Shown here: positions 1-64,000 of the stretch, in pieces
How positions within the stretch are numbered: the first letter of the stretch is position 1
Layout of the letters: every line of letters starts with the position of its first letter
From: Spiroplasma phoeniceum
GTDB lineage: Bacteria > Bacillota_I > Bacilli_A > Mycoplasmatales > Mycoplasmataceae
Length of the DNA: 64,000 nt
Direction of reading: 5' to 3'
Assembly (NCBI GenBank): GCA_026239495.1
Contig: CP110830.1
Span: 1,798,001-1,862,000, forward strand
The notes under the pieces: generated by a model
Databases searched by the model: none
What the model was told of the DNA's origin: nothing
What the model saw: only the letters and a program-made list of their open reading frames with translations
Translations under genes and position numbers: made by a program

Positions 1-895
1 CAATTAATTACTCAATTTACTGTTGTCCCCTTCCTGTTAGTGAGTATCCAACAATTTCATTACTAAATAAGTCTTTAATAGCAAATAAATATAATGATTC
101 TGAATATATTTTAATTATTGTAATATCAATTGATCATTTTTGATTAATTTGATTAGAATGAAAATTACGTTTAAGTAAATAGGGGTATTTTTTTATGTTC
201 ATATAACATATTATTAAAATGTTTAATTCGTTTTTTATGTTTAATTCTAACTTCAGAACATATTTGTAATATCTTCATATAACGATATACAGTACTTGCT
301 GATATTTTTATTTTTTTGTTCTTCCAAATCAATTTTTATTTGTCGATGACATTTATTTTTATTGTTTTTTCAAATTATTTTAATTATTTCTAATATATTG
401 TAATCAATTTTTCATTCATATTTTTCATGAATATTTTTATATTTATTTCATGTATCATATGAAATGCATAATATTTTTAAAAATCATCTTAATGGTAAGA
501 TTGAGTTGTTATTTAATTCGTTTTTAATAAAATAAATTTGTTTTCTAATATTCATCTTTGTTTTTGTTTTTGGAAAAGATTCAAGCTTTTTTAAAATATT
601 ATTTTCTGCTTTTATTTGTTCATTTTCTTTTTTTAATAAATATATATTTTCATCATGCGGATTATTAAAAATTGGCATTTTTTTAATATATGTTCGTTTA
701 TCAAATTTTTTATCTTTATTGAAAACATTAATTCACCTAGAAATAGTTGCAGTACTAATTTCATATTATTTAGATATTAAAGATATTGATTTATTATATT
801 AGTAATATTCGTTAATAATTTTAGTTTTAAATTCAATATCATAGTCTTTTGACCCTTTAGTTTCGCCCTTTCATTTGCCATATAAAAATGTTGGT
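1..895 (-). mobile_element. IS3-like element (family B), decayed, cut by window edge
   Basis: Minus-strand remnant of the same IS3-family element seen complete at 46136-47455. The 5' part of its transposase lies near 881, and the middle of orfB runs off the left edge. It is a pseudogene: the orfA frame is broken by a stop where the better copy encodes NEYYEY, and small insertions disrupt orfB. The 3' half with the last catalytic Glu is outside the window. The IS3 assignment comes from the full copies; family B is my own label. Confidence 0.75.
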
Positions 896-1141
896 TGTAT
901 GTATTATTTAAGGGTTTTAATTAATATCTTAGAAATTGTGGAATAAAAATACGACTTACTTATCTAAAGTATATAACTTTTAATTTTATTGTCAACAATA
1001 TTTTAACATTTTTTAAATTTTTCCACGACAAAAATACATGTTTATTAAAGTTATTTAATTTATTAGATAAAATTAATAAAAATATAAGTTTGACTCTAAA
1101 CTATTATTTACAAAATTATTAATTGAATAATTAACTCTATT
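896..1141. other. no gene seen (AT-rich spacer between mobile fragments)
   Basis: About 250 bp of very AT-rich DNA between the IS3-like remnant and the next fragment. I see no open frame with a start and ribosome binding site, no tRNA and no clear hairpin terminator. Confidence 0.5.
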
Positions 1142-1342
1142 TTATTCTAATGGTTCATTAGTATTAAATAAATTAATTTTATTTTTAAAATTCATCATAC
1201 TAGTATTTAATTTATTTTTAATATTTTTTTCATGATAAGTTGCTTTTTTAACCGAGACACCTTTACAGTAATGTGATATATCACCCTCAATATGACAACC
1301 AGTATTATTTCATAATGTTTGATTTTTGACGCCTTCTTCATT
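1142..1342 (-). pseudogene. C-terminal fragment of an unidentified, probably mobile-element protein
   Basis: An open minus-strand frame of about 66 codons without a start, cut at its upstream side by the IS at 1343. It contains motifs such as WNNTGCHIEGDISHYC, a Cys/His-bearing patch vaguely like the C-terminal part of UPF0236/ISLre2-type mollicute transposases. I do not recognise it with certainty. The matching 5' part is not on the other side of the IS, so the fragment was probably left by recombination between IS copies. Confidence 0.4.
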
Positions 1343-2412
1343 AGACTTCTTGCATAACCCATTAAAATAATTTCAAATATTTGTAAAAAGGGGTTAATAT
1401 AAAATTATAATTTTAATTAATTATGTCTTTTATTTAAAAATTTAATATTTTGCCACAACGAAAAATTATTTTATTATTCAAATTCGTTAATTTTAAATAA
1501 ATCTTTTATGATAACTATAATAATTGTAAATTATAAATTGAAGCAATTAAATTAAATCTTAAACTAAATCGTTTTCTACGATTTATATATTTTTCTGTAA
1601 TAATTTTAAATTTTTTAAGAATAGCAAAAATATTTTCAATAATAATTCTTATTTTTGAAACTAGTCTATTATGTTGTTTTTGTTCTTTATTTAAATGTTT
1701 TTTCTTAGTTTTCTTTGTGGGCATTATAACATTATTGTGAATTTTTTGTATTCCTTGATAACCACTATCAACTATTAATTTGGTATTTTTTAAAATTGCG
1801 ATTTTTGATTCTTTAAATAAAGCATAATCGTGTTTTTTACCAAGTGAAAAACTTGTTGCAATAATTTTTTTGGTTTCTTGTTCGATAATTACTTGTGTTT
1901 TAATAGTGTGTTTTTTCTTTTTACCAGAATAAGATTGTTTTTGTCTTTTTTTGGGCGTTGGATTGGGGTTTCGGTAGCATCAATAATAATAGTTTTATCA
2001 TTAAAATAATCATTTATTAGCGCTTTTTTACCAGCAAATTGCTGAAAATCAGGGTGTTTAATTAAAATATCTTCAATTCACTTGATATTGCGATAACAAT
2101 TAGCTTCACTAATTCCGAAATTTTTTCCAAGATGAAAATAAGTTCGATATTCTCGTCAATACGATAAAGTCATCAATAATCGATTTTCTAGTGATAATTT
2201 ATTAGCTTTGCCACCTTTTTTAAATTTTTCTATTTCAGCTACTTGTAAAATATCTAACATTTTATTAAAAATATCTTGTTTTATTCCTGTTAATCTTAAT
2301 CATTCTTTATCATTAATATTTTTAAATTCATCAAATTTCATAATTTAATATCCTCATAAATTATATTTTATAATAATATTTTAATAATAAAACCAGGTAT
2401 CGCAAGAAGTCT
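1343..2412 (-). mobile_element. IS5-like element, type I, apparently intact copy
   Basis: 1070-bp element with terminal inverted repeats AGACTTCTTGC / GCAAGAAGTCT. It carries a transposase in two overlapping frames. The flanking triplets are ATT on the left and AAT on the right, so no direct target duplication is left, unlike most copies here. Left and right flanks belong to unrelated broken genes, which suggests this copy is the product of recombination between two IS copies. Confidence 0.85.
1515..2341 (-). CDS. IS5-like type I transposase, orfA/orfB joined by -1 frameshift
   Basis: orfA begins MKFDEFKNINDKEW and holds an N-terminal helix-turn-helix-like region and the first catalytic Asp (IIIDATETPIQRP). 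The frame must slip by -1 on the run A AAA AAA just after the QRP codons to enter orfB. orfB carries the second Asp (LIVDSGYQG) and the Glu (KIRIIIENIFAIL), completing a DDE triad. Joined product is about 275 aa. No disabling change is visible, so it could be active. Some IS5-family subgroups are known to use such frameshifting; its use here is inferred from the conserved slippery run. Confidence 0.75.
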
Positions 2413-2413
2413 A

Positions 2414-2693
2414 ATAAATAAAGTTTTAAATTATTACATTAAATTAACTAATGAAAATATTACTAATCAAGATGAAAATTTTTCAAATAAAATTGCTTGT
2501 TTTGATGAACAAAAAAATTATTAAAATATTTTATCAACGATTATCACCATTAGAAAAAGAAGTATTTCGGTTATGATTTGCTGGTGAAAATATTTATAAT
2601 ATTCACCGCTTATTAGGGTTAAATTATCGGCAAGTTGATAATGCAATGCAACGAATTATGCAAAAAAAAAGATATTTTTACAAAAATAGTTAA
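2414..2693 (+). pseudogene. sigma-70-like factor, 3' remnant cut by IS and frameshifted
   Basis: The last 50 or so codons read LSPLEKEVFRLWFAGENIYN...LLGLNYRQVDNAMQRI, which looks like region 4.2 of a sigma-70-family factor (helix-turn-helix after a conserved LS.LE.EV). The frame shifts within an A-run near 2510-2516, and the 5' part is missing because the IS ends at 2412. In Bacillus-type genomes sigH lies just before rpmG-secE-nusG, so gene order supports a sigH-like origin. It cannot make a working sigma factor. Confidence 0.55.
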
Positions 2694-2746
2694 TTAAGTA
2701 TATGAATATTGTTATTAATATACTATAATTAATTATGGTGAATATT

Positions 2747-2896
2747 ATGCGCGAAAAGATTATATTAGTATGTTCAGAATGTTTAAATCGAAACTATACA
2801 ACATTTAAAAACAAAATGACACAAAAAGAACGATTAGAAATAAATAAGTTTTGTAAAACATGTAATAAACATAATAAACATAAAGAAACAAGGTAG
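2747..2896 (+). CDS. rpmG: 50S ribosomal protein L33
   Basis: 49-aa basic protein starting [12 protein letters not shown] with a second CKTC pair, the four-Cys zinc ribbon form of L33. It binds the large subunit near the E site. A TATAAT-like -10 sits just upstream (about 2723), so the rpmG-secE-nusG operon probably starts here, after the broken sigma gene. An in-frame ATG at 2735 could add four residues; the 2747 start matches the family better. Confidence 0.9.
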
Positions 2897-2907
2897 GGGT
2901 GCTTGCA

Positions 2908-3342
2908 ATGAAAAAAAATGAAAAATCAAAAAAGAATGTTAAAACTGTTTTAACAAAAGAAAAAAAAGCGTTAAAAATTCAAAAGAAAAATGAAAAAGCA
3001 GCGCTAATTTTTCAAAAAAAAGCAAGTAAAAAAGCACTAATTCAAGTTGGAACAAAAAAAGTAAGCACAACACCAGAGATTGATGAGAATGGTGAACCAA
3101 TTAAAAAAGGTCTTTTTAAGCTTAAAAATTCAAATAAAAGTAAAAAAACAAATTGAAAATTAGCTTTTCGTGAATTTCCTGTCAAAATGGCAAAAGAAGT
3201 CACGAGAATTCGATGAACAAGTAAGGTTAGCTTGGGACGCAAGTTTTTAATCACAATTTTATTTATTATTGCTTTTGCGTTGTTTTATTTAGTATTAGAT
3301 TTAGTTTTACATCATTTACTAACTGTTGCTCGCATTATATAA
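2908..3342 (+). CDS. secE: preprotein translocase subunit SecE
   Basis: 144 aa with one UGA-coded Trp. The first 90 or so residues are very rich in Lys and low in complexity, a mollicute-type extension. After it comes the SecE core: an amphipathic stretch (FREFPVKMAKEVTRIRW) and one membrane helix (FLITILFIIAFALFYLVLD). It clamps SecY in the membrane. It lies between rpmG and nusG, the classic order. A GTG at 2899 could start it three codons earlier; the ATG has the AGG/GGGG-like ribosome site at 2891-2899. Confidence 0.85.
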
Positions 3343-3371
3343 TAGATAATTAAAAGGAGTAAAGCAAGGTA

Positions 3372-4025
3372 ATGTTAGGAAAAAACACAATAAAAGATGA
3401 AATCATTGATAATGATAAAAGTAAAGACAGAGAAACTTTAGAAGACGCCACAAAGTATCCTGGAAAATGATATGTAATTAATTGTTATTCTGGACATGAA
3501 GATGGTGTTCGTGATGACTTAATTCAACGGGTAGAATCATTAAATATGAAAGATGTTGTTTTTGATATTAGAGTTGTAAAAGAGATAGCTTCAGCCAAAA
3601 AAGGTGGAAAACTAATAGAAAAAGAAAAAAATGCGTACCCAGGCTATATTTTTATTAATATGATTATGAACGATGAAGCTTGATACATTGTTCGGAACAC
3701 AACAGGGGTTACTGGATTTATTGGATCATCAGGGCGAGGAACAAAACCTTTTCCTTTAACAGATCAAGAAGCAAGGACAATGCTTTCAAAATCATTGACA
3801 GCTAAAAAAACAGCAACACAGCAAGGAAAAAAAGTTAAAAAAGTATTTGTGGCAAACTTTGAAGTGAATGATTATATTCAAATTTTATCAGGAACTTTTA
3901 CTGATATGGAAGGACAAGTAACAAAAATTGACACTTCAAAAGGGATTGCGATAGTAAATTTAGAAATGTTTGGTCGTTTGACACCTGCTGAAGTTGAATT
4001 TGACCAATGTAAAAAAATTGGTTAG
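3372..4025 (+). CDS. nusG: transcription termination/antitermination factor NusG
   Basis: 217 aa. Residues about 35-130 form the NGN domain that binds RNA polymerase (WYVINCYSGHEDGVRDDL, AYPGYIFINM, VRNTTGVTGFIG). The C-terminal KOW motif (NDYIQILSGTFTDMEGQV) contacts partners such as the ribosome. A 30-residue charged N-terminal extension precedes the usual start. The ribosome site is AAGG just before ATG. Last gene of the rpmG-secE-nusG operon and followed by a weak terminator. Confidence 0.95.
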
Positions 4026-4030
4026 GTTAG

Positions 4031-4067
4031 AGCATAGCAAATTAATATTAATTTTTTTTATGCTTTT
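4031..4067 (+). terminator. weak intrinsic terminator after nusG
   Basis: AGCATA pairs with TATGCT across an AT-rich loop and is followed by a run of seven T. The stem is only 6 bp, so termination may be partial. Confidence 0.45.
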
Positions 4068-4073
4068 TTTAAA

Positions 4074-4667
4074 ATGATAAATGTGAACCGTTTAACTGAG
4101 GACACCTTTTTTATGCGAAATGCTGCTATTGTTGCGCGCGAACTATTAGGAAAATATTTAGTTCGAATTATTGCTGGGAAAAAAATTATTTGTAAAATTA
4201 TTGAAACTGAAGCTTATGATGGACCCGAAGATGATGCTAATCATGGTTTTAACAATAAACGTAGTTCTCGTAATAAAACACTTTTTTGGAAAGGTGGCTT
4301 TGCACATGTTTTTCTCATTTATGGGATGTATCATTGTTTTAATATTGTTACTGACCAAGTTGATTTTCCAAGTGCAGTTTTATTACGCGCTGGTGAAATT
4401 ATTATTGATGAAACTGTTCCCGACTTTGTTTCAACACCACGGCTAGCAAATGGCCCTGGAAAGTTATCGCTCTATTTAAAAATTACTAAAGCTGATGATG
4501 GACTTTCGCTGCTAGAAAGTGAAGTTTTATATCTTGCCGAAGATATAGTACCAACTGCAATTGAAATTACAACTACACCACGGGTCAACATTGAGTATGC
4601 AACAAATTTTAAATTAAAACCATATCGATTTTATATTACAGATCATAAAGCAGTTTCGAAAAAATAA
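4074..4667 (+). CDS. mpg: DNA-3-methyladenine glycosylase (AAG/MPG family)
   Basis: 197 aa, the usual size. It removes alkylated purines to start base-excision repair. The catalytic Glu is visible in IIETEAYDGPEDDANH, followed by the family motifs RNKTLFWKGGFAHVFLIYG and MYHCFNIV and the late RLANGPGKL motif. Only 48 bp from nusG, with no good ribosome site visible, so the start is less certain than the identity. UGG codons are used for Trp here. Confidence 0.9.
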   Translation: MINVNRLTEDTFFMRNAAIVARELLGKYLVRIIAGKKIICKIIETEAYDGPEDDANHGFNNKRSSRNKTLFWKGGFAHVFLIYGMYHCFNIVTDQVDFPSAVLLRAGEIIIDETVPDFVSTPRLANGPGKLSLYLKITKADDGLSLLESEVLYLAEDIVPTAIEITTTPRVNIEYATNFKLKPYRFYITDHKAVSKK

Positions 4668-4676
4668 GAGGTTAAA

Positions 4677-5270
4677 ATGAATAAAGCAAAAAAAGCAGAA
4701 ATTTGAAAGATTCACCGGGAATTTTCTTATCTTGAGATTAGCAATATGGGGCGTGTTCGTAATATTTTAACAAAGAAAGTTAAGAAATTAAAGAAGCCAA
4801 AAAATACTAATTATTATTTAATTCGGCGTCGTGAAGATGGAAAAACAAAAACAAGGCCATTACATAAGTTGGTTGTTGAGTTATTTATTGGTTCAGTTCC
4901 GCAAAATATGACAATTGATCATATTAATGGTAATCCTGGTGATAATCGAGCAGAAAATTTAGAAATTGTTTCAAAACGAGAAAATACAATTCGGCAAATT
5001 AGGATGTGATCACATCCGCATAGTTTTTATAATCGAGATTTAGTGGAAGCACATAGTGAGAAACGATGAATTTATCGTGGTAAACTATATAATTGAATTG
5101 AAATCTTAAAGCTATTGCATGCTCAAGGAATTATATACTATCAAGTGAAATGGAAAGGAAGTAGCAAAAGGCGAATTGGTCAACTACCAAATGGTGAAAC
5201 AATTATACGTGTCAAAAATATTGATTCTAATAATGGTGATTATGATTTTTTAAAAAACTATTATGAATAA
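4677..5270 (+). CDS. HNH endonuclease-like protein with NUMOD4 motif
   Basis: 197 aa, three UGA Trp codons. The N-terminus (EIWKIHREFSYLEISNMGRV) matches the NUMOD4 motif of homing-type nucleases. It is followed by an HNH core with H at the start of HKLVVELFIG and the pair IDHINGNPGDNR...NLEIVSKREN. The last 65 or so residues are unassigned. Standalone, 9 bp after mpg, ribosome site AGAGG. HNH/NUMOD4 proteins are usual in phages and introns, yet no intron is visible nearby. DNA-cutting activity is a family inference. Confidence 0.75.
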
Positions 5271-5793
5271 AAAACATAATAGTTTTTTTAAAAAAAATAA
5301 TTTGTGGTTTAAGTCCAACACTAGCATTTAAGTCAATAATACCATGATATTTTAATTTAATAGCATCAACAAGTGTTGCTGATATGCAAACATCTGTAGC
5401 AACACCAACAATGACCAAGCTAGTAACCTTGTGTTCTTGAAGAAATTCATGTAATCCATTTGAAGTATGATTATCACTAAAAAAACCACTGTAGCTATCA
5501 AAATCTTGTTGTGTTCCTTTTAAAATAATATGGTCAAATTGCAATTTAGTTAATTTATATAACTCACTACCAAATGTATTTGCAATGCAATGCGGACCTC
5601 ATTTAGCAAACGAACAATGATTATTAGGATGAAAATCTTTTGTCGCAATAACTAAATCACCATTCTGATGAAATTCATCAATTAAAGCAACAATTTTTTC
5701 ATATAATTTTTCTGCTCCCGGAACATATAAAGCTCCTTTAGGATCAACAAAGTCATTTTGATAATCAACCACAATTAAGGCTTTTTTATTCAT
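5227..5793 (-). CDS. pncA: nicotinamidase / isochorismatase-family hydrolase, C-terminus probably altered
   Basis: 188 aa if read to the stop at 5227. The N-terminal Asp (IVVDYQNDFVDP), the KGTQQDFDSYSGF region and the nucleophile Cys (VGVATDVCISAT) fit nicotinamidase, which turns nicotinamide into nicotinate for NAD salvage. After the DLNASVGL stretch the sequence no longer resembles the family and runs through the terminator into the convergent gene. A late frameshift or lost stop is likely. The core with the catalytic residues is intact, so activity is possible. Confidence 0.75.
5252..5289. terminator. bidirectional terminator between convergent genes
   Basis: Perfect 14-bp inverted repeat AAAAAACTATTATG / CATAATAGTTTTTT with a 9-nt loop and T-runs on both strands. 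It overlaps the last codons of the HNH gene and the extended 3' end of the minus-strand gene. Confidence 0.85.
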
Positions 5794-5887
5794 TTCATAA
5801 TCCTCTCAATTATTTTTTAAATGTTTATATATTACCACATATATTGTTATAATGTTAAAAGAAATTAAAAATTCTAGGGGGATATTG

Positions 5888-6586
5888 ATGATTAAATTAA
5901 TTAAAACAGCGCTACCAGAATTAGAAATTACACCTGAGCAAGAAAAACAGTTACAATTATATTATCAATATTTAGTTGAACAAAACCAAATTATGAATTT
6001 AACCACAATTATTAATGAAGACGATGTTTATCTTAAACATTTTCTTGATTCAGGATTATTATTAAAAGAATTCTTATTGTCAAAGGAGATGACAGTTAGT
6101 GACGTTGGCAGTGGGGCTGGTTTTCCAGGGCTGGTTTTAAAAATTCTTTGCCCAACAATTAAATTAACAATTATTGAAGCATTAGAAAAACGATGCTTAT
6201 TTTTAAAATGATTAGTGATGAAGTTACAATTAAAAAATGTTGAAATTATTCATTCTCGAGCAGAGGAATATAGTCGAGAGCATACTGAATCTTTTAAACT
6301 TGTTGTTTCTCGTGCTGTTGCTAATTTAGGGGTGCTTTTAGAATTAGTAGTACGAATGGTTAAAACATCGGGAAGGATTATTTGTTATAAAGGGCCAAAT
6401 GTTAAGGCTGAATTACAAGCGGCGCAAAAAACTTTATCAGTTTTAAATTTAAAATTAGAAAAAATTCAACATGAAACGATTCCACAACTTGGCGAACGGA
6501 ACATTTGTTATTTTATTAAAACAGAGGCAACTGCAGAACCATATCCTCGCCGGTTTAATCAAATAAAAAAATTTCCAATTGGATAA
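5888..6586 (+). CDS. rsmG: 16S rRNA (guanine-N7) methyltransferase RsmG
   Basis: 232 aa, normal length. It methylates a guanine in the 530 loop of 16S rRNA using SAM. The SAM-binding glycine loop is DVGSGAGFPGL, preceded by NLTTI and LKHFLDS, with SRAVANL and YKGPN further on. The start at 5888 is chosen for its AGGGGG ribosome site; an upstream in-frame ATG at 5852 lacks one. It leads rsmG-parA-parB, a cluster often near replication origins. Confidence 0.95.
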
Positions 6587-6645
6587 AGTGTTATATAATA
6601 ATAATGTATAAAATTATCAGAGTCAACGGAACAGAAAGGACAAAT

Positions 6646-7422
6646 ATGGGGAAAATTATTGCAATCACAAACCAAAAAGGTGGCGTTGGTAAAACAACAA
6701 CTTCGATTAACTTAGCGGCCGGATTGGCACGTACTGGACGAAAGATTTTATTAGTGGATGTTGATCCCCAAGGAAATGCAACAACAGGGACAGGCGCTAA
6801 TAAAGAAGAAATTTATGAAAGTATGTATGATGTTTTAGTTGGACAAATCCCATTAAAAAATATTATTATTTCAAATATTATGACCAATGTTGATTTAGCA
6901 CCAGCAACCATTTCATTAGCGGGAGCAGATATTTATTTTATGGAAAGAACAGAAGATAATCAAAGCATTTTATTAGAGCGGATTAAACCGGTTCATGATA
7001 AGTATGATTTTATTTTAATTGATTGCCCCCCTTCCTTAGGATTAATTAATCGAAACGCATTAGCTTGTGCCGATTCTGTTTTAATTCCAATTCAAGCAGA
7101 GTATTATGCTTTAGAAGGGTTGGCACAGTTATTAACAACAATTCATTTTGTACAAAAAATGTTTAATGAAAGTTTAGCAATTGAAGGAATTGTTTTAACA
7201 ATGTTTGATTCACGAACAAAATTATCATTTGAAGTGATGACAGAAGTTAAAAAATATTTTAATGAAAAAGTTTATCGAACACATATTCCAAGAAATGTTA
7301 AAATTAGTGAATCACCATCACATGGTTTGAGTATTTTTGAATATGATAAAGGTGGCGCAGGTGCGGTTGCTTATGAAGAATTAGCGAGAGAGGTGTTGGC
7401 AAACAATGGCAAGCAATACTAA
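6646..7422 (+). CDS. parA: chromosome partitioning ATPase ParA (Soj)
   Basis: 258 aa. Deviant Walker A near the N-terminus (NQKGGVGKTTTSIN), switch I (LLVDVDPQGNAT) and Walker B (FILIDCPPSLG) define the ParA/Soj ATPase that moves or organises ParB-bound origins. Start taken at 6646, which has AAAGGA upstream; an in-frame ATG at 6604 would add 14 residues with no ribosome site. It overlaps parB by 17 bp, so translation is probably coupled. Confidence 0.95.
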   Translation: MGKIIAITNQKGGVGKTTTSINLAAGLARTGRKILLVDVDPQGNATTGTGANKEEIYESMYDVLVGQIPLKNIIISNIMTNVDLAPATISLAGADIYFMERTEDNQSILLERIKPVHDKYDFILIDCPPSLGLINRNALACADSVLIPIQAEYYALEGLAQLLTTIHFVQKMFNESLAIEGIVLTMFDSRTKLSFEVMTEVKKYFNEKVYRTHIPRNVKISESPSHGLSIFEYDKGGAGAVAYEELAREVLANNGKQY

Positions 7423-8311
7423 GAATACTAAGAGTCGATTAAGTTCAAAAGGGCTAGATAAAATTTTTGGTGAAGGAATCAACGAAGTAATTAAAGGGAT
7501 TGAAAGCAATGAAGCATTAAAAGAGGCAGCGAATGAAATTGCATTAGCGGAAATTTTTCCTAATCCGCATCAACCCCGCAAAAATTTTAATGAAGAAGAA
7601 TTAATAGAATTAGCACAGTCAATTAAAGAATATGGTTTAATTCAACCTATTATTGTAAAAAAAACGAATAATGGTTATTATTTAGTTGCCGGAGAGCGTC
7701 GTAGTCGGTCTGCCAAATTAGCAGGATTAACAACTATTCCAGCAATTGTTGTTGATTTTAATGATCAGCAGATGAAAGAAGTTGCTTTAATTGAAAACAT
7801 TCAACGGGTTGATTTAAATTCAATTGAAGAAGCTAATGCTTATAAAGAATTAATTGAGTTACTAGGATTAACCCAAGAAGAATTAGCACAACGAATTGGA
7901 AAATCACGAAGTCATGTCACAAATACGATGCGATTATTAAGTTTACCAACTGAAGTGATAACCTTGTTATTAGAAAATAAAGTAACAATGGGGCAAGTTA
8001 AACCATTAATTAGTTTAAATGTTGACAAAAATGAATTAAAAAATATTATTAATAAGATTATTAATTTAAATTTAAATGCGCGTCAGGTTGAAGAATTGGT
8101 CAAAGAATATAATCAAAAAACAACGAAACCATTAATTGAAAATTCAGATAAGGATTCATCAAAACGATCTGTTAATGAATTTTTGGAAAATAAAATAATG
8201 CGAAAATTAGGAACAAAAGTAGTTATTGATACTGACAAAATTGTTATAAAGTATATTGGAATTAAAGATTTAAACCGTATTTTAGAATTATTAGATTTAA
8301 TTGATGATTAA
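7406..8311 (+). CDS. parB: chromosome partitioning protein ParB (Spo0J)
   Basis: 301 aa. The N-terminal CTPase/ParB box includes NPHQPRKNF, LIQPIIV and the GERR motif (LVAGERRSRSAKLAG). The central helix-turn-helix is QEELAQRIGKSRSHVTNTMR. A C-terminal dimerisation domain ends in LNRILELLDLID. It binds parS sites near the origin together with ParA. I saw no clear parS copy in the window, but parS can lie elsewhere. Confidence 0.95.
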   Translation: MASNTKNTKSRLSSKGLDKIFGEGINEVIKGIESNEALKEAANEIALAEIFPNPHQPRKNFNEEELIELAQSIKEYGLIQPIIVKKTNNGYYLVAGERRSRSAKLAGLTTIPAIVVDFNDQQMKEVALIENIQRVDLNSIEEANAYKELIELLGLTQEELAQRIGKSRSHVTNTMRLLSLPTEVITLLLENKVTMGQVKPLISLNVDKNELKNIINKIINLNLNARQVEELVKEYNQKTTKPLIENSDKDSSKRSVNEFLENKIMRKLGTKVVIDTDKIVIKYIGIKDLNRILELLDLIDD

Positions 8312-8332
8312 TTAATAGCAAGGAAGAACATA

Positions 8333-9433
8333 ATGGCATTAAAAATGGGAATAGTTGGTTTACCAAACGTTGGTAAATCAACTTTATTTAACGCAATTAC
8401 AAATTCACAAGTTGAAGCAGCTAATTATCCATTTGCAACAATTAATCCAAATATTGGAACGGTAGAAGTTCCTGATGAACGAATAGATACTTTAATTACT
8501 CTTTGTGCTCCGAACAAAGTAATTCATAGCACATTTGAATTTTATGATATTGCTGGATTAATTGCGGGAGCTAGTAAAGGTGAGGGTTTAGGAAATGCTT
8601 TTTTGCAAAATATTCGCGAAACTGATGCAATTTGTATGGTCATCCGTTGTTTTGATAATAAAGATATTACCCACGTTGAAGGAACAATTGATCCAATTCG
8701 TGATATTGAAATTATTAATTTAGAATTAATTATTTCTGACCAAGAACAAATTAAAAAACGAATTGATAAAATTAGCAAAAAAGCACAAACTTTAAAACAA
8801 AAAGAAGATGTTTTTGAATATGAATTATTATTAAAGTTAGCAACAGGATTAGAACAAAATAAATTATTAAAAGATTTAACATTATCAGATGATGAACTAA
8901 AAGTAGTAAAGAATTTTAATTTATTAACAATTAAGCCCTTTATTTATGTTGCTAATTTTGCAGAAAGTGATTTAAACCAACCAGATAATTTTTATATTAA
9001 AACAGTTAAAAAATATTCTCAACAACAAGCAATTGAAGTCGTTTTTATTTGTGCTAAAATTGAAGAAGAATTATCAGCATTAGAACCAAATGATCGGAAA
9101 TTATTAATGGCTGATTATGGAATTAAAGAAGCTGGTTTAAGTCAATTAATTAAAAAATCTTATGCTTTATTAGGATTACAAACATTTTTTACTGCTGGCA
9201 AGCAAGAAGTACGAGCATTGACTTTTAAAAAAGGAGCAACAGCACCAATGTGTGCAGGAATGATTCATTCTGACTTTGAACGTGGTTTTATTCGAGCAGA
9301 AGTTTATTCTTATGATGATTTAGTGCAATATGGTAGTGAAAAAGCTGTAAAAGAAAATGGCCGGTTAAGAAGCGAAGGGAAAACTTATGTTATGCAAGAC
9401 GGCGATATATGTTTTTTTAAATTTAATGTTTAG
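8333..9433 (+). CDS. ychF: ribosome-associated ATPase/GTPase YchF (OLA1 family)
   Basis: 366 aa, the normal length. P-loop GLPNVGKSTLFNAIT, switch motif NPNIGTVEVPD, G3 FYDIAGLI, and the family-specific VANFAE in place of NKxD, which explains the preference for ATP. A C-terminal TGS domain follows (FFTAGKQEVRALTFKKG to FFKFNV). It sits 21 bp after parB with its own AAGGAAG ribosome site, the usual parB-ychF order of mollicutes. Confidence 0.95.
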   Translation: MALKMGIVGLPNVGKSTLFNAITNSQVEAANYPFATINPNIGTVEVPDERIDTLITLCAPNKVIHSTFEFYDIAGLIAGASKGEGLGNAFLQNIRETDAICMVIRCFDNKDITHVEGTIDPIRDIEIINLELIISDQEQIKKRIDKISKKAQTLKQKEDVFEYELLLKLATGLEQNKLLKDLTLSDDELKVVKNFNLLTIKPFIYVANFAESDLNQPDNFYIKTVKKYSQQQAIEVVFICAKIEEELSALEPNDRKLLMADYGIKEAGLSQLIKKSYALLGLQTFFTAGKQEVRALTFKKGATAPMCAGMIHSDFERGFIRAEVYSYDDLVQYGSEKAVKENGRLRSEGKTYVMQDGDICFFKFNV

Positions 9434-9445
9434 GGAGAAATAATA

Positions 9446-9904
9446 ATGCGAATTGGCAATAGTTATGATTTACATAATTTAAAAGTAGGAACTGGTTTTT
9501 ATTTAGGGGGAATTTTTATTCCATGCCAATACCAAATTGAAGCTGTTTCTGATGGTGATATTTTGTTACATACAATTAGTGAAGCAATTGTTGGATCCTT
9601 AGGATTAGGTGATTTAGGAGAATGGTTTGATGAAACAAATAAAAAACTTAATTCACAATTAATTTTAAAAAAAGCATTAACATTAATGACTGAACAGAAT
9701 TATCAAATTAGTAATATTGATGCAACAATTATTATTGATGAACCACGCTTGCAAAAGCATAAAAAAGCAATTAAAACTAATTTACAAAAATTATTACAAA
9801 TTACGGCTGAAAAAATTAACTTAAAAGCAACAACTACTGAACAAAATTTTCCAAATATTATCCAAAGTTATACAACATTATTACTTTTAAAGCAAAATGA
9901 TTAG
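9446..9904 (+). CDS. ispF: MECDP synthase IspF, divergent
   Basis: 152 aa. It closes the cyclodiphosphate ring in the MEP isoprenoid pathway. Metal ligands align: D8 and H10 (YDLH) and H42 (DILLH), plus D56 (GLGDLG) and the late KATTTE motif. Two features differ from the family: residue 34 is Val where His is usual (EAVSDGD), and the GRGEG segment after KATTTE is missing, as the protein reads [10 protein letters not shown]. It may be a divergent working enzyme or one losing function. Located between ychF and gltX with a GGGAG ribosome site. Confidence 0.8.
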
Positions 9905-9930
9905 GTCAAAAGCTAGAATGGGGGATTAAA

Positions 9931-11379
9931 ATGAAACAAAAAGTCAGATTGCGTTACGCACCAAGTCCAACGGGATTTTTACATATTGGTAATACAAGAA
10001 CAGCATTATTTAATTATTTATTTGCAAAACATTATGATGGTGTTTTTGTTCTACGAATCGAAGATACAGATATTGAACGAAATGTTGAAGGAGCGATTGC
10101 GTCACAATTAGATAATTTACGTTGATTAGGAATTGAACCAGATGAAACAATTGACCGCCCAGGGGCTTATGGACCATATCGACAATTAGAACGCTTAGAA
10201 CTTTATCAAAAATATGCCCAAAAATTATTAACAACAAAAAAAGCATATTATTGTTTTTGTACACCAGCCGAACTTGAAAAAGACCGTGAAGCACAATTGG
10301 CAAAAGGATATCTTTCAACACGTTATAATCGAAAATGTTGACAATTAACTTCTGAACAAATTTCTGAAAAATTATCAAAAAAAACCCCACATAATTTACG
10401 TTTTTTTGTTCCTGATGAAGCAAGTTATTATTTTAATGATTTAGTCCGTGGTCCTGTTCATTTTGAAGGAAAAGATCTTGGGGATTGAGTTACTTTAAAA
10501 TCAAATGGAATTCCAACTTATAATTTTGCGGTTGTAATTGATGATATGTTAATGGAAATTAGTCATGTTGTTCGGGGAGAAGAACATATTTCTAATACAC
10601 CAAAACAATTAATGATTTACGAAGCATTTAATGCGAAGCCACCAATTTTTGCTCATTTAACCTTAATTGTTAATGAGCAACATAAAAAGTTGTCAAAACG
10701 AGATAGTCATTTAATGCAATTTATTAGCCAATATCGAACATTAGGATATTTACCAACAGCAATTTTTAATTTTATTAGTTTATTAGGATGATCGCTTCCG
10801 GGCACTGTTGAAATTTTTAGTCATGATGAATTAATTAAAAATTTTGATGAAACGCGGTTTAGTAAATCGCCAAGTATGTTTGATGTTAAAAAATTAACTT
10901 GAATGAATAATTATTATCTTAAGGCAATGAATGATGAGGATTATCTAACTTTTGTTCGACCTTTTTTAGCAGAAAGCTATGATTTAACAAAAAAAACATC
11001 AGAATGAGTAAATATGTTATTATTAATTTATAAAAAAGAACTTCAATATGGGGCAGAAATTGTGAACTTAACAAAAACATTTTTTGAATCAACAACAAAG
11101 TTATCAATGGCAACGCAAGCAGTGTTAACAGAATTGAGCGGTTATGAAGAAATGATAACATCTTTTAAAACAGCGTTAAGTCAATTGCCAGTTTGAGATG
11201 AACCAAATATTAAGCAATTAATTAGTAAAATGGGGGGAAAATATGGTATGAAAGGAAAGAATTTATTTATGCCAATTAGAATTTTTACTTCTCATCAAGA
11301 ACACGGACCAGAGCTAGCCAAGGTTATTTATTTATTAGGGAAAGAACAAGTAATTAATAATATTACTAAATTACAATAA
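9931..11379 (+). CDS. gltX: glutamyl-tRNA synthetase
   Basis: 482 aa with several UGA Trp codons. Class I signature ([20 protein letters not shown]), DTDIERN, and the KLSKR loop ([10 protein letters not shown]) are intact. A C-terminal helical anticodon domain follows. It charges tRNA-Glu and, as most mollicutes lack GlnRS, may also charge tRNA-Gln for later amidation. Ribosome site GGGGGA. Follows ispF by 26 bp. Confidence 0.95.
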
Positions 11380-11386
11380 CGAAAAA

Positions 11387-12616
11387 ATGAAACTACCACT
11401 AACAATCCGAGATAGTGTTCATGGAGATATTGAAATTAAAGAAGAAATTACCGTAAAATTAATTAACACCCCAGAATTTCAACGCTTGCGTCGCATTAGT
11501 CAATTAGCAGGGGGGCAATTTGTTTTTCCAAGCGCGTCGCATACGCGTTTTTCACATTGTATTGGTGTTTATCATTTAGTTAGTAAAATGCTAGAAACAG
11601 CAAGTATTCAAGAAATGTATGGTAAGCACGAACAATTATTGGTTAAATTAGCAGGATTGCTGCATGATGTTGGCCATGGTCCATTTTCACATACATTTGA
11701 AATGACTAATTATGTCACAGAACAGAAAATTAGTCATGAAAATTATTCATCTTTATTAATTAAAAATTCAACAACAAATATTAATAAAATCTTAGCGGCC
11801 GAATTTAGTTCAGAAGAAATTAATGAAATATGCATGATGATTGAAGGGGAACATCCGGACAGGGTTTTATCATCGTTAGTGTCCTCACAATTAGATGCTG
11901 ACCGAATGGATTATTTATTACGTGATGGACAAACAAGCGGCGTAGGTTATAGTCATGTTGATACGCAGTGAATTATTCGGCATTTATTTATTAAAGATAA
12001 GAAAAATGTTTTTCCGTTAAAAGTACAGCATGCAATTGAATCATTTTTAATTGGCCGTTATCATATGTATAAGCAAATTTATTTACATCCACTAAGTATT
12101 GGATTTGACTTAACTTTCCAAATGATATTAAAACGATTGTATGATTTATACCATAGCAACTATCAATTTAAAAATAAAGTAATTATTACTTTATTAATTC
12201 CAGTATTGGAAGGAAAAATGATGAGCCCAGACCAATATTGTGCATTGGATGATTATACATTATTTACATATTTAAAAATGTTAGAAAATGAAAATGATGA
12301 AATTTTAGTTACATTAATTAAAATGTTCACCACACGAAATTTTTTGCAAAAAATAAACCCAGCAAAAAGAAACTTCGAAGAAATTAAAAATAATTTGATA
12401 AAAAAATATAAAAACCATTATAATTACTTTATGGTTGAATATAACCTAAAACCAGTTAAATTATATGATGGTGATACTAAACCAATTTATATTGATACAC
12501 CCAAAGGAATTAAATGCATTATGGAAGTTTCAGAAGTCTTAGCATTTAAAAATAATAGTAAAAAAACAGCAACAACAATTTTGTTTTCAATTGGAGAAAA
12601 ATATGAGAATGATTAA
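11387..12616 (+). CDS. HD-domain phosphohydrolase (dGTPase/SAMHD1-like)
   Basis: 409 aa. N-terminal RDSVHGDI and EFQRLRRI motifs, then the HD metal site: RFSHCIG, LLHDVGHGPFSH and later QLDADRMDYLLRDG. These match the bacterial relatives of dNTP triphosphohydrolases (YwfO-type). It probably hydrolyses nucleotides, but the substrate cannot be read from sequence. Only 7 bp after gltX, so cotranscribed. One UGA Trp near residue 195. Confidence 0.85.
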
Positions 12617-12634
12617 TAAGAAAGGTTTAAATTA

Positions 12635-13168
12635 ATGAACGATAATGTAGAGTTATTAGAATTAGTGTATTCATATTTAAAAAATAAAAAAAGTAGCGAT
12701 ACTTTTGAAAATATTTGAAATTATATTGCATCAAAAAGTGATTTAACAGTGCAAGGAGCCAGCAAAGAAGATGTCATTGCAGAATTATATACTGATTTAG
12801 TGTTAGATAACCGTTTTGTGCTGACAAGTGAAGGTATGTGAGGGTTACGTGAATTATTAAAATATGATGAAATTAAAAAACAATATGATTATATCGACCA
12901 GTTTGAAACAACAGAAGAATTTGAAGATATTGATTTAGATGAAGACAATGATGAAGAAGAATCATTAATTGATACTATTGATTTTGATGATACATTAGAT
13001 GATGATGATAACGAGGAAGATGATTTTGTTGAAATAGAAGCTGATGATGATTTAATTGAAAATTATTATTCTATTGATGATGACGATGAAACAGTAGCAT
13101 CTAAATCGGGTATTACAGAAGAAATTGACTGAAAAGCTCTTGAAAAAGAAATTGAACAAAATAATTAA
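12635..13168 (+). CDS. rpoE: RNA polymerase delta subunit
   Basis: 177 aa. The folded N-terminal domain (LLELVYSYLKNKKSSDTFENIW to LTSEGMWGLRELLKYDEI) is followed by a long, almost purely Asp/Glu tail, the hallmark of the Gram-positive delta subunit. Delta speeds polymerase release and recycling. Start has AAAGG upstream. The rpoE-pyrG order is the same as in Firmicutes. Confidence 0.9.
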
Positions 13169-13178
13169 TACCAAGATT

Positions 13179-13224
13179 AAAGAGTGTTAGAAGTGATAAC
13201 CCTGTTATTTTCTAAACTCTTTTT
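13179..13224 (+). terminator. terminator or attenuator hairpin between rpoE and pyrG
   Basis: AAAGAGTGTTAGAA pairs with TTTCTAAACTCTTT around a loop, and T residues follow. It ends 28 bp before pyrG. In Bacillus and relatives pyrG is controlled by an attenuator at this position through CTP-sensitive reiterative G addition. I see no obvious GGGC transcript start here, so a plain terminator is equally possible. Confidence 0.7.
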
Positions 13225-13252
13225 AATTTGAGAATGAAAGGATGATAAAACA

Positions 13253-14848
13253 ATGGCAAAATATATTTTTGTAACTGGAGGAGTTGTAAGTGGCCTAGGG
13301 AAAGGCATTACAGCCTCTTCAATTGGTGTTTTATTAAAAGCAAGTGGATTAAATGTTTTTATGCAAAAATTTGACCCATATTTAAATGTTGACCCTGGAA
13401 CAATGAGTCCTTATCAACATGGCGAAGTTTTTGTAACAGCAGATGGTGCTGAAACAGATTTAGACTTAGGACATTATGAACGTTTTATTGATGAAAATTT
13501 AACAAAAGAATCAAATATTACTTCAGGACGAATATATAAAAATGTAATTGAAAAAGAACGCCGTGGCGAATATGGAGGCGGAACAGTTCAAGTTGTTCCT
13601 CATGTTACTAATGAAATTAAAAAGAAAGTTTATCATGCGGCATCAACATCAAAAGCAGACATTATTATTACTGAAATTGGAGGTATAGTTGGGGATATTG
13701 AATCGTTACCTTTTATTGAAGCAATTCGTCAAGTTCGGATGGAACAAGGACGAGGAAATGTTATTTATATGCATGTTTCATTAGTTCCATATATTGCAGC
13801 ATCAAAAGAATTAAAGACAAAACCAACGCAACATTCAGTGCGAGAATTATTATCGCTAGGCATTCAACCAGATATTGTTGTTGCTCGAACTGAAAAAGTT
13901 TTAGAGGATAATGTCCTTGAAAAAATCGCGCTATTTTGTAATATTGAAAAAAATAATGTTTTAGTAGCTACTGATGTTGCTAGTATTTATGAAGTACCAT
14001 TAAAAATGTATGAACAAAATGCTCAAATAGCAATTAGCAAGTTATTAAACTTAAAAGTCACAAAAACTGATATGTCAGGATGAAAACAATTTGTTGAAAA
14101 AATTAATCATTCACAAGAAATAATTGAGATTAAATTAGTTGGGAAATATATTGAACTTTTAGATGCTTATTTATCAGTTAGTGAATCGTTACGAATTGCC
14201 GGATATGAAAATAAGGTTAAAATTAAAATTGATTGAATTAAAGCTGAAGATATTAATAAAAAAAAATATCAACAATTATTAAAAAATGCAAAAGGAATTT
14301 TGGTTCCTGGTGGTTTTGGTGAGCGTGGTTTTGAAGGGAAAATTTTAGCATGTCAATTTGCTCGTGAAAATAATATCCCATTCTTTGGAATTTGTTTTGG
14401 GATGCAAGCAGCTGTAGTTGAATTTGCTCGTAATGTTTGTCACATTCAGGATGCTAATTCTTCAGAATTAACAGAAACAAAAAATGCAATTATTGATATT
14501 ATTCGTGGCAAAGATAAAACCGATGCTTTAGGAGGAACATTGCGCTTAGGTAATTATAACACAACTTTAGTTCCAAACACATTAGCACATAAGTTATATG
14601 GGAAAGATGAAGTTTTGGAACGTCATCGCCATCGTTATGAAATTAATAATTATTTTCGTGAACAATTAGCACAAGCGGGATTAGTATTTAGTGGTCTTTA
14701 TGCTGAGAAAAACTTAGTGGAAGTTATTGAAATCCCGAACCATCCTTTTTATCTTGCTACACAATATCATCCGGAGTTTACTTCTCGACCAAATAAACCA
14801 AACCCATTATTTAATGGTTTTGTGCAAGCAGTAATTAACAATAAATAA
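13253..14848 (+). CDS. pyrG: CTP synthase
   Basis: 531 aa, full length. The synthetase domain starts [19 protein letters not shown] and includes [15 protein letters not shown] and [16 protein letters not shown]. The glutaminase domain has the Cys nucleophile in GICFGMQ and the His/Glu pair in QYHPEF. It makes CTP from UTP and glutamine. Two UGA Trp codons. Good ribosome site GAAAGGATG about 10 bp upstream. Confidence 0.97.
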
Positions 14849-14916
14849 GATGAAAAATTTGAAAAAATAGATAGATTTATATTAAGATAAAACCGTAGAA
14901 AGGTTGGAAATAAGTT

Positions 14917-16218
14917 ATGAGTGATACAAATTATCAAACATTAGCGATTGTTGGGAGCCAGTGGGGTGATGAAGGAAAAGGTAAAATTACTGATTATTTT
15001 GCTCAACAAGCAGATATTATTGTTCGTTGAGCTGGTGGTGATAATGCCGGACATACAATTGTCATTAAAGGAACAAAATATAAGTTAAGCATTGTTCCTT
15101 CTGGTGTTTTTAATAAAAAATCAATTAATGTAATTGGGAATGGTTGTGTTGTTAATTTACGTAAATTAGTTAGCGAAATTAATTATTTACAAGAACATGG
15201 TTTTGATTGTAAAAATTTACGAATTAGTGATCGTGCCCATTTAATTTTTCCATATCATATGAAAATTGATGAATTGCAAGAAAAGTATCGTCAAAAATAT
15301 TCAATTGGAACAACAAAAAAAGGAATTGGCCCTTGTTATCAAGATAAAGCAGAACGTATTGGGATTCGATTAGGTGATTTATTTGATGAAAAAGGATTTT
15401 TACAAAAATTAGAAAATAATTTAAAATTTAAAAATGAAGTTTTAACAAAAGTTTTTAATAGTGAAGGATTTGACCCAAAATTAATTTGAAAAGAATATTT
15501 GGCATTATTTCAACAAATTAAAACACTAGTAACTGATACTTCAATTTTAGTTGATAATGCAATTCATATGCATCAAAAAGTTTTGTTTGAAGGCGCACAA
15601 GGAGTAATGTTAGATTTAGATCAGGGTACTTATCCTTTCGTTACATCATCAAATCCAACAGCAGCTTCAATTCCGGTTGGTGTTGGGATTGCACCGCGTT
15701 ATATTAACAATGTTTTAGGAATTGTTAAATCATATAATACCCGTGTTGGAACCGGACCATTTCCATCAGAAATTTTTGGCGAAGTTGGAACATATATTCG
15801 TGAAACAGGACGTGAATATGGGACTGTATCGGGACGCGCGCGCCGAATTGGATGATTTGATGGTATTTTAATGAAACATTCGTTGCGAATTAGTGGTTAT
15901 ACTAGTATAGCAATTATGTTATTAGATGTTTTAACTACTATCAAGGAATTAAAAATTTGTATTGGCTATAAATATCAAGAAAAACAAATTGATTATGTTC
16001 CAAGTACAATTAAAGAATATGAGATGTGTAAACCAATTTTAATAACAATGCCAGGTTGAGATGAGGACATTAGTAATGTTACAACATTTGAAGATTTACC
16101 AAATAATGCTCAACAATATTTAATGAAGTTAGAAGAAATAGTTGGTGTTACAATTAGCTTATTTTCTGTTGGTCCAGACCGTGAACAAACTATTTTAATG
16201 AATAAGGAGATTTTTTAA
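14917..16218 (+). CDS. purA: adenylosuccinate synthetase
   Basis: 433 aa. Contains [16 protein letters not shown] and DNAGHTIV (IMP/GTP binding) and [16 protein letters not shown]. It converts IMP to adenylosuccinate with GTP. Four UGA Trp codons, including RWAGGDN and RIGWFDG. Stop codon overlaps the purB start by one base (TAATG), so the pair is translationally coupled and covers IMP to AMP. Confidence 0.97.
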
Positions 16219-17510
16219 TGATTAAACGTTATTTTGTTCCAGAGATTGGAAAAATTTGAAGTGATGAAAATAAATATAATACCTGAGCAAAAGTAGAATT
16301 ATTGGTTTGTGAAGGATGGGCACAATTAGGATTAATTCCCAAAACAGATATTGAAAAAATTAAAACTAATTTAACAGTAAACTTATCACGGATGTTAGAG
16401 CTGGAAGCTGAAACAAAGCATGATGTTGTTGCTTTTACTCGAATGTTATCAGAAACATTGGGACTAGAAAAAAAATGAATTCATTATGGTTTAACATCAA
16501 CTGATATTGTTGATACTAGTCAAAATTATTTGATTAAAGAATCAAACTATATTGTTAAAAAATATATGCTTGAATTAAAAGAAGCGTTAAAAGAAAAAGC
16601 TCTTACTTATAAAAAAAAATTAATTATGGGTCGTACCCACGGAATGTTCGCCGAACCAACCTCATTAGGATTAAAATTTTTACTTTGATATGCTGAATTA
16701 GAGCGTAATATTAGGCGGTTTGATGCTGCAGGTTCAGCAATTGCTGTTGCAAAAATATCAGGTTCAGTTGGTAATTTTGCGCATGTTGAAGTTCAAGTTG
16801 AAGAATATGTGGCAAAACAATTAGGGCTAAACCTTGACCCAATTACAACGCAAGTAACATCACGTGATTATCATATTGCATTATTTACAAGTTTTAGTCA
16901 AATTGCTAGTTTGTTAGAAAAAATGTCGCTTGAATTTCGACATTTCCAACGTTCAGAAGTGGCTGAAATTGCGGAAGGATTTAGCAAAAGTCAAAAAGGT
17001 TCATCTTCAATGCCGCACAAAAAAAATCCAATTAGTGCGGAAAATATTGCTGGTTTAGTTCGTTTAGTGCGTAGTAATATGAATGTTACATTTGAAAATA
17101 ACTTATTATGACATGAACGTGATATTTCCCATAGTAGTAATGAACGAATTATTATTCCCGACACATATCATTTAGTAGTTTATTTATTGAAACGAATGAT
17201 CGGTGTTATTAATAATTTGGCTGTTAGTCCGGATAAAATTATTGAACATTTAGAACAAGCCAATCAAATTTATTTTAGTCAAGTTGTTTTAACAAATATT
17301 TTGAAAGAAACTAATTATTCACGAGAAGAAGTTTATGATTTTATTCAAAAATGTACTTTAATTTCACAACAACAGCAACTTGATTTTAAAAATGTTTTAA
17401 TTGCTAATAATATAACAAAATATTTAGCCTTATCAAAATTAGAAAAATTATTTGATAACAATTATTTTTTACGAAATATTGAACATATTTATCAACGAGT
17501 GCTAAATTAA
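16218..17510 (+). CDS. purB: adenylosuccinate lyase
   Basis: 430 aa of the fumarase/aspartase superfamily. The signature loop GSSSMPHKKNPISAEN holds the catalytic Ser; GRTHGMFAEPTS and HYGLTSTDIVDT supply further active-site residues. It splits adenylosuccinate to AMP and fumarate and also acts in de novo purine synthesis where present. Directly coupled to purA. Confidence 0.97.
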
Positions 17511-17525
17511 AAAAGGAGCGAGATA

Positions 17526-18095
17526 ATGAAGTTAATTGTGGGCTTGGGGAATCCAGGCAATGAATATACTTATACAAGACATAATATTGGTTTTTTAGCC
17601 ATCGCTAAGTTGGAAGATAAATTTAATTTAGCAAAGCCAAAAAATGCTTTTAATGCTTTAATATGAGAAACAACAATTAACAACGAGAAAGTTCTTTTTT
17701 GTCAACCACAGACTTTTATGAATCTAAGTGGATTTGCAGTTTATCAAATTAAACAATTTTATAAACTAACATTAGAAGATATTATTGTCATTTATGATGA
17801 TAAATATATTCCTTTCAATGTTATTAAGTTAAAAAAGAATGGTTCAAGTGCTGGTCATAATGGAATTAAAGATTTAATTCAAAAATTAGGTAGTGAAAAT
17901 TTTTTACGGATTCGTTTAGGAATTGGTAAAGATGTCCAAATTTCAGCCCGAAACTGAGTGCTAGGAAAGTTTTCTCCTAGTCAGTTAGAACTTATTAATA
18001 ATGATTTATTAGAAAGAGTTTATCAAATTATGGCGCAATATTTAGAAAAAGCGACTAGTTTTGATAAATTAATGAGTCTTTATAATGGCAAATAA
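17526..18095 (+). CDS. pth: peptidyl-tRNA hydrolase
   Basis: 189 aa. Catalytic His in YTRHNIGF, Asn in PQTFMNLSG, Asp in [10 protein letters not shown] and the Asn of SAGHNGIKD match the family. It recycles peptidyl-tRNA released from stalled ribosomes. AAAGGAG ribosome site. Overlaps rsmI by 11 bp in another frame. Two UGA Trp codons. Confidence 0.95.
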
Positions 18096-18966
18096 AATTA
18101 AACAATATAGTTTTAAAAGTAATAATCCGAAAATTTACTTAATTGCAACTCCAATTGGCAATTTGCAAGAAATGACACCACGAGCAATTGAAGTTATTAA
18201 AAATGATGTTAAAAAAATTTATTGTGAAGATACGCGGAACACGATTAAAATATTAAATTATTTTAATTGTAAAAAAAAGTTAATTTCTTTAAATAAAGAA
18301 AATGAAATGCAACGCTTAACAGAAATGTTAAATGATTTAGCAGAAAACTTATCAATTGCAATTATTAGCGATGCTGGTTATCCACTGGTTAGCGATCCAG
18401 GCTATTATGTTGTTAACCATATTTTGGAACATTATCCCTATGATGTAATTCCGATTAGTGGTGCTAATGCTGCTTTAAACGCCATTGTTAGTTCGGGCCT
18501 TAATCCGCACCATTTTTTATTTTTTGGTTTTTTAAGTAAAGCAAAAACAAAAAAAATTAATGAGTTAGAACAACTGCTATCATTTCCATATCCTATTATT
18601 TTTTATGAAGCACCGCATAGAATTTTAGAAACATTAAAAATAGTTAAATCAGTTTTTGGCGAGCGTAAAATTGCCATTGGTAAGGAAATTACAAAAATTC
18701 ATGAGCAATGATATCGCGGACAGTTAAGTGAAGTGTTTTTGTTTTTACAACAAGAAGAAAATGCTGCTTTTGGTGAGTATGTCCTTGTTGTTGATGGGGC
18801 GGCTAATCTTCCAGTTCATATTATTGCAGATGAAATTTTAGTTGCCGAAATTAACCAATTAATTACAAAGCAAAATTATCGCGTTAAACAAGCAATTGAT
18901 TTTGTCGCAAATAAATATAAAATTAGTAAAAATGTTTTATATAATAAATATCATCAGCAAAAGTAG
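18085..18966 (+). CDS. rsmI: 16S rRNA (cytidine-2'-O) methyltransferase RsmI
   Basis: 293 aa of the tetrapyrrole-methylase fold. Motifs: YLIATPIGNLQEMTPRA near the start, YCEDTRNT, and SDAGYPLVSDPG. It methylates C1402 of 16S rRNA with SAM. The start lies inside the end of pth. One UGA Trp. Nothing unusual. Confidence 0.95.
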
Positions 18967-18970
18967 AGCG

Positions 18971-19721
18971 ATGGAAAAAAAGAGCGAATTAAACACTTAG
19001 CCTTTGTAGCATTCTCTTTAGCTTAGAAATTATTGTTTTACTCTTAACTTATTTTTATAGTTTAATTTATTATCAATTAAATTGATTAAGTTATTTATGA
19101 TATTTTGTTAGTTGATGAAGTGTGCAAAATAATTTTTTAATTTTATTATTTTCCTTCGGAGGATTAATTTACTTTACAAAATTACGAAATTGTCATTTTG
19201 TAACAAACCATTTTTTTATTTTATATATTGTCTTTGCTGCCTTGTTAACATTTTTGTTTTTTACACTTGGGACAATTATCGGCGCCATTACTGGTGAAAA
19301 GTTTACTGCCAGCTGGCATAGCCTCGCAATTTATTGAATTATTACAACTGCGCAGCATTAATTGTGTCCCGTGACTTTCATTATTTATTTTTGCATTTTG
19401 GTTGAAAAAGAATGTATTAATTATAAAAATTTTTATTTACAAAAGTTATATAAGTTTTATCTTCATCCAATTTTTTATACTATTTTTATTGCTGTTCGGG
19501 AAAGATTTTTATTATTAACTCCAATTGATGAAAAATTGTGAAATTATAGTATGCCAGCAAATAACCGCTATGTACCATATTTTTTTCAAGATTTTCGCCG
19601 GTTAGAATATTATCTTTTATATTTAATTATGTTAAGTATCATTATTGCTTTATTAATAAAATTCGTTGTTAATTTAAATAATTTATTAGTTAACCACCAT
19701 AAAATTAAAGAAAGTCAATAA
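18971..19721 (+). pseudogene. multi-pass membrane protein, broken
   Basis: A stretch of about 240 codons encodes hydrophobic segments (e.g. LEIIVLLLTYFYSLIYY, FAALLTFLFFTLGTIIG, YLLYLIMLSIIIALLI) and a conserved-looking loop TPIDEKLWNYSMPAN. The most likely start, ATG at 18971, is out of frame with the body, and a TAA interrupts the centre just after TTAQH. At least one frameshift and one stop make it a pseudogene. It resembles mollicute Pr6Pr/DUF1600-type membrane proteins only loosely; function unknown. Confidence 0.6.
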
Positions 19722-19803
19722 AAAATAAATTAAATTTAAATAATTCTTATTTTACGGTAAAATTGAAATACATAAAAATTATAGAAGAATAGAGGGATAA
19801 AAA

Positions 19804-20679
19804 ATGATAAAAAAGAGTAATTTCTGAACAGATGTTGAAAAAGGAATGATGAGTTATTTAACAAAATATATTAATCTTTTTGAAACAGACTATGCAAAAG
19901 ACAAAGCGGGAAAAAATCCAAAAATAGAAGCTTTTTTAGCAGGAGCAAAGTTTAAAACTAATTTTGAAGATTTATTTAATTTTGTGAAAACAGAAATCAA
20001 ACCATTATTTGATGATATTAGAGCAGAATATTTACAAGATAAAAAACCAGAAGAAATTGATCAAAAAAAATTTACAACATTAATTGAAGTAAGCAAATTA
20101 TTTAACGCAATTATTCCATTGCCACGATTTTTAAATGATTTTATGACTAGCGCAAAAGAAGATAGTCCGGTTGATTTAAATAAACTTTTTGTAAATATTA
20201 TGAAAGTAGAAATTGGTGAGTTAACAAAAATTTATGATGATGAGATTAAAGATCTTGACCCAGCGCTTGATAAATGTTTAAAAGAGACTAATAATTCTAA
20301 TGATGCCTTGAAAATTTGAAATTTAGTAAATCAATTAGGTTTATTTTTACAACGTGATATTATGTTAACTGATTTTTTTCCTGAAAAAGAAGAAGAAAAG
20401 CTAAAAAAACAATTAGCAAATATTGATAAAATTGAAAAAGATTATAATGATGGAAAAATTAAATTACCAGAATTTAATAAAGAAAAAATTATTGAAGAGA
20501 TCCAAGCATATCATAATTTTGTCATTGCATTAAGTCCGGAAAAACGATTAGAAATTGCTGAAAAAACAACAGAATATCGCAATAAAGTCGCTCCTTTAGT
20601 TCAAATTATTCAATGTACACATGATTTATTAATTAATATCTTAACTGCAACAAATATCATTAATACAGCAAAACAATAA
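19804..20679 (+). CDS. hypothetical protein, helical, 291 aa
   Basis: I do not recognise this protein. It starts MIKKSNFWTDVEKG, has two UGA Trp codons, no signal peptide and no membrane segment, and is rich in Lys, Glu, Asp and Leu. It looks all-helical. A good ribosome site (GAGGGA) and its own terminator downstream indicate a single-gene unit. Probably cytoplasmic and limited to Spiroplasma. Confidence 0.75.
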
Positions 20680-20683
20680 AAAT

Positions 20684-20715
20684 TTATTTTTTTATTTCTA
20701 GAAATAAAAAAATAA
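20684..20715. terminator. strong AT hairpin terminator
   Basis: Perfect 15-bp inverted repeat TTATTTTTTTATTTC / GAAATAAAAAAATAA, 4 bp after the stop of the 291-aa gene. Its symmetry means it could also stop transcription from the right. Confidence 0.8.
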
Positions 20716-21121
20716 CAAAAACTTTAAAGACTTGTTTTTAAAATTAAAAACAATAATATTAGACTGCGCCCAGCTTAGTAATCTTCTTTTAAATATTTAG
20801 TTATCGGACGATATCCAAATTGTTTTAAATTTTCTTCATATAATTTTACAATATTCTTTAATGGTTCGCTATCCCTACCATTACTTAAATAATTTTTATA
20901 TTTATTTATCTCAATAACTACGCTTTAAACATGTTATATCAAGCAATAATTTTAATGAATATTTAGCACGATTTTCTTTTATAAAAGATACTATTTTTTT
21001 GTTTATTTAATTGTAAAAGTCATGGAGCTTTTTTAATAATTCATACCTAACTTTGTAATAGTTTAAATCTTTTCTCCCAAATGGTTCTTTTGAACCTTTT
21101 GGTGTATTTAAAATTCTTCAC

Positions 21122-23503
21122 AGTTTCAAATAACTGAGAATTATTTTTTTAATTTAAAATGCTTTTTAATTCAAATTGAATTGGAAGCATTTTTAATTTT
21201 AAAACCCTGTTATAATTATTATACTCAACAATATAATTATCTATCATATTTTTTAGCTCATTAAAATTTTTGTATTTTGTTATATTTTTATTTTCTGTTT
21301 TTAAAATTGAAAACCAATTTTCAATAGGTGAATTATCTAAAAAATTTCCAATTCGAGACACACTTATAGTTGCTCCATAATCTCTTAATAAATCAAAATA
21401 TGCATGTGAAGTAAAATGAATACCTTGATCAAAATTAATTATTAATTGATCAGGTTTAATTTTTTGATTAATTAAGCTTTGTTTTAAACAATTAATTACT
21501 CAACTTACTGTTAGTGAGTATTCAACAATTGCATTACTAAATAAGTCTTTAATAGCAAATAAATATACTGATTCTGAATATATTTTAATTATTGTAATAT
21601 CAATTGATCATTTTTGATTAATTTGATTAGAATGAAAATTACGTTTAAGTAAATAGGGGTATTTTTTATGTTCACACAACATATTATTAAAATGTTTAAT
21701 TCGTTTTTTATGTTTAATTCTAACTTCAGAACATATTTGTAATATCTTCATATAACGATATACAGTACTTGCTGATATTTTTATTTTTTGTTCTTCCAAA
21801 TCAAGTTTTATTTATCGACGACCTTTATTTTTATTGTTTTTTCAAATTATTTTGATTATTTCTAATATATTTTAATCAATTTTTCATTCATATTTTTCAT
21901 GAATATTTTTATATTTATTTCATGTATCATATGAAATGCATAATATTTTTAAAAATCATCTTAATGGCAAGATTGAGTTGTTATTTAATTCGTTTTTAAT
22001 AAAATCAATTTGTTTTCTAATATTCATCTTTGTTTTTGTTTTTGGAAGAGATTCAAGCTTTTTTAAAATATTATTTTCTACTTTTATTTGTTCATTTTCT
22101 TTTGTTAATAAATATATAGTTTCATCATGCGGATTATTAAAAATTGGCATTTTTTTAATACATATTCGTTTATCGAATTTTTTATCTTTATTCAAAATAT
22201 TAATTCACATAGAAATAGTTACAGTACTTATTTCATATTCTTTAGATATTAAAGATATTGATTTATTATATTCGTAATATTCGTTAATAATTTTAGTTTT
22301 AAATTCAATATCATGGTCTTTTGAACCTTTAGTTTTACCCTTTGCCATATAAAAAAATTTTTTCCTAATTTTATATATTAGACTTCTTGCATAACCCATT
22401 AAAATAATTTCAAATATTTGTAAAAAGGGGTTAATATAAAATTATAATTTTAATTAATTATGTCTTTTATTTAAAAATTTAATATTTTGCAACAACGAAA
22501 AATTATTTTATTATTCAAATTCGTTAATTTTAAATAAATCTTTTATGATAACTATAATAATTGTAAATTATAAATTGAAGCAATTAAATTAAATCTTAAA
22601 CTAAATCGTTTTCTACGATTTCTATATTTTTCTGTAATAATTTTAAATTTTTTAAGAATAGCAAAAATATTTTCAATAATAATTCTTATTTTTGAAACTA
22701 GTCTATTATGTTGTTTTTGTTATTTATTTAAATGTTTTTTCTTAGTTTTCTTTGTGGGCATTATAACATTATTGTGAATTTTTTGTATTCCTTGATAACC
22801 ACTATCAACTATTAATTTGGTATTTTTTAAAATTGCGATTTTTGATTCTTTAAATAAAGCATAATCGTGTTTTTTAGCAAGCGAAAAACTTGTTGCAATA
22901 ATTTTTTTGGTTTCTTGTTCGATAATTACTTGTGTTTTAATAGTGTGTTTTTTCTTTTTACCAGAATAAGATTGTTTTTGTCTTTTTTTGGGCGTTGGAT
23001 TGGGGTTTCGGTAACATCAATAATAATAGTTTTATCATTAAAATAATCATTTATTAGTGCTTTTTTACCAGCAACTTGCTGAAAATCAGGGTGTTTAATT
23101 AAAATATCTTCAATTCACTTGATATTGCGATAACAATTAGCTTCACTAATTCCGAAATTTTTTCCAAGATGAAAATAAGTTCGATATTCTCGTCAATACG
23201 ATAAAGTCATCAATAATCGATTTTCTAGTGATAATTTATTAGCTTTGCCACCTTTTTTAAATTTTTCTATTTCAGCTACTTGTAAAATATCTAACATTTT
23301 ATTAAAAATATCTTGTTTTATTCCTGTTAATCTTAATCATTCTTTATCATTAATATTTTTAAATTCATCAAATTTCATAATTTAATATCCTCATAAATTA
23401 TATTTTATAATAATATTTTAATAATAAAACCAGGTATCGCAAGAAGTCTATTTAATAATAACCTAGAAATCTTTTTTATTTCATATTCTCAGTTAAAAGA
23501 AAC
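21122..23503 (-). mobile_element. IS3-like element (family B) inserted in family A, itself interrupted
   Basis: Ends share a TTTC..AATAACTGAGAAT inverted repeat (near 21131 and 23497). orfA starts MAKGKTKGSKDHDIEF. orfB holds the HTH_21 region, the WSIDIT first Asp region, a DQGIHF second Asp and the Glu in DNSPIENWFSILK. An IS5-like element at 22380-23449 sits in the leader just before orfA. The reading frame also has scattered frameshifts, so no working transposase is expected. Confidence 0.75.
22380..23449 (-). mobile_element. IS5-like type I element, defective copy
   Basis: 1070 bp with AGACTTCTTGC ends, flanked by direct ATT triplets on both sides. Comparison with the uninterrupted family-B leader near 46170-46200 shows exactly one ATT before insertion, so ATT is a true 3-bp target duplication. 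orfB contains a Glu-to-stop change soon after its MPTKK motif, so this copy cannot make transposase. Confidence 0.85.
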
Positions 23504-23808
23504 GTTGTAGTGTTTAAAATTACTTTTTTAAAATTTATTTGTCATGAATTAAGTGTTTTTATATTTACTTTATATTTTTTTGAAATATAAGTAAGCGATG
23601 TTTGTTCAATTTGTTTTACTGGATTTTTTCTAAATTCTGCAGTATATGTTTTAAATTTTTTGCCTTTTTTGCCAAATAAAAATGCACCTCCTCTAAAAGT
23701 TTAGTAAAGTTTTTTTTTAATTTTATTTACTTTTTGGGGCGCAGTCCTTTAATTATGTTTTTTTTATTTTTTTAATATTTACTTTCTTTGTTGAAAAGGA
23801 TTTTGAAA

Positions 23809-24060
23809 TTAATGTGCTTTAAGCATTAATCTGCTCTTAACACGAGCAGCTTTATTAACATGATAAATTCCTTTAGTAACTGCTTTGTCAACTAAACTAA
23901 TTGCAGTATTAACTAATTGTGATGCTTTTTCTTCCTGTGCGTTAATAGCGATTTCTGCTTTTTTGATTGCTGTTTTTACTGATGATTTAAAAGATTTATT
24001 TGCTAAATTAGCTTTTGAATTTGTTTTAACTCTTTTAATTTGTGATTTAATATTAGCCAT
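23809..24060 (-). CDS. rpsT: 30S ribosomal protein S20
   Basis: 83 aa, strongly basic, starting MANIKSQIKRVKTNSKANLAN and ending RVKSRLMLKAH. It is a primary 16S rRNA binder. GAAAGGAG ribosome site lies just upstream on the minus strand. Transcribed alone, divergent from the next gene. Confidence 0.95.
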   Translation of the reverse strand: MANIKSQIKRVKTNSKANLANKSFKSSVKTAIKKAEIAINAQEEKASQLVNTAISLVDKAVTKGIYHVNKAARVKSRLMLKAH

Positions 24061-24205
24061 TTTTGCTCTCCTTTCGACTTTTAAGACACAAAAAAATTAT
24101 AGCAAATAGATAAAAAAGTGTAAAGGAAAGTACTACTTTTTTTAATATTTTATCATTTTTTTTAAATATATCTGTATAATAATTGTAAAGTAGGTAAATA
24201 TAGAA

Positions 24206-24493
24206 ATGGGATATTATTATCAACACCTTTTAGGGTTTTCTTTTCATTGTTTGCAACGAATTCGAGAACGAATTCCTGCTTTTAAAAATGAAAATGACTG
24301 AATTATTAAAGAAAAAATTATTAAAATGATTGATAATTCTTCTGATCGAATTGAGACAACAAAAAATTTATATATTAAATTAGATGATTTAAAAGCGAAC
24401 TTATATGTTGTAGTTGCAAAACAGACAAGATTAATTGTAACATTAACGCCAATGAGTCCTGGAAAATTATTGGATATTATTACAAGGAATTAA
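24206..24493 (+). CDS. hypothetical protein, 95 aa
   Basis: Starts MGYYYQHLLGFSFHCLQRIRERI, one UGA Trp, no membrane segment. Its size and the C-terminal strand-rich part (LYVVVAKQTRLIVTLTPMSP) are a little like RelE/BrnT-type small proteins, but I do not claim that: no antitoxin partner lies next to it. The ribosome site is weak (TAGGTAAA). Sits between rpsT and rpiB. Confidence 0.6.
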
Positions 24494-24555
24494 TTTTTTT
24501 TATTTAAAAAATAAATATGTTATAGTTAAACTGTAGGAAAAAGAGAACAAAAAGA

Positions 24556-24987
24556 ATGAAAATTGTGATTGGGAATGATCATACGGGTATTGAAATGAAA
24601 AATGCAATTGTTAAACATTTAATTGCACAAAAATATGAAATTATTAATTTAGGCACAGATAATATTGAGGCATTTGATTATCCTGATATTGGTAGAGCTG
24701 TTGGTGAACGCGTAATTAAAGAAAAAAATAGTATTGGAATTATAATTTGTGGAACAGGAATTGGAATTTCAATTGCGGCAAATAAAGTAAAAGGAATTAG
24801 AGCGGCATTGTGTAATGAAACAATGCTAGCAAAATTAGCGCGCGAACATAATAATGCCAATGTTTTGGCATTTGGCGCTAGAGTTATTGCAAATCAAAAT
24901 GCAATTTGAATTGTTGATATGTTTTTAAATAGTACTTTTGATGCTGGTCGTCATGCGCTTCGTGTTGAAAAACTTAATAACCTTTAG
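24556..24987 (+). CDS. rpiB: ribose-5-phosphate isomerase B
   Basis: 143 aa. NDHTGIEMK near the start, the catalytic Cys in IICGTGIGISIAANK, and the ALCNETMLAKLAREHNNANV motif define RpiB (LacA/RpiB family). It interconverts ribulose-5-P and ribose-5-P, feeding PRPP synthesis by prs further on. One UGA Trp. Ribosome site is a weak AAAGAG. Confidence 0.93.
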
Positions 24988-24996
24988 GATAAAATT

Positions 24997-27513
24997 ATGA
25001 ATAATTGATATAATTTATTTTTGTATAATTTTTTAAAAATTTTACTTATGTCAGGATATATAACTAACTTGGTTAAAAAAGGAATAAAATCTTTTTATCA
25101 ATGAGTTTTTATTATTCAGCATTTTTGTTTTTGGTTAGCATTATCATGTTCACTAACTTTAAATTATAATTTTATCATTTTTGATTTTGCTAAAAATATT
25201 AATTCAATTACTCTTTTATTAGTAGCTAGTACATCTTTATATGCGGCAATCTTTTTTATTCCATCTTCATAAATTACAGGATTATTTCAAAGTCGGAAAT
25301 TATAGTTTTTAATTTCATATTGCTTAATGTTTTTAAGAATTTTATTAGTTTTTATTTTACCGCAAAATTGAATTAATATGATTATTTGTACGATTACTTT
25401 TGGCTTTGGTGTTTCAACAAATTCATTATGATATTTAAGTTTTAATGAGATTTATTTTTATCGAACTAATCCTTTTGCAACAGTAACTTTAAATTTACCA
25501 ATTGTTGTAGTAGCGAATATGACTGGTGCAAATGTATTGATGTTTGTTAAAAATTTTAATAATAGTGAATTAATATTCCATTATATTATTTTTGGAATAA
25601 CTACTATTATCCTAATTATCCTAATATTTTCATTTGCTTTTTGTTTTTATATGCCGGAAATTAAAAACAATATTGGCGCTTTTTTTCCGAAATTTTTTAA
25701 ACATTTTAGTACATTTTCATGATGAAAAATTATTTTTATTCTTAGTCTATTATTTTTTATTGCTATTTTAAGAGAATTAAGTCAAGGTGATTTTTTAAAT
25801 ATTATTTTAGCACAATAAACTTGAGTACATTATCACAGTAAAATGATGGCGGAATATTATTTACATTTAGTTCAGGAAATTTGATGGTTTGCACAAATTA
25901 TTGAATCAATTTCTATTTTTTTTATTAGAAAAATTGGAATTAAGAATTCATTAATTTTAGGATTAATAATTTGAATTATATATTTTGTTTTTGTTGCTAT
26001 CATTCCAATTCCGGAAGTTTTATTAATTTGTCAATTTTTAAATGGTTTTGCAATGATATTTTTGTTTGTAATTTTATTTTCAATTACAATGATGTGCAAT
26101 TATCGGATTCAAAATCAACCTGTAACGGGTTTTTCAGCATTAAATGCTTTAGTAACACTTCTTGTAAAGTTCTTAATTCGGGTTTTTACGCATTATCAAG
26201 CTGGTATTTTTAGTAATTTAAATTTAGATTGAAATTTACCATTTATTAAAAATTATTTATTTTTAGATTCATTAGACTTCTTGCGTAACCTATTAAAAAA
26301 TTGCAAATATTTTTAAAAAGACAATAATAGAAAAATATAATTTTAATTAATTATGTTTTTTATTTAAAAATTTAATATTTTGCCACAACAAAAAATGAAT
26401 TTATTATTTAAATTCTTTAATTTTAAATAAATCTTCTATGCTAACTGCAAATTATAAACTGAAGCAATTAAATTAAATCTTAAACTAAATCGTTTTCTTC
26501 AATTACGATATTTTTCTGTAATAATTTTAAATTTTTTAAGAATAGCAAAAATATTTTCAATAATAATTCTCATTTTTGAAATTATTCTATTACCTTGTTT
26601 TTGTACTTTATTTAAAGGGTTTTTCTTTGTTTTTTTGTAGGTATTAGAACATTATTGTGAATTTTTTGAATTCCTTGATAACCACTATCAACTATTAATT
26701 TGGTATTTTTTAAAATTGAGATTTTTGATTCTTTAAATAAAGCATAATCATGTTTTTTACCAAGTGAAAAACTTGTTGCAATAATTTTTTTGGTTTCTTG
26801 TTCGATAATTACTTGTGTTTTAATAGTGTGTTTTTTCTTTTTACCAGAATAAGATTGTTTTTGTCTTTTTTTGGGCGTTGGATTGGGGTTTCGGTAGCAT
26901 CAATAATAATAGTTTTATCATTAAAATAATCATTTATTAGCGCTTTTTTACCAGCAACTTGCTGAAAATCAGGGTGTTTAATTAAAATATCTTCAATTCA
27001 CTTGATATTGCGATAACAACTAGATTCAATAATATCAAAACTTTTAGCAAGATGAAAATAAGTCCGATATTCTCGTCAATACGATAAAGTCATCAGTAGC
27101 TGATTTTCTAGTGATAATTTATTAGTTTTGCCACCTTTTTTAAATTTTTCTATTTCAGCTACTTGTAAAATATTTAACATTTTATTAAAAGTAGCTTTTT
27201 TGCTCCGGTTAATCGCAATAATTCTTTATCATTAATAAAATTAAATTTATCAAATTTCATAATTTTAATCTCCTATAATTTCTATTTTAATTTAAAAATA
27301 TTTTATAGGAATTTTAAAATAATTAGATTATGTTATGCAAGAAACCTATTAAAGCAAGTTATTTTATATTTATATTTAAGCTGTGCCATTAGCTACTTTA
27401 TTTTAATTGTTGTTGGTTTCTTTAGCGCTAAATTTATTAGTTGTGAATATTATAATCGCAACCAAGTTGAAAGTAAGATTAGTGAATTAGTTGGAATGGT
27501 TGTTATCCATTAG
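24997..27513 (+). pseudogene. multi-pass membrane transporter-like gene, destroyed
   Basis: Encodes a polytopic protein (MFS-like pattern of about 12 hydrophobic segments, for instance FHYIIFGITTIILIILIFSF and LILGLIIWIIYFVFVAII), starting MNNWYNLFLYNF. It has in-frame TAA/TAG stops (near 25270, 25307 and 25816), and an IS5-like type II element is inserted at 26274. The 3' end resumes at 27348 and reads YFILIVVGFFSAKFISCEYYNRN to a TAG at 27513. Substrate unknown. Confidence 0.75.
26274..27347 (-). mobile_element. IS5-like element, type II, defective
   Basis: 1074 bp, related to type I but clearly diverged (the orfB start region and ends differ). It is flanked by direct ATT triplets, so its target duplication is visible. 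Right end reads GCAAGAAACCT, with two changes from the left repeat. Frame breaks in orfA and orfB make it inactive. It splits a membrane-transporter pseudogene. Confidence 0.8.
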
Positions 27514-27558
27514 ATTGATCAAAAAATTGCTTTAAAAAAATATTTACAAAAAAAGAAG

Positions 27559-27786
27559 CTACATAATAACTTCTACCGCAATAATATCAGGCATTTCTTG
27601 TTTAACAATTTGTTCAACACCATCTTTAATTGTTGAATCAATTAATCCACAACCAACACACGCTCCTGCTAAACGAACATAAACAATATTATTTTTAACT
27701 TCAACAAATTCAATATCGCCGCCATCTTGATTAATATAAGGGCGAAGATTATCAATAATATCTTTTGCTTTATTTGTTTGTGTCAT
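27559..27786 (-). CDS. NifU C-terminal-domain Fe-S scaffold protein
   Basis: 75 aa. DGGDIEFVEV and the two-Cys motif CVGCG are the hallmarks of the NifU C-terminal (Nfu) domain, which carries an Fe-S cluster for delivery. ATG at 27786 chosen because AAGGTGG lies at the right distance; a GTG at 27795 would add three residues. Alone on the minus strand. Confidence 0.9.
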   Translation of the reverse strand: MTQTNKAKDIIDNLRPYINQDGGDIEFVEVKNNIVYVRLAGACVGCGLIDSTIKDGVEQIVKQEMPDIIAVEVIM

Positions 27787-27921
27787 TCTAACCACCTTCA
27801 GTGTTTAATTATAGCATTTTTATAACAAAGTTAGTTTAATTAATTATGGATATGTATATAATAATAGGTAGAGATTCAATTTAGAATTTTTATTGGAGTT
27901 TAAATGTTTAGAGGAGGACTA

Positions 27922-28944
27922 ATGGAAGAAAAAAGTTTTAGCATATACGGCCTATCTGCTGGAATAAAATTAGCAGACGAAATTTGTAAAATTTTAGGTG
28001 TAACAAGACAAGAAATGGAAACTGTTCGTTTTGCTGATGGCGAAATTTTGGTACGGCCAATTAATTCAGTGCGGGGTAAAGATGTTTATATTATTCAATC
28101 AACATCTTGACCAGTCAATGAGAATCTAATGGAATTATTAATTGCGATTGATGCTCTAAAACGAGGTAGCGCACAAAGCATTAATGTGATTATTCCTTAC
28201 TTTGGATATTCTCGTCAAGATCGAAAAGCACGTGGTCGCCAACCAATTACATGTAAATTAGTGGCAAATATGTTAACAACAGCAGGGGCAACAATAGTAA
28301 TGACTGTTGATTTACACTCTCCACAATCAGTTGGTTTTTTTGATGTTCCAGTTGATGATTTAAGCTCAACACAAGAATTAATAAGAACAATTGTTCGAAA
28401 AATTGAAGAAGAACATCTTAAAGAAGAAATAACAATTGTTTCAACAGACCACGGTGGATTAGTACGGGCACGAGATGTGGCTAATCGTTTAGGAAATTTA
28501 GCTGGTAATATTGCAGTAATTGATAAGCGCCGCCCAAAACCAAATGTTAGTGAAGTTCAATTTATTTTAGGAGATGTCAAAGACCGTATTTGTTTTATTG
28601 TTGATGATATGATTGATACAGCTGGCACAATTTGTAATGCAGCAAAAGCATTAAAACAGCATGGGGCAAAAGCAGTTTATTTATTAGCATGCCATGGAGT
28701 ATTTTCACCCCCAGCAAAAGAGCGTTTAACAGAACTTATTAATGATGGCACAGTTAAAAAGGTTATTGTTACAAACACAATTGATATTAATCAAGAACGA
28801 TTATTTGACGGGTTAGAAGTCATTTCAATTGCTGATTTAATTTCACAGATGATTAGAGCAATGATTGAAAAACGTAGTTTATCAGATGTTTATTTAAAAT
28901 GTAATAAGCAAATAAAAAAAATAATTGAGAAAATAAAAAAATAA
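27922..28944 (+). CDS. prs: ribose-phosphate pyrophosphokinase (PRPP synthetase)
   Basis: 340 aa. FADGEILVRPINSVRG, YFGYSRQDRKARGRQPI, VDLHSPQSVGFFD and the PRPP loop CFIVDDMIDTAGTI are all present. It makes PRPP for nucleotide salvage (upp in this window) and synthesis. Start at 27922 follows GAGGAGG; a further ATG upstream at 27904 is less likely. Followed by a clear terminator. Confidence 0.96.
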
Positions 28945-28954
28945 AATAGTTGGT

Positions 28955-28992
28955 AAAGTTTGCATTGTTTAGTTAAGAAATGCAAACTTTTT
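28955..28992 (+). terminator. intrinsic terminator of prs
   Basis: 12-bp perfect stem AAAGTTTGCATT / AATGCAAACTTT, 12-nt loop, then a run of T. Confidence 0.9.
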
Positions 28993-29141
28993 TTATAATA
29001 TCTTAAAAAAAGAGTAATTTATTTATGATTAGATAATCAATTTTAAAGTAGTTTTTTGCTATAATTAAATTAAGGAAAAACTATTTATCAAAATTATTAA
29101 TAATATGCAAGAAGTATAATATTTCGTGTAATATACAAAAT

Positions 29142-29342
29142 GCGACGATTTGGTTATTAAATAATTTGCCTGGTATTAAAGATGTATATAATTTTATAAA
29201 TGGTATATTACATGTATTTAGTAATGTTTCTAATTTATTTAATAATATTGGTAATTTATTTGCTTTTGATATTACATTTAAGATTATGTTAAGTTCTATA
29301 TTGGTGTTAGCAATGGTTAGCTGACTTTTACGCTATTTTTAG
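29142..29342 (+). pseudogene. small membrane protein fragment, plectrovirus-like
   Basis: An open frame without a clear start reads TIWLLNNLPGIKDVYNF...FKIMLSSILVLAMVSWLLRYF to a TAG, with a membrane helix near the C-terminus. Its form fits small virion or membrane proteins of Spiroplasma filamentous viruses (SpV1-type). The link is from memory of the family and not proven here. The next fragments continue the same virus-like run. Confidence 0.45.
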
Positions 29343-29354
29343 TAGTAAATAATA

Positions 29355-29585
29355 ATGTTGTTAGTAAAAATAGTAAGGCGGTGCACGATAAACAACCGCA
29401 CCACCTTACTTAAAGGGGTAAAAGCTGCGGATGGACTTAGGGGGCACGCCCCTTCACTTGATAATAAAGGAGTGGAACATTGTATTTCAATTTCAGGAAT
29501 TAGACCAAATAAAGATCCATTTAAAACTGAATATATAATTAGAGACCCCAATATATGGGAAAATAATATAAGAATCGGGCAATAA
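29355..29585 (+). CDS. virus-like hypothetical ORF (fragment)
   Basis: Frame open from 29355, but the first third covers the GC-rich hairpin and is unlikely to be coding. The believable part follows the AAAGGAG at 29466 and reads EHCISISGIRPNKDPFKTEY...NIWENNIRIGQ. I know no function. It fits the size and setting of SpV1-type plectrovirus genes and may be the shortened end of one. Confidence 0.4.
   Translation: MLLVKIVRRCTINNRTTLLKGVKAADGLRGHAPSLDNKGVEHCISISGIRPNKDPFKTEYIIRDPNIWENNIRIGQ
29372..29410. repeat. GC-rich 13-bp inverted repeat in virus-like DNA
   Basis: AGTAAGGCGGTGC / GCACCACCTTACT with a 13-nt loop, one G-T pair. It stands out from the AT-rich surroundings. Read on the minus strand it is followed by ATTTTT, like a terminator. 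It could also be a viral origin or packaging hairpin. A smaller GGGG(CACG)CCCC hairpin lies at about 29440-29452. Confidence 0.6.
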
Positions 29586-29595
29586 TTAAGTATAA

Positions 29596-29844
29596 ATGGT
29601 AATGATTTATATAGTTCTTTGTTTAATAAAGAAATTATATTTGCGCGCTTTATTAATAAGTACTTATGTTTTTGGATCTATATTTATTTCAAGTTTTATA
29701 AATATGATGCGTGAAAATATGCCATTTTTTCAAAGTGCTTTGGGAACTATTGACCGTATTCCTACTCCGTTAATAAGTGAAGATAGCATTTCTAATGAAG
29801 ATAATATTTTAAATTCAAATTATTTATTTGATAATGAGCTTTAA
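29596..29844 (+). CDS. virus-like hypothetical membrane ORF (fragment)
   Basis: 82 aa: an N-terminal hydrophobic part (LRALLISTYVFGSIFISSFI) and a polar tail ending NYLFDNEL. There is no strong ribosome site. Probably the C-terminal remnant of a longer plectrovirus-like membrane protein, since the preceding frame ends just before it. Function unknown. Confidence 0.35.
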   Translation: MVMIYIVLCLIKKLYLRALLISTYVFGSIFISSFINMMRENMPFFQSALGTIDRIPTPLISEDSISNEDNILNSNYLFDNEL

Positions 29845-30196
29845 ACATATTTTTTAAGAATTTTATGTATTTAATATGAATTACTAATTGATAAATTTAA
29901 ATGATTTTAGGAAATGTTTATATAATTTAAAATATAGTTTTAGTAACTTTAATTTTGTTAAAGAAAAAGTGGATTGGTAGATTAATTGATATAATAATGA
30001 ACAAATTTTTCTAAAATATCAAATATCTCCTATAAATGCACGAAGTTTATGATAAAATAATATAAAATTTAAAAACTTTAAAAAAGTGAACTTATATGGG
30101 TAGATACATAAGTATTGTTTTTACAATTTAAATGTAAATTTTATTGGTATATTTTACTTTTTTTGTTACAATTAATACAATTTAATACTTACAATA
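29845..30196. other. no gene seen; leader and promoter region of guaB
   Basis: About 350 bp of AT-rich non-coding DNA. A possible promoter lies just before the riboswitch (TTGTTA with TACAAT/TTTAAT near 30160-30185). No tRNA or other RNA gene was recognised. Confidence 0.4.
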
Positions 30197-30263
30197 ATCC
30201 TATATATACTAGAAATATGGTCTAGTGTCTCTACAGTTAACCTTAAATTAAACACTATAGGTC
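30197..30263 (+). promoter_or_regulatory. purine riboswitch aptamer, guanine type
   Basis: P1 CCTATA/TATAGG encloses J1/2 TATA, P2 CTAG/CTAG around an ATATGG loop, J2/3 GTCTCTAC, and P3 with loop CCTTAAA. This order matches the purine riboswitch; loops L2 (GG) and L3 (CC) can make the kissing pairs. The specificity base in J3/1 (aCTATA) is C, so guanine or hypoxanthine, not adenine, is predicted. It lies 100 bp before guaB, a known guanine-riboswitch target. P3 is short and weak. Confidence 0.75.
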
Positions 30264-30289
30264 TTAATTTATTTTTAATTTGTTAAGAC
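30261..30289 (+). terminator. possible riboswitch expression-platform hairpin
   Basis: GTCTTAA pairs with TTAAGAC right after the aptamer and shares its first G with P1, so the two could compete. The T-tract after it is interrupted (tgtttgttaattggtttt), so termination is unsure. Confidence 0.4.
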
Positions 30290-30363
30290 TGTTTGTTAAT
30301 TGGTTTTAATGCTCACGATTCTTTTATTAAATTTTTTGTATTAAATATTTTGGAGAAACAAAC

Positions 30364-31201
30364 GTGCAAATTAAAAAATCTTATACCTTTGATGATCTAC
30401 TATTAGTTTCACAAAAATCATATATTTTACCATATCAGATTGACTTAAAAACTAAAATAACAAAAAATATTGAATTAAAGATTCCTTTTATATCTTCAGC
30501 AATGGATAATGTTACTGAATCAAAATTGGCAATCGCAATTGCTCTCGAGGGTGGAATTGGAATTATTCATAAAAATTTATCAATTGATAAACAAGCAGCA
30601 GAAGTTGAAAAAGTTAAACGTAATGAATCAGGTTTTATTATTAACCCGATAACATTAAAACCAACAATGACAGTTCAGGATGCTGAAAATATTATAGCTC
30701 AGTATCGTATTTCTGTTTTACCAATTGTTGATGAAGAAAACAGATTATTGGGAATAATTACAAATTGGGATATTAGAGCATGTCATGATTTAACTGCTTC
30801 TGTGGATAAATTTATGACTGTAAAAAAATTAATCACAACTCATGAAAATATTGATTTAGAAAAAGCAAAAGATATTTTGTTAAATAATCGTATTGAAAAA
30901 CTACCAATAATTAATGAAAAAAATTTGTTAATTGGGTTAATTACCATTAAAGATATTAATAATCGCGATGAATATCCTAATGTTTGTAAAGATCAACAAG
31001 GACAATTACGAGTAGGTGTAGACGTTGGAATTGATGAAAATACATTATTACGTGTTGAAAAAACTTGTTGCCGTTGGAGCTGATGTAATTGTTGTTGACT
31101 CAGCGCATGGTCATAGTCAAGGTATTATTAATATGGTTAAAAAAATTAAGGTAGTAAGAAAAAGGTTTAGGTTTTGGTATAAAAAGTATTTTTTTACTAT
31201 T
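30364..31201 (+). pseudogene. guaB: IMP dehydrogenase, truncated by IS and frameshifted
   Basis: Starts GTG after GGAG. Reads YTFDDLLLVSQKSYILP, PFISSAMDNVTESKLA, GGIGIIHKNLS and then a CBS-domain pair, typical of GuaB. The frame slips near 31055 (RVEK into [18 protein letters not shown]). At 31202 an IS5-like element replaces everything after VKKIK. The half with the catalytic Cys loop and the flap is lost, so the protein cannot make XMP. No 3' part resumes after the IS. The riboswitch upstream is now orphaned. Confidence 0.9.
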
Positions 31202-32271
31202 AGACTTCTTGCATAACCCATTAAAATAATTTCAAATATTTGTAAAAAGGGGTTAATATAAAATTATAATTTTAATTAATTATGTCTTTTATTTAAAAAT
31301 TTAATATTTTGCCACAACGAAAAATTATTTTATTATTCAAATTCGTTAATTTTAAATAAATCTTTTATTATAACTATAATAATTGTAAATTATAAATTGA
31401 AGCAATTAAATTAAATCTTAAACTAAATCGTTTTCTACGATTTCTATATTTTTCTGTAATAATTTTAAATTTTTTAAGAATAGCAAAAATATTTTCAATA
31501 ATAATTCTTATTTTTGAAACTAGTCTATTGTGTTGTTTTTGTTCTTTATTTAAATGTTTTTTCTTAGTTTTCTTTGTGGGCATTATAATATTATTGTGAA
31601 TTTTTTGTATTCCTTGATAACCACTATCAACTATTAATTTGGTATTTTTTAAAATTGCGATTTTTTATTCTTTAAATAAAGCATAATCGTGTTTTTACCA
31701 AGTGAAAAACTTGTTGCAATAATTTTTTTGGTTTCTTGTTCGATAACTACTTGTGTTTTAATAGTGTTTTTTTTTCTTTTTACCAGAATAAGATTGTTTT
31801 TGTCTTTTTTTGGGCGTTGGATTGGGGTTTCGGTAGCATCAATAATAATAGTTTTATCATTAAAATAATCATTTATTAGTGCTTTTTTACCAGCAACTTG
31901 CTGAAAATCAGGGTGTTTAATTAAAATATCTTCAATTCACTTGATATTGCGATAACAATTAGCTTCACTAATTCCGAAATTTTTTCCAAGATGAAAATAA
32001 GTTCGATATTCTCGTCAATACGATAAAGTCATCAATAATCGATTTTCTAGTGATAATTTATTAGCTTTGCCACCTTTTTTAAATTTTTCTATTTCAGCTA
32101 CTTGTAAAATATCTAACATTTTATTAAAAATATCTTGTTTTATTCCTGTTAATCTTAATCATTCTTTATCATTAATATTTTTAAATTCATCAAATTTCAT
32201 AATTTAATATCCTCATAAATTATATTTTATAATAATATTTTAATAATAAAACCAGGTATCGCAAGAAGTCT
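31202..32271 (-). mobile_element. IS5-like type I element in guaB, defective
   Basis: 1070 bp, ends AGACTTCTTGC, flanked by direct ATT repeats. orfB 3' part is readable (31374-31583), but single-base losses and gains in its middle (for example in the poly-T run near 31693 and near 31770) break the frame, so the transposase is dead. The matching ATT pair suggests a simple insertion, yet the far flank is not guaB, so the guaB 3' half was lost separately or earlier. Confidence 0.85.
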
Positions 32272-32397
32272 ATTAAACAAATTTTGACCTCGTCTGGTTA
32301 CATTAATATTGATAAACCTTAAAATCAATTACTAAATAATAATAGCGGTATTGCCTGACCTTATCCTAGTTCAACAAATATTGAAGAAATATATAGT
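32272..32397 (+). pseudogene. short fragment between IS copies, unidentified
   Basis: 126 bp with a readable frame ILTSSGYINIDKP, a TAA, then LLNNNSGIAWPYPSSTN. The style (Asn/Ser-rich, aromatic) is like spiroplasma virus virion proteins, but I cannot name it. It is boxed in by two IS copies. Confidence 0.35.
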
Positions 32398-33467
32398 AGA
32401 CTTCTTGCATAACCCATTAAAATAATTTCAAATATTTGTAAAAAGGGGTTAATATAAAATTATAATTTTAATTAATTATGTCTTTTATTTAAAAATTTAA
32501 TATTTTGCCACAACGAAAAATTATTTTATTATTCAAATTCGTTAATTTTAAATAAATCTTTTATGATAAATATAATAATTGTAAATTATAAATTGAAGCA
32601 ATTAAATTAAATCTTAAACTAAATCGTTTTCTACGATTTCTATATTTTTCTGTAATAATTTTAAATTTTTTAAGAATAGCAAAAATATTTTCAATAATAA
32701 TTCTTATTTTTGAAACTAGTCTATTATGTTGTTTTTGTTCTTTATTTAAATGTTTTTTCTTAGTTTTATTTGTGGGCATTATAACATTATTGTGAATTTT
32801 TTGTATTCCTTGATAACCACTATCAACTATTAATTTGGTATTTTTTAAAATTGCGATTTTTGATTCTTTAAATAAAGCATAATCGTGTTTTTTACCAAGT
32901 GAAAAACTTGTTGCAATAATTTTTTTGGTTTCTTGTTCGATAATTACTTGTGTTTTAATAGTGTGTTTTTTCTTTTTACCAGAATAAGATTGTTTTTGTC
33001 TTTTTTTGGGCGTTGGATTGGGGTTTCGGTAGCATCAATAATAATAGTTTTATCATTAAAATAATCATTTATTAGTGCTTTTTTACCAGCAACTTGCTGA
33101 AAATCAGGGTGTTTAATTAAAATATCTTCAATTCACTTGATATTGCGATAACAATTAGCTTCACTAATTCCGAAATTTTTTCCAAGATGAAAATAAGTTC
33201 GATATTCTCGTCAATACGATAAAGTCATCAATAATCGATTTTCTAGTGATAATTTATTAGCTTTGCCGCCTTTTTTAAATTTTTCTATTTCAGCTACTTG
33301 TAAAATATTTAACATTTTATTAAAAATATATTGTTTTATTCCTGTTAATCTTAATCATTCTTTATCATTAATATTTTTAAATTCATCAAATTTCATAATT
33401 TAATATCCTCATAAATTATATTTTATAATAATATTTTAATAATAAAACCAGGTATCGCAAGAAGTCT
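32398..33467 (-). mobile_element. IS5-like type I element, frame intact
   Basis: 1070 bp with both AGACTTCTTGC-type ends. Its flanks are AGT and AAT, so no target duplication remains. The transposase frames (32561-33396) are open, with the same -1 slip needed. The stop of orfB is changed, so the protein ends LYLS, three residues longer. A second copy of the last 38 bp follows directly, which points to recombination at this end. Confidence 0.8.
32561..33396 (-). CDS. IS5-like type I transposase (frameshift-fused), C-terminally extended by 3 aa
   Basis: Same architecture as the copy at 1515-2341: orfA from MKFDEF, slippery A AAA AAA, orfB with DSGYQG and ENIFAIL. orfB starts MPTNKT in place of MPTKKT. 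No stop or extra frameshift is seen, so this may be functional. The small C-terminal extension is unlikely to matter. Confidence 0.65.
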
Positions 33468-33505
33468 AATATTTTAATAATAAAACCAGGTATCGCAAGA
33501 AGTCT
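33468..33505. repeat. duplicate 38-bp right end of type I IS
   Basis: Exact repeat of the last 38 bp of the IS that ends at 33467 (AATATTTTAATAATAAAACC, then CAGGTATCGCAAGAAGTCT). It gives two tandem IS ends. It is probably the scar of a second IS whose body was deleted. Confidence 0.85.
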
Positions 33506-33754
33506 AATGATTGATTTAATTCAACTATTAACAGCATTGAAGAAGGCAAAATTAATATTTATGATTTAAAAACTTTCTTTATTTATATGACGATTTATAA
33601 TCCAATTATAATTTTATCTGATAAACAAATTTTTGAATATAAATATAAGCGGGAACAATCAGCAATTGAAATTGAATATTGATATAAAACACCAACTGAT
33701 ATTAATACTTATACTACAACATTAGTTAAAAAATATTTAACTTTTTTAAAATAA
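33506..33754 (+). pseudogene. C-terminal fragment of an unidentified, possibly viral protein
   Basis: Open frame without start, cut on the left by the IS end. Reads NDWFNSTINSIEEGKINIYD...FIYMTIYNPIIILSDKQIFEY...YWYKTPTDINTYTTTLVKKY to a TAA. Two UGA Trp codons show real coding use under code 4. May be part of the same lost gene as 32272-32397. Function unknown. Confidence 0.45.
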
Positions 33755-33862
33755 ACATTTGAAGTTAAATATTTAAAATTAACTAAATACTTTTTTAACA
33801 ATTGATGAAGCAAAGCAATGAATTGAAAATTTAGTTAATAGTTTAATTAGAATTTTAACATT

Positions 33863-34933
33863 AGACTTCTTGCGATACCTGGTTTTATTATTAAAATATT
33901 ATTATAAAATATAATTTATGAGGATATTAAATTATGAAATTTGATGAATTTAAAAATATTAATGATAAAGAATGATTAAGATTAACAGGAATAAAACAAG
34001 ATATTTTTAATAAAATGTTAAATATTTTACAAGTAGCTGAAATAGAAAAATTTAAAAAAGGTGGCAAAGCTAATAAATTATCACTAGAAAATCGATTATT
34101 GATGACTTTATCGTATTGACGAGAATATCGAACTTATTTTCATCTTGGAAAAAATTTCGGAATTAGTGAAGCTAATTGTTATCGCAATATCAAGTGAATT
34201 GAAGATATTTTAATTAAACACCCTGATTTTCAGCAAGTTGCTGGTAAAAAAAGCACTAATAAATGATTATTTTAATGATAAAACTATTATTATTGATGCT
34301 ACCGAAACCCCAATCCAACGCCCAAAAAAAGACAAAAACAATCTTATTCTGGTAAAAAGAAAAAACACACTATTAAAACACAAGTAATTATCGAACAAGA
34401 AACCAAAAAAATTATTGCAACAAGTTTTTCACTTGGTAAAAAACACGATTATGCTTTATTTAAAGAATCAAAAATCGCAATTTTAAAAAATACCAAATTA
34501 ATAGTTGATAGTGGTTATCAAGGAATACAAAAAATTCACAATAATGTTATAATGCCCACAAAGAAAACTAAGAAAAAACATTTAAATAAAGAACAAAAAC
34601 AACATAATAGACTAGTTTCAAAAATAAGAATTATTATTGAAAATATTTTTGCTATTCTTAAAAAATTTAAAATTATTACAGAAAAATATAGAAATCGTAG
34701 AAAACGATTTAGTTTAAGATTTAATTTAATTGCTTCAATTTATAATTTACAATTATTATAGTTATCATAAAAGATTTATTTAAAATTAACGAATTTGAAT
34801 AATAAAATAATTTTTCGTTGTGGCAAAATATTAAATTTTTAAATAAAAGACATAATTAATTAAAATTATAATTTTATATTAACCCCTTTTTACAAATATT
34901 TGAAATTATTTTAATGGGTTATGCAAGAAGTCT
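33863..34933 (+). mobile_element. IS5-like type I element, defective (extra A in orfA)
   Basis: 1071 bp, one base longer than the others because an A-run in orfA (after FQQVAG) has an extra A, which breaks orfA before the first catalytic Asp. Flanks are ATT on the left and AAT on the right, not a direct repeat. orfB (34552-34761 for its last part) is otherwise normal. Confidence 0.85.
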
Positions 34934-35159
34934 AATTATGTTCGCCACTTTTGCAATTCCTTTAAGCATTAATACAAACCGATACTAAACTTAATTATCG
35001 AATAATTTTTAGGAAAGATTGGGATTTATGTTATAATATTCTTGTATTGTATACTCTATCTGAAAATAAATATAGAGAATTGCAATTCATTTTATTGATT
35101 AATCACAAATATATTAATCTAACTAATTAATTTAACAAGAAACAGGAGGACAAAATTAC
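34934..35159 (+). promoter_or_regulatory. mreB4-mreB5 promoter and leader with hairpin
   Basis: A TATAAT at 35032-35037 with a TTTAGG-like -35 about 18 bp upstream forms a likely promoter. The leader contains CTCTAT/ATAGAG (about 35052-35076), a small hairpin, then the palindrome GAATTGCAATTC. It ends in the strong AGGAGG ribosome site of mreB4. An IS end sits only about 75 bp before the -35. Confidence 0.6.
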
Positions 35160-36203
35160 ATGGCTTTATTTAATAGTACAAAAAAACCGGCTTTCGTTTC
35201 TATGGACTTAGGAACTGCTAATACATTAGTATATGTTTCGGGTTCGGGAATCGTTTACAATGAGCCTTCAATTGTTGCTTACAGAATTAAAGAAAATAGA
35301 ATTATTGCTGTAGGAGCAGAAGCTTACAAAATGATCGGAAAAGGAAATAAGTCAATTCGTATTGTTAGACCAATGGTTGACGGAGTTATTACAGATATTC
35401 GTGCAACAGAAGCGCAATTAAGATATATTTTTACAAAACTACGTATTACAAAACAATTAAAACATTCAATTATGTTATTGGCTTGTCCATCAGTAATTAC
35501 TGAATTAGAAAAAGCTGCCCTGAAAAAAATTGCTATGAACTTAGGAGCATCAAAAGTTTTTGTAGAAGAAGAAGTTAAAATGGCAGCATTAGGTGGCGGG
35601 GTTGATATTTACAAACCTGCTGGAAACCTAGTGATTGATATGGGAGGGGGAACAACAGATATTGCTGTTATGGCCTCAGGAGATATCGTATTATCAAAAT
35701 CAGTTAAAGTTGCTGGAAATTACTTAAATGATGAAGCACAAAAATTCATTCGTTCACAATATGGTCTAGAAATTGGATCAAAAACTGCTGAACAAATTAA
35801 AATCGAAATTGGGTCATTATCAAAATATCCTGACGAAAGAAGAATGAAAGTTTATGGGCGTGATGTTGTTTCAGGGTTACCAAGAGAAATTGAAGTAACA
35901 CCTGAAGAAATCAGAGAAGTATTAAAAGTACCAGTGTCAAGAATTATTGACCTAACAGTTCAAGTGTTAGAAGAAACACCACCAGAATTAGCTGGTGATA
36001 TCTTCAGAAATGGAATTACAATCTGTGGAGGAGGAGCTTTAATCAAAGGGATTGATCGGTACTTTACAGATACATTACAATTACCATCAAAAATTGGAGA
36101 ACAACCATTATTAGCTGTTATTAATGGAACTAAAAAATTTGAATCAGACATCTTTGATATCTTAAGATTAGAATCAATGCATGTAAAAGAATTAAATTAC
36201 TAG
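35160..36203 (+). CDS. mreB4: actin-like protein MreB4
   Basis: 347 aa, bacterial actin fold: phosphate 1 loop VSMDLGTANTLVY, interface Glu in VEEEVKMAALGGG (E138), phosphate 2 DMGGGTTDIAV (T165), adenosine motif ICGGGALIKGID. Spiroplasma has about five MreBs forming the internal ribbon that gives helical shape and swimming. The MALFNSTKKP start and position before an MreB5-like gene fit MreB4; it could be the related MreB1 if this is the other mreB locus. AGGAGG ribosome site. Confidence 0.85.
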   Translation: MALFNSTKKPAFVSMDLGTANTLVYVSGSGIVYNEPSIVAYRIKENRIIAVGAEAYKMIGKGNKSIRIVRPMVDGVITDIRATEAQLRYIFTKLRITKQLKHSIMLLACPSVITELEKAALKKIAMNLGASKVFVEEEVKMAALGGGVDIYKPAGNLVIDMGGGTTDIAVMASGDIVLSKSVKVAGNYLNDEAQKFIRSQYGLEIGSKTAEQIKIEIGSLSKYPDERRMKVYGRDVVSGLPREIEVTPEEIREVLKVPVSRIIDLTVQVLEETPPELAGDIFRNGITICGGGALIKGIDRYFTDTLQLPSKIGEQPLLAVINGTKKFESDIFDILRLESMHVKELNY

Positions 36204-36256
36204 AATAATCATAAATTGATTATAATAGTTATTAAATTGTTAAGGAGGACAAAAAC

Positions 36257-37315
36257 GTGAGACCAGAAACTAGACCATTTATTTCTCTTGACTTAGGAAC
36301 CGCTAATGTTTTAGCATATGTTTCAGGACAAGGTGTAGTGTACAATGAACCATCATTAATGGCTTATAACAATAAAACTAATAGTTTAATTGCTTTAGGG
36401 AAAGCTGCCTATGATATGGTAGGAAAAACACACGGAGATATTAGAATGGTAACACCATTAGTAGATGGAGTTATCGCAGATATGGAAGCTGCACAAGATT
36501 TATTAAAACACATCTTTTCAAGAATGAAAATGATGAACATTTGAAAAAATGCTATTGTATTATTAGCATGTCCAAGTGGAGTTACTGAACTTGAAAGAGA
36601 AGCATTAAAAAATGTTGCTAAAGAAATGGGAGCTGAATTTGTTATCATTGAAGAAGAAGCTAAAATGGCAGCTTTAGGAGCAGGAATTAATATTGAATTA
36701 CCTCAAGGTCATTTAATCATCGATATTGGCGGAGGAACAGCCGATTTAGCTATTATTTCATCAGGCGATATCGTTGTTTCAAGATCAATTAAAGTTGCCG
36801 GAAATCATTTTGATGATGATATTCGTAAATACATTCGTTCAGAATATAACATTGCAATTGGGCAAAAAACAGCTGAAGATGTTAAAAAATTCATTGGTTC
36901 ATTAGTTAAATACCATAACGAAAGATCAATGCAAATTTACGGACGTGATATTGTTTCAGGATTACCAAAAGAAGCAAAAATATCTTCAGAAGAAATTAGA
37001 AATGTTTTATTAAATTCATTTTCTAAAATTACAGATTTAGTAATTGAATTATTAGAAAATACACCACCAGAATTAGCTGGTGATATTATGAGAAATGGAA
37101 TTACAGTTTGTGGTGGAGGAGCTTTAATTAGAAATATTGATAAATATTTCTTTGATATTTTCCAATTACCAACCAAAATAGCTTCAGATCCATTAAATTG
37201 TGTTATCGAAGGAACAAAAATCTTTGAAAAAACAATTAAGAAAAACATCGAGAATGGTTTATATAATTTCCAAGAAAAAGGATTATTATCGTCATTAGGT
37301 AAAAAAAGAAAATAA
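36257..37315 (+). CDS. mreB5: actin-like protein MreB5
   Basis: 352 aa, GTG start after AAGGAGG. E134, D156 and T161 fall at the residue numbers reported for spiroplasma MreB5 ATPase and polymer residues, which supports this name. The phosphate 2 loop reads GGGTAD, Ala after the Thr where MreB4 has GGGTTD. The C-terminal tail (SLGKKRK) is basic, as expected for membrane contact. MreB5 is known to be needed for helicity in S. citri. The pair forms an operon ended by a strong terminator. Confidence 0.85.
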
Positions 37316-37324
37316 ATTGAAGAA

Positions 37325-37356
37325 AAAAAATATTAGGTTAACCTAATATTTTTTTA
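37325..37356. terminator. strong terminator after mreB5
   Basis: Palindrome AAAAAAATATTAGGTT / AACCTAATATTTTTTT ending in a T-run. It works in both directions and closes the mreB4-mreB5 operon. Confidence 0.9.
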
Positions 37357-37395
37357 TTGTAATTTTTAATTTCAAATTAAAAATTAATTAAGATT

Positions 37396-38465
37396 AGACT
37401 TCTTGCGATACCTGGTTTTATTATTAAAATATTATTATAAAATATAATTTATGAGGATATTAAATTATGAAATTTGATGAATTTAAAAATATTAATGATA
37501 AAGAATGATTAAGATTAACAGGAATAAAACAAGATATTTTTAATAAAATGTTAGATATTTTACAAGTAGCTGAAATAGAAAAATTTAAAAAAGGTGGCAA
37601 AGCTAATAAATTATCACTAGAAAATCGATTATTGATGACTTTATCGTATTGACGAGAATATCAAACTTATTTTCATCTTGGAAAAAATTTCGGAATTAGT
37701 GAAGCTAATTGTTATCGCAATATCAAGTGAATTGAAGATATTTTAATTAAACACCCTGATTTTCAGCAAGTTGCTGGTAAAAAAGCACTAATAAATGATT
37801 ATTTTAATGATAAAACTATTATTATTGATGTTACCGAAACCCCAATCCAACGCCCAAAAAAAGACAAAAACAATCTTATTCTGGTAAAAAGAAAAAACAC
37901 ACTATTAAAACACAAGTAATTATCGAACAAGAAACCAAAAAAATTATTGCAACAAGTTTTTCGCTTGGTAAAAAACACGATTATGCTTTATTTAAAGAAT
38001 CAAAAATCGCAATTTTAAAAAATACCAAATTAATAGTTGATAGTGGTTATCAAGGAATACAAAAAATTCACAATAATGTTATAATGCCCACAAAGAAAAC
38101 TAAGAAAAAACATTTAAATAAAGAACAAAAACAACATAATAGACTATTTTCAAAAATAAGAATTATTATTGAAAATATTTTTGCTATTCTTAAAAAATTT
38201 AAAATTATTACAGAAAAATATCGTAATCGAAGGAAACGATTTAGTTTAAGATTTAATTTAATTGCTTCAATTTATAATTTACAATTATTATAGTTATCAT
38301 AAAAGATTTATTTAAAATTAACGAATTTGAATAATAAAATAATTTTTCGTTGTGGCAAAATATTAAATTTTTAAATAAAAGACATAATTAATTAAAATTA
38401 TAATTTTATATTAACCCCTTTTTACAAATATTTGAAATTATTTTAATGGGTTATGCAAGAAGTCT
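37396..38465 (+). mobile_element. IS5-like type I element, intact, at 3' end of tatD
   Basis: 1070 bp with perfect AGACTTCTTGC-type repeats and direct ATT duplications (37393-37395 and 38466-38468). It inserted into the last codons of tatD, which lies on the opposite strand. Transposase frames are complete, so this is the best candidate for a recent and active copy. Confidence 0.9.
37467..38293 (+). CDS. IS5-like type I transposase, orfA/orfB with -1 frameshift
   Basis: orfA 37467-37919 would stop alone at 150 aa (ends LLKHK). Slippage by -1 on A AAA AAA at 37856-37862 continues into orfB and gives about 275 aa ending YNLQLL. The first Asp is in IIIDVTETPIQ (Val where other copies have Ala), the second in VDSGYQG, the Glu in RIIIENIF. 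No disabling mutation is seen. The AGGATATT before ATG is a weak ribosome site. Confidence 0.8.
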
Positions 38466-39227
38466 ATTAAATAACTTGCGTGCATTCTTATTAGTAATAC
38501 GAATCATTTCTTCAATCGGCATATTCTTTAATTCTGCTAATTTTTTAACTGTATACATAATAAATTTAGGATAATTCTTTTTCCCTCGATATGGATCGGG
38601 AGTTAAATGTGGTGCATCAGTTTCCACTAAAATTTTATTTAATGGTACCATTTTAGCAACTTCCCGTAATTCCTGAACATTTTTAAAAGTAATATTACCA
38701 GCAAACGAAAGATAAAATCCTAAATCTAAAAATTTTTGAGCCATTTGAATTGTCCCATTATAACAATGCATCAATCCTTGTGTTATTTTTTGTTCTTTTA
38801 ATATTTCATAACAATCTTCATAAGCATCACGGCAATGAATGGCAAGTGGAAGATTATGTTGTTTTGCTAATTCAATTTGTTTAATAAATCAATGCTCTTG
38901 TAAATCTGGAGAAACATTTTTATGAAAATAATCTAAACCAATTTCGCCAACAGCAATTACTTTATCACTATTTAATAATTGATCTAATTTCTCTAAATCT
39001 GAAAGCCCATATTTATCAACATAAGTTGGATGAAACCCAATTGTTGCAAAAACATTATCATACTGCACTGCGTGGCGAACTGCTGCTTGGCTAGAATCTA
39101 AATCATAACCAACATTATTAAGTGAAAACACGCCACTAATTTTAGCATCATCTATTATTGCTGATGTTTCTTCGTTCTCATATTCATGTGACATTAAATG
39201 ACAATGTGTGTCAAAAATTCCTTGCAT
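38451..39227 (-). CDS. tatD: TatD-family metal-dependent hydrolase (DNase), end rewritten by IS
   Basis: 258 aa, close to the usual 255-260. Metal site motifs DTHCHL, VGEIGLDYF, AIHCRDA, MHCYNG and ETDAPHLTP are all present. TatD proteins are 3'-5' exonucleases or related deaminase-fold hydrolases. The last four codons and the stop (RLLA-stop) come from the terminal repeat of the IS inserted at 38465, so the natural C-terminus was replaced after NARKLFN. The core is complete, so function is likely kept. Confidence 0.9.
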
Positions 39228-39236
39228 ATTTTCCTC

Positions 39237-40586
39237 CTATTTTCCTAGGCAATACTTACTAAAAATTGTTGTTAATAAGTCTTCTTCATAGTTTTCACCT
39301 AGAATATCACCCAATATTTCTCAAGCCTCATGTAAGTCAACATTAATAATATCAACCGGGAATCCACTCGTACTATTATTATATGCATTTTTTATTGAAT
39401 TTGCTACCTTTTCTAATAAAGAAATTTGTTTTATATTTGACAAAACTAGTTGATCATCTTTTGTAATCTGGGATGTTTTATATAAATTTAAAATTTTATC
39501 AATAAGAGACTTTATATCTCTGTTTAATGCTGAAATTAAAAGAATATTTTGTTGCAAATTTTCATTTTGTACTTGCATATTAAGTAAATCTCTTTTATTT
39601 AAAACTAACAAATATTCTTTATTTTTAATTAGTTTTTTAAGCTCGGGACTTAAATTCATTAAATCAGCATAATTATCAGCAACAATTAAAATTAAATCAG
39701 CATTAATAACTTGTTGACGTGCTTTATCAATTCCAATTTGCTCAATTTTATCAAATGTCTCACGCAAGCCAGCTGTATCAATAATATTTAATGTTAATGG
39801 TCCTAAATTAATCTTTCCTTCAACAATATCTCTTGTTGTTCCTGGCAAATCAGAAACAATAGCCTTATCTTCGTTCATTAATGCATTTAATAATGATGAT
39901 TTTCCAACATTTGGCTTTCCTAAAATTAAGACATTAATACCATCATCAATCATTTTTCCAACTTTACTAACTTTAACTAAATCATTAATTTTTTGTTTTA
40001 AAATTAATAACCACTGGTTTAATTCTTGTGTAGTTAAATAACCAACACCATCATATTCAGGATAATCAATATTTACTTCAATATTTGCAATGATATCTAA
40101 TAATTCATCACGATATGTACTAATTAAATAAGTATTTTTATTTTGCAAATTATTCAAAGCTATTTTTGCACTAGTATCATTTGTCGCATTAATTAAGCTA
40201 TTAATAGCATCTGTCTGAATTAAATTAAGTTTTCCATTTAAAAACGCTCGTTGTGAAAATTCACCCTTATTTGCTAAGCGTGCTCCATTTTTTAATAATA
40301 ACTTAATAATATTATTTGTAACTAATACGCCACCATGGCAATTAATTTCGATAATATCTTCTCCAGTAAAAGAATTAGGTTTTTGAAAACAAACCAAAAT
40401 AACTTGGTCAATAATCTCTTTGCCACCTCTTAAATAACCATAGTAAATTTGATTCCCGTGTGGAATAATTTTTTTTGAAAAAACTTTATTAATAATTTTA
40501 TAACTATCCACTCCAGACATACGAATAATTGCAATTGCTTGCTTTACCATTGCAGTTGCTGGAGCAATTATTGTATCTTCAATCAT
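39237..40586 (-). CDS. mnmE: tRNA modification GTPase MnmE
   Basis: 449 aa. N-terminal folate-binding domain (DTIIAPAT, IIRMSG), central G domain (GKPNVGKSSLLNAL, DTAGLRETFD, NKRD), and the C-terminal CxGK motif (YCLGK). With MnmG it modifies the wobble U of certain tRNAs. It is read 10 bp upstream of tatD, so the two form a minus-strand unit. One UGA Trp near the end. Confidence 0.95.
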
Positions 40587-40737
40587 TTTATAAAACCCCT
40601 TTTTTATTAATTTATTATATCATATCAAACAATAAATTATAAATTCAAGCATAAAATATATAATTTTTTTGACAAATTAAAAGGAAAATATTTTATATTT
40701 TTCCTAAATTTAATGTAAATATTACACTAAAATCTAG

Positions 40738-41440
40738 AATGCAACCCAAAAAGTAAGTAAAATTAAAAAAAACTTTACTAAAATTTTAAAGGAGGTTCAT
40801 TTTTGTATGGCAAAAAGGACCAAAATTTAAAACATATACCGCAGAATTTAGAAAAAATACAGTAAAAAAATTGGACAAACATCGCTTACTTATATTTCAA
40901 AAAAATATAAAGTAAATATAAAAACACTTAATTCATAACAAATAAATTTTAAAAAAGAAATTTTAAATACACCAAAAGTCCCAAAAGAACTATTTGGTAA
41001 AAAAGATTTAAACTATTACAAAGTTAGGTATGAATTAAAAAAAAGCTCCATGACTTTTACAAATAAATAAACAAAAAATATTATCTTTTATAAAAGAAAA
41101 TCGTGCTAAATATTCATTAAAATTATTGCTTGATATAACAGGTTTAAAGCGTAGTTATTGAGATAAATATAAAAATTATTTAAGTAATGGCAAGGATAGC
41201 GAACCATTAAAGAATATTGTAAAAGTCTATGAAGAAAATTTAAAACAATTTGGATATCGTCGGATAACTAAATATTTAAAAGAAGATTATGACATTATTT
41301 ATAATGCTAAAAAAGTATTACGAATTATGAATGAAAATAATATTCAAGCTGAATATGTAAAACGGACGCGTAAAAAAATATTAATAAAAAAGACCAAAAA
41401 TAAAAATATAATTAAATATCCTGATTTATGAAATCATAAA
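40738..41440 (+). mobile_element. IS3-like element (family A), 5' two-thirds, decayed
   Basis: Begins GCAACCCAAAAAGTAAG, related to the GACTGCGCCCC end of other copies. A GGAGG precedes a MAKRTK-like orfA that soon breaks. The orfB N-terminal half reads SLKLLLDITGLKRSYWDKY and QFGYRRITKYLKEDYD...AKKVLRIMNENNI, the HTH_21 part of IS3 transposases. It stops around YPDLWNHK, before the catalytic core. The 3' part is gone and virus-like DNA follows. Confidence 0.7.
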
Positions 41441-41486
41441 TCGTATAATGTACGATGAAGTAGGACAAAATATCAACTATTATTAA

Positions 41487-41517
41487 AGAGTTTTTTTATT
41501 TCAAATAAAAAAACTCT
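41487..41517. terminator. hairpin terminator in virus-like cassette
   Basis: AGAGTTTTTTTATTT / AAATAAAAAAACTCT, nearly loop-less on paper, 12 bp before the small Cys/His ORF. It separates that ORF from upstream DNA. Confidence 0.7.
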
Positions 41518-41528
41518 AAAAGGAGGTA

Positions 41529-41699
41529 ATGATAATTAAAAAACAAAAAATTTGTGATGTTAATGATTGTTATAAAGAAACATCATTCATTACCAAAGAA
41601 TTTTTATCAAATAAAGTTTTATGAACTTGTGAAAAACATAAAGATTTATTAAATCGTACAAAAGATAAAAAAAACAAAAGTGGTTTTATAAACTCTTAG
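41529..41699 (+). CDS. small Cys/His protein (zinc-finger-like), virus-like cassette, copy 1
   Basis: 56 aa after an ideal AAGGAGG site. It reads MIIKKQKICDVNDCYKETSF...VLWTCEKHKDLLN...SGFINS. The C-x4-C and C-x2-H spacing could hold one metal ion. One UGA Trp. A second, decayed copy lies at 43153. The repeated cassette looks like Spiroplasma virus DNA, so a viral DNA-binding or regulatory role is possible, but no homologue is named with certainty. Confidence 0.6.
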
Positions 41700-41793
41700 A
41701 AAATTCAAAAATTATCTTTGATTGAGAAACTGGGTTTTTAAAACTTAAATTTTATAAAACAACTTAATGCAGTGCGGGGCGTTTATTTTAAAT

Positions 41794-42911
41794 AGACTTC
41801 TTGCGCAACCTATTAAAAAATTGCAAATATTTGTAAAAAGACACTAATAGAAAAATATAACTTTAATTAATTATGTTTTTTATTTAAAAATTTAATATTT
41901 TGCTACAACAAAAAATGAATTTATTATTTAAATTCTTTAATTTTAAATAAATCTTCTATGCTAACTGCAAATTATAAATTGAAGCAATTAAATTAAATCT
42001 TAAACCAAATCGTTTTCTTCGATTACGATATTTTTTTGTAATAATTTTAAATTTTTGATAACATTACAAAAGTTGAGGTTTTATAAAAAATATAAATAAA
42101 ATAATTGGATAAATTTTTAAAAATCGTGATTTATTAGTGTTTTAAATTCATCAATAATAGTAAAAAAATAATTTTTATACCAAAGCCTCAGCCCTTTTTC
42201 TTACCACCAAATTTTTTAAGAATAGCAAAAATATTTTCAATAATAATTCTCATTTTTGAAACTATTCTATTGCGTTGTTTTTGTACTTTATTTAAAGGGT
42301 TTTTCTTTGTTTTTTTAGGTATTATAACATTATTGTGATTTTTTTTGAATTCCTTGATAACCACTATCAACTATTAATTTGGTATTTTTTAAAATTAAGA
42401 TTTTTGATTCTTTAAATAAAGCATAATCATGTTTTTTTCCAAACGAAAAACTTGTTGCAATAATTTTTTTGATTTCTTGTTCGATAATTACTTGTGTTTT
42501 AATGGTGTGTTTTTTCTTTTTACCAGAATAAGATTGTTTTTGTCTTTTTTTGGGCGCTGGATTGGGGTTTAGGTAACATCAATAATAATAGTTTTATTAT
42601 TAAAATAATCATTTATTAGTGATTTTTTACCAGCGAGTTGTTGAAAATCAGAGTGTTTAATTAAAATATCTTCAATTCACTTGATATTGCGATAACAACT
42701 ATATTCACTAATATCAAAACTTTTAGCAAGATGAAAATAAGTACGATATTCTCATCAATACGATAAAATAATCAGTAGCCGATTTTCTAGTGATAATTTA
42801 TTATTTTTGCCGCCTTTTTTAAATTTTTCTATTTCAGCTACTTGTAAAATATTTAACATTCTACTAAAAGTAGCTTTTTTGCTCCGGTTAATAGCAATAA
42901 TTCTTTATCAT
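41794..42911 (-). mobile_element. IS5-like type II element, interrupted and truncated
   Basis: Starts AGACTTCTTGC at 41794 and can be followed through orfB and orfA, but it ends at 42911 inside the start of orfA (no right terminal repeat). A 152-bp foreign piece sits within orfB. Many substitutions (for example TTAG in place of TTCG near 42569) show it is old. Inactive. Confidence 0.75.
42057..42208. mobile_element. MITE-like 152-bp insertion with 8-bp target duplication
   Basis: The type II IS sequence is broken here by 152 bp with no coding capacity. AAATTTTT is present on both sides (42049-42056 and 42209-42216), but the uninterrupted copies have it once, so it is an 8-bp duplication. The ends are imperfect inverted repeats sharing AAAAG..TGAGG..TTTTATA-like blocks (GATAACATTACAAAAGTTGA against GGTGGTAAGAAAAAGGGCTG). 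This is the form of a miniature inverted-repeat element moved by a transposase that makes 8-bp duplications. Confidence 0.65.
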
Positions 42912-42944
42912 GTATAATGTACGATGAACCGGCAAAAAACAACT

Positions 42945-42975
42945 CTTGTTAAATAAAAAGGGTTGTTTTTTTATT
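42945..42975 (+). terminator. hairpin terminator in second virus-like cassette
   Basis: AAACAACTCTT... pairs with AGGGTTGTTT and is followed by a T-run. It holds the same place relative to the TATAATGTACGATGAA repeat as the hairpin at 41487. Confidence 0.7.
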
Positions 42976-43152
42976 TGTAAACCCATAATTATTAATTGAT
43001 TCAGAGAAAGGGCATTATCTTAAATTCTTAAAATAGAAACTTTTTATTACAACTTTTGTTTTTCTCCCAATTTAAGGTGTTGTCTTTCCTCTGTTTCGGT
43101 TAATTAATTTGGCTAATAAATAAAAAAATAATATCAAAGAAAGGAATGAGTA

Positions 43153-43302
43153 ATGAAAATTAATAAGCAACAAAAAATATGTGATGTTAATGATTGCTAT
43201 AAATCAATATCATTCATTAACTAAGAATTTTTATCAAATAAATTTTTATGAACTTGTGAAAAACATATAGATTTATTAAATAATACAAAAGATAAAAAAT
43301 AA
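43153..43302 (+). pseudogene. small Cys/His protein, copy 2, decayed
   Basis: Second copy of the 41529 gene: MKINKQQKICDVNDCYKSISFIN, then a TAA, then EFLSNKFLWTCEKHIDLLNN and another TAA. The DNA is clearly homologous for about 250 bp, including the non-coding stretch after the gene. The first stop removes the second metal pair, so it is non-functional. AAAGGAATG ribosome site remains. Confidence 0.7.
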
Positions 43303-43430
43303 AAGCGGTTTTATAAATTCTTATAAAATTCAAAAATTATATTTGATTATGAAGCTGGTTCTTTAAAACTTTGATTTTACAAAACAATTTAATGCAGTGT
43401 GGGACGGTTATTTTAAATAACTAAGTGTTT

Positions 43431-43893
43431 TTATTCCACGCGAGGCGGTCTAACCCAGCGGTAATCAGCCCGGAAATAATAGACGATTTAATAAGCGATA
43501 GTCGTGATAAGTGCGAGGTCAACACCGAACGACAATAAATATTGAGATGGACACTTTATAAATAAATTTGCTATAGATATTACTTCTTAGAAGTGGCAGC
43601 GGTTTAAAAACCACAAAGTCAGCATTAGGCTATTCAATGTGCAAGTAAATTTATTTTAAAAACTGAACGTTTTGACCTGAAATGGCGCGGATGAAGAGAT
43701 AGGAAGTTCTCTAGCCCTACCTTATAAAAACAACTGTCTATTATTTAATAATAAACAAATATTAAATATATTATCGCCACTGTTCACCCCCAGTGAAGCG
43801 GATGGCGCAGTAAATAAATAGATAAATAATTATATAACTAATTCTCACTTTGTCACTTCCACTTGGGAGTTAGTGCCAGCGAGTTAAAAAATA
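43431..43893. ncRNA. GC-rich structured non-coding region, unidentified
   Basis: About 460 bp with visibly more G+C than the rest of the window, no open frame in any direction worth naming, and many short stems: GTCTA..TAGAC, ACTTC(TTA)GAAGT, GGTTT(AA)AAACC, TAGG..CCTA, CACTG(TTCACCCC)CAGTG inside CGCCA..TGGCG, and ACTTCC(ACTT)GGGAGT. It lies right after the second virus-like cassette and before two small ORFs. This could be a large structured RNA or a viral origin/intergenic region. tmRNA, RNase P and group II intron motifs were not found. Strand is unsettled; neighbours read on plus. Confidence 0.4.
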
Positions 43894-43935
43894 AAATTAG
43901 AATAATTAATAAATTAATTTAACGGAATGATATAT

Positions 43936-44061
43936 ATGAGAAATAAAAAGTTAAATAAATACATAATTAATAAATTAAATCAATTAATGCTTATAAGTTA
44001 TATAGTATCATTTGATGATATTACGGATGAACATTGGGCGTTAAATACTAAAAAGAATTAG
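43936..44061 (+). CDS. hypothetical small ORF, 41 aa, virus-like
   Basis: MRNKKLNKYIINKLNQLMLISY to EHWALNTKKN. Basic N-terminal half. Weak ribosome site (GGAATGATAT). Followed 12 bp later by another small ORF with a good AGGAG site, so the two may be cotranscribed. No known function; the setting suggests viral origin. Confidence 0.4.
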   Translation: MRNKKLNKYIINKLNQLMLISYIVSFDDITDEHWALNTKKN

Positions 44062-44073
44062 GAGAAATAAATT

Positions 44074-44252
44074 ATGAATAAAAGATATCTATTAGTAATG
44101 AAAAGTAAATATAGTGATTTCAAAACAAACTTCTTTTATACATTAGAAGAAGCAAAATTACTGCTAATGTTGAAAATCAACAAGAATGATTGACAACTAT
44201 TATTGATTTAGAAAATAAAAATATTAAATGACAAAGAAAAGGAGTTAAATAA
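44074..44252 (+). pseudogene. small ORF, frameshifted, virus-like
   Basis: Starts MNKRYLLVMKSKYSDFKTNFFYTLEEAK after AGGAG. A one-base loss near 44164 sends it to an early stop. In the other frame it goes on as NVENQQEWLTTIIDLENKNIKWQRKGVK and ends 2 bp before the IS at 44254. UGA Trp in the second part supports former coding. Function unknown. Confidence 0.45.
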
Positions 44253-44253
44253 T

Positions 44254-45328
44254 AGACTTCTTGCATAACCTAATTTAATTATTTTAAAATTCCTATAAAA
44301 TATTTTTAAATTAAAATAGAAATTATAGGAAATTAAAATTATGAAATTTGATAAATTTAATTTTATTAATGATAAAGAATTATTGCGATTAACCGGAGCA
44401 AAAAAGCTACTTTTAATAAAATGTTAAATATTTTACAAGTAGCTGAAATAGAAAAATTTAAAAAAGGTGGCAAAACTAATAAATTATCACTAGAAAATCG
44501 GCTACTGATAGCTTTATCGTATTGACGATAATATCGGACTTATTTTCATCTTGCTAAAAATTTTGATATTAGTGAATCTAGTTGTTATCGCAATATCAAG
44601 TGAATTGAAGATATTTTAATTAAACACTCTGATTTTCAACAACTCGCTGGCAAAAAATCACTAATAAACGATTATTTTAATGATAAAAATATTATTATTG
44701 ATGTTACCGAAACCCCAATCCAACTCCCAAAAAAAGCAAAAACAATCTTATTCTGGTAAAAAGAAAAAACACACCACTAAAACACAAGTAATTATCGAAA
44801 AAGAAACCAAAAAAAATTATTGCAACAAGTTTTTCGCTTGGAAAAAAACATGATTATGCTTTATTTAAAGAATCAAAAATCTCAATTTTAAAAAATAACA
44901 AATTAATAGTTGATAGTGGTTATCAAGGAATTCAAAAAATTCACAATAATGTTCTAATACCTACAAAAAAAACAAAGAAAAACCCTTTAAATAAAGTACA
45001 AAAACAACGTAATAGAATAGTTTAAAAAATGAGAATTATTATTGAAAATATTTTTGCTATTCTTAAAAAATTTAAAATTATTACAGAAAAATATCGTAAT
45101 CGAAGAAAACGATTTAGTTTAAGATTTAATTTAATTGCTTCAATTTATAATTTGCAGCTAGCATAGAAGATTTATTTAAAATTAAAGAATTTAAATAATA
45201 AATTCATTTTTTGTTGTGGCAAAATATTAAATTTTTAAATAAAAAACATAATTAATTAAAATTATATTTTTCTATTAGTGTCTTTTTACAAATATTTGCA
45301 ATTTTTTAATAGGTTACGCAAGAAGTCT
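44254..45328 (+). mobile_element. IS5-like type II element, defective
   Basis: 1075 bp with AGACTTCTTGC / GCAAGAAGTCT ends and AAT on both sides. orfA and orfB have several frame breaks and a stop in the last catalytic region (after RNRIV). The AAT match could be a true target duplication, but the right flank is the middle of a type I IS and the left flank is not, so a second event must have removed the left half of that IS. Confidence 0.75.
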
Positions 45329-45988
45329 AATGATAAAACTATTATTATTGATGCTACCGAAACCCCAATCCAACGCCCAAAAAAAGACAAAAACAATCTT
45401 ATTCTGGTAAAAAGAAAAAACACACTATTAAAACACAAGTAATTATCGAACAAGAAACCAAAAAAATTATTGCAACAATTTTTTCACTTGGTAAAAAAAA
45501 CGACTATGCTTTATTTAAATAATCAAAAATCGCAATTTTAAAAAATACCAAATTAATAGTTGATAGTGTTTATCAAGGAATACAAAAAATTCACAATAAT
45601 GTTATAATGCCCACAAAGAAAACTAAGAAAAAACATTTAAATAAAGAACAAAAACAACATAATAGACTAGTTTCAAAAATAAGAATTATTATTGAAAATA
45701 TTTTTGCTATTCTTAAAAAATTTAAAATTATTACAGAAAAATATCGTAATCGAAGGAAACGATTTAGTTTAAGATTTAATTTAATTGCTTCAATTTATAA
45801 TTTACAATTATTATAGTTATCATAAAAGATTTATTTAAAATTAACGAATTTGAATAATAAAATAATTTTTCGTTGTGGCAAAATATTAAATTTTTAAATA
45901 AAAGACATAATTAATTAAAATTATAATTTTATATTAACCCCTTTTTACAAATATTTGAAATTATTTTAATGGGTTATGCAAGAAGTCT
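45329..45988 (+). mobile_element. IS5-like type I element, 3' part only
   Basis: Starts within orfA at GATAAAACTATT and goes through orfB to the normal right end at 45988. The readable orfB tail is 45607-45816. An in-frame TAA replaces a Glu codon near 45520. It is a fragment without its left end and inactive. Confidence 0.8.
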
Positions 45989-46043
45989 ATTAAAAATAAT
46001 CAAAGCATTTAATAGTAAATAACAAAAGGAAGAATTAAAAAAT

Positions 46044-46142
46044 ATGGAATTAACAACTATAAAAGAATTAATAACTAAAAATGATACTGAAGATGAAAAA
46101 ATAAAACTAATGAATTCACTTAATGTACAATGTTTCTTTTAA
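46044..46142 (+). pseudogene. N-terminal fragment of an unknown protein cut by an IS3-like element
   Basis: After AAAGGAAG the frame reads MELTTIKELITKNDTEDEKIK...NSLNVQ and then enters the IS3-like element and stops. Probably the start of a longer, virus-like gene. Function unknown. Confidence 0.4.
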
Positions 46143-47455
46143 CTGAGAATATGAAATAAAAAACCTTTCTAGGTTATTATTAAATATATAAAGTTAGGAG
46201 AAACATTTTTTATATGGCAAAGGGCCAAACTAAAAGGCCGAAAGACCATGATATTGAATTTAAAACTAAAATTATTAACAAATATTACAAATATAATAAA
46301 TCAATATCTTTAATATCTAAAGAATATTAAATAAGTAATGCAACTATTTATATGTGAATTAATGTTTTCAATAAAGATAAAAAATTTGATAAACGAACAT
46401 ATATTAAAAAAATGCCAATTTTTAATAATCCGCATGATAAAACTATATATTTATTAACAAAATAAAATGAACAAATAAAAGCAGAAAATAATATTTTAAA
46501 AAAGCTTGAATCTCTTCCAAAAACAAAAACAAAGATGAATATTAGAAAACAAATTGATTTTATTAAAAACGAATTAAATAACAACTCAATCTTACCATTA
46601 AGATTATTTTTAAAAATATTATGCACTTCATATGATATATGAAATAAATATAAAAATATTCATGAAAAATATGAATGAAAAATTGATTACAATATATTAG
46701 AAATAATTAAAATAATTTGAAAAAACAATAAAAATAAAGGTCATTGACAAATAAAACTTGATTTGGAAGAACAAAAAATAAAAATATCAGCAAGCACTGC
46801 ATATCGTTATATGAAGATATTACAAATATGTTCTGAAGTTAGAATTAAACATAAAAAACGAATTAAACATTTTAATAATATGTTATATGAACATAAAAAA
46901 CACCCCTATTTACTTAAACGTAATTTTCATTCTAATCAAATAAATCAAAAATGATCAATTGATATTACAATAATTAAAATATATTCAGAATCATTATATT
47001 TATTTGCTATTAAAGAATTATTTCTTAATGCAATTGTTGGATAATCACTAACAGTAAGGCTAACAGTAAATTGAGTAATTAATTGTTTAAAACAAAGCTT
47101 AATTAATCGAAAAATTAAGCCTGGTCAATTAATAATTAATTCTTACCAAGGCATTCATTTTACTTCACATGTATATTTTGATTTATTAAGAGATTATGGA
47201 GTAACTATAAGTATGCCTCGACGTGGAAATTGTTTAGATAATTCACCTATTGAAAATTGGTTTTCAATTTTAAAAACAGAAAATAAAAATATAACAAAAT
47301 ACAAAAATTTTAATGAGCTAAAAAATATGATAGATAATTATATTGTTGAGTATAATAATTATAGAAGGGTTTTAAAATTAAAAATGCCTCCAATTCAATT
47401 TGAATTAAAAAGCATTTTAAATTAAAAAAATAATTCTCAGTTATTTGAAACTGTG
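46136..47455 (+). mobile_element. IS3-like element (family B), most complete copy, but dead
   Basis: About 1.32 kb with the TTTC..TAACTGAGAAT-type ends at both sides. orfA starts MAKGQTKRPKDHDIEF after GGAGAAAC. orfB has NHTH_21-like and rve core motifs WSIDITIIK and NSPIENWFSILK. Internal TAA codons (three or more) break both frames, and the usual second Asp (DQGIHF in the 21-kb copy) is Tyr here (NSYQGIHF). It defines the ends of family B. Confidence 0.8.
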
Positions 47456-47654
47456 CATAAGTGTTTTTATATTTACTTTATATTTTTTTGAAATATAAGT
47501 AAGCGATGTTTGTTCAATTTGTTTTACTGGATTTTTTCTAAATTCTGTAGTATATGTTTTAAATTTTTGGCCCTTTTTGACATATAAAAATGCACCTCCT
47601 GTAAAAGTTTAGTAAAGTTCTTTTTTAATTTTACTTACTTTTTGGGGCGCAGTC
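47456..47654 (-). mobile_element. IS3-like element (family A), 5' end fragment
   Basis: Minus-strand copy of the family-A start: end GACTGCGCCCC, leader with GGAGG, then orfA pieces TYTTEFRKNPVKQIEQTS and KKYKVNIKT. It abuts the family-B element exactly as at 23504, so family B is again joined to family A at a similar point. Confidence 0.7.
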
Positions 47655-47772
47655 TAATTTTTACTTCTTTTTATTTAATTATTTTCAAAAATGTAAGCAA
47701 TTATAAATTAAATCTTGGTATTATTTTTATAATTATGTTAAAATCTAATAAATTAAGGAGGAAAAGTAATTA
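47655..47772 (+). promoter_or_regulatory. promoter region of upp-atp operon
   Basis: A TTGGTA (about 47716) and TTAAAAT-like -10 (about 47739) with 17-bp spacing are followed by AAGGAGG before upp. The nearest upstream element is the IS end at 47654. Confidence 0.5.
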
Positions 47773-48809
<1,037 letters not shown>

Positions 48810-48823
<14 letters not shown>

Positions 48824-49607
48824 TAACTTTGGTCAATTTTTTGCAATGGATTTAATCCCTGATCCAAATAAAAGTGGAATGGATGCATGAAGTTATACAA
48901 TTTTATTACCGCAATTAGTAACGATAGTTATTACTACCTTTATTATTATGCTTTTATCAATAGGGCATTATAAACGCTTAAAAAAACTTGGTCCAAACGA
49001 TATTCCAACTGGTTTAGTACTTTTTGCTGAAATTACAATTAAGTGAGTTGAAAAACAAGTTGTTGATTTGATGGGACCAAAATATAAATTTTTAACAGTT
49101 TATTTTATATACTTATTATTGTATATTGGGATTGGAAATTTAATTAGTGTTGTTGGGTTTGAATCGCTTGCAACAGCTTATACTGCCCCGTTATCAATGG
49201 GATTAGTTACCTTTTTTGGAATATATTATTTTGGGATTAAATATCAAAAACTAGTATATTTTAAAAAGTTTTTTGTCAACCCATTAGAATTATTAACACA
49301 ATTTGTTCCTTTGATCTCAATTTCATTTCGTTTATTTGGAAACATTTTGGGAGGAACAGTTATTATTACCTTGTTTACAGCTTTAATGAGCTTTATTTGA
49401 GCACAAATTCCTTATATTGGGCCTGTTGATTTATTATCTGGTGTATTTTTACCTTTTTTAAGTATTTATTTTGATGTTTTTGATGGTTTAATTCAAGCAT
49501 ATATTTTTGCAATTTTAACAATTGCCTATTGGGCAATGGAAATGAAAACAGAAACCAAAGATAAAAACGAAAAGATAATTAAGTTAAAAAAAAGAACAAA
49601 AAATTAA
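48810..49607 (+). CDS. atpB: F1Fo ATP synthase subunit a
   Basis: 265 aa, polytopic. The essential Arg is in SISFRLFGNILGG and the late helix holds FAILTIAYWAMEM. It forms the half-channels for proton passage next to the c-ring. Overlaps atpI; ribosome site AGAAAGGAAAAG. UGA Trp codons in DAWSY and IKWVEK. The C-terminus has a Lys-rich tail. Confidence 0.95.
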
Positions 49608-49681
49608 AAATGTTAATTTAAATTGCTAAAAAAGGATTAAAATAAAACTATATATTTGTTAAGGGAGAGGAGAATTATAAT

Positions 49682-49984
49682 ATGATAAATTTTATGACAA
49701 TAGATTTGCTATCGAATATGATGACAATATGATTTATTACCGGAATTAATGATGGTTTTACAAAGGGAATGTCATTATTGGGTGCAGGATTAGCTGCCAT
49801 TGGTTGTTGTGGCTCAGGAATTGGACAAGGGTATACTGGCGGAAAAGCTGTTGAAGCAATTGCTCGCAACCCAGAAGTTGAAAGTAAAGTTAGAACACAG
49901 TATATTATTGCTGCTGCGATTACTGAATCAGGGTCAATTTATGCATTAGTTATTGCGATTATTTTAGCATTTGTTACTGGTTAA
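49682..49984 (+). CDS. atpE: F1Fo ATP synthase subunit c
   Basis: 100 aa, two membrane hairpin helices. Glycine-rich first helix (LGAGLAAIGCCGSGIGQG), polar loop ARNPEVESKVR, and the ion-binding Glu in AAAITESGSIYALV. An N-terminal extension of about 25 residues is longer than usual. Start follows GGGAGAGGAG, one of the best ribosome sites in the window, in keeping with the high copy number of c. Confidence 0.95.
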
Positions 49985-50019
49985 TGAAAAGTAAAAATTT
50001 GGAAAGAAAGAAGGCTTAG

Positions 50020-50556
50020 ATGTCTATGACAATGTGATTAATGTCAAAACCAATTGAACCAGCAGAAATTATTAATCAATTATTTCCTAATTTATGGGTT
50101 TTTATTGCGCATGTTATTGCGACAAGTATTTTATTAATTTTATTATCAAAATGAGTTTATAATCCATTTCGAAAAGCAATGCGGGCTCGTCGCAATAAAA
50201 TTCGAGAATTAATTCAAGATGCTGCTGAAAAACAAGCAAAAGCAACAATCGATCAAAAAGAAGCATCGAAATTGTTAACAACAGCGAAGGTAGAAGCAAA
50301 TAGTATTATTGTTGCGGCTCGAACTGAAGCAGAGGCAAAACGCCACCAAGCGTTAGAAACAGCAAAAGCTGAAGTTATGCAGTTAAATGAACAAGCCCAT
50401 AAAGAAATTCAAAAAGAAAAAGAGCAATATTATGATGATATTCGAAAATCAATTATTAATGTTGCTTTTAATGCAGCTGAGCAATTATTAAGCAAAGAAA
50501 TTAATAAAGAAAAAAATGAAAAATTGGTAGAAGAGTTTATCAAAGAATTAGAGTAG
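50020..50556 (+). CDS. atpF: F1Fo ATP synthase subunit b
   Basis: 178 aa: one membrane helix (LWVFIAHVIATSILLILLSKW) followed by WVYNPFRKAMRARRNKI and a long charged coiled coil. It forms the peripheral stalk. No lipobox Cys is seen, unlike the lipoprotein b subunits of some mycoplasmas. Start at 50020 follows GAAAGAAAGAAGG; other ATGs close by (50026) are possible. Confidence 0.93.
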
Positions 50557-50562
50557 TAAGTT

Positions 50563-51108
50563 ATGTTAGTTAGTGAAAAATTTATTGATAATTATGCAGC
50601 TGCTTTAATGGACTTGGCGCTTGAAACAAAAAAAATTGATCATTTTTTAGAAGTTAGCAATATAATCGTAGATTTATTTAAACAAGAACCAGATTATATT
50701 AAGTTAATGATGAATGCTGACATTGCAAAAGAAGAACGAAAGAACATTTTAGCAAAACCATTTCAAGAATTTATTGATCCGTTAATTTTAAATGCCCTTT
50801 TTTTATTAATTGATCGCGAAGCCTTTTGTTATGTTAGAAGAATTTTTAAAAATTTAAGAAAATTAATAAATATTAGTTATGATGTTCAATATGGGAATAT
50901 TTATTCAACCCAACCATTAACAAGAAAACAAATTACAACAATTGAAACAAAATTAAGTAAAAAATTCGGCTATCATATTGAGTTAGTTAACAAAATTGAT
51001 CGATCTTTATTAGGCGGAGTTAGGATTAAAATTAAGCACGAAATTATTGATGGTTCAATTGCAGGACAATTAGAAACAATGCGACAAAAAGCAATATATA
51101 ATAAATAG
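50563..51108 (+). CDS. atpH: F1Fo ATP synthase subunit delta
   Basis: 181 aa. N-terminal helical bundle ([15 protein letters not shown]) and the C-terminal motif [16 protein letters not shown]-like ([15 protein letters not shown]). It joins the b stalk to the top of F1. It begins 6 bp after atpF with a weak site, so coupling is likely. Confidence 0.93.
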
Positions 51109-51124
51109 AAGATGGTGCGGGAAA

Positions 51125-52693
51125 GTGGCTTTAAATGTAAATGAGATTTCCGAAATAATTAAAAAACAGATTAAAGAATATGGTAAAAAAATTGAAATTC
51201 ATGAAGAAGGAACTGTTGTTACAGTTGGTGATGGAATTGCTTTAATTGATGGTCTTGACAATGCAATGATGAGTGAATTGCTAATTTTTCCGAATGAAAT
51301 TTATGGAATGGTATTAAACTTAGAAGAAGGCGCTGTTGGGGCCGTTTTAATGGGCGACGATATAAAAATCCGTGGAGGTGATCAAGTTCGTCGATCAGGA
51401 AAAATTGTTGAAACGCCAGTTGGTGATGCGTTGTTAGGACGTGTTGTTAATGCATTAGGACAACCAATTGATGGGAAAGGACCATTAAAAGCAACAAAAA
51501 CACGTCCTGTGGAACGAATTGCGCCTGGTGTTATGACTAGAAAATCAGTTGATGAACCAATGGAAACGGGAATTATGACAATTGATGCGATGATTCCCAT
51601 CGGGAAAGGACAACGAGAATTAATTATCGGTGATCGCCAGACAGGAAAAACAGCAATCGGAATTGATACCATCTTAAATCAAAAAGGGAAAAATGTAAAA
51701 TGTATTTATGTTGCAATTGGGCAAAAAGCATCAACTGTTGCGCAAATTGTCGAAAAATTACGATCTGCTGGTGCATTAGAATATACAACAGTTGTTTCGG
51801 CCACAGCAAGTGAATTAGCTCCATTACAATACTTAGCACCATATACTGGTGTTACTATTGGTGAAGAATGGATGGAATCTGGTGAAAATGTAATTATTAT
51901 TTATGATGATCTTTCAAAACATGCTGTTGCTTATCGAACAATGGCATTATTATTACACCGCCCACCTGGTCGTGAAGCATATCCTGGTGATGTTTTTTAT
52001 TTACATAGTCGGTTATTAGAACGCGCCGCGCGAGTAACAAAAGAATATGGAGGTGGTAGTATTACTGCTTTGCCAATTATTGAAACACAAGCGGGTGATA
52101 TTTCAGCATATATTCCAACTAATGTTATTTCAATTACTGATGGTCAAATTTTCTTAAATAATGATCAGTTTAATGCTGGAATTCGTCCTGCGGTTGATGT
52201 GGGATTATCGGTGTCAAGAGTAGGGTCAACAGCACAAATTAAAGCAATGAAACAAGTTGCTGGTTCACTAAAATTGGAATTAGCACAATATCGCGAACTA
52301 CAAGCCTTTGCTCAATTTGGTTCTGATTTGGACGATGCGACAAAAGAAATATTAGAACACGGGAAACGAGTAATTGAAATTTTAAAACAAAAACAATATT
52401 CACCGCTTTCACAAATTGACCAAGCAATCATTTTATTAGCAGTTAAGAAAAAAAGAATTCGTTGAATTCCAGTTGATAAAATTCAAGAATTTAAAGAAGA
52501 AGTAATCGAACATTTTAATACAAAAGCAAAAAAATACTATACTGAATTAGCAAGGGTCAAAGACTATAGCCACACCTTAATGACTAATATTGATAATGAA
52601 ATTATTAATGTTATTAAAAAAAATACCAATAAAATTGTTGATTATAAACCAGAAATGTTTGGACAAATTGAAGAGTGGAAAAAATTAGGTTAA
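51125..52693 (+). CDS. atpA: F1Fo ATP synthase subunit alpha
   Basis: 522 aa, GTG start with a weak GGTGCGGGAAA site. Walker [23 protein letters not shown]-like (YVAIGQKAS), [24 protein letters not shown] and the [17 protein letters not shown] Arg-finger region. Non-catalytic nucleotide-binding partner of beta. UGA Trp appears only near the C-terminus (RIRWIP). Confidence 0.97.
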
Positions 52694-52712
52694 TAAAGGT
52701 TAAAAGAACAAA

Positions 52713-53570
52713 ATGGCAGTCGGAACAGACTTAAAAAAACAAATTACTTCAATTACTTCAACATCTAAAATAACACGAGCAATGAAATTGGTAGCGACAG
52801 CAAAATTAAAAAAAGTTGGTAAACGAATTTCTAATTCAAAACCATATTTTACTGAAGTTTATAATGTTTTTAATGATATTATTAGTAAAGCAGATGATTC
52901 AATTTATCAAAAAAAAGATGGTATAAAAGATAGTAAACGTACTTGCTGAATCATTGTTAATTCAAATTTGGGTTTATGTGGCGGTTATAATATTAATATT
53001 AATAAGTTGGTTTTACAACAATTACGAAAAAGTGATTGTATTATTGCAATTGGTTCTAAAGCAGAAACATTTTATGACCATAAAGGTTATGAAATTATGC
53101 AAACAAGAAAAGATATTGATATTAATTTTTCTTATGATGATGCTCGTGAGTTTGCACAAGAAATTTTATCTGGTTTTAATGGAAATACTTATGATGAAAT
53201 TAAAATTGCTTATACAAAATTTATTAATAATGTAAATTTTGAACCAACAATTTTACAATTGTTACCAATTATTAAGGTAACGCTACATGAAGAACCAAAA
53301 CACATTAATGTTATTACCGAATTTGAGCCAGACCCAGCAACAATTTTAGAAAATGCTGTGCCAATGTATTTAAATACCATTTTATTTTCATCAATCGTTG
53401 AATCACAGGTTTCAGAACAAGCATCACGGCGAGTAGCAATGGAAAATGCAACAGATAATGCAAATGCTATGTTAGAAAAATTATCGTTATTATATAACCG
53501 TAAGCGTCAAGCAGCAATTACACAGGAAATTATAGAAATTTTTGCTGGGGCTGGCGCGCAAGAAAATTAA
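52713..53570 (+). CDS. atpG: F1Fo ATP synthase subunit gamma
   Basis: 285 aa. N-terminal helix KKQITSITSTSKITRAMKLV, central NSNLGLCGGYNIN and the C-terminal helix EQASRRVAMENATDNANAML with NRKRQAAITQEI. It is the rotor shaft inside the alpha3beta3 head. Between atpA and atpD in the standard order. Confidence 0.96.
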
Positions 53571-54983
<1,413 letters not shown>

Positions 54984-54984
54984 A

Positions 54985-55248
54985 ATGGCGAATCAAATTA
55001 GTTTAAAAATTATTACACCACAGGGTGTCATTGTTAATCGCTTAGTCGATATTATAACAGTTAAAACAATTACGGGATATATTGGCATTTTGTATGGTCA
55101 TATTCCCCTTGTTTCAACAATTGTTCCATCTGAAATGATATACAAAGTTAATAATAAAGAATATAAATTAAGTATTTCTGGTGGAATTTTGCAAGTTGAG
55201 CAAGAATTTGTTAAAATTCTTGCTGATGAAGTTGAAACTATTAGTTAG
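54985..55248 (+). CDS. atpC: F1Fo ATP synthase subunit epsilon, short form
   Basis: 87 aa against the usual 130-140. The beta-sandwich is present (LKIITPQGVIVNRLVD, GYIGILYGHIPLVSTIVPSE, ISGGILQVEQEFVKILADE), and the protein stops right after it. The C-terminal two-helix domain that inhibits ATP hydrolysis is absent. The sequence past the stop shows no helix-like continuation, so this looks like a natural short form, not a fresh break. It starts one base after atpD. Confidence 0.88.
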   Translation: MANQISLKIITPQGVIVNRLVDIITVKTITGYIGILYGHIPLVSTIVPSEMIYKVNNKEYKLSISGGILQVEQEFVKILADEVETIS

Positions 55249-55391
55249 ACACGAAAATAGAACGCTCTTTTTTGAGATTTTTTGTTTTAATTTTCTTAAT
55301 CATAAATATAAAATAAAACATGATAGAATGATAATGTCTGAGATTAATTATATGATAAACTAAGTAATATTAAAAGAAAGTAGGCAATGTA

Positions 55392-56215
55392 ATGATAGTA
55401 AAACTGATCGCGCGTTATATTGATGGAACATTAGTAACTGATAAAGATAAAAAGATTCCAACTATAAATATTGAAGCTTTAAAAAAGCCCAAGCAATGGG
55501 TATTTTAGTAACGACTGCTTCAGGACGGGTTCCTAGTAGTTTATCTGATTATGCAACAACATTAGGAATTCTTGACGATCGTCCGTATGTTATTGGGGCT
55601 AATGGTGGGTCTGTTTTAAATTTAAAAACAAAAGAATATGTCTATGATGAAATAATTTCATATCAAGATACATTATGAGCAATGAATATTGTTTGAGAAT
55701 TTGGTCATGATTTTTATTTAGCACTACTTAATGAACAAGAAGCTTATGTTTGACAATCAAGCATTATTAAAGATGATCTTTTTTTATTTCGTAATACTGA
55801 CATTAAAGCAATTATTTTAGATTGAAATGAAATTCCGAAAATTCGTAAGGTTGTAATTTCGTGTCGCGATGAAAAAAATTGGTTACAACAATAAATTGCG
55901 GTCAGCAAAACATTAAGGACAGAAGTTACGGGACATGGGTTTATTGAAATTATTCCTAAAAATGTTAATAAATTAGGGGTAATTTTAAATTTAATTGAAG
56001 TACTTATACACAAAGAAAATCACCATCTTGATTCAGATGAAATTATGTGTTTTGGTGATTAAATGAATGACTATGAGATGATTAAAAATTCAAAATATGG
56101 AATTGCATTAGCCAATGCTATACCGCAATTAAAAGAAGTTGCTTTTGCAGCAACTGCAAAAGATAATAATGCGGCAGGAATTGCTGACTATCTTTATAAG
56201 ACAATATTAAAATAG
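55392..56215 (+). pseudogene. Cof-type HAD phosphatase, dead copy
   Basis: Homologous to the next gene: VKLIARYIDGTLVTDKD at the start (the first nucleophile Asp of DxDGT is changed, YIDGT), TTASGRVP, YVIGANGGSV, then NKLGVILNLIEVL and IMCFGD. There is a frameshift near 55487 (ALKK into QAMGI), a TAA near 55893, and a TAA in place of the residue after CFGD. Three separate lesions mean it is long dead. GTAGG site remains. Confidence 0.85.
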
Positions 56216-56229
56216 AAGATGAGGTTGTC

Positions 56230-57078
56230 ATGTTAAAAATTAATGGTAATCAAATTAAATTAATTATTACTGATGTTGATGGCACATTGATTACTGATGA
56301 GCAAGAATTACCAACTCTTGTTCAAAATAAATTACTTGCATTGCAAGCAAAAGGGATTGCTGTATCAATTGCATCAGGACGAATGCCCCTTGGTTTTGAT
56401 AATTACACAAGAGAATTAAAAATTAAGGAGTACTGTCAGTATGTTATTGGTGCTAATGGCGCTTTAGTGTATGATACTAAAAATAACAAGTCAGTTTATA
56501 GTAATTTAATGCCAGTTTCGGACTTAGTTATTGTAATTGATATTTTATTAAAATATCAATGTGATTTTACAATTTCATATCAAGATGATTATAATTTATA
56601 TTGTGCGGGTGAAAAATTATTAAAAATTAAATCAAAACCAGGTTCATTTTTAGATGGAATGAAGCAAGTAAAGCCATTTTGCTTTGATGATATTAGAATA
56701 GCCAATAAAATTGTTGCAAAGCATTCATCCAAAACAATGTTTCAAGAAATGTATACATCTTTAAAAAAAGTTTTAAATATTAATGTTGAACCACTGTCTG
56801 AATATGGATGTGATATTGTACATGGTAATTCAAATAAAGGGCAAGCAATTTTACATTTAATTGATATTTTAAATCAAAGGCAAGGACGTGAAATTAAATT
56901 AGAGAATGTTTTATATTTTGGTGATAATTATAATGATCGCTCTGTGTTTGAAATTTTACCTTATGCAATCGCGATGGAACATAGTCCAACTCCGATTTTA
57001 AATTTAGCATACGATGTAGCTAGCAGCAATAATGCCGGAGGAATTTATCATTATTTAAATAACCTTGAAAAAAAATAA
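56230..57078 (+). CDS. Cof-type HAD-superfamily phosphatase
   Basis: 282 aa. Motif I DVDGTLITDEQ, motif II region SIASGR, motif III Lys in SNKGQAI, and motif IV LYFGDNYNDRSVFE. The cap is the C2B type of the Cof/YidA subfamily, which removes phosphate from sugar phosphates, pyridoxal phosphate or FMN. Substrate is not predictable. Intact paralogue of the dead gene before it. Confidence 0.88.
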   Translation: MLKINGNQIKLIITDVDGTLITDEQELPTLVQNKLLALQAKGIAVSIASGRMPLGFDNYTRELKIKEYCQYVIGANGALVYDTKNNKSVYSNLMPVSDLVIVIDILLKYQCDFTISYQDDYNLYCAGEKLLKIKSKPGSFLDGMKQVKPFCFDDIRIANKIVAKHSSKTMFQEMYTSLKKVLNINVEPLSEYGCDIVHGNSNKGQAILHLIDILNQRQGREIKLENVLYFGDNYNDRSVFEILPYAIAMEHSPTPILNLAYDVASSNNAGGIYHYLNNLEKK

Positions 57079-57164
57079 TTAAAATTAATTTAAAATACAA
57101 TAATTTTGGTAATTTTATAGTATTATTAATAAGAACATAATTTAATTTAGAGAGAGATATTTTA

Positions 57165-57461
57165 ATGAACCTATCAAATATGATTTTTTTAGCAATTGAA
57201 CCACAAGTAGCAAATACAATTATTTATGTTTTTGAAATAATTTCTTTAATTGTATCAATTATTATGATTATTATTGGTTTATTACAAAACAAAAAAGCAC
57301 AAACAGGTTTAGGCGCTTTAAATGGTGGTAATGATGAATTATTTGCCAATAGTAAAGAACGTGGGCTAGATCGAACATTATCTATTTTTATGTTAGCATT
57401 TGGTTCAAAATTATTAATTATTACATTATTGATAAATTTATTAACAAAAGTTCTATTTTAA
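57165..57461 (+). CDS. secG: preprotein translocase subunit SecG
   Basis: 98 aa with two membrane helices (IIYVFEIISLIVSIIMIIIGLL and TLSIFMLAFGSKLLIITLLI) joined by a glycine-rich LLQNKKAQTGLGALNGG loop, the SecG signature. It aids the SecYEG channel. Ribosome site AGAGAG. Lies before rnr-smpB exactly as in Firmicutes. Confidence 0.9.
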   Translation: MNLSNMIFLAIEPQVANTIIYVFEIISLIVSIIMIIIGLLQNKKAQTGLGALNGGNDELFANSKERGLDRTLSIFMLAFGSKLLIITLLINLLTKVLF

Positions 57462-57491
57462 TAATTAAATCTTTAAAAATATCATTAATTG

Positions 57492-57518
57492 AAAAGAGAT
57501 TTAAAAATGTCTCTTTTT
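57492..57518 (+). terminator. terminator between secG and rnr
   Basis: AAAAGAGA / TCTCTTTT stem around a 10-nt loop with a T-run, 20 bp before rnr. Partial readthrough into rnr is likely, because no strong promoter is seen between them. Confidence 0.75.
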
Positions 57519-57538
57519 TAATTTAGGAGGAAAGGCAC

Positions 57539-59656
57539 ATGCACGATCAAATTGTAGCTATTTTAAAAAAACAAACAAAACCAATTGATAAGATTGAATT
57601 AGCACAGTTATTAGATATTAATAAAATTAATGATAATAAAATGATGTTAAAAGTTTTGGTTGAATTAGAAAACGATAATATTATTGGGGTCACAAAACAA
57701 CATCGATTCTATTATTTTGATCCAAAAATTTATTTAAGAGGAGTTATTAGAATTAATAAAAAAGGTTTTGGTTTTATTAAAATTAGTGAGAACCAAGAAG
57801 AATACTATGTTAAACAAGATTATTTAAATAACACCTTAGACCAAGATCAAGTTTTGTTTATTTTAAAAAAACAAAAAAATGATAATAATTCTAAAAAAGT
57901 TGAAGCACAAGTAATTAAAGTTTTGAAACGAAATAATGAATATGTAGTTGGAGTTATTAAAAAGAATCGTCATCAACAAAAATATTTAGAAATTTTAAAT
58001 AATAAATTAACGCAATATCGTGCTGAAATTATTAATTTAGCCGATGCAATTGAAAATACAACTGTAAAGGGAATCATTACAAATATTAATAGTAAAAGCA
58101 ATTTAATGCAAGTTAAAATCATTGAGATCATTGGCAATACTAATCAAGTTGGTGTTGATGTCTTGGCTATTTTACATGAATTTAATATTCGTACTAAATT
58201 TAATGAAGAAACATTAAATGAAGCCAATCAAATTAAACAAGATGTTGATGTTGCAAGAATGTTAGCAGATAAATCACGCCGTGATTTACAAATAGAAATG
58301 TTTGTTACAATTGATGGGAATGATTCAAAAGATTTTGATGATGCTATTTTAGTTAAAAAAAATCAAAATGGCAATTATTTATTGTTGGTTGCTATTACCG
58401 ATGTTGTACATTATGTTCCACAGAATAGTTATCTTGATAAAGAAGCTTTTGACCGAGGATGTTCACTTTATTTAATCGAGCAGGTTGTTCCAATGTTACC
58501 AGAAAAATTAATTAATGGGATTTGTTCGTTAAATCCTTTTGAACCACGATTAACATTAATTTCTGAAATGGAAATTAATAAGCATGGATATGTTGTTAAT
58601 TCTAGTATTTATGAAGCTGTTATTATTTCAAAAGCGCGATTAACTTATGATGAAGTTAATAAGTTATTCTGCCAAGAAAAAAATCAAATCTCAAGCGAAA
58701 TTGCTCAAATGTTGCTTTTAGCGCAACAGTTATATCAAATTTTAGTTTTAAAAAAAGAACATGATGGGGTTGTTAATTTTGATTTAGATGAACCAAAGTT
58801 TATTTTTGATAAAAATGGTAAGATTAAAGATATTGTTGTGCGAGAGCGTGCTGATGCAGAAAAATTGATTGAGAGTTTTATGATTCGCGCTAATGAAACG
58901 GTATCCGAAACAATTTATTGAATGGATTTGCCATTTATTTATCGTGTGCATGATAAGCCAAAACCAAAAAAATTGTTTGATTTGTATACGCAATTGTCTT
59001 ACTTAGGTTTAAATATTAAAGGTAAGTTAGAAAATATTCATTCTAAAGATTTACAGCAAATTTTAAATAAGTTAAAGGATAAGGAAAATTTTAAAGTTAT
59101 TTCGGCCTTAGTATTACGAAGTATGGAAAAAGCTAAATATAGTGCTATTAATGATGGCCATTTTGGACTGGCATCTTGATGTTATACGCACTTTACCTCA
59201 CCAATTAGGCGTTATCCTGATTTAGTTGTTCACCGTTTGTTAAAAGAATATTTATTTCAAGGAAAATTTAAAATTACTGATTTAGAACAAACGCGAACTT
59301 TTGTTAGTCACGCTAGTCAACGGTCATCCCTTGCAGAATTAAGGGCAATGGAATGTGAACGAGAAGTTGACAAAATGAAAGAAGCTGAATATATGGAAGA
59401 TAAAATTGGTTATGAATATGATGGCATTATTGCTGGAGTTACTTCGTTTGGAATTTTCGTTGAATTACCAAATACAATCGAAGGATTTGTTCATATTACT
59501 GATTTAAAAAATGACTATTACGTTTTTGATGAAAAAAGTTTAAAATTAATTGGAGAACGGAAATGAAAAGAATATTTTTTAGGAAAAAAAGTACGAATTA
59601 GAGTAAAGAAAGCAAGTAAAAAATTACGGCAAATTGATTTTGAATTAGTTGATTAA
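57539..59656 (+). CDS. rnr: ribonuclease R
   Basis: 705 aa with UGA Trp codons. N-terminal winged helix ([14 protein letters not shown]), two cold-shock domains, the RNB catalytic core ([17 protein letters not shown] with metal-binding Asp residues, then [17 protein letters not shown]), and a C-terminal S1 domain ([19 protein letters not shown]). It degrades structured RNA 3' to 5'. AGGAGGAAAG site. It probably works with smpB/tmRNA in quality control, which fits their adjacency. Confidence 0.96.
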
Positions 59657-59669
59657 GGAGTTGATATTA

Positions 59670-60101
59670 ATGTTGACAATTACAGTTAATAAAAAAGCAC
59701 GGTATAATTATGAAATTATTGAAATCTATGAAGTTGGTATTGTTTTGACAGGTAGTGAGATTAAGTCAATTCGTAATAATGATGTATCAATTAATGAGGC
59801 CTTTGTTATTATTCAAAAAAATGAGGCCTTTGTTATCAATATGATAATTGCTCAATATAAATTTTCAACATCATATGCACCAGATGCTGATCGGACTAGA
59901 AAATTACTTTTCCATAAAAAAGAAATTAAAAAAATTTTGCAACGAATTAAATTAGAACGTTTAACATTAGTACCATTAAAGTTATATCTTAAAAATAATT
60001 ATGCTAAATTAGAAATTGCTTTAGTTCGCGGGAAGAAGAATTATGATAAACGAGAAACAATTAAGCGCCGCGATAATGAGCGTTTACGTCAGAAATATTA
60101 A
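59670..60101 (+). CDS. smpB: SsrA-binding protein SmpB
   Basis: 143 aa. [39 protein letters not shown] and the C-terminal [16 protein letters not shown] are typical. It carries tmRNA to stalled ribosomes. Start taken at ATG 59670, right after AAGGAG; an upstream ATG at 59649 lies within rnr. The tmRNA gene itself is not in this window. Confidence 0.95.
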
Positions 60102-60242
60102 TTTTTAAAAAGTTAATTTTAGAAATTTTATTTTTCTGATATTAAATATGTTAATATTAATAAAAAGTATGACATTGCTATTTGCTAATTAGTAGTAATA
60201 ATTTATTAAATAATATTTTATATAAGAATGAGCTTTAAAATT

Positions 60243-60386
60243 ATGAACCCCAAAGAACACCCACAAGGTTGTTATGCTTGTAATTGTTCTTGCTTAGGAA
60301 CTGATGGTGAATTTTGTACTAAATGTTCTAATTGCAGTTCTAAGGATAATCATACACAAAAGAAAACAGGGAAACATTGAAGTTAG
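60243..60386 (+). CDS. Cys-rich micro-protein, metal-binding candidate
   Basis: 47 aa, MNPKEHPQGCYACNCSCLGT...GEFCTKCSNCSS...GKHWS, with seven Cys in 22 residues (C10, C13, C15, C17, C25, C28, C31) and three His. The last Trp is UGA-coded. The spacing C-x2-C-x1-C-x1-C and C-x2-C-x2-C suggests a metallothionein- or zinc-ribbon-like protein. The ribosome site is weak, so expression is not sure. Isolated downstream of smpB; no homologue recognised. Confidence 0.5.
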
Positions 60387-60704
60387 AAAAAGTAAATAAA
60401 TAAACTTTTTAATTTATAATATTATTTTAAACTTTATAAGTATGTAAATTGTACTATGAAGTGTAGCACTTTTTATATGAATTAAAATCTTAGTTTTAAG
60501 CTTAATATTTAATTTTATTAATTAATTAACGAAAATAAGCCATAAAATAAAAGATATTTTTGCTTTAATTTTTATAACAGATCTTTAAAAATTTAAAAAG
60601 CTGGATTTTATAGTTCATAAATTGTTACATTTGCATTTACAATTTACAGTATTAAAAATTAACTAGGATGATTGAAAATTCCATAAGAAAGGTGAATATC
60701 TTTT
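60387..60704. other. no gene seen
   Basis: 318 bp of AT-rich spacer between the micro-protein and the dead NYN gene. Only short, weak inverted repeats are visible. Confidence 0.5.
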
Positions 60705-61094
60705 ATGGAAATAACTAATAAAACAATAGTTTTAATGCTTGATTTTGACAATTTTAATAGTGATGAGCATTTAAATATTTTATTTGATGAGTTAGAATAA
60801 ATGGGAAATGTTATTTATAAAGGTACATTTTATTCTAATACAGATGATAAAAAAATATATGAAAAAGGGAAAAAATATGGTTTTAATGATTTTATTGTTT
60901 AGACTACATATTCAAGTCGTAAAAATGCGATTGATATTAGAATTGCTTTGGATGTAATGGAATGATTAACAAAAGATTATGTTGATTGTTTTTGTTTGGC
61001 AACTAATGATTTAGATTTTGTTCCAATTGTAAGAAGAATTAAACAGAAAAATAAAACAGTTATTGGTTAAGGAAATTTAAAAAAATCTCAATAA
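60705..61094 (+). pseudogene. NYN-domain (LabA/DUF88-like) protein, dead
   Basis: With three in-frame TAA/TAG codons read through, it reads TIVLMLDFDNFNSDEHL, IYKGTFYSNT, SSRKNAIDIRIALDVMEWL and CFCLATNDLDFVPIVRRI, KTVIG. These are the Asp-rich motifs of the NYN/PIN-like nuclease fold. The stops fall after LFDELE, after NDFIV and after TVIG. AAAGGTG ribosome site precedes the ATG. Confidence 0.75.
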
Positions 61095-61117
61095 TATAAA
61101 AAAAATAAATTAGTAAT

Positions 61118-61400
61118 AGTAGAATGCACCCAGTTTAGTAAGTATTAATAAAAAAGAGTTACAAACTTTTATTTATTATATCTTTTTCTTTACGACTTGG
61201 ATATCATTTATTTCATTTTTTAACATCATTAATATATTTATCATGAGATAAATAAATATTGTTATGAATTGTTGCTTTTTTTAATAAAGAATAAAAACTT
61301 TCAATAACAATATTATCAGCACAATGATAATTTTTATCCATAGAAATTATAATTTCATTAGATATACATTTATTATGGCGCTGTGTAGATATAAACGGCA
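61118..61400 (-). mobile_element. IS3-like transposase 3' end fragment
   Basis: Minus-strand frame with NEIIISMDKNYHCADNIVIESFYSLLKK and NKWYPSRKEKD, the last catalytic Glu region of an IS3/IS150 orfB. The end GCACCCAGTTTAGTAAG resembles the family-A 3' end (GCGCCCAGCTTAGTAA) at 20766, so it probably belongs to that family. Only the end is left. Confidence 0.7.
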
Positions 61401-61546
61401 AATTTATATCTTGTTAAGTTAATAATAAAATATTTTTAATAAATTGCAACAACTTTTTCAGAAAAAATTAAATTTTTGTAATTTTATCTTATTTTATTCA
61501 TATTTAATCACACTAAAAATAATTTATTAAATTTTAACTAATAAAT

Positions 61547-62526
61547 TTATTTAAAATTTTGTAAAAACATTGTCTTTGCACTTAATCAATTTAAACATGG
61601 TCGTAGTTTATCATTTATAACATTAACCACTCAATCTATCATTTTTTGACTAATATTATTAAAATCAATTCCCTTAGAAAGTCAATATCTAAATTCACCG
61701 TTCATATGCTCAATTAATTGTTTTTGTTGTGGTTTACTGGGGTCACAAAAATAAACTTGTGTTTCAGTAAATATTTCCATTTCTCTTCATTTACTAAATT
61801 CTTTTCCTCTATCAGTTATTATTCCTTTAATTTTCCTAATTAAATTATTTTTTTTAACAATCTCTTTAAATTTTTCTAAAACTTAATTAGCATTATTATT
61901 TTTTAATTTCATTACAAAATAATTTTTACTCGATTGTTCTACTAAAACTAAATTACTAGATTGATGGTCTTTTCCTACAACAGTATCCATTTCAAATCAT
62001 CCAACATTAGAAACTTTATTTTCAATATCTCAAATTGATTTAAAGTTAGTTAATTTACCACGATTATCAGGTTTTCCTTTTGTTTTATATTTTTTACCAC
62101 GATGGGGTAAATTTTCTTTTTTTAATCCAAATTCACCTAAGAGAATTCATTTATACAATGTTTTAACACAAGCAGGAAACTTAACACCAAACTCCAAGAA
62201 ATAACGATAAATCAATTGTTCGGGTGTATCGCGGTATTTATTAAATCTTATTTTAATAAAATCTAACTGATCTTTTGTAAATTTAGGTATTTTTTAATAC
62301 ATTTTTTACGTTTTTGTTTATAATCTTTTTGTGCTTGATATGGATTATAATCTTGTATATTTTTAAATCGATTAATTTCTCTTTTAACAGTATTAATTCC
62401 ACGACCCGTTTGTCGTGATATTTCAGATAAATTAATTGTGCCACTTTTCTTTTTACAAGTATCAGATAACAATAAATCCTTAAATAAATCTCGTTCATCA
62501 AATATTAAATGTTTAAATTTTCTCAT
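61547..62526 (-). mobile_element. IS30-family transposase, inactivated
   Basis: N-terminal helix-turn-helix (INLSEISRQTGRGINTVKREI), then the DDE core: WFEMDTVVGKDH, IITDRGKEFSKW and a HMNGEFRYW region where IS30 enzymes have the Glu (NxNG.IR). A frameshift near 62287 separates the two parts, and a TAA interrupts the core (after KNNNAN). Some SpV1-type viruses carry IS30-like transposases, so this may have come with viral DNA. Good AAAGGAA site before the ATG. Confidence 0.8.
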
Positions 62527-62565
62527 TTTTATACAAATTCCTTTCATTTTTTCTTATAATGTATT

Positions 62566-62697
62566 AGACTTCTTGCATAACCTATTAAAAAATTGCAAAT
62601 ATTTGTAAAAAGACACTAATATAAAAATATAATTTTAATTAATTATGTTTTTTATTTAAAAATTTAATATTTTGCCACAACAAAAAATGAATTTATT
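62566..62697 (-). mobile_element. IS5-like type II element, left-end fragment
   Basis: 132 bp starting AGACTTCTTGCATAACC and matching the left end of type II copies, then cut by the type I copy at 62698. The rest of type II does not resume on the far side. Confidence 0.75.
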
Positions 62698-63767
62698 AGA
62701 CTTCTTGCGACGCCTGGTTTTATTATTAAAATATTATTATAAAATATAATTTATGAGGATATTAAATTATGAAATTTGATGAATTTAAAAATATTAATGA
62801 TAAAGAATGATTAAGATTAACAGGAATAAAACAAGATATTTTTAATAAAATGTTAGATATTTTACAAGTAGCTGAAATAGAAAAATTTAAAAAAGGCGGC
62901 AAAGCTAATAAATTATCACTAGAAAATCGATTATTGATGACTTTATCGTATTGACGAGAATATCGAACTTATTTTCATCTTGGAAAAAATTTCGGAATTA
63001 GTGAAGCTAATTGTTATCGCAATATCAAGTGAATTGAAGATATTTTAATTAAACACCCTGATTTTCAGCAAGTTGCTGATAAAAAAGCACTAATAAATGA
63101 TTATTTTAATGATAAAACTATTATTATTGATGTTACCGAAACCCCAATCAAACGCCCAAAAAAAGACAAAAACAATCTTATTCTGGTAAAAAGAAAAAAC
63201 ACACTATTAAAACACAAGTAATTATCGAACAAGAAACCAAAAAAATTATTGCAACAAGTTTTTCGCTTGGTAAAAAACACGATTATGCTTTATTTAAAAA
63301 ATCAAAAATCGCAATTTTAAAAAATACCAAATTAATAGTTGATAGTGGTTATCAAGGAATACAAAAAATTCACAATAATGTTATAATGCCCACAAAGAAA
63401 ACTAAGAAAAAACATTTAAATAAAGAACAAAAACAACATAATAGACTAGTTTCAAAAATAAGAATTATTATTGAAAATATTTTTGCTATTCTTAAAAAAT
63501 TTAAAATTATTACAGAAAAATATCGTAATCGAAGAAAACGATTTAGTTTAAGATTTAATTTAATTGCTTCAATTTATAATTTACAATTATTATAGTTATC
63601 ATAAAAGATTTATTTAAAATTAACGAATTTGAATAATAAAATAATTTTTCGTTGTGGCAAAATATTAAATTTTTAAATAAAAAACATAATTAATTAAAAT
63701 TATAATTTTATATTAACCCCTTTTTACAAATATTTGAAATTATTTTAATGGGTTATGCAAGAAGTCT
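62698..63767 (+). mobile_element. IS5-like type I element, intact copy
   Basis: 1070 bp with the usual ends and ATT on both sides (62695-62697 and 63768-63770). It sits inside a type II fragment on the left and next to virus-like DNA on the right. The flanks do not join into one type II element, so a deletion followed or went with insertion. Confidence 0.85.
62769..63595 (+). CDS. IS5-like type I transposase, orfA/orfB with -1 frameshift
   Basis: Same length (827 bp, one -1 slip) as the copies at 1515 and 37467. Small changes: FQQVADKK (Asp for Gly), DVTETPIKRP (Lys for Gln) and LFKKSK. The DDE residues remain. Possibly active, but the changes around the first Asp were not seen together in other copies. 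Confidence 0.7.
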
Positions 63768-63797
63768 ATTATATATAAAATAAAAAGGTCAATAAAT

Positions 63798-64000
63798 ATG
63801 CAAGAATTTAGTAAAATTAATAATAAAAAACGAATTACTAGTTATGAACATTTAAATAAAAAATATGATTTAAATTTTAGTGACTATAATTTTGGTTTTG
63901 ATTGAGAAGTATTTAAAGACTTTGTTGGTGACAGTTATGCCCGATATTTTACTTCGCCAAGTTTTTTTAAGTTTGTTTCAGCGGGGCGTGGTATTAATAA
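63798..64000 (+). CDS. partial ORF, possible phage terminase large subunit start
   Basis: Starts ATG and stays open to the window end (67 codons): MQEFSKINNKKRITSYEHL...FGFDWEVFKDFVGDSYARYF...FFKFVSAGRGIN. The last part resembles the strand and P-loop of terminase large subunits (..GGRGSGKS), here SAGRGIN with the rest cut off. One UGA Trp. Could also be another phage or virus protein. AAAAAGG ribosome site. Confidence 0.4.

Follow-up and report, generated by a model that had tools for sequence, protein, structure and literature searches.

A predicted pseudoknotted RNA upstream of the early genes of Spiroplasma phages related to MaM-2019a

What is encoded by a G+C-rich block that stands out from the AT-rich, virus-like DNA around it in a Spiroplasma chromosome? 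The block lies at positions 43431-43893 of the window, by which we mean the whole stretch of Spiroplasma phoeniceum DNA analyzed (64,000 nucleotides). A preliminary description of these letters proposed a non-coding, stem-rich RNA of viral or plasmid origin, possibly of the ROOL or GOLLD class.

Composition, coding potential and phage origin of the block

The G+C content of the block is 0.359, versus 0.240 in the 1 kb upstream and 0.219 in the 1 kb downstream, and the block is the most G+C-rich 463-nt stretch within 38-48 kb. The contrast with its surroundings that drew attention to this region is therefore real. Over the whole 64-kb window the value reaches the 96th percentile only, and coding regions have G+C contents of up to 0.40.

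No reading frame is conserved in any of the six frames across 58 full-length copies of the block. The longest open run has a median length of 39-54 codons in each frame, and the indel lengths among these copies are not multiples of three. These results rule out a coding function on either strand and agree with the non-coding character claimed from the single sequence.

The claim that the block is rich in stems does not hold when it is judged by folding energy alone, since this energy is at the level expected by chance (z of -0.30 relative to dinucleotide shuffles, 35 of 100 of which fold equally well). Stems seen in a single sequence therefore prove little, and comparative evidence is needed. 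When copies are compared the claim does hold, because the stems covary. As judged from covariation and phage homologs, the block is a structured, non-coding RNA of viral derivation, as the preliminary description had supposed, and it corresponds neither to a coding region nor to a piece of rRNA or tRNA.

Its source chromosome of 2.18 Mb holds about 28 copies of the block. Among 14 Spiroplasma genomes, nine carry it by BLAST and eight by covariance model; the block was found in none of 306 further genomes of the order, and searches for the core in other genera of the order found none. A search of viral contigs with the exact core pattern returned one single matching contig. Carriers include S. 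poulsonii MSRO_BK, S. phoeniceum P40, and S. citri plasmids, among them a 22 kb phage-like circle. The block is also present in three records of Spiroplasma phage MaM-2019a, a tailed dsDNA phage of ~19 kb. These phages have genes for terminase, portal, and capsid proteins, with genes for RecT or ERF, SSB, RecB-like, and RuvC proteins beside the block. The phage terminase and RuvC genes have nearly the same distribution among genomes as the RNA, and one genome (G006) carries the RNA without a RuvC match.

By homology, the block is assigned to tailed dsDNA phages related to MaM-2019a. The plectrovirus origin that had been suggested was rejected, as MaM-2019a records were the only matches in the phage collection and no Spiroplasma plectrovirus record was among them. 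S. citri plasmids do match, and the matching stretches are phage-like DNA.

Searched against all Rfam models, the block fits no catalogued family. At gathering threshold, ROOL, GOLLD, OLE, and HEARO have no match in the window, and permissive searches (up to an E-value of 10 for the block and of 5 for six divergent copies) gave chance matches only. ROOL and GOLLD RNAs often adjoin tRNA genes (PMC12286853), and ARAGORN, run on two phage records and a phage-like plasmid, found no tRNA genes. Membership in the ROOL or GOLLD class, as modeled in Rfam, was rejected on both grounds, the missing covariance-model match and the missing tRNA neighbors. The Spiroplasma RNA resembles members of these classes in that it is large, non-coding, borne by phages or prophages, and built with multiple pseudoknots. 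In contrast, it is smaller (300-500 nt in all; GOLLD RNAs are larger [PMC12286853]) and is located directly before early genes. No paper describing the Spiroplasma phage RNA was found in a literature search whose scope lay outside subscription journals.

Architecture of the RNA

The conserved element occupies positions 43395-43890 on the + strand, with limits set by homology in alignments, and is composed of a 5' domain, a core, an optional insert, and a 3' domain. The block had been delimited nearly correctly, since the conserved unit ends near 43890 and its 5' limit falls at about 43395-43440. An automatic consensus fold of the mixed alignment was unusable because it combined 5' modules of two kinds, A and B, that share no homology. 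Alignment was then restricted to the core (60 distinct sequences), and the helices were drawn by hand. The resulting model has eight helices, 41 pairs, and two pseudoknots within a length of ~180-225 nt.

All features of the window copy are read on the + strand. P1 joins 43501-43505 to 43529-43533 (GTCGT/ACGAC, or GTGGT/ACCAC in relatives) and is backed by covariation counts. It is crossed by P2 (43509-43513 with 43552-43556), which occurs as AAGTG/CACTT, AAGTC/GACTT, or GTGTC/GACAC, to form pseudoknot 1. P3 (43523-43526 with 43546-43549; CATC/GATG or TATC/GATA) likewise crosses P1 and has one mismatch in the window copy. The 11 base pairs of P4 (43561-43571 with 43645-43655) enclose P5 (43622-43625 with 43639-43642; GCAT/GTGC). 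The P5 loop and a strand farther downstream together form P6 (43630-43635 with 43693-43698). P6 crosses both P4 and P5 to make pseudoknot 2. It also has one mismatch in the window copy, and its variants are CTCTTC/GAAGAG, CCTTC/GAAGG, CCTTT/AAAGG, and TCTCTC/GAGAGA. The P7/P7b hairpin at 43668-43689 (P7, 43668-43670 with 43687-43689; P7b, 43675-43677 with 43684-43686) precedes a terminal core hairpin at 43697-43715, which in the alignments varies in sequence and directly precedes GC (in the majority of copies, CTGGC). Of the 41 core pairs, three are lost in the window copy.

Pairing is maintained in 95.9% of 1188 cells among 29 distinct copies, in the same alignment that was used for drawing the structure and for most pairing counts. 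Double-change cells number 75, compared with 25 in column shuffles and with 2-11 in controls with a slid partner. A tree of 60 copies shows 25 compensatory branch events versus 2.1 ± 1.4 under a null model that keeps the tree and approximates the column rates (maximum of 7 in 300 runs), whereas pair-breaking changes number 80 versus 126 expected. A stricter covariation test over all column pairs against a tree null, which has low power, gave an E-value of only 0.053 for its best pair, located in P3. An independent check is provided by the divergent G006 copy, which was read after the structure had been drawn and played no part in drawing it. This copy retains P1-P6: P1, P2, and P3 are kept, P4 has another sequence that still pairs (AAATATTTATGC/GCATGAGTATTT), P5 is changed, and P6 is longer (CTCTTTC/GAAAGAG). 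At the level of sequence comparison, the two crossing helix pairs of the core are shown to be under selection for pairing. The G-U pairs outnumber A-C mismatches by 158 to 44, which indicates that the RNA corresponds to the + strand.

Around this core, the element is modular. Depending on the copy, the 5' domain is of type A, as in the window (43440-43486), or of an unrelated type B. The insert between P4 and P5 (43572-43620 in the window copy, with hairpins) is missing from many aligned copies, and the 3' domain of two hairpins is optional as well. Hairpin I, at 43775-43807, is the nested stem CACTG..CAGTG inside CGCCA..TGGCG that had been named earlier, and it recurs in relatives; its pairs are kept in 90% of cells with few compensations. 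Hairpin II, at 43844-43883, keeps its pairs in 91.6% of cells, again with few compensations, and in intact copies it is positioned directly 5' of the ribosome-binding site. Both hairpins are conserved, and covariation gives no proof that they pair. The stem named in the preliminary description is real. Most of the stems noticed there belong to this optional domain, and the pseudoknotted core, which has the best support, had gone undescribed. A core that stays constant while entire modules are swapped around it is consistent with recombination among phages.

The RNA and the early operon

The element is located near the left end of the prophage and is followed by RecT/RuvC genes. This fixed position upstream of the early genes is seen in the phages and in 59 copies, which suggests that the RNA and these genes are co-transcribed. 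In most cases, 48-202 nt separate the RNA from the gene that opens the early recombination operon. From the core to the first Shine-Dalgarno sequence with an open reading frame, the distance is 162-202 nt in copies with the 3' domain; where this domain is absent, it is 48-86 nt for most copies. Immediately 5' of the RNA, core-only copies have, by eye, an AT-rich stretch resembling a promoter and a terminator-like hairpin; a scan for promoter consensus sites gave fewer hits than in shuffles. Within 260 nt after the core, a terminator-like hairpin is present in two of the 59 copies, and no + strand terminator-like site was found in positions 60-4500 of OL689226, which include its early operon. 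At least six small families, unrelated to one another, supply the first gene behind the RNA (loci L001-L075), and this position is possibly a hypervariable early or anti-defense locus. Zinc-ribbon-like proteins (YWGYCFKC) are among the products of these exchanged genes.

The best explanation, to which we give about an even chance, is that this conserved RNA of MaM-2019a-like phages forms the start of the early transcript and is a cis-acting leader of the early operon. Its most likely function is control of this operon. If this hypothesis is true, then early transcription of the + strand would begin with the RNA, which would fold while emerging from RNA polymerase. The leader could then control the operon as a whole, with elongation or readthrough, stability, and access as candidate modes. 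Operon-wide action is favored over action on a single gene because the adjoining gene is swapped while the RNA stays. The scarcity of terminators downstream would leave antitermination without an obvious target, which argues against the simplest antitermination model. Counting against a leader role, a distantly related prophage in genome G005 (terminase 48% identical) keeps its early operon without the RNA.

HK022 put RNA is an antiterminator in a phage early leader (PMC9378689). By analogy, put may be the nearest functional parallel, although not a relative: put is a structured RNA of a phage early transcript that acts on the whole early operon, as the Spiroplasma RNA would do. The put RNA is much smaller and consists of simple stem-loops, whereas the Spiroplasma core has ~180-225 nt and two pseudoknots, and downstream terminators were not found. 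A more far-reaching proposal, which we put forward tentatively, is that this is a new large RNA class restricted to Spiroplasma phages, in which the double-pseudoknot core alone runs the whole early program, whichever early genes follow. Such a self-acting core might exert its effect on RNA polymerase, prime replication, or serve as a scaffold.

The same large pseudoknotted core, with swappable peripheral modules and independence from the downstream gene, would also suit a free-standing phage RNA that is processed from the early transcript and acts in trans as a scaffold, cage, or sponge-like molecule, roles that are also suspected for ROOL and GOLLD. ROOL and GOLLD RNAs are likewise phage-borne (PMC12286853). 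We regard this proposal as doubtful, given that there is no Rfam match, that tRNA genes are absent from the phages tested, that hardly any copy has a terminator behind the RNA, and that the first gene follows closely. It is unlikely that the transcript primes replication or forms an R-loop at the phage origin, in the manner of ColE1 RNA II or T4 origins. The phage has no recognizable initiator or polymerase, and the RNA heads an operon with RecT/ERF, SSB, and RuvC genes, just as RNA II is a long structured transcript heading the replication region of its replicon. However, DnaA boxes number eight versus 7.2 expected, with none near the RNA, and a search for iterons near the RNA found none. No primer site, antisense counterpart of RNA I, or evidence of an R-loop was found in the phage, where the searches covered DnaA boxes and iterons.

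Control of the first gene alone, by a riboswitch-like or autoregulatory leader that senses a ligand or protein, would explain why variable hairpins follow the core near the Shine-Dalgarno sequence, where they could serve as an expression platform. That first gene switches between unrelated families, no anti-Shine-Dalgarno pairing was found by eye, and no known aptamer matches, so we consider this quite improbable. Far less probable still is a purely DNA-level element (an attachment, packaging, or recombination site) in which pairing is incidental. Nearness to the prophage end and strong modular recombination would be expected of such a site, but the junction for attachment lies ~570 nt from the element, where inverted repeats abut, and the excess of G-U over A-C together with the compensatory changes points to an RNA made from one strand.

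In the deposited phage genome, positions 984-1163 of OL689226 (L031), annotated as a coding sequence for a 59-amino-acid hypothetical protein, overlap the RNA. This annotation is probably spurious because the frame is not conserved in other copies. A conserved RNA absent from Rfam has been hidden beneath it, and the little-studied Spiroplasma phages gain a well-delimited molecular feature open to probing. Its numerous natural variants, in which modules are swapped, provide a ready mutational series. If the RNA alone does control the early operon, then it would be a large, pseudoknotted addition to the few phage RNAs of this kind.

The prophage and its window copy

The S. poulsonii MSRO_BK copies start at one phage position, a terminal inverted repeat ~570 nt upstream of the RNA. 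In the circular phage genome (OL689226, L031, 97-153), two imperfect inverted repeats of 27 nt abut with a spacing of 3 nt. Prophage copies in S. poulsonii MSRO_BK end at these repeats (12 left and 13 right ends) at many different sites, and a UPF0236 or IS30-type transposase lies beside the phage repeats. The inverted-repeat ends at many sites and the adjoining transposase suggest transposon-like integration of the phage.

In the window, a MaM-2019a-like prophage is represented by a remnant of its left end at 42965-44253 on the + strand, as determined by alignment to OL689226; 97% of positions 42950-44270 align, at 81.8% identity. From ~42965 the order is an interrupted small open reading frame with a Cys/His motif (43153-43394, + strand), the RNA, and broken small open reading frames, until DNA resembling an insertion sequence cuts the copy at ~44253. 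The Cys/His frame, a homolog of OL689226 (L031) 454-693, has ~79 amino acids where it is intact in phages and an early stop in the window copy. On this alignment the window copy is what remains of a decaying prophage, and it probably no longer works as a leader.

The duplicated Cys/His cassette reported earlier does exist as two adjoining copies, and these are phage left ends with an insertion sequence between them. The flanking copies, at 41500-41794 and 43080-43394, each include the Cys/His frame and the start of the RNA, and the copy on the left breaks off inside the RNA's first hairpin. Elsewhere in the window, a purine riboswitch aptamer is present at 30180-30277 on the + strand (Rfam RF00167, 52 bits).
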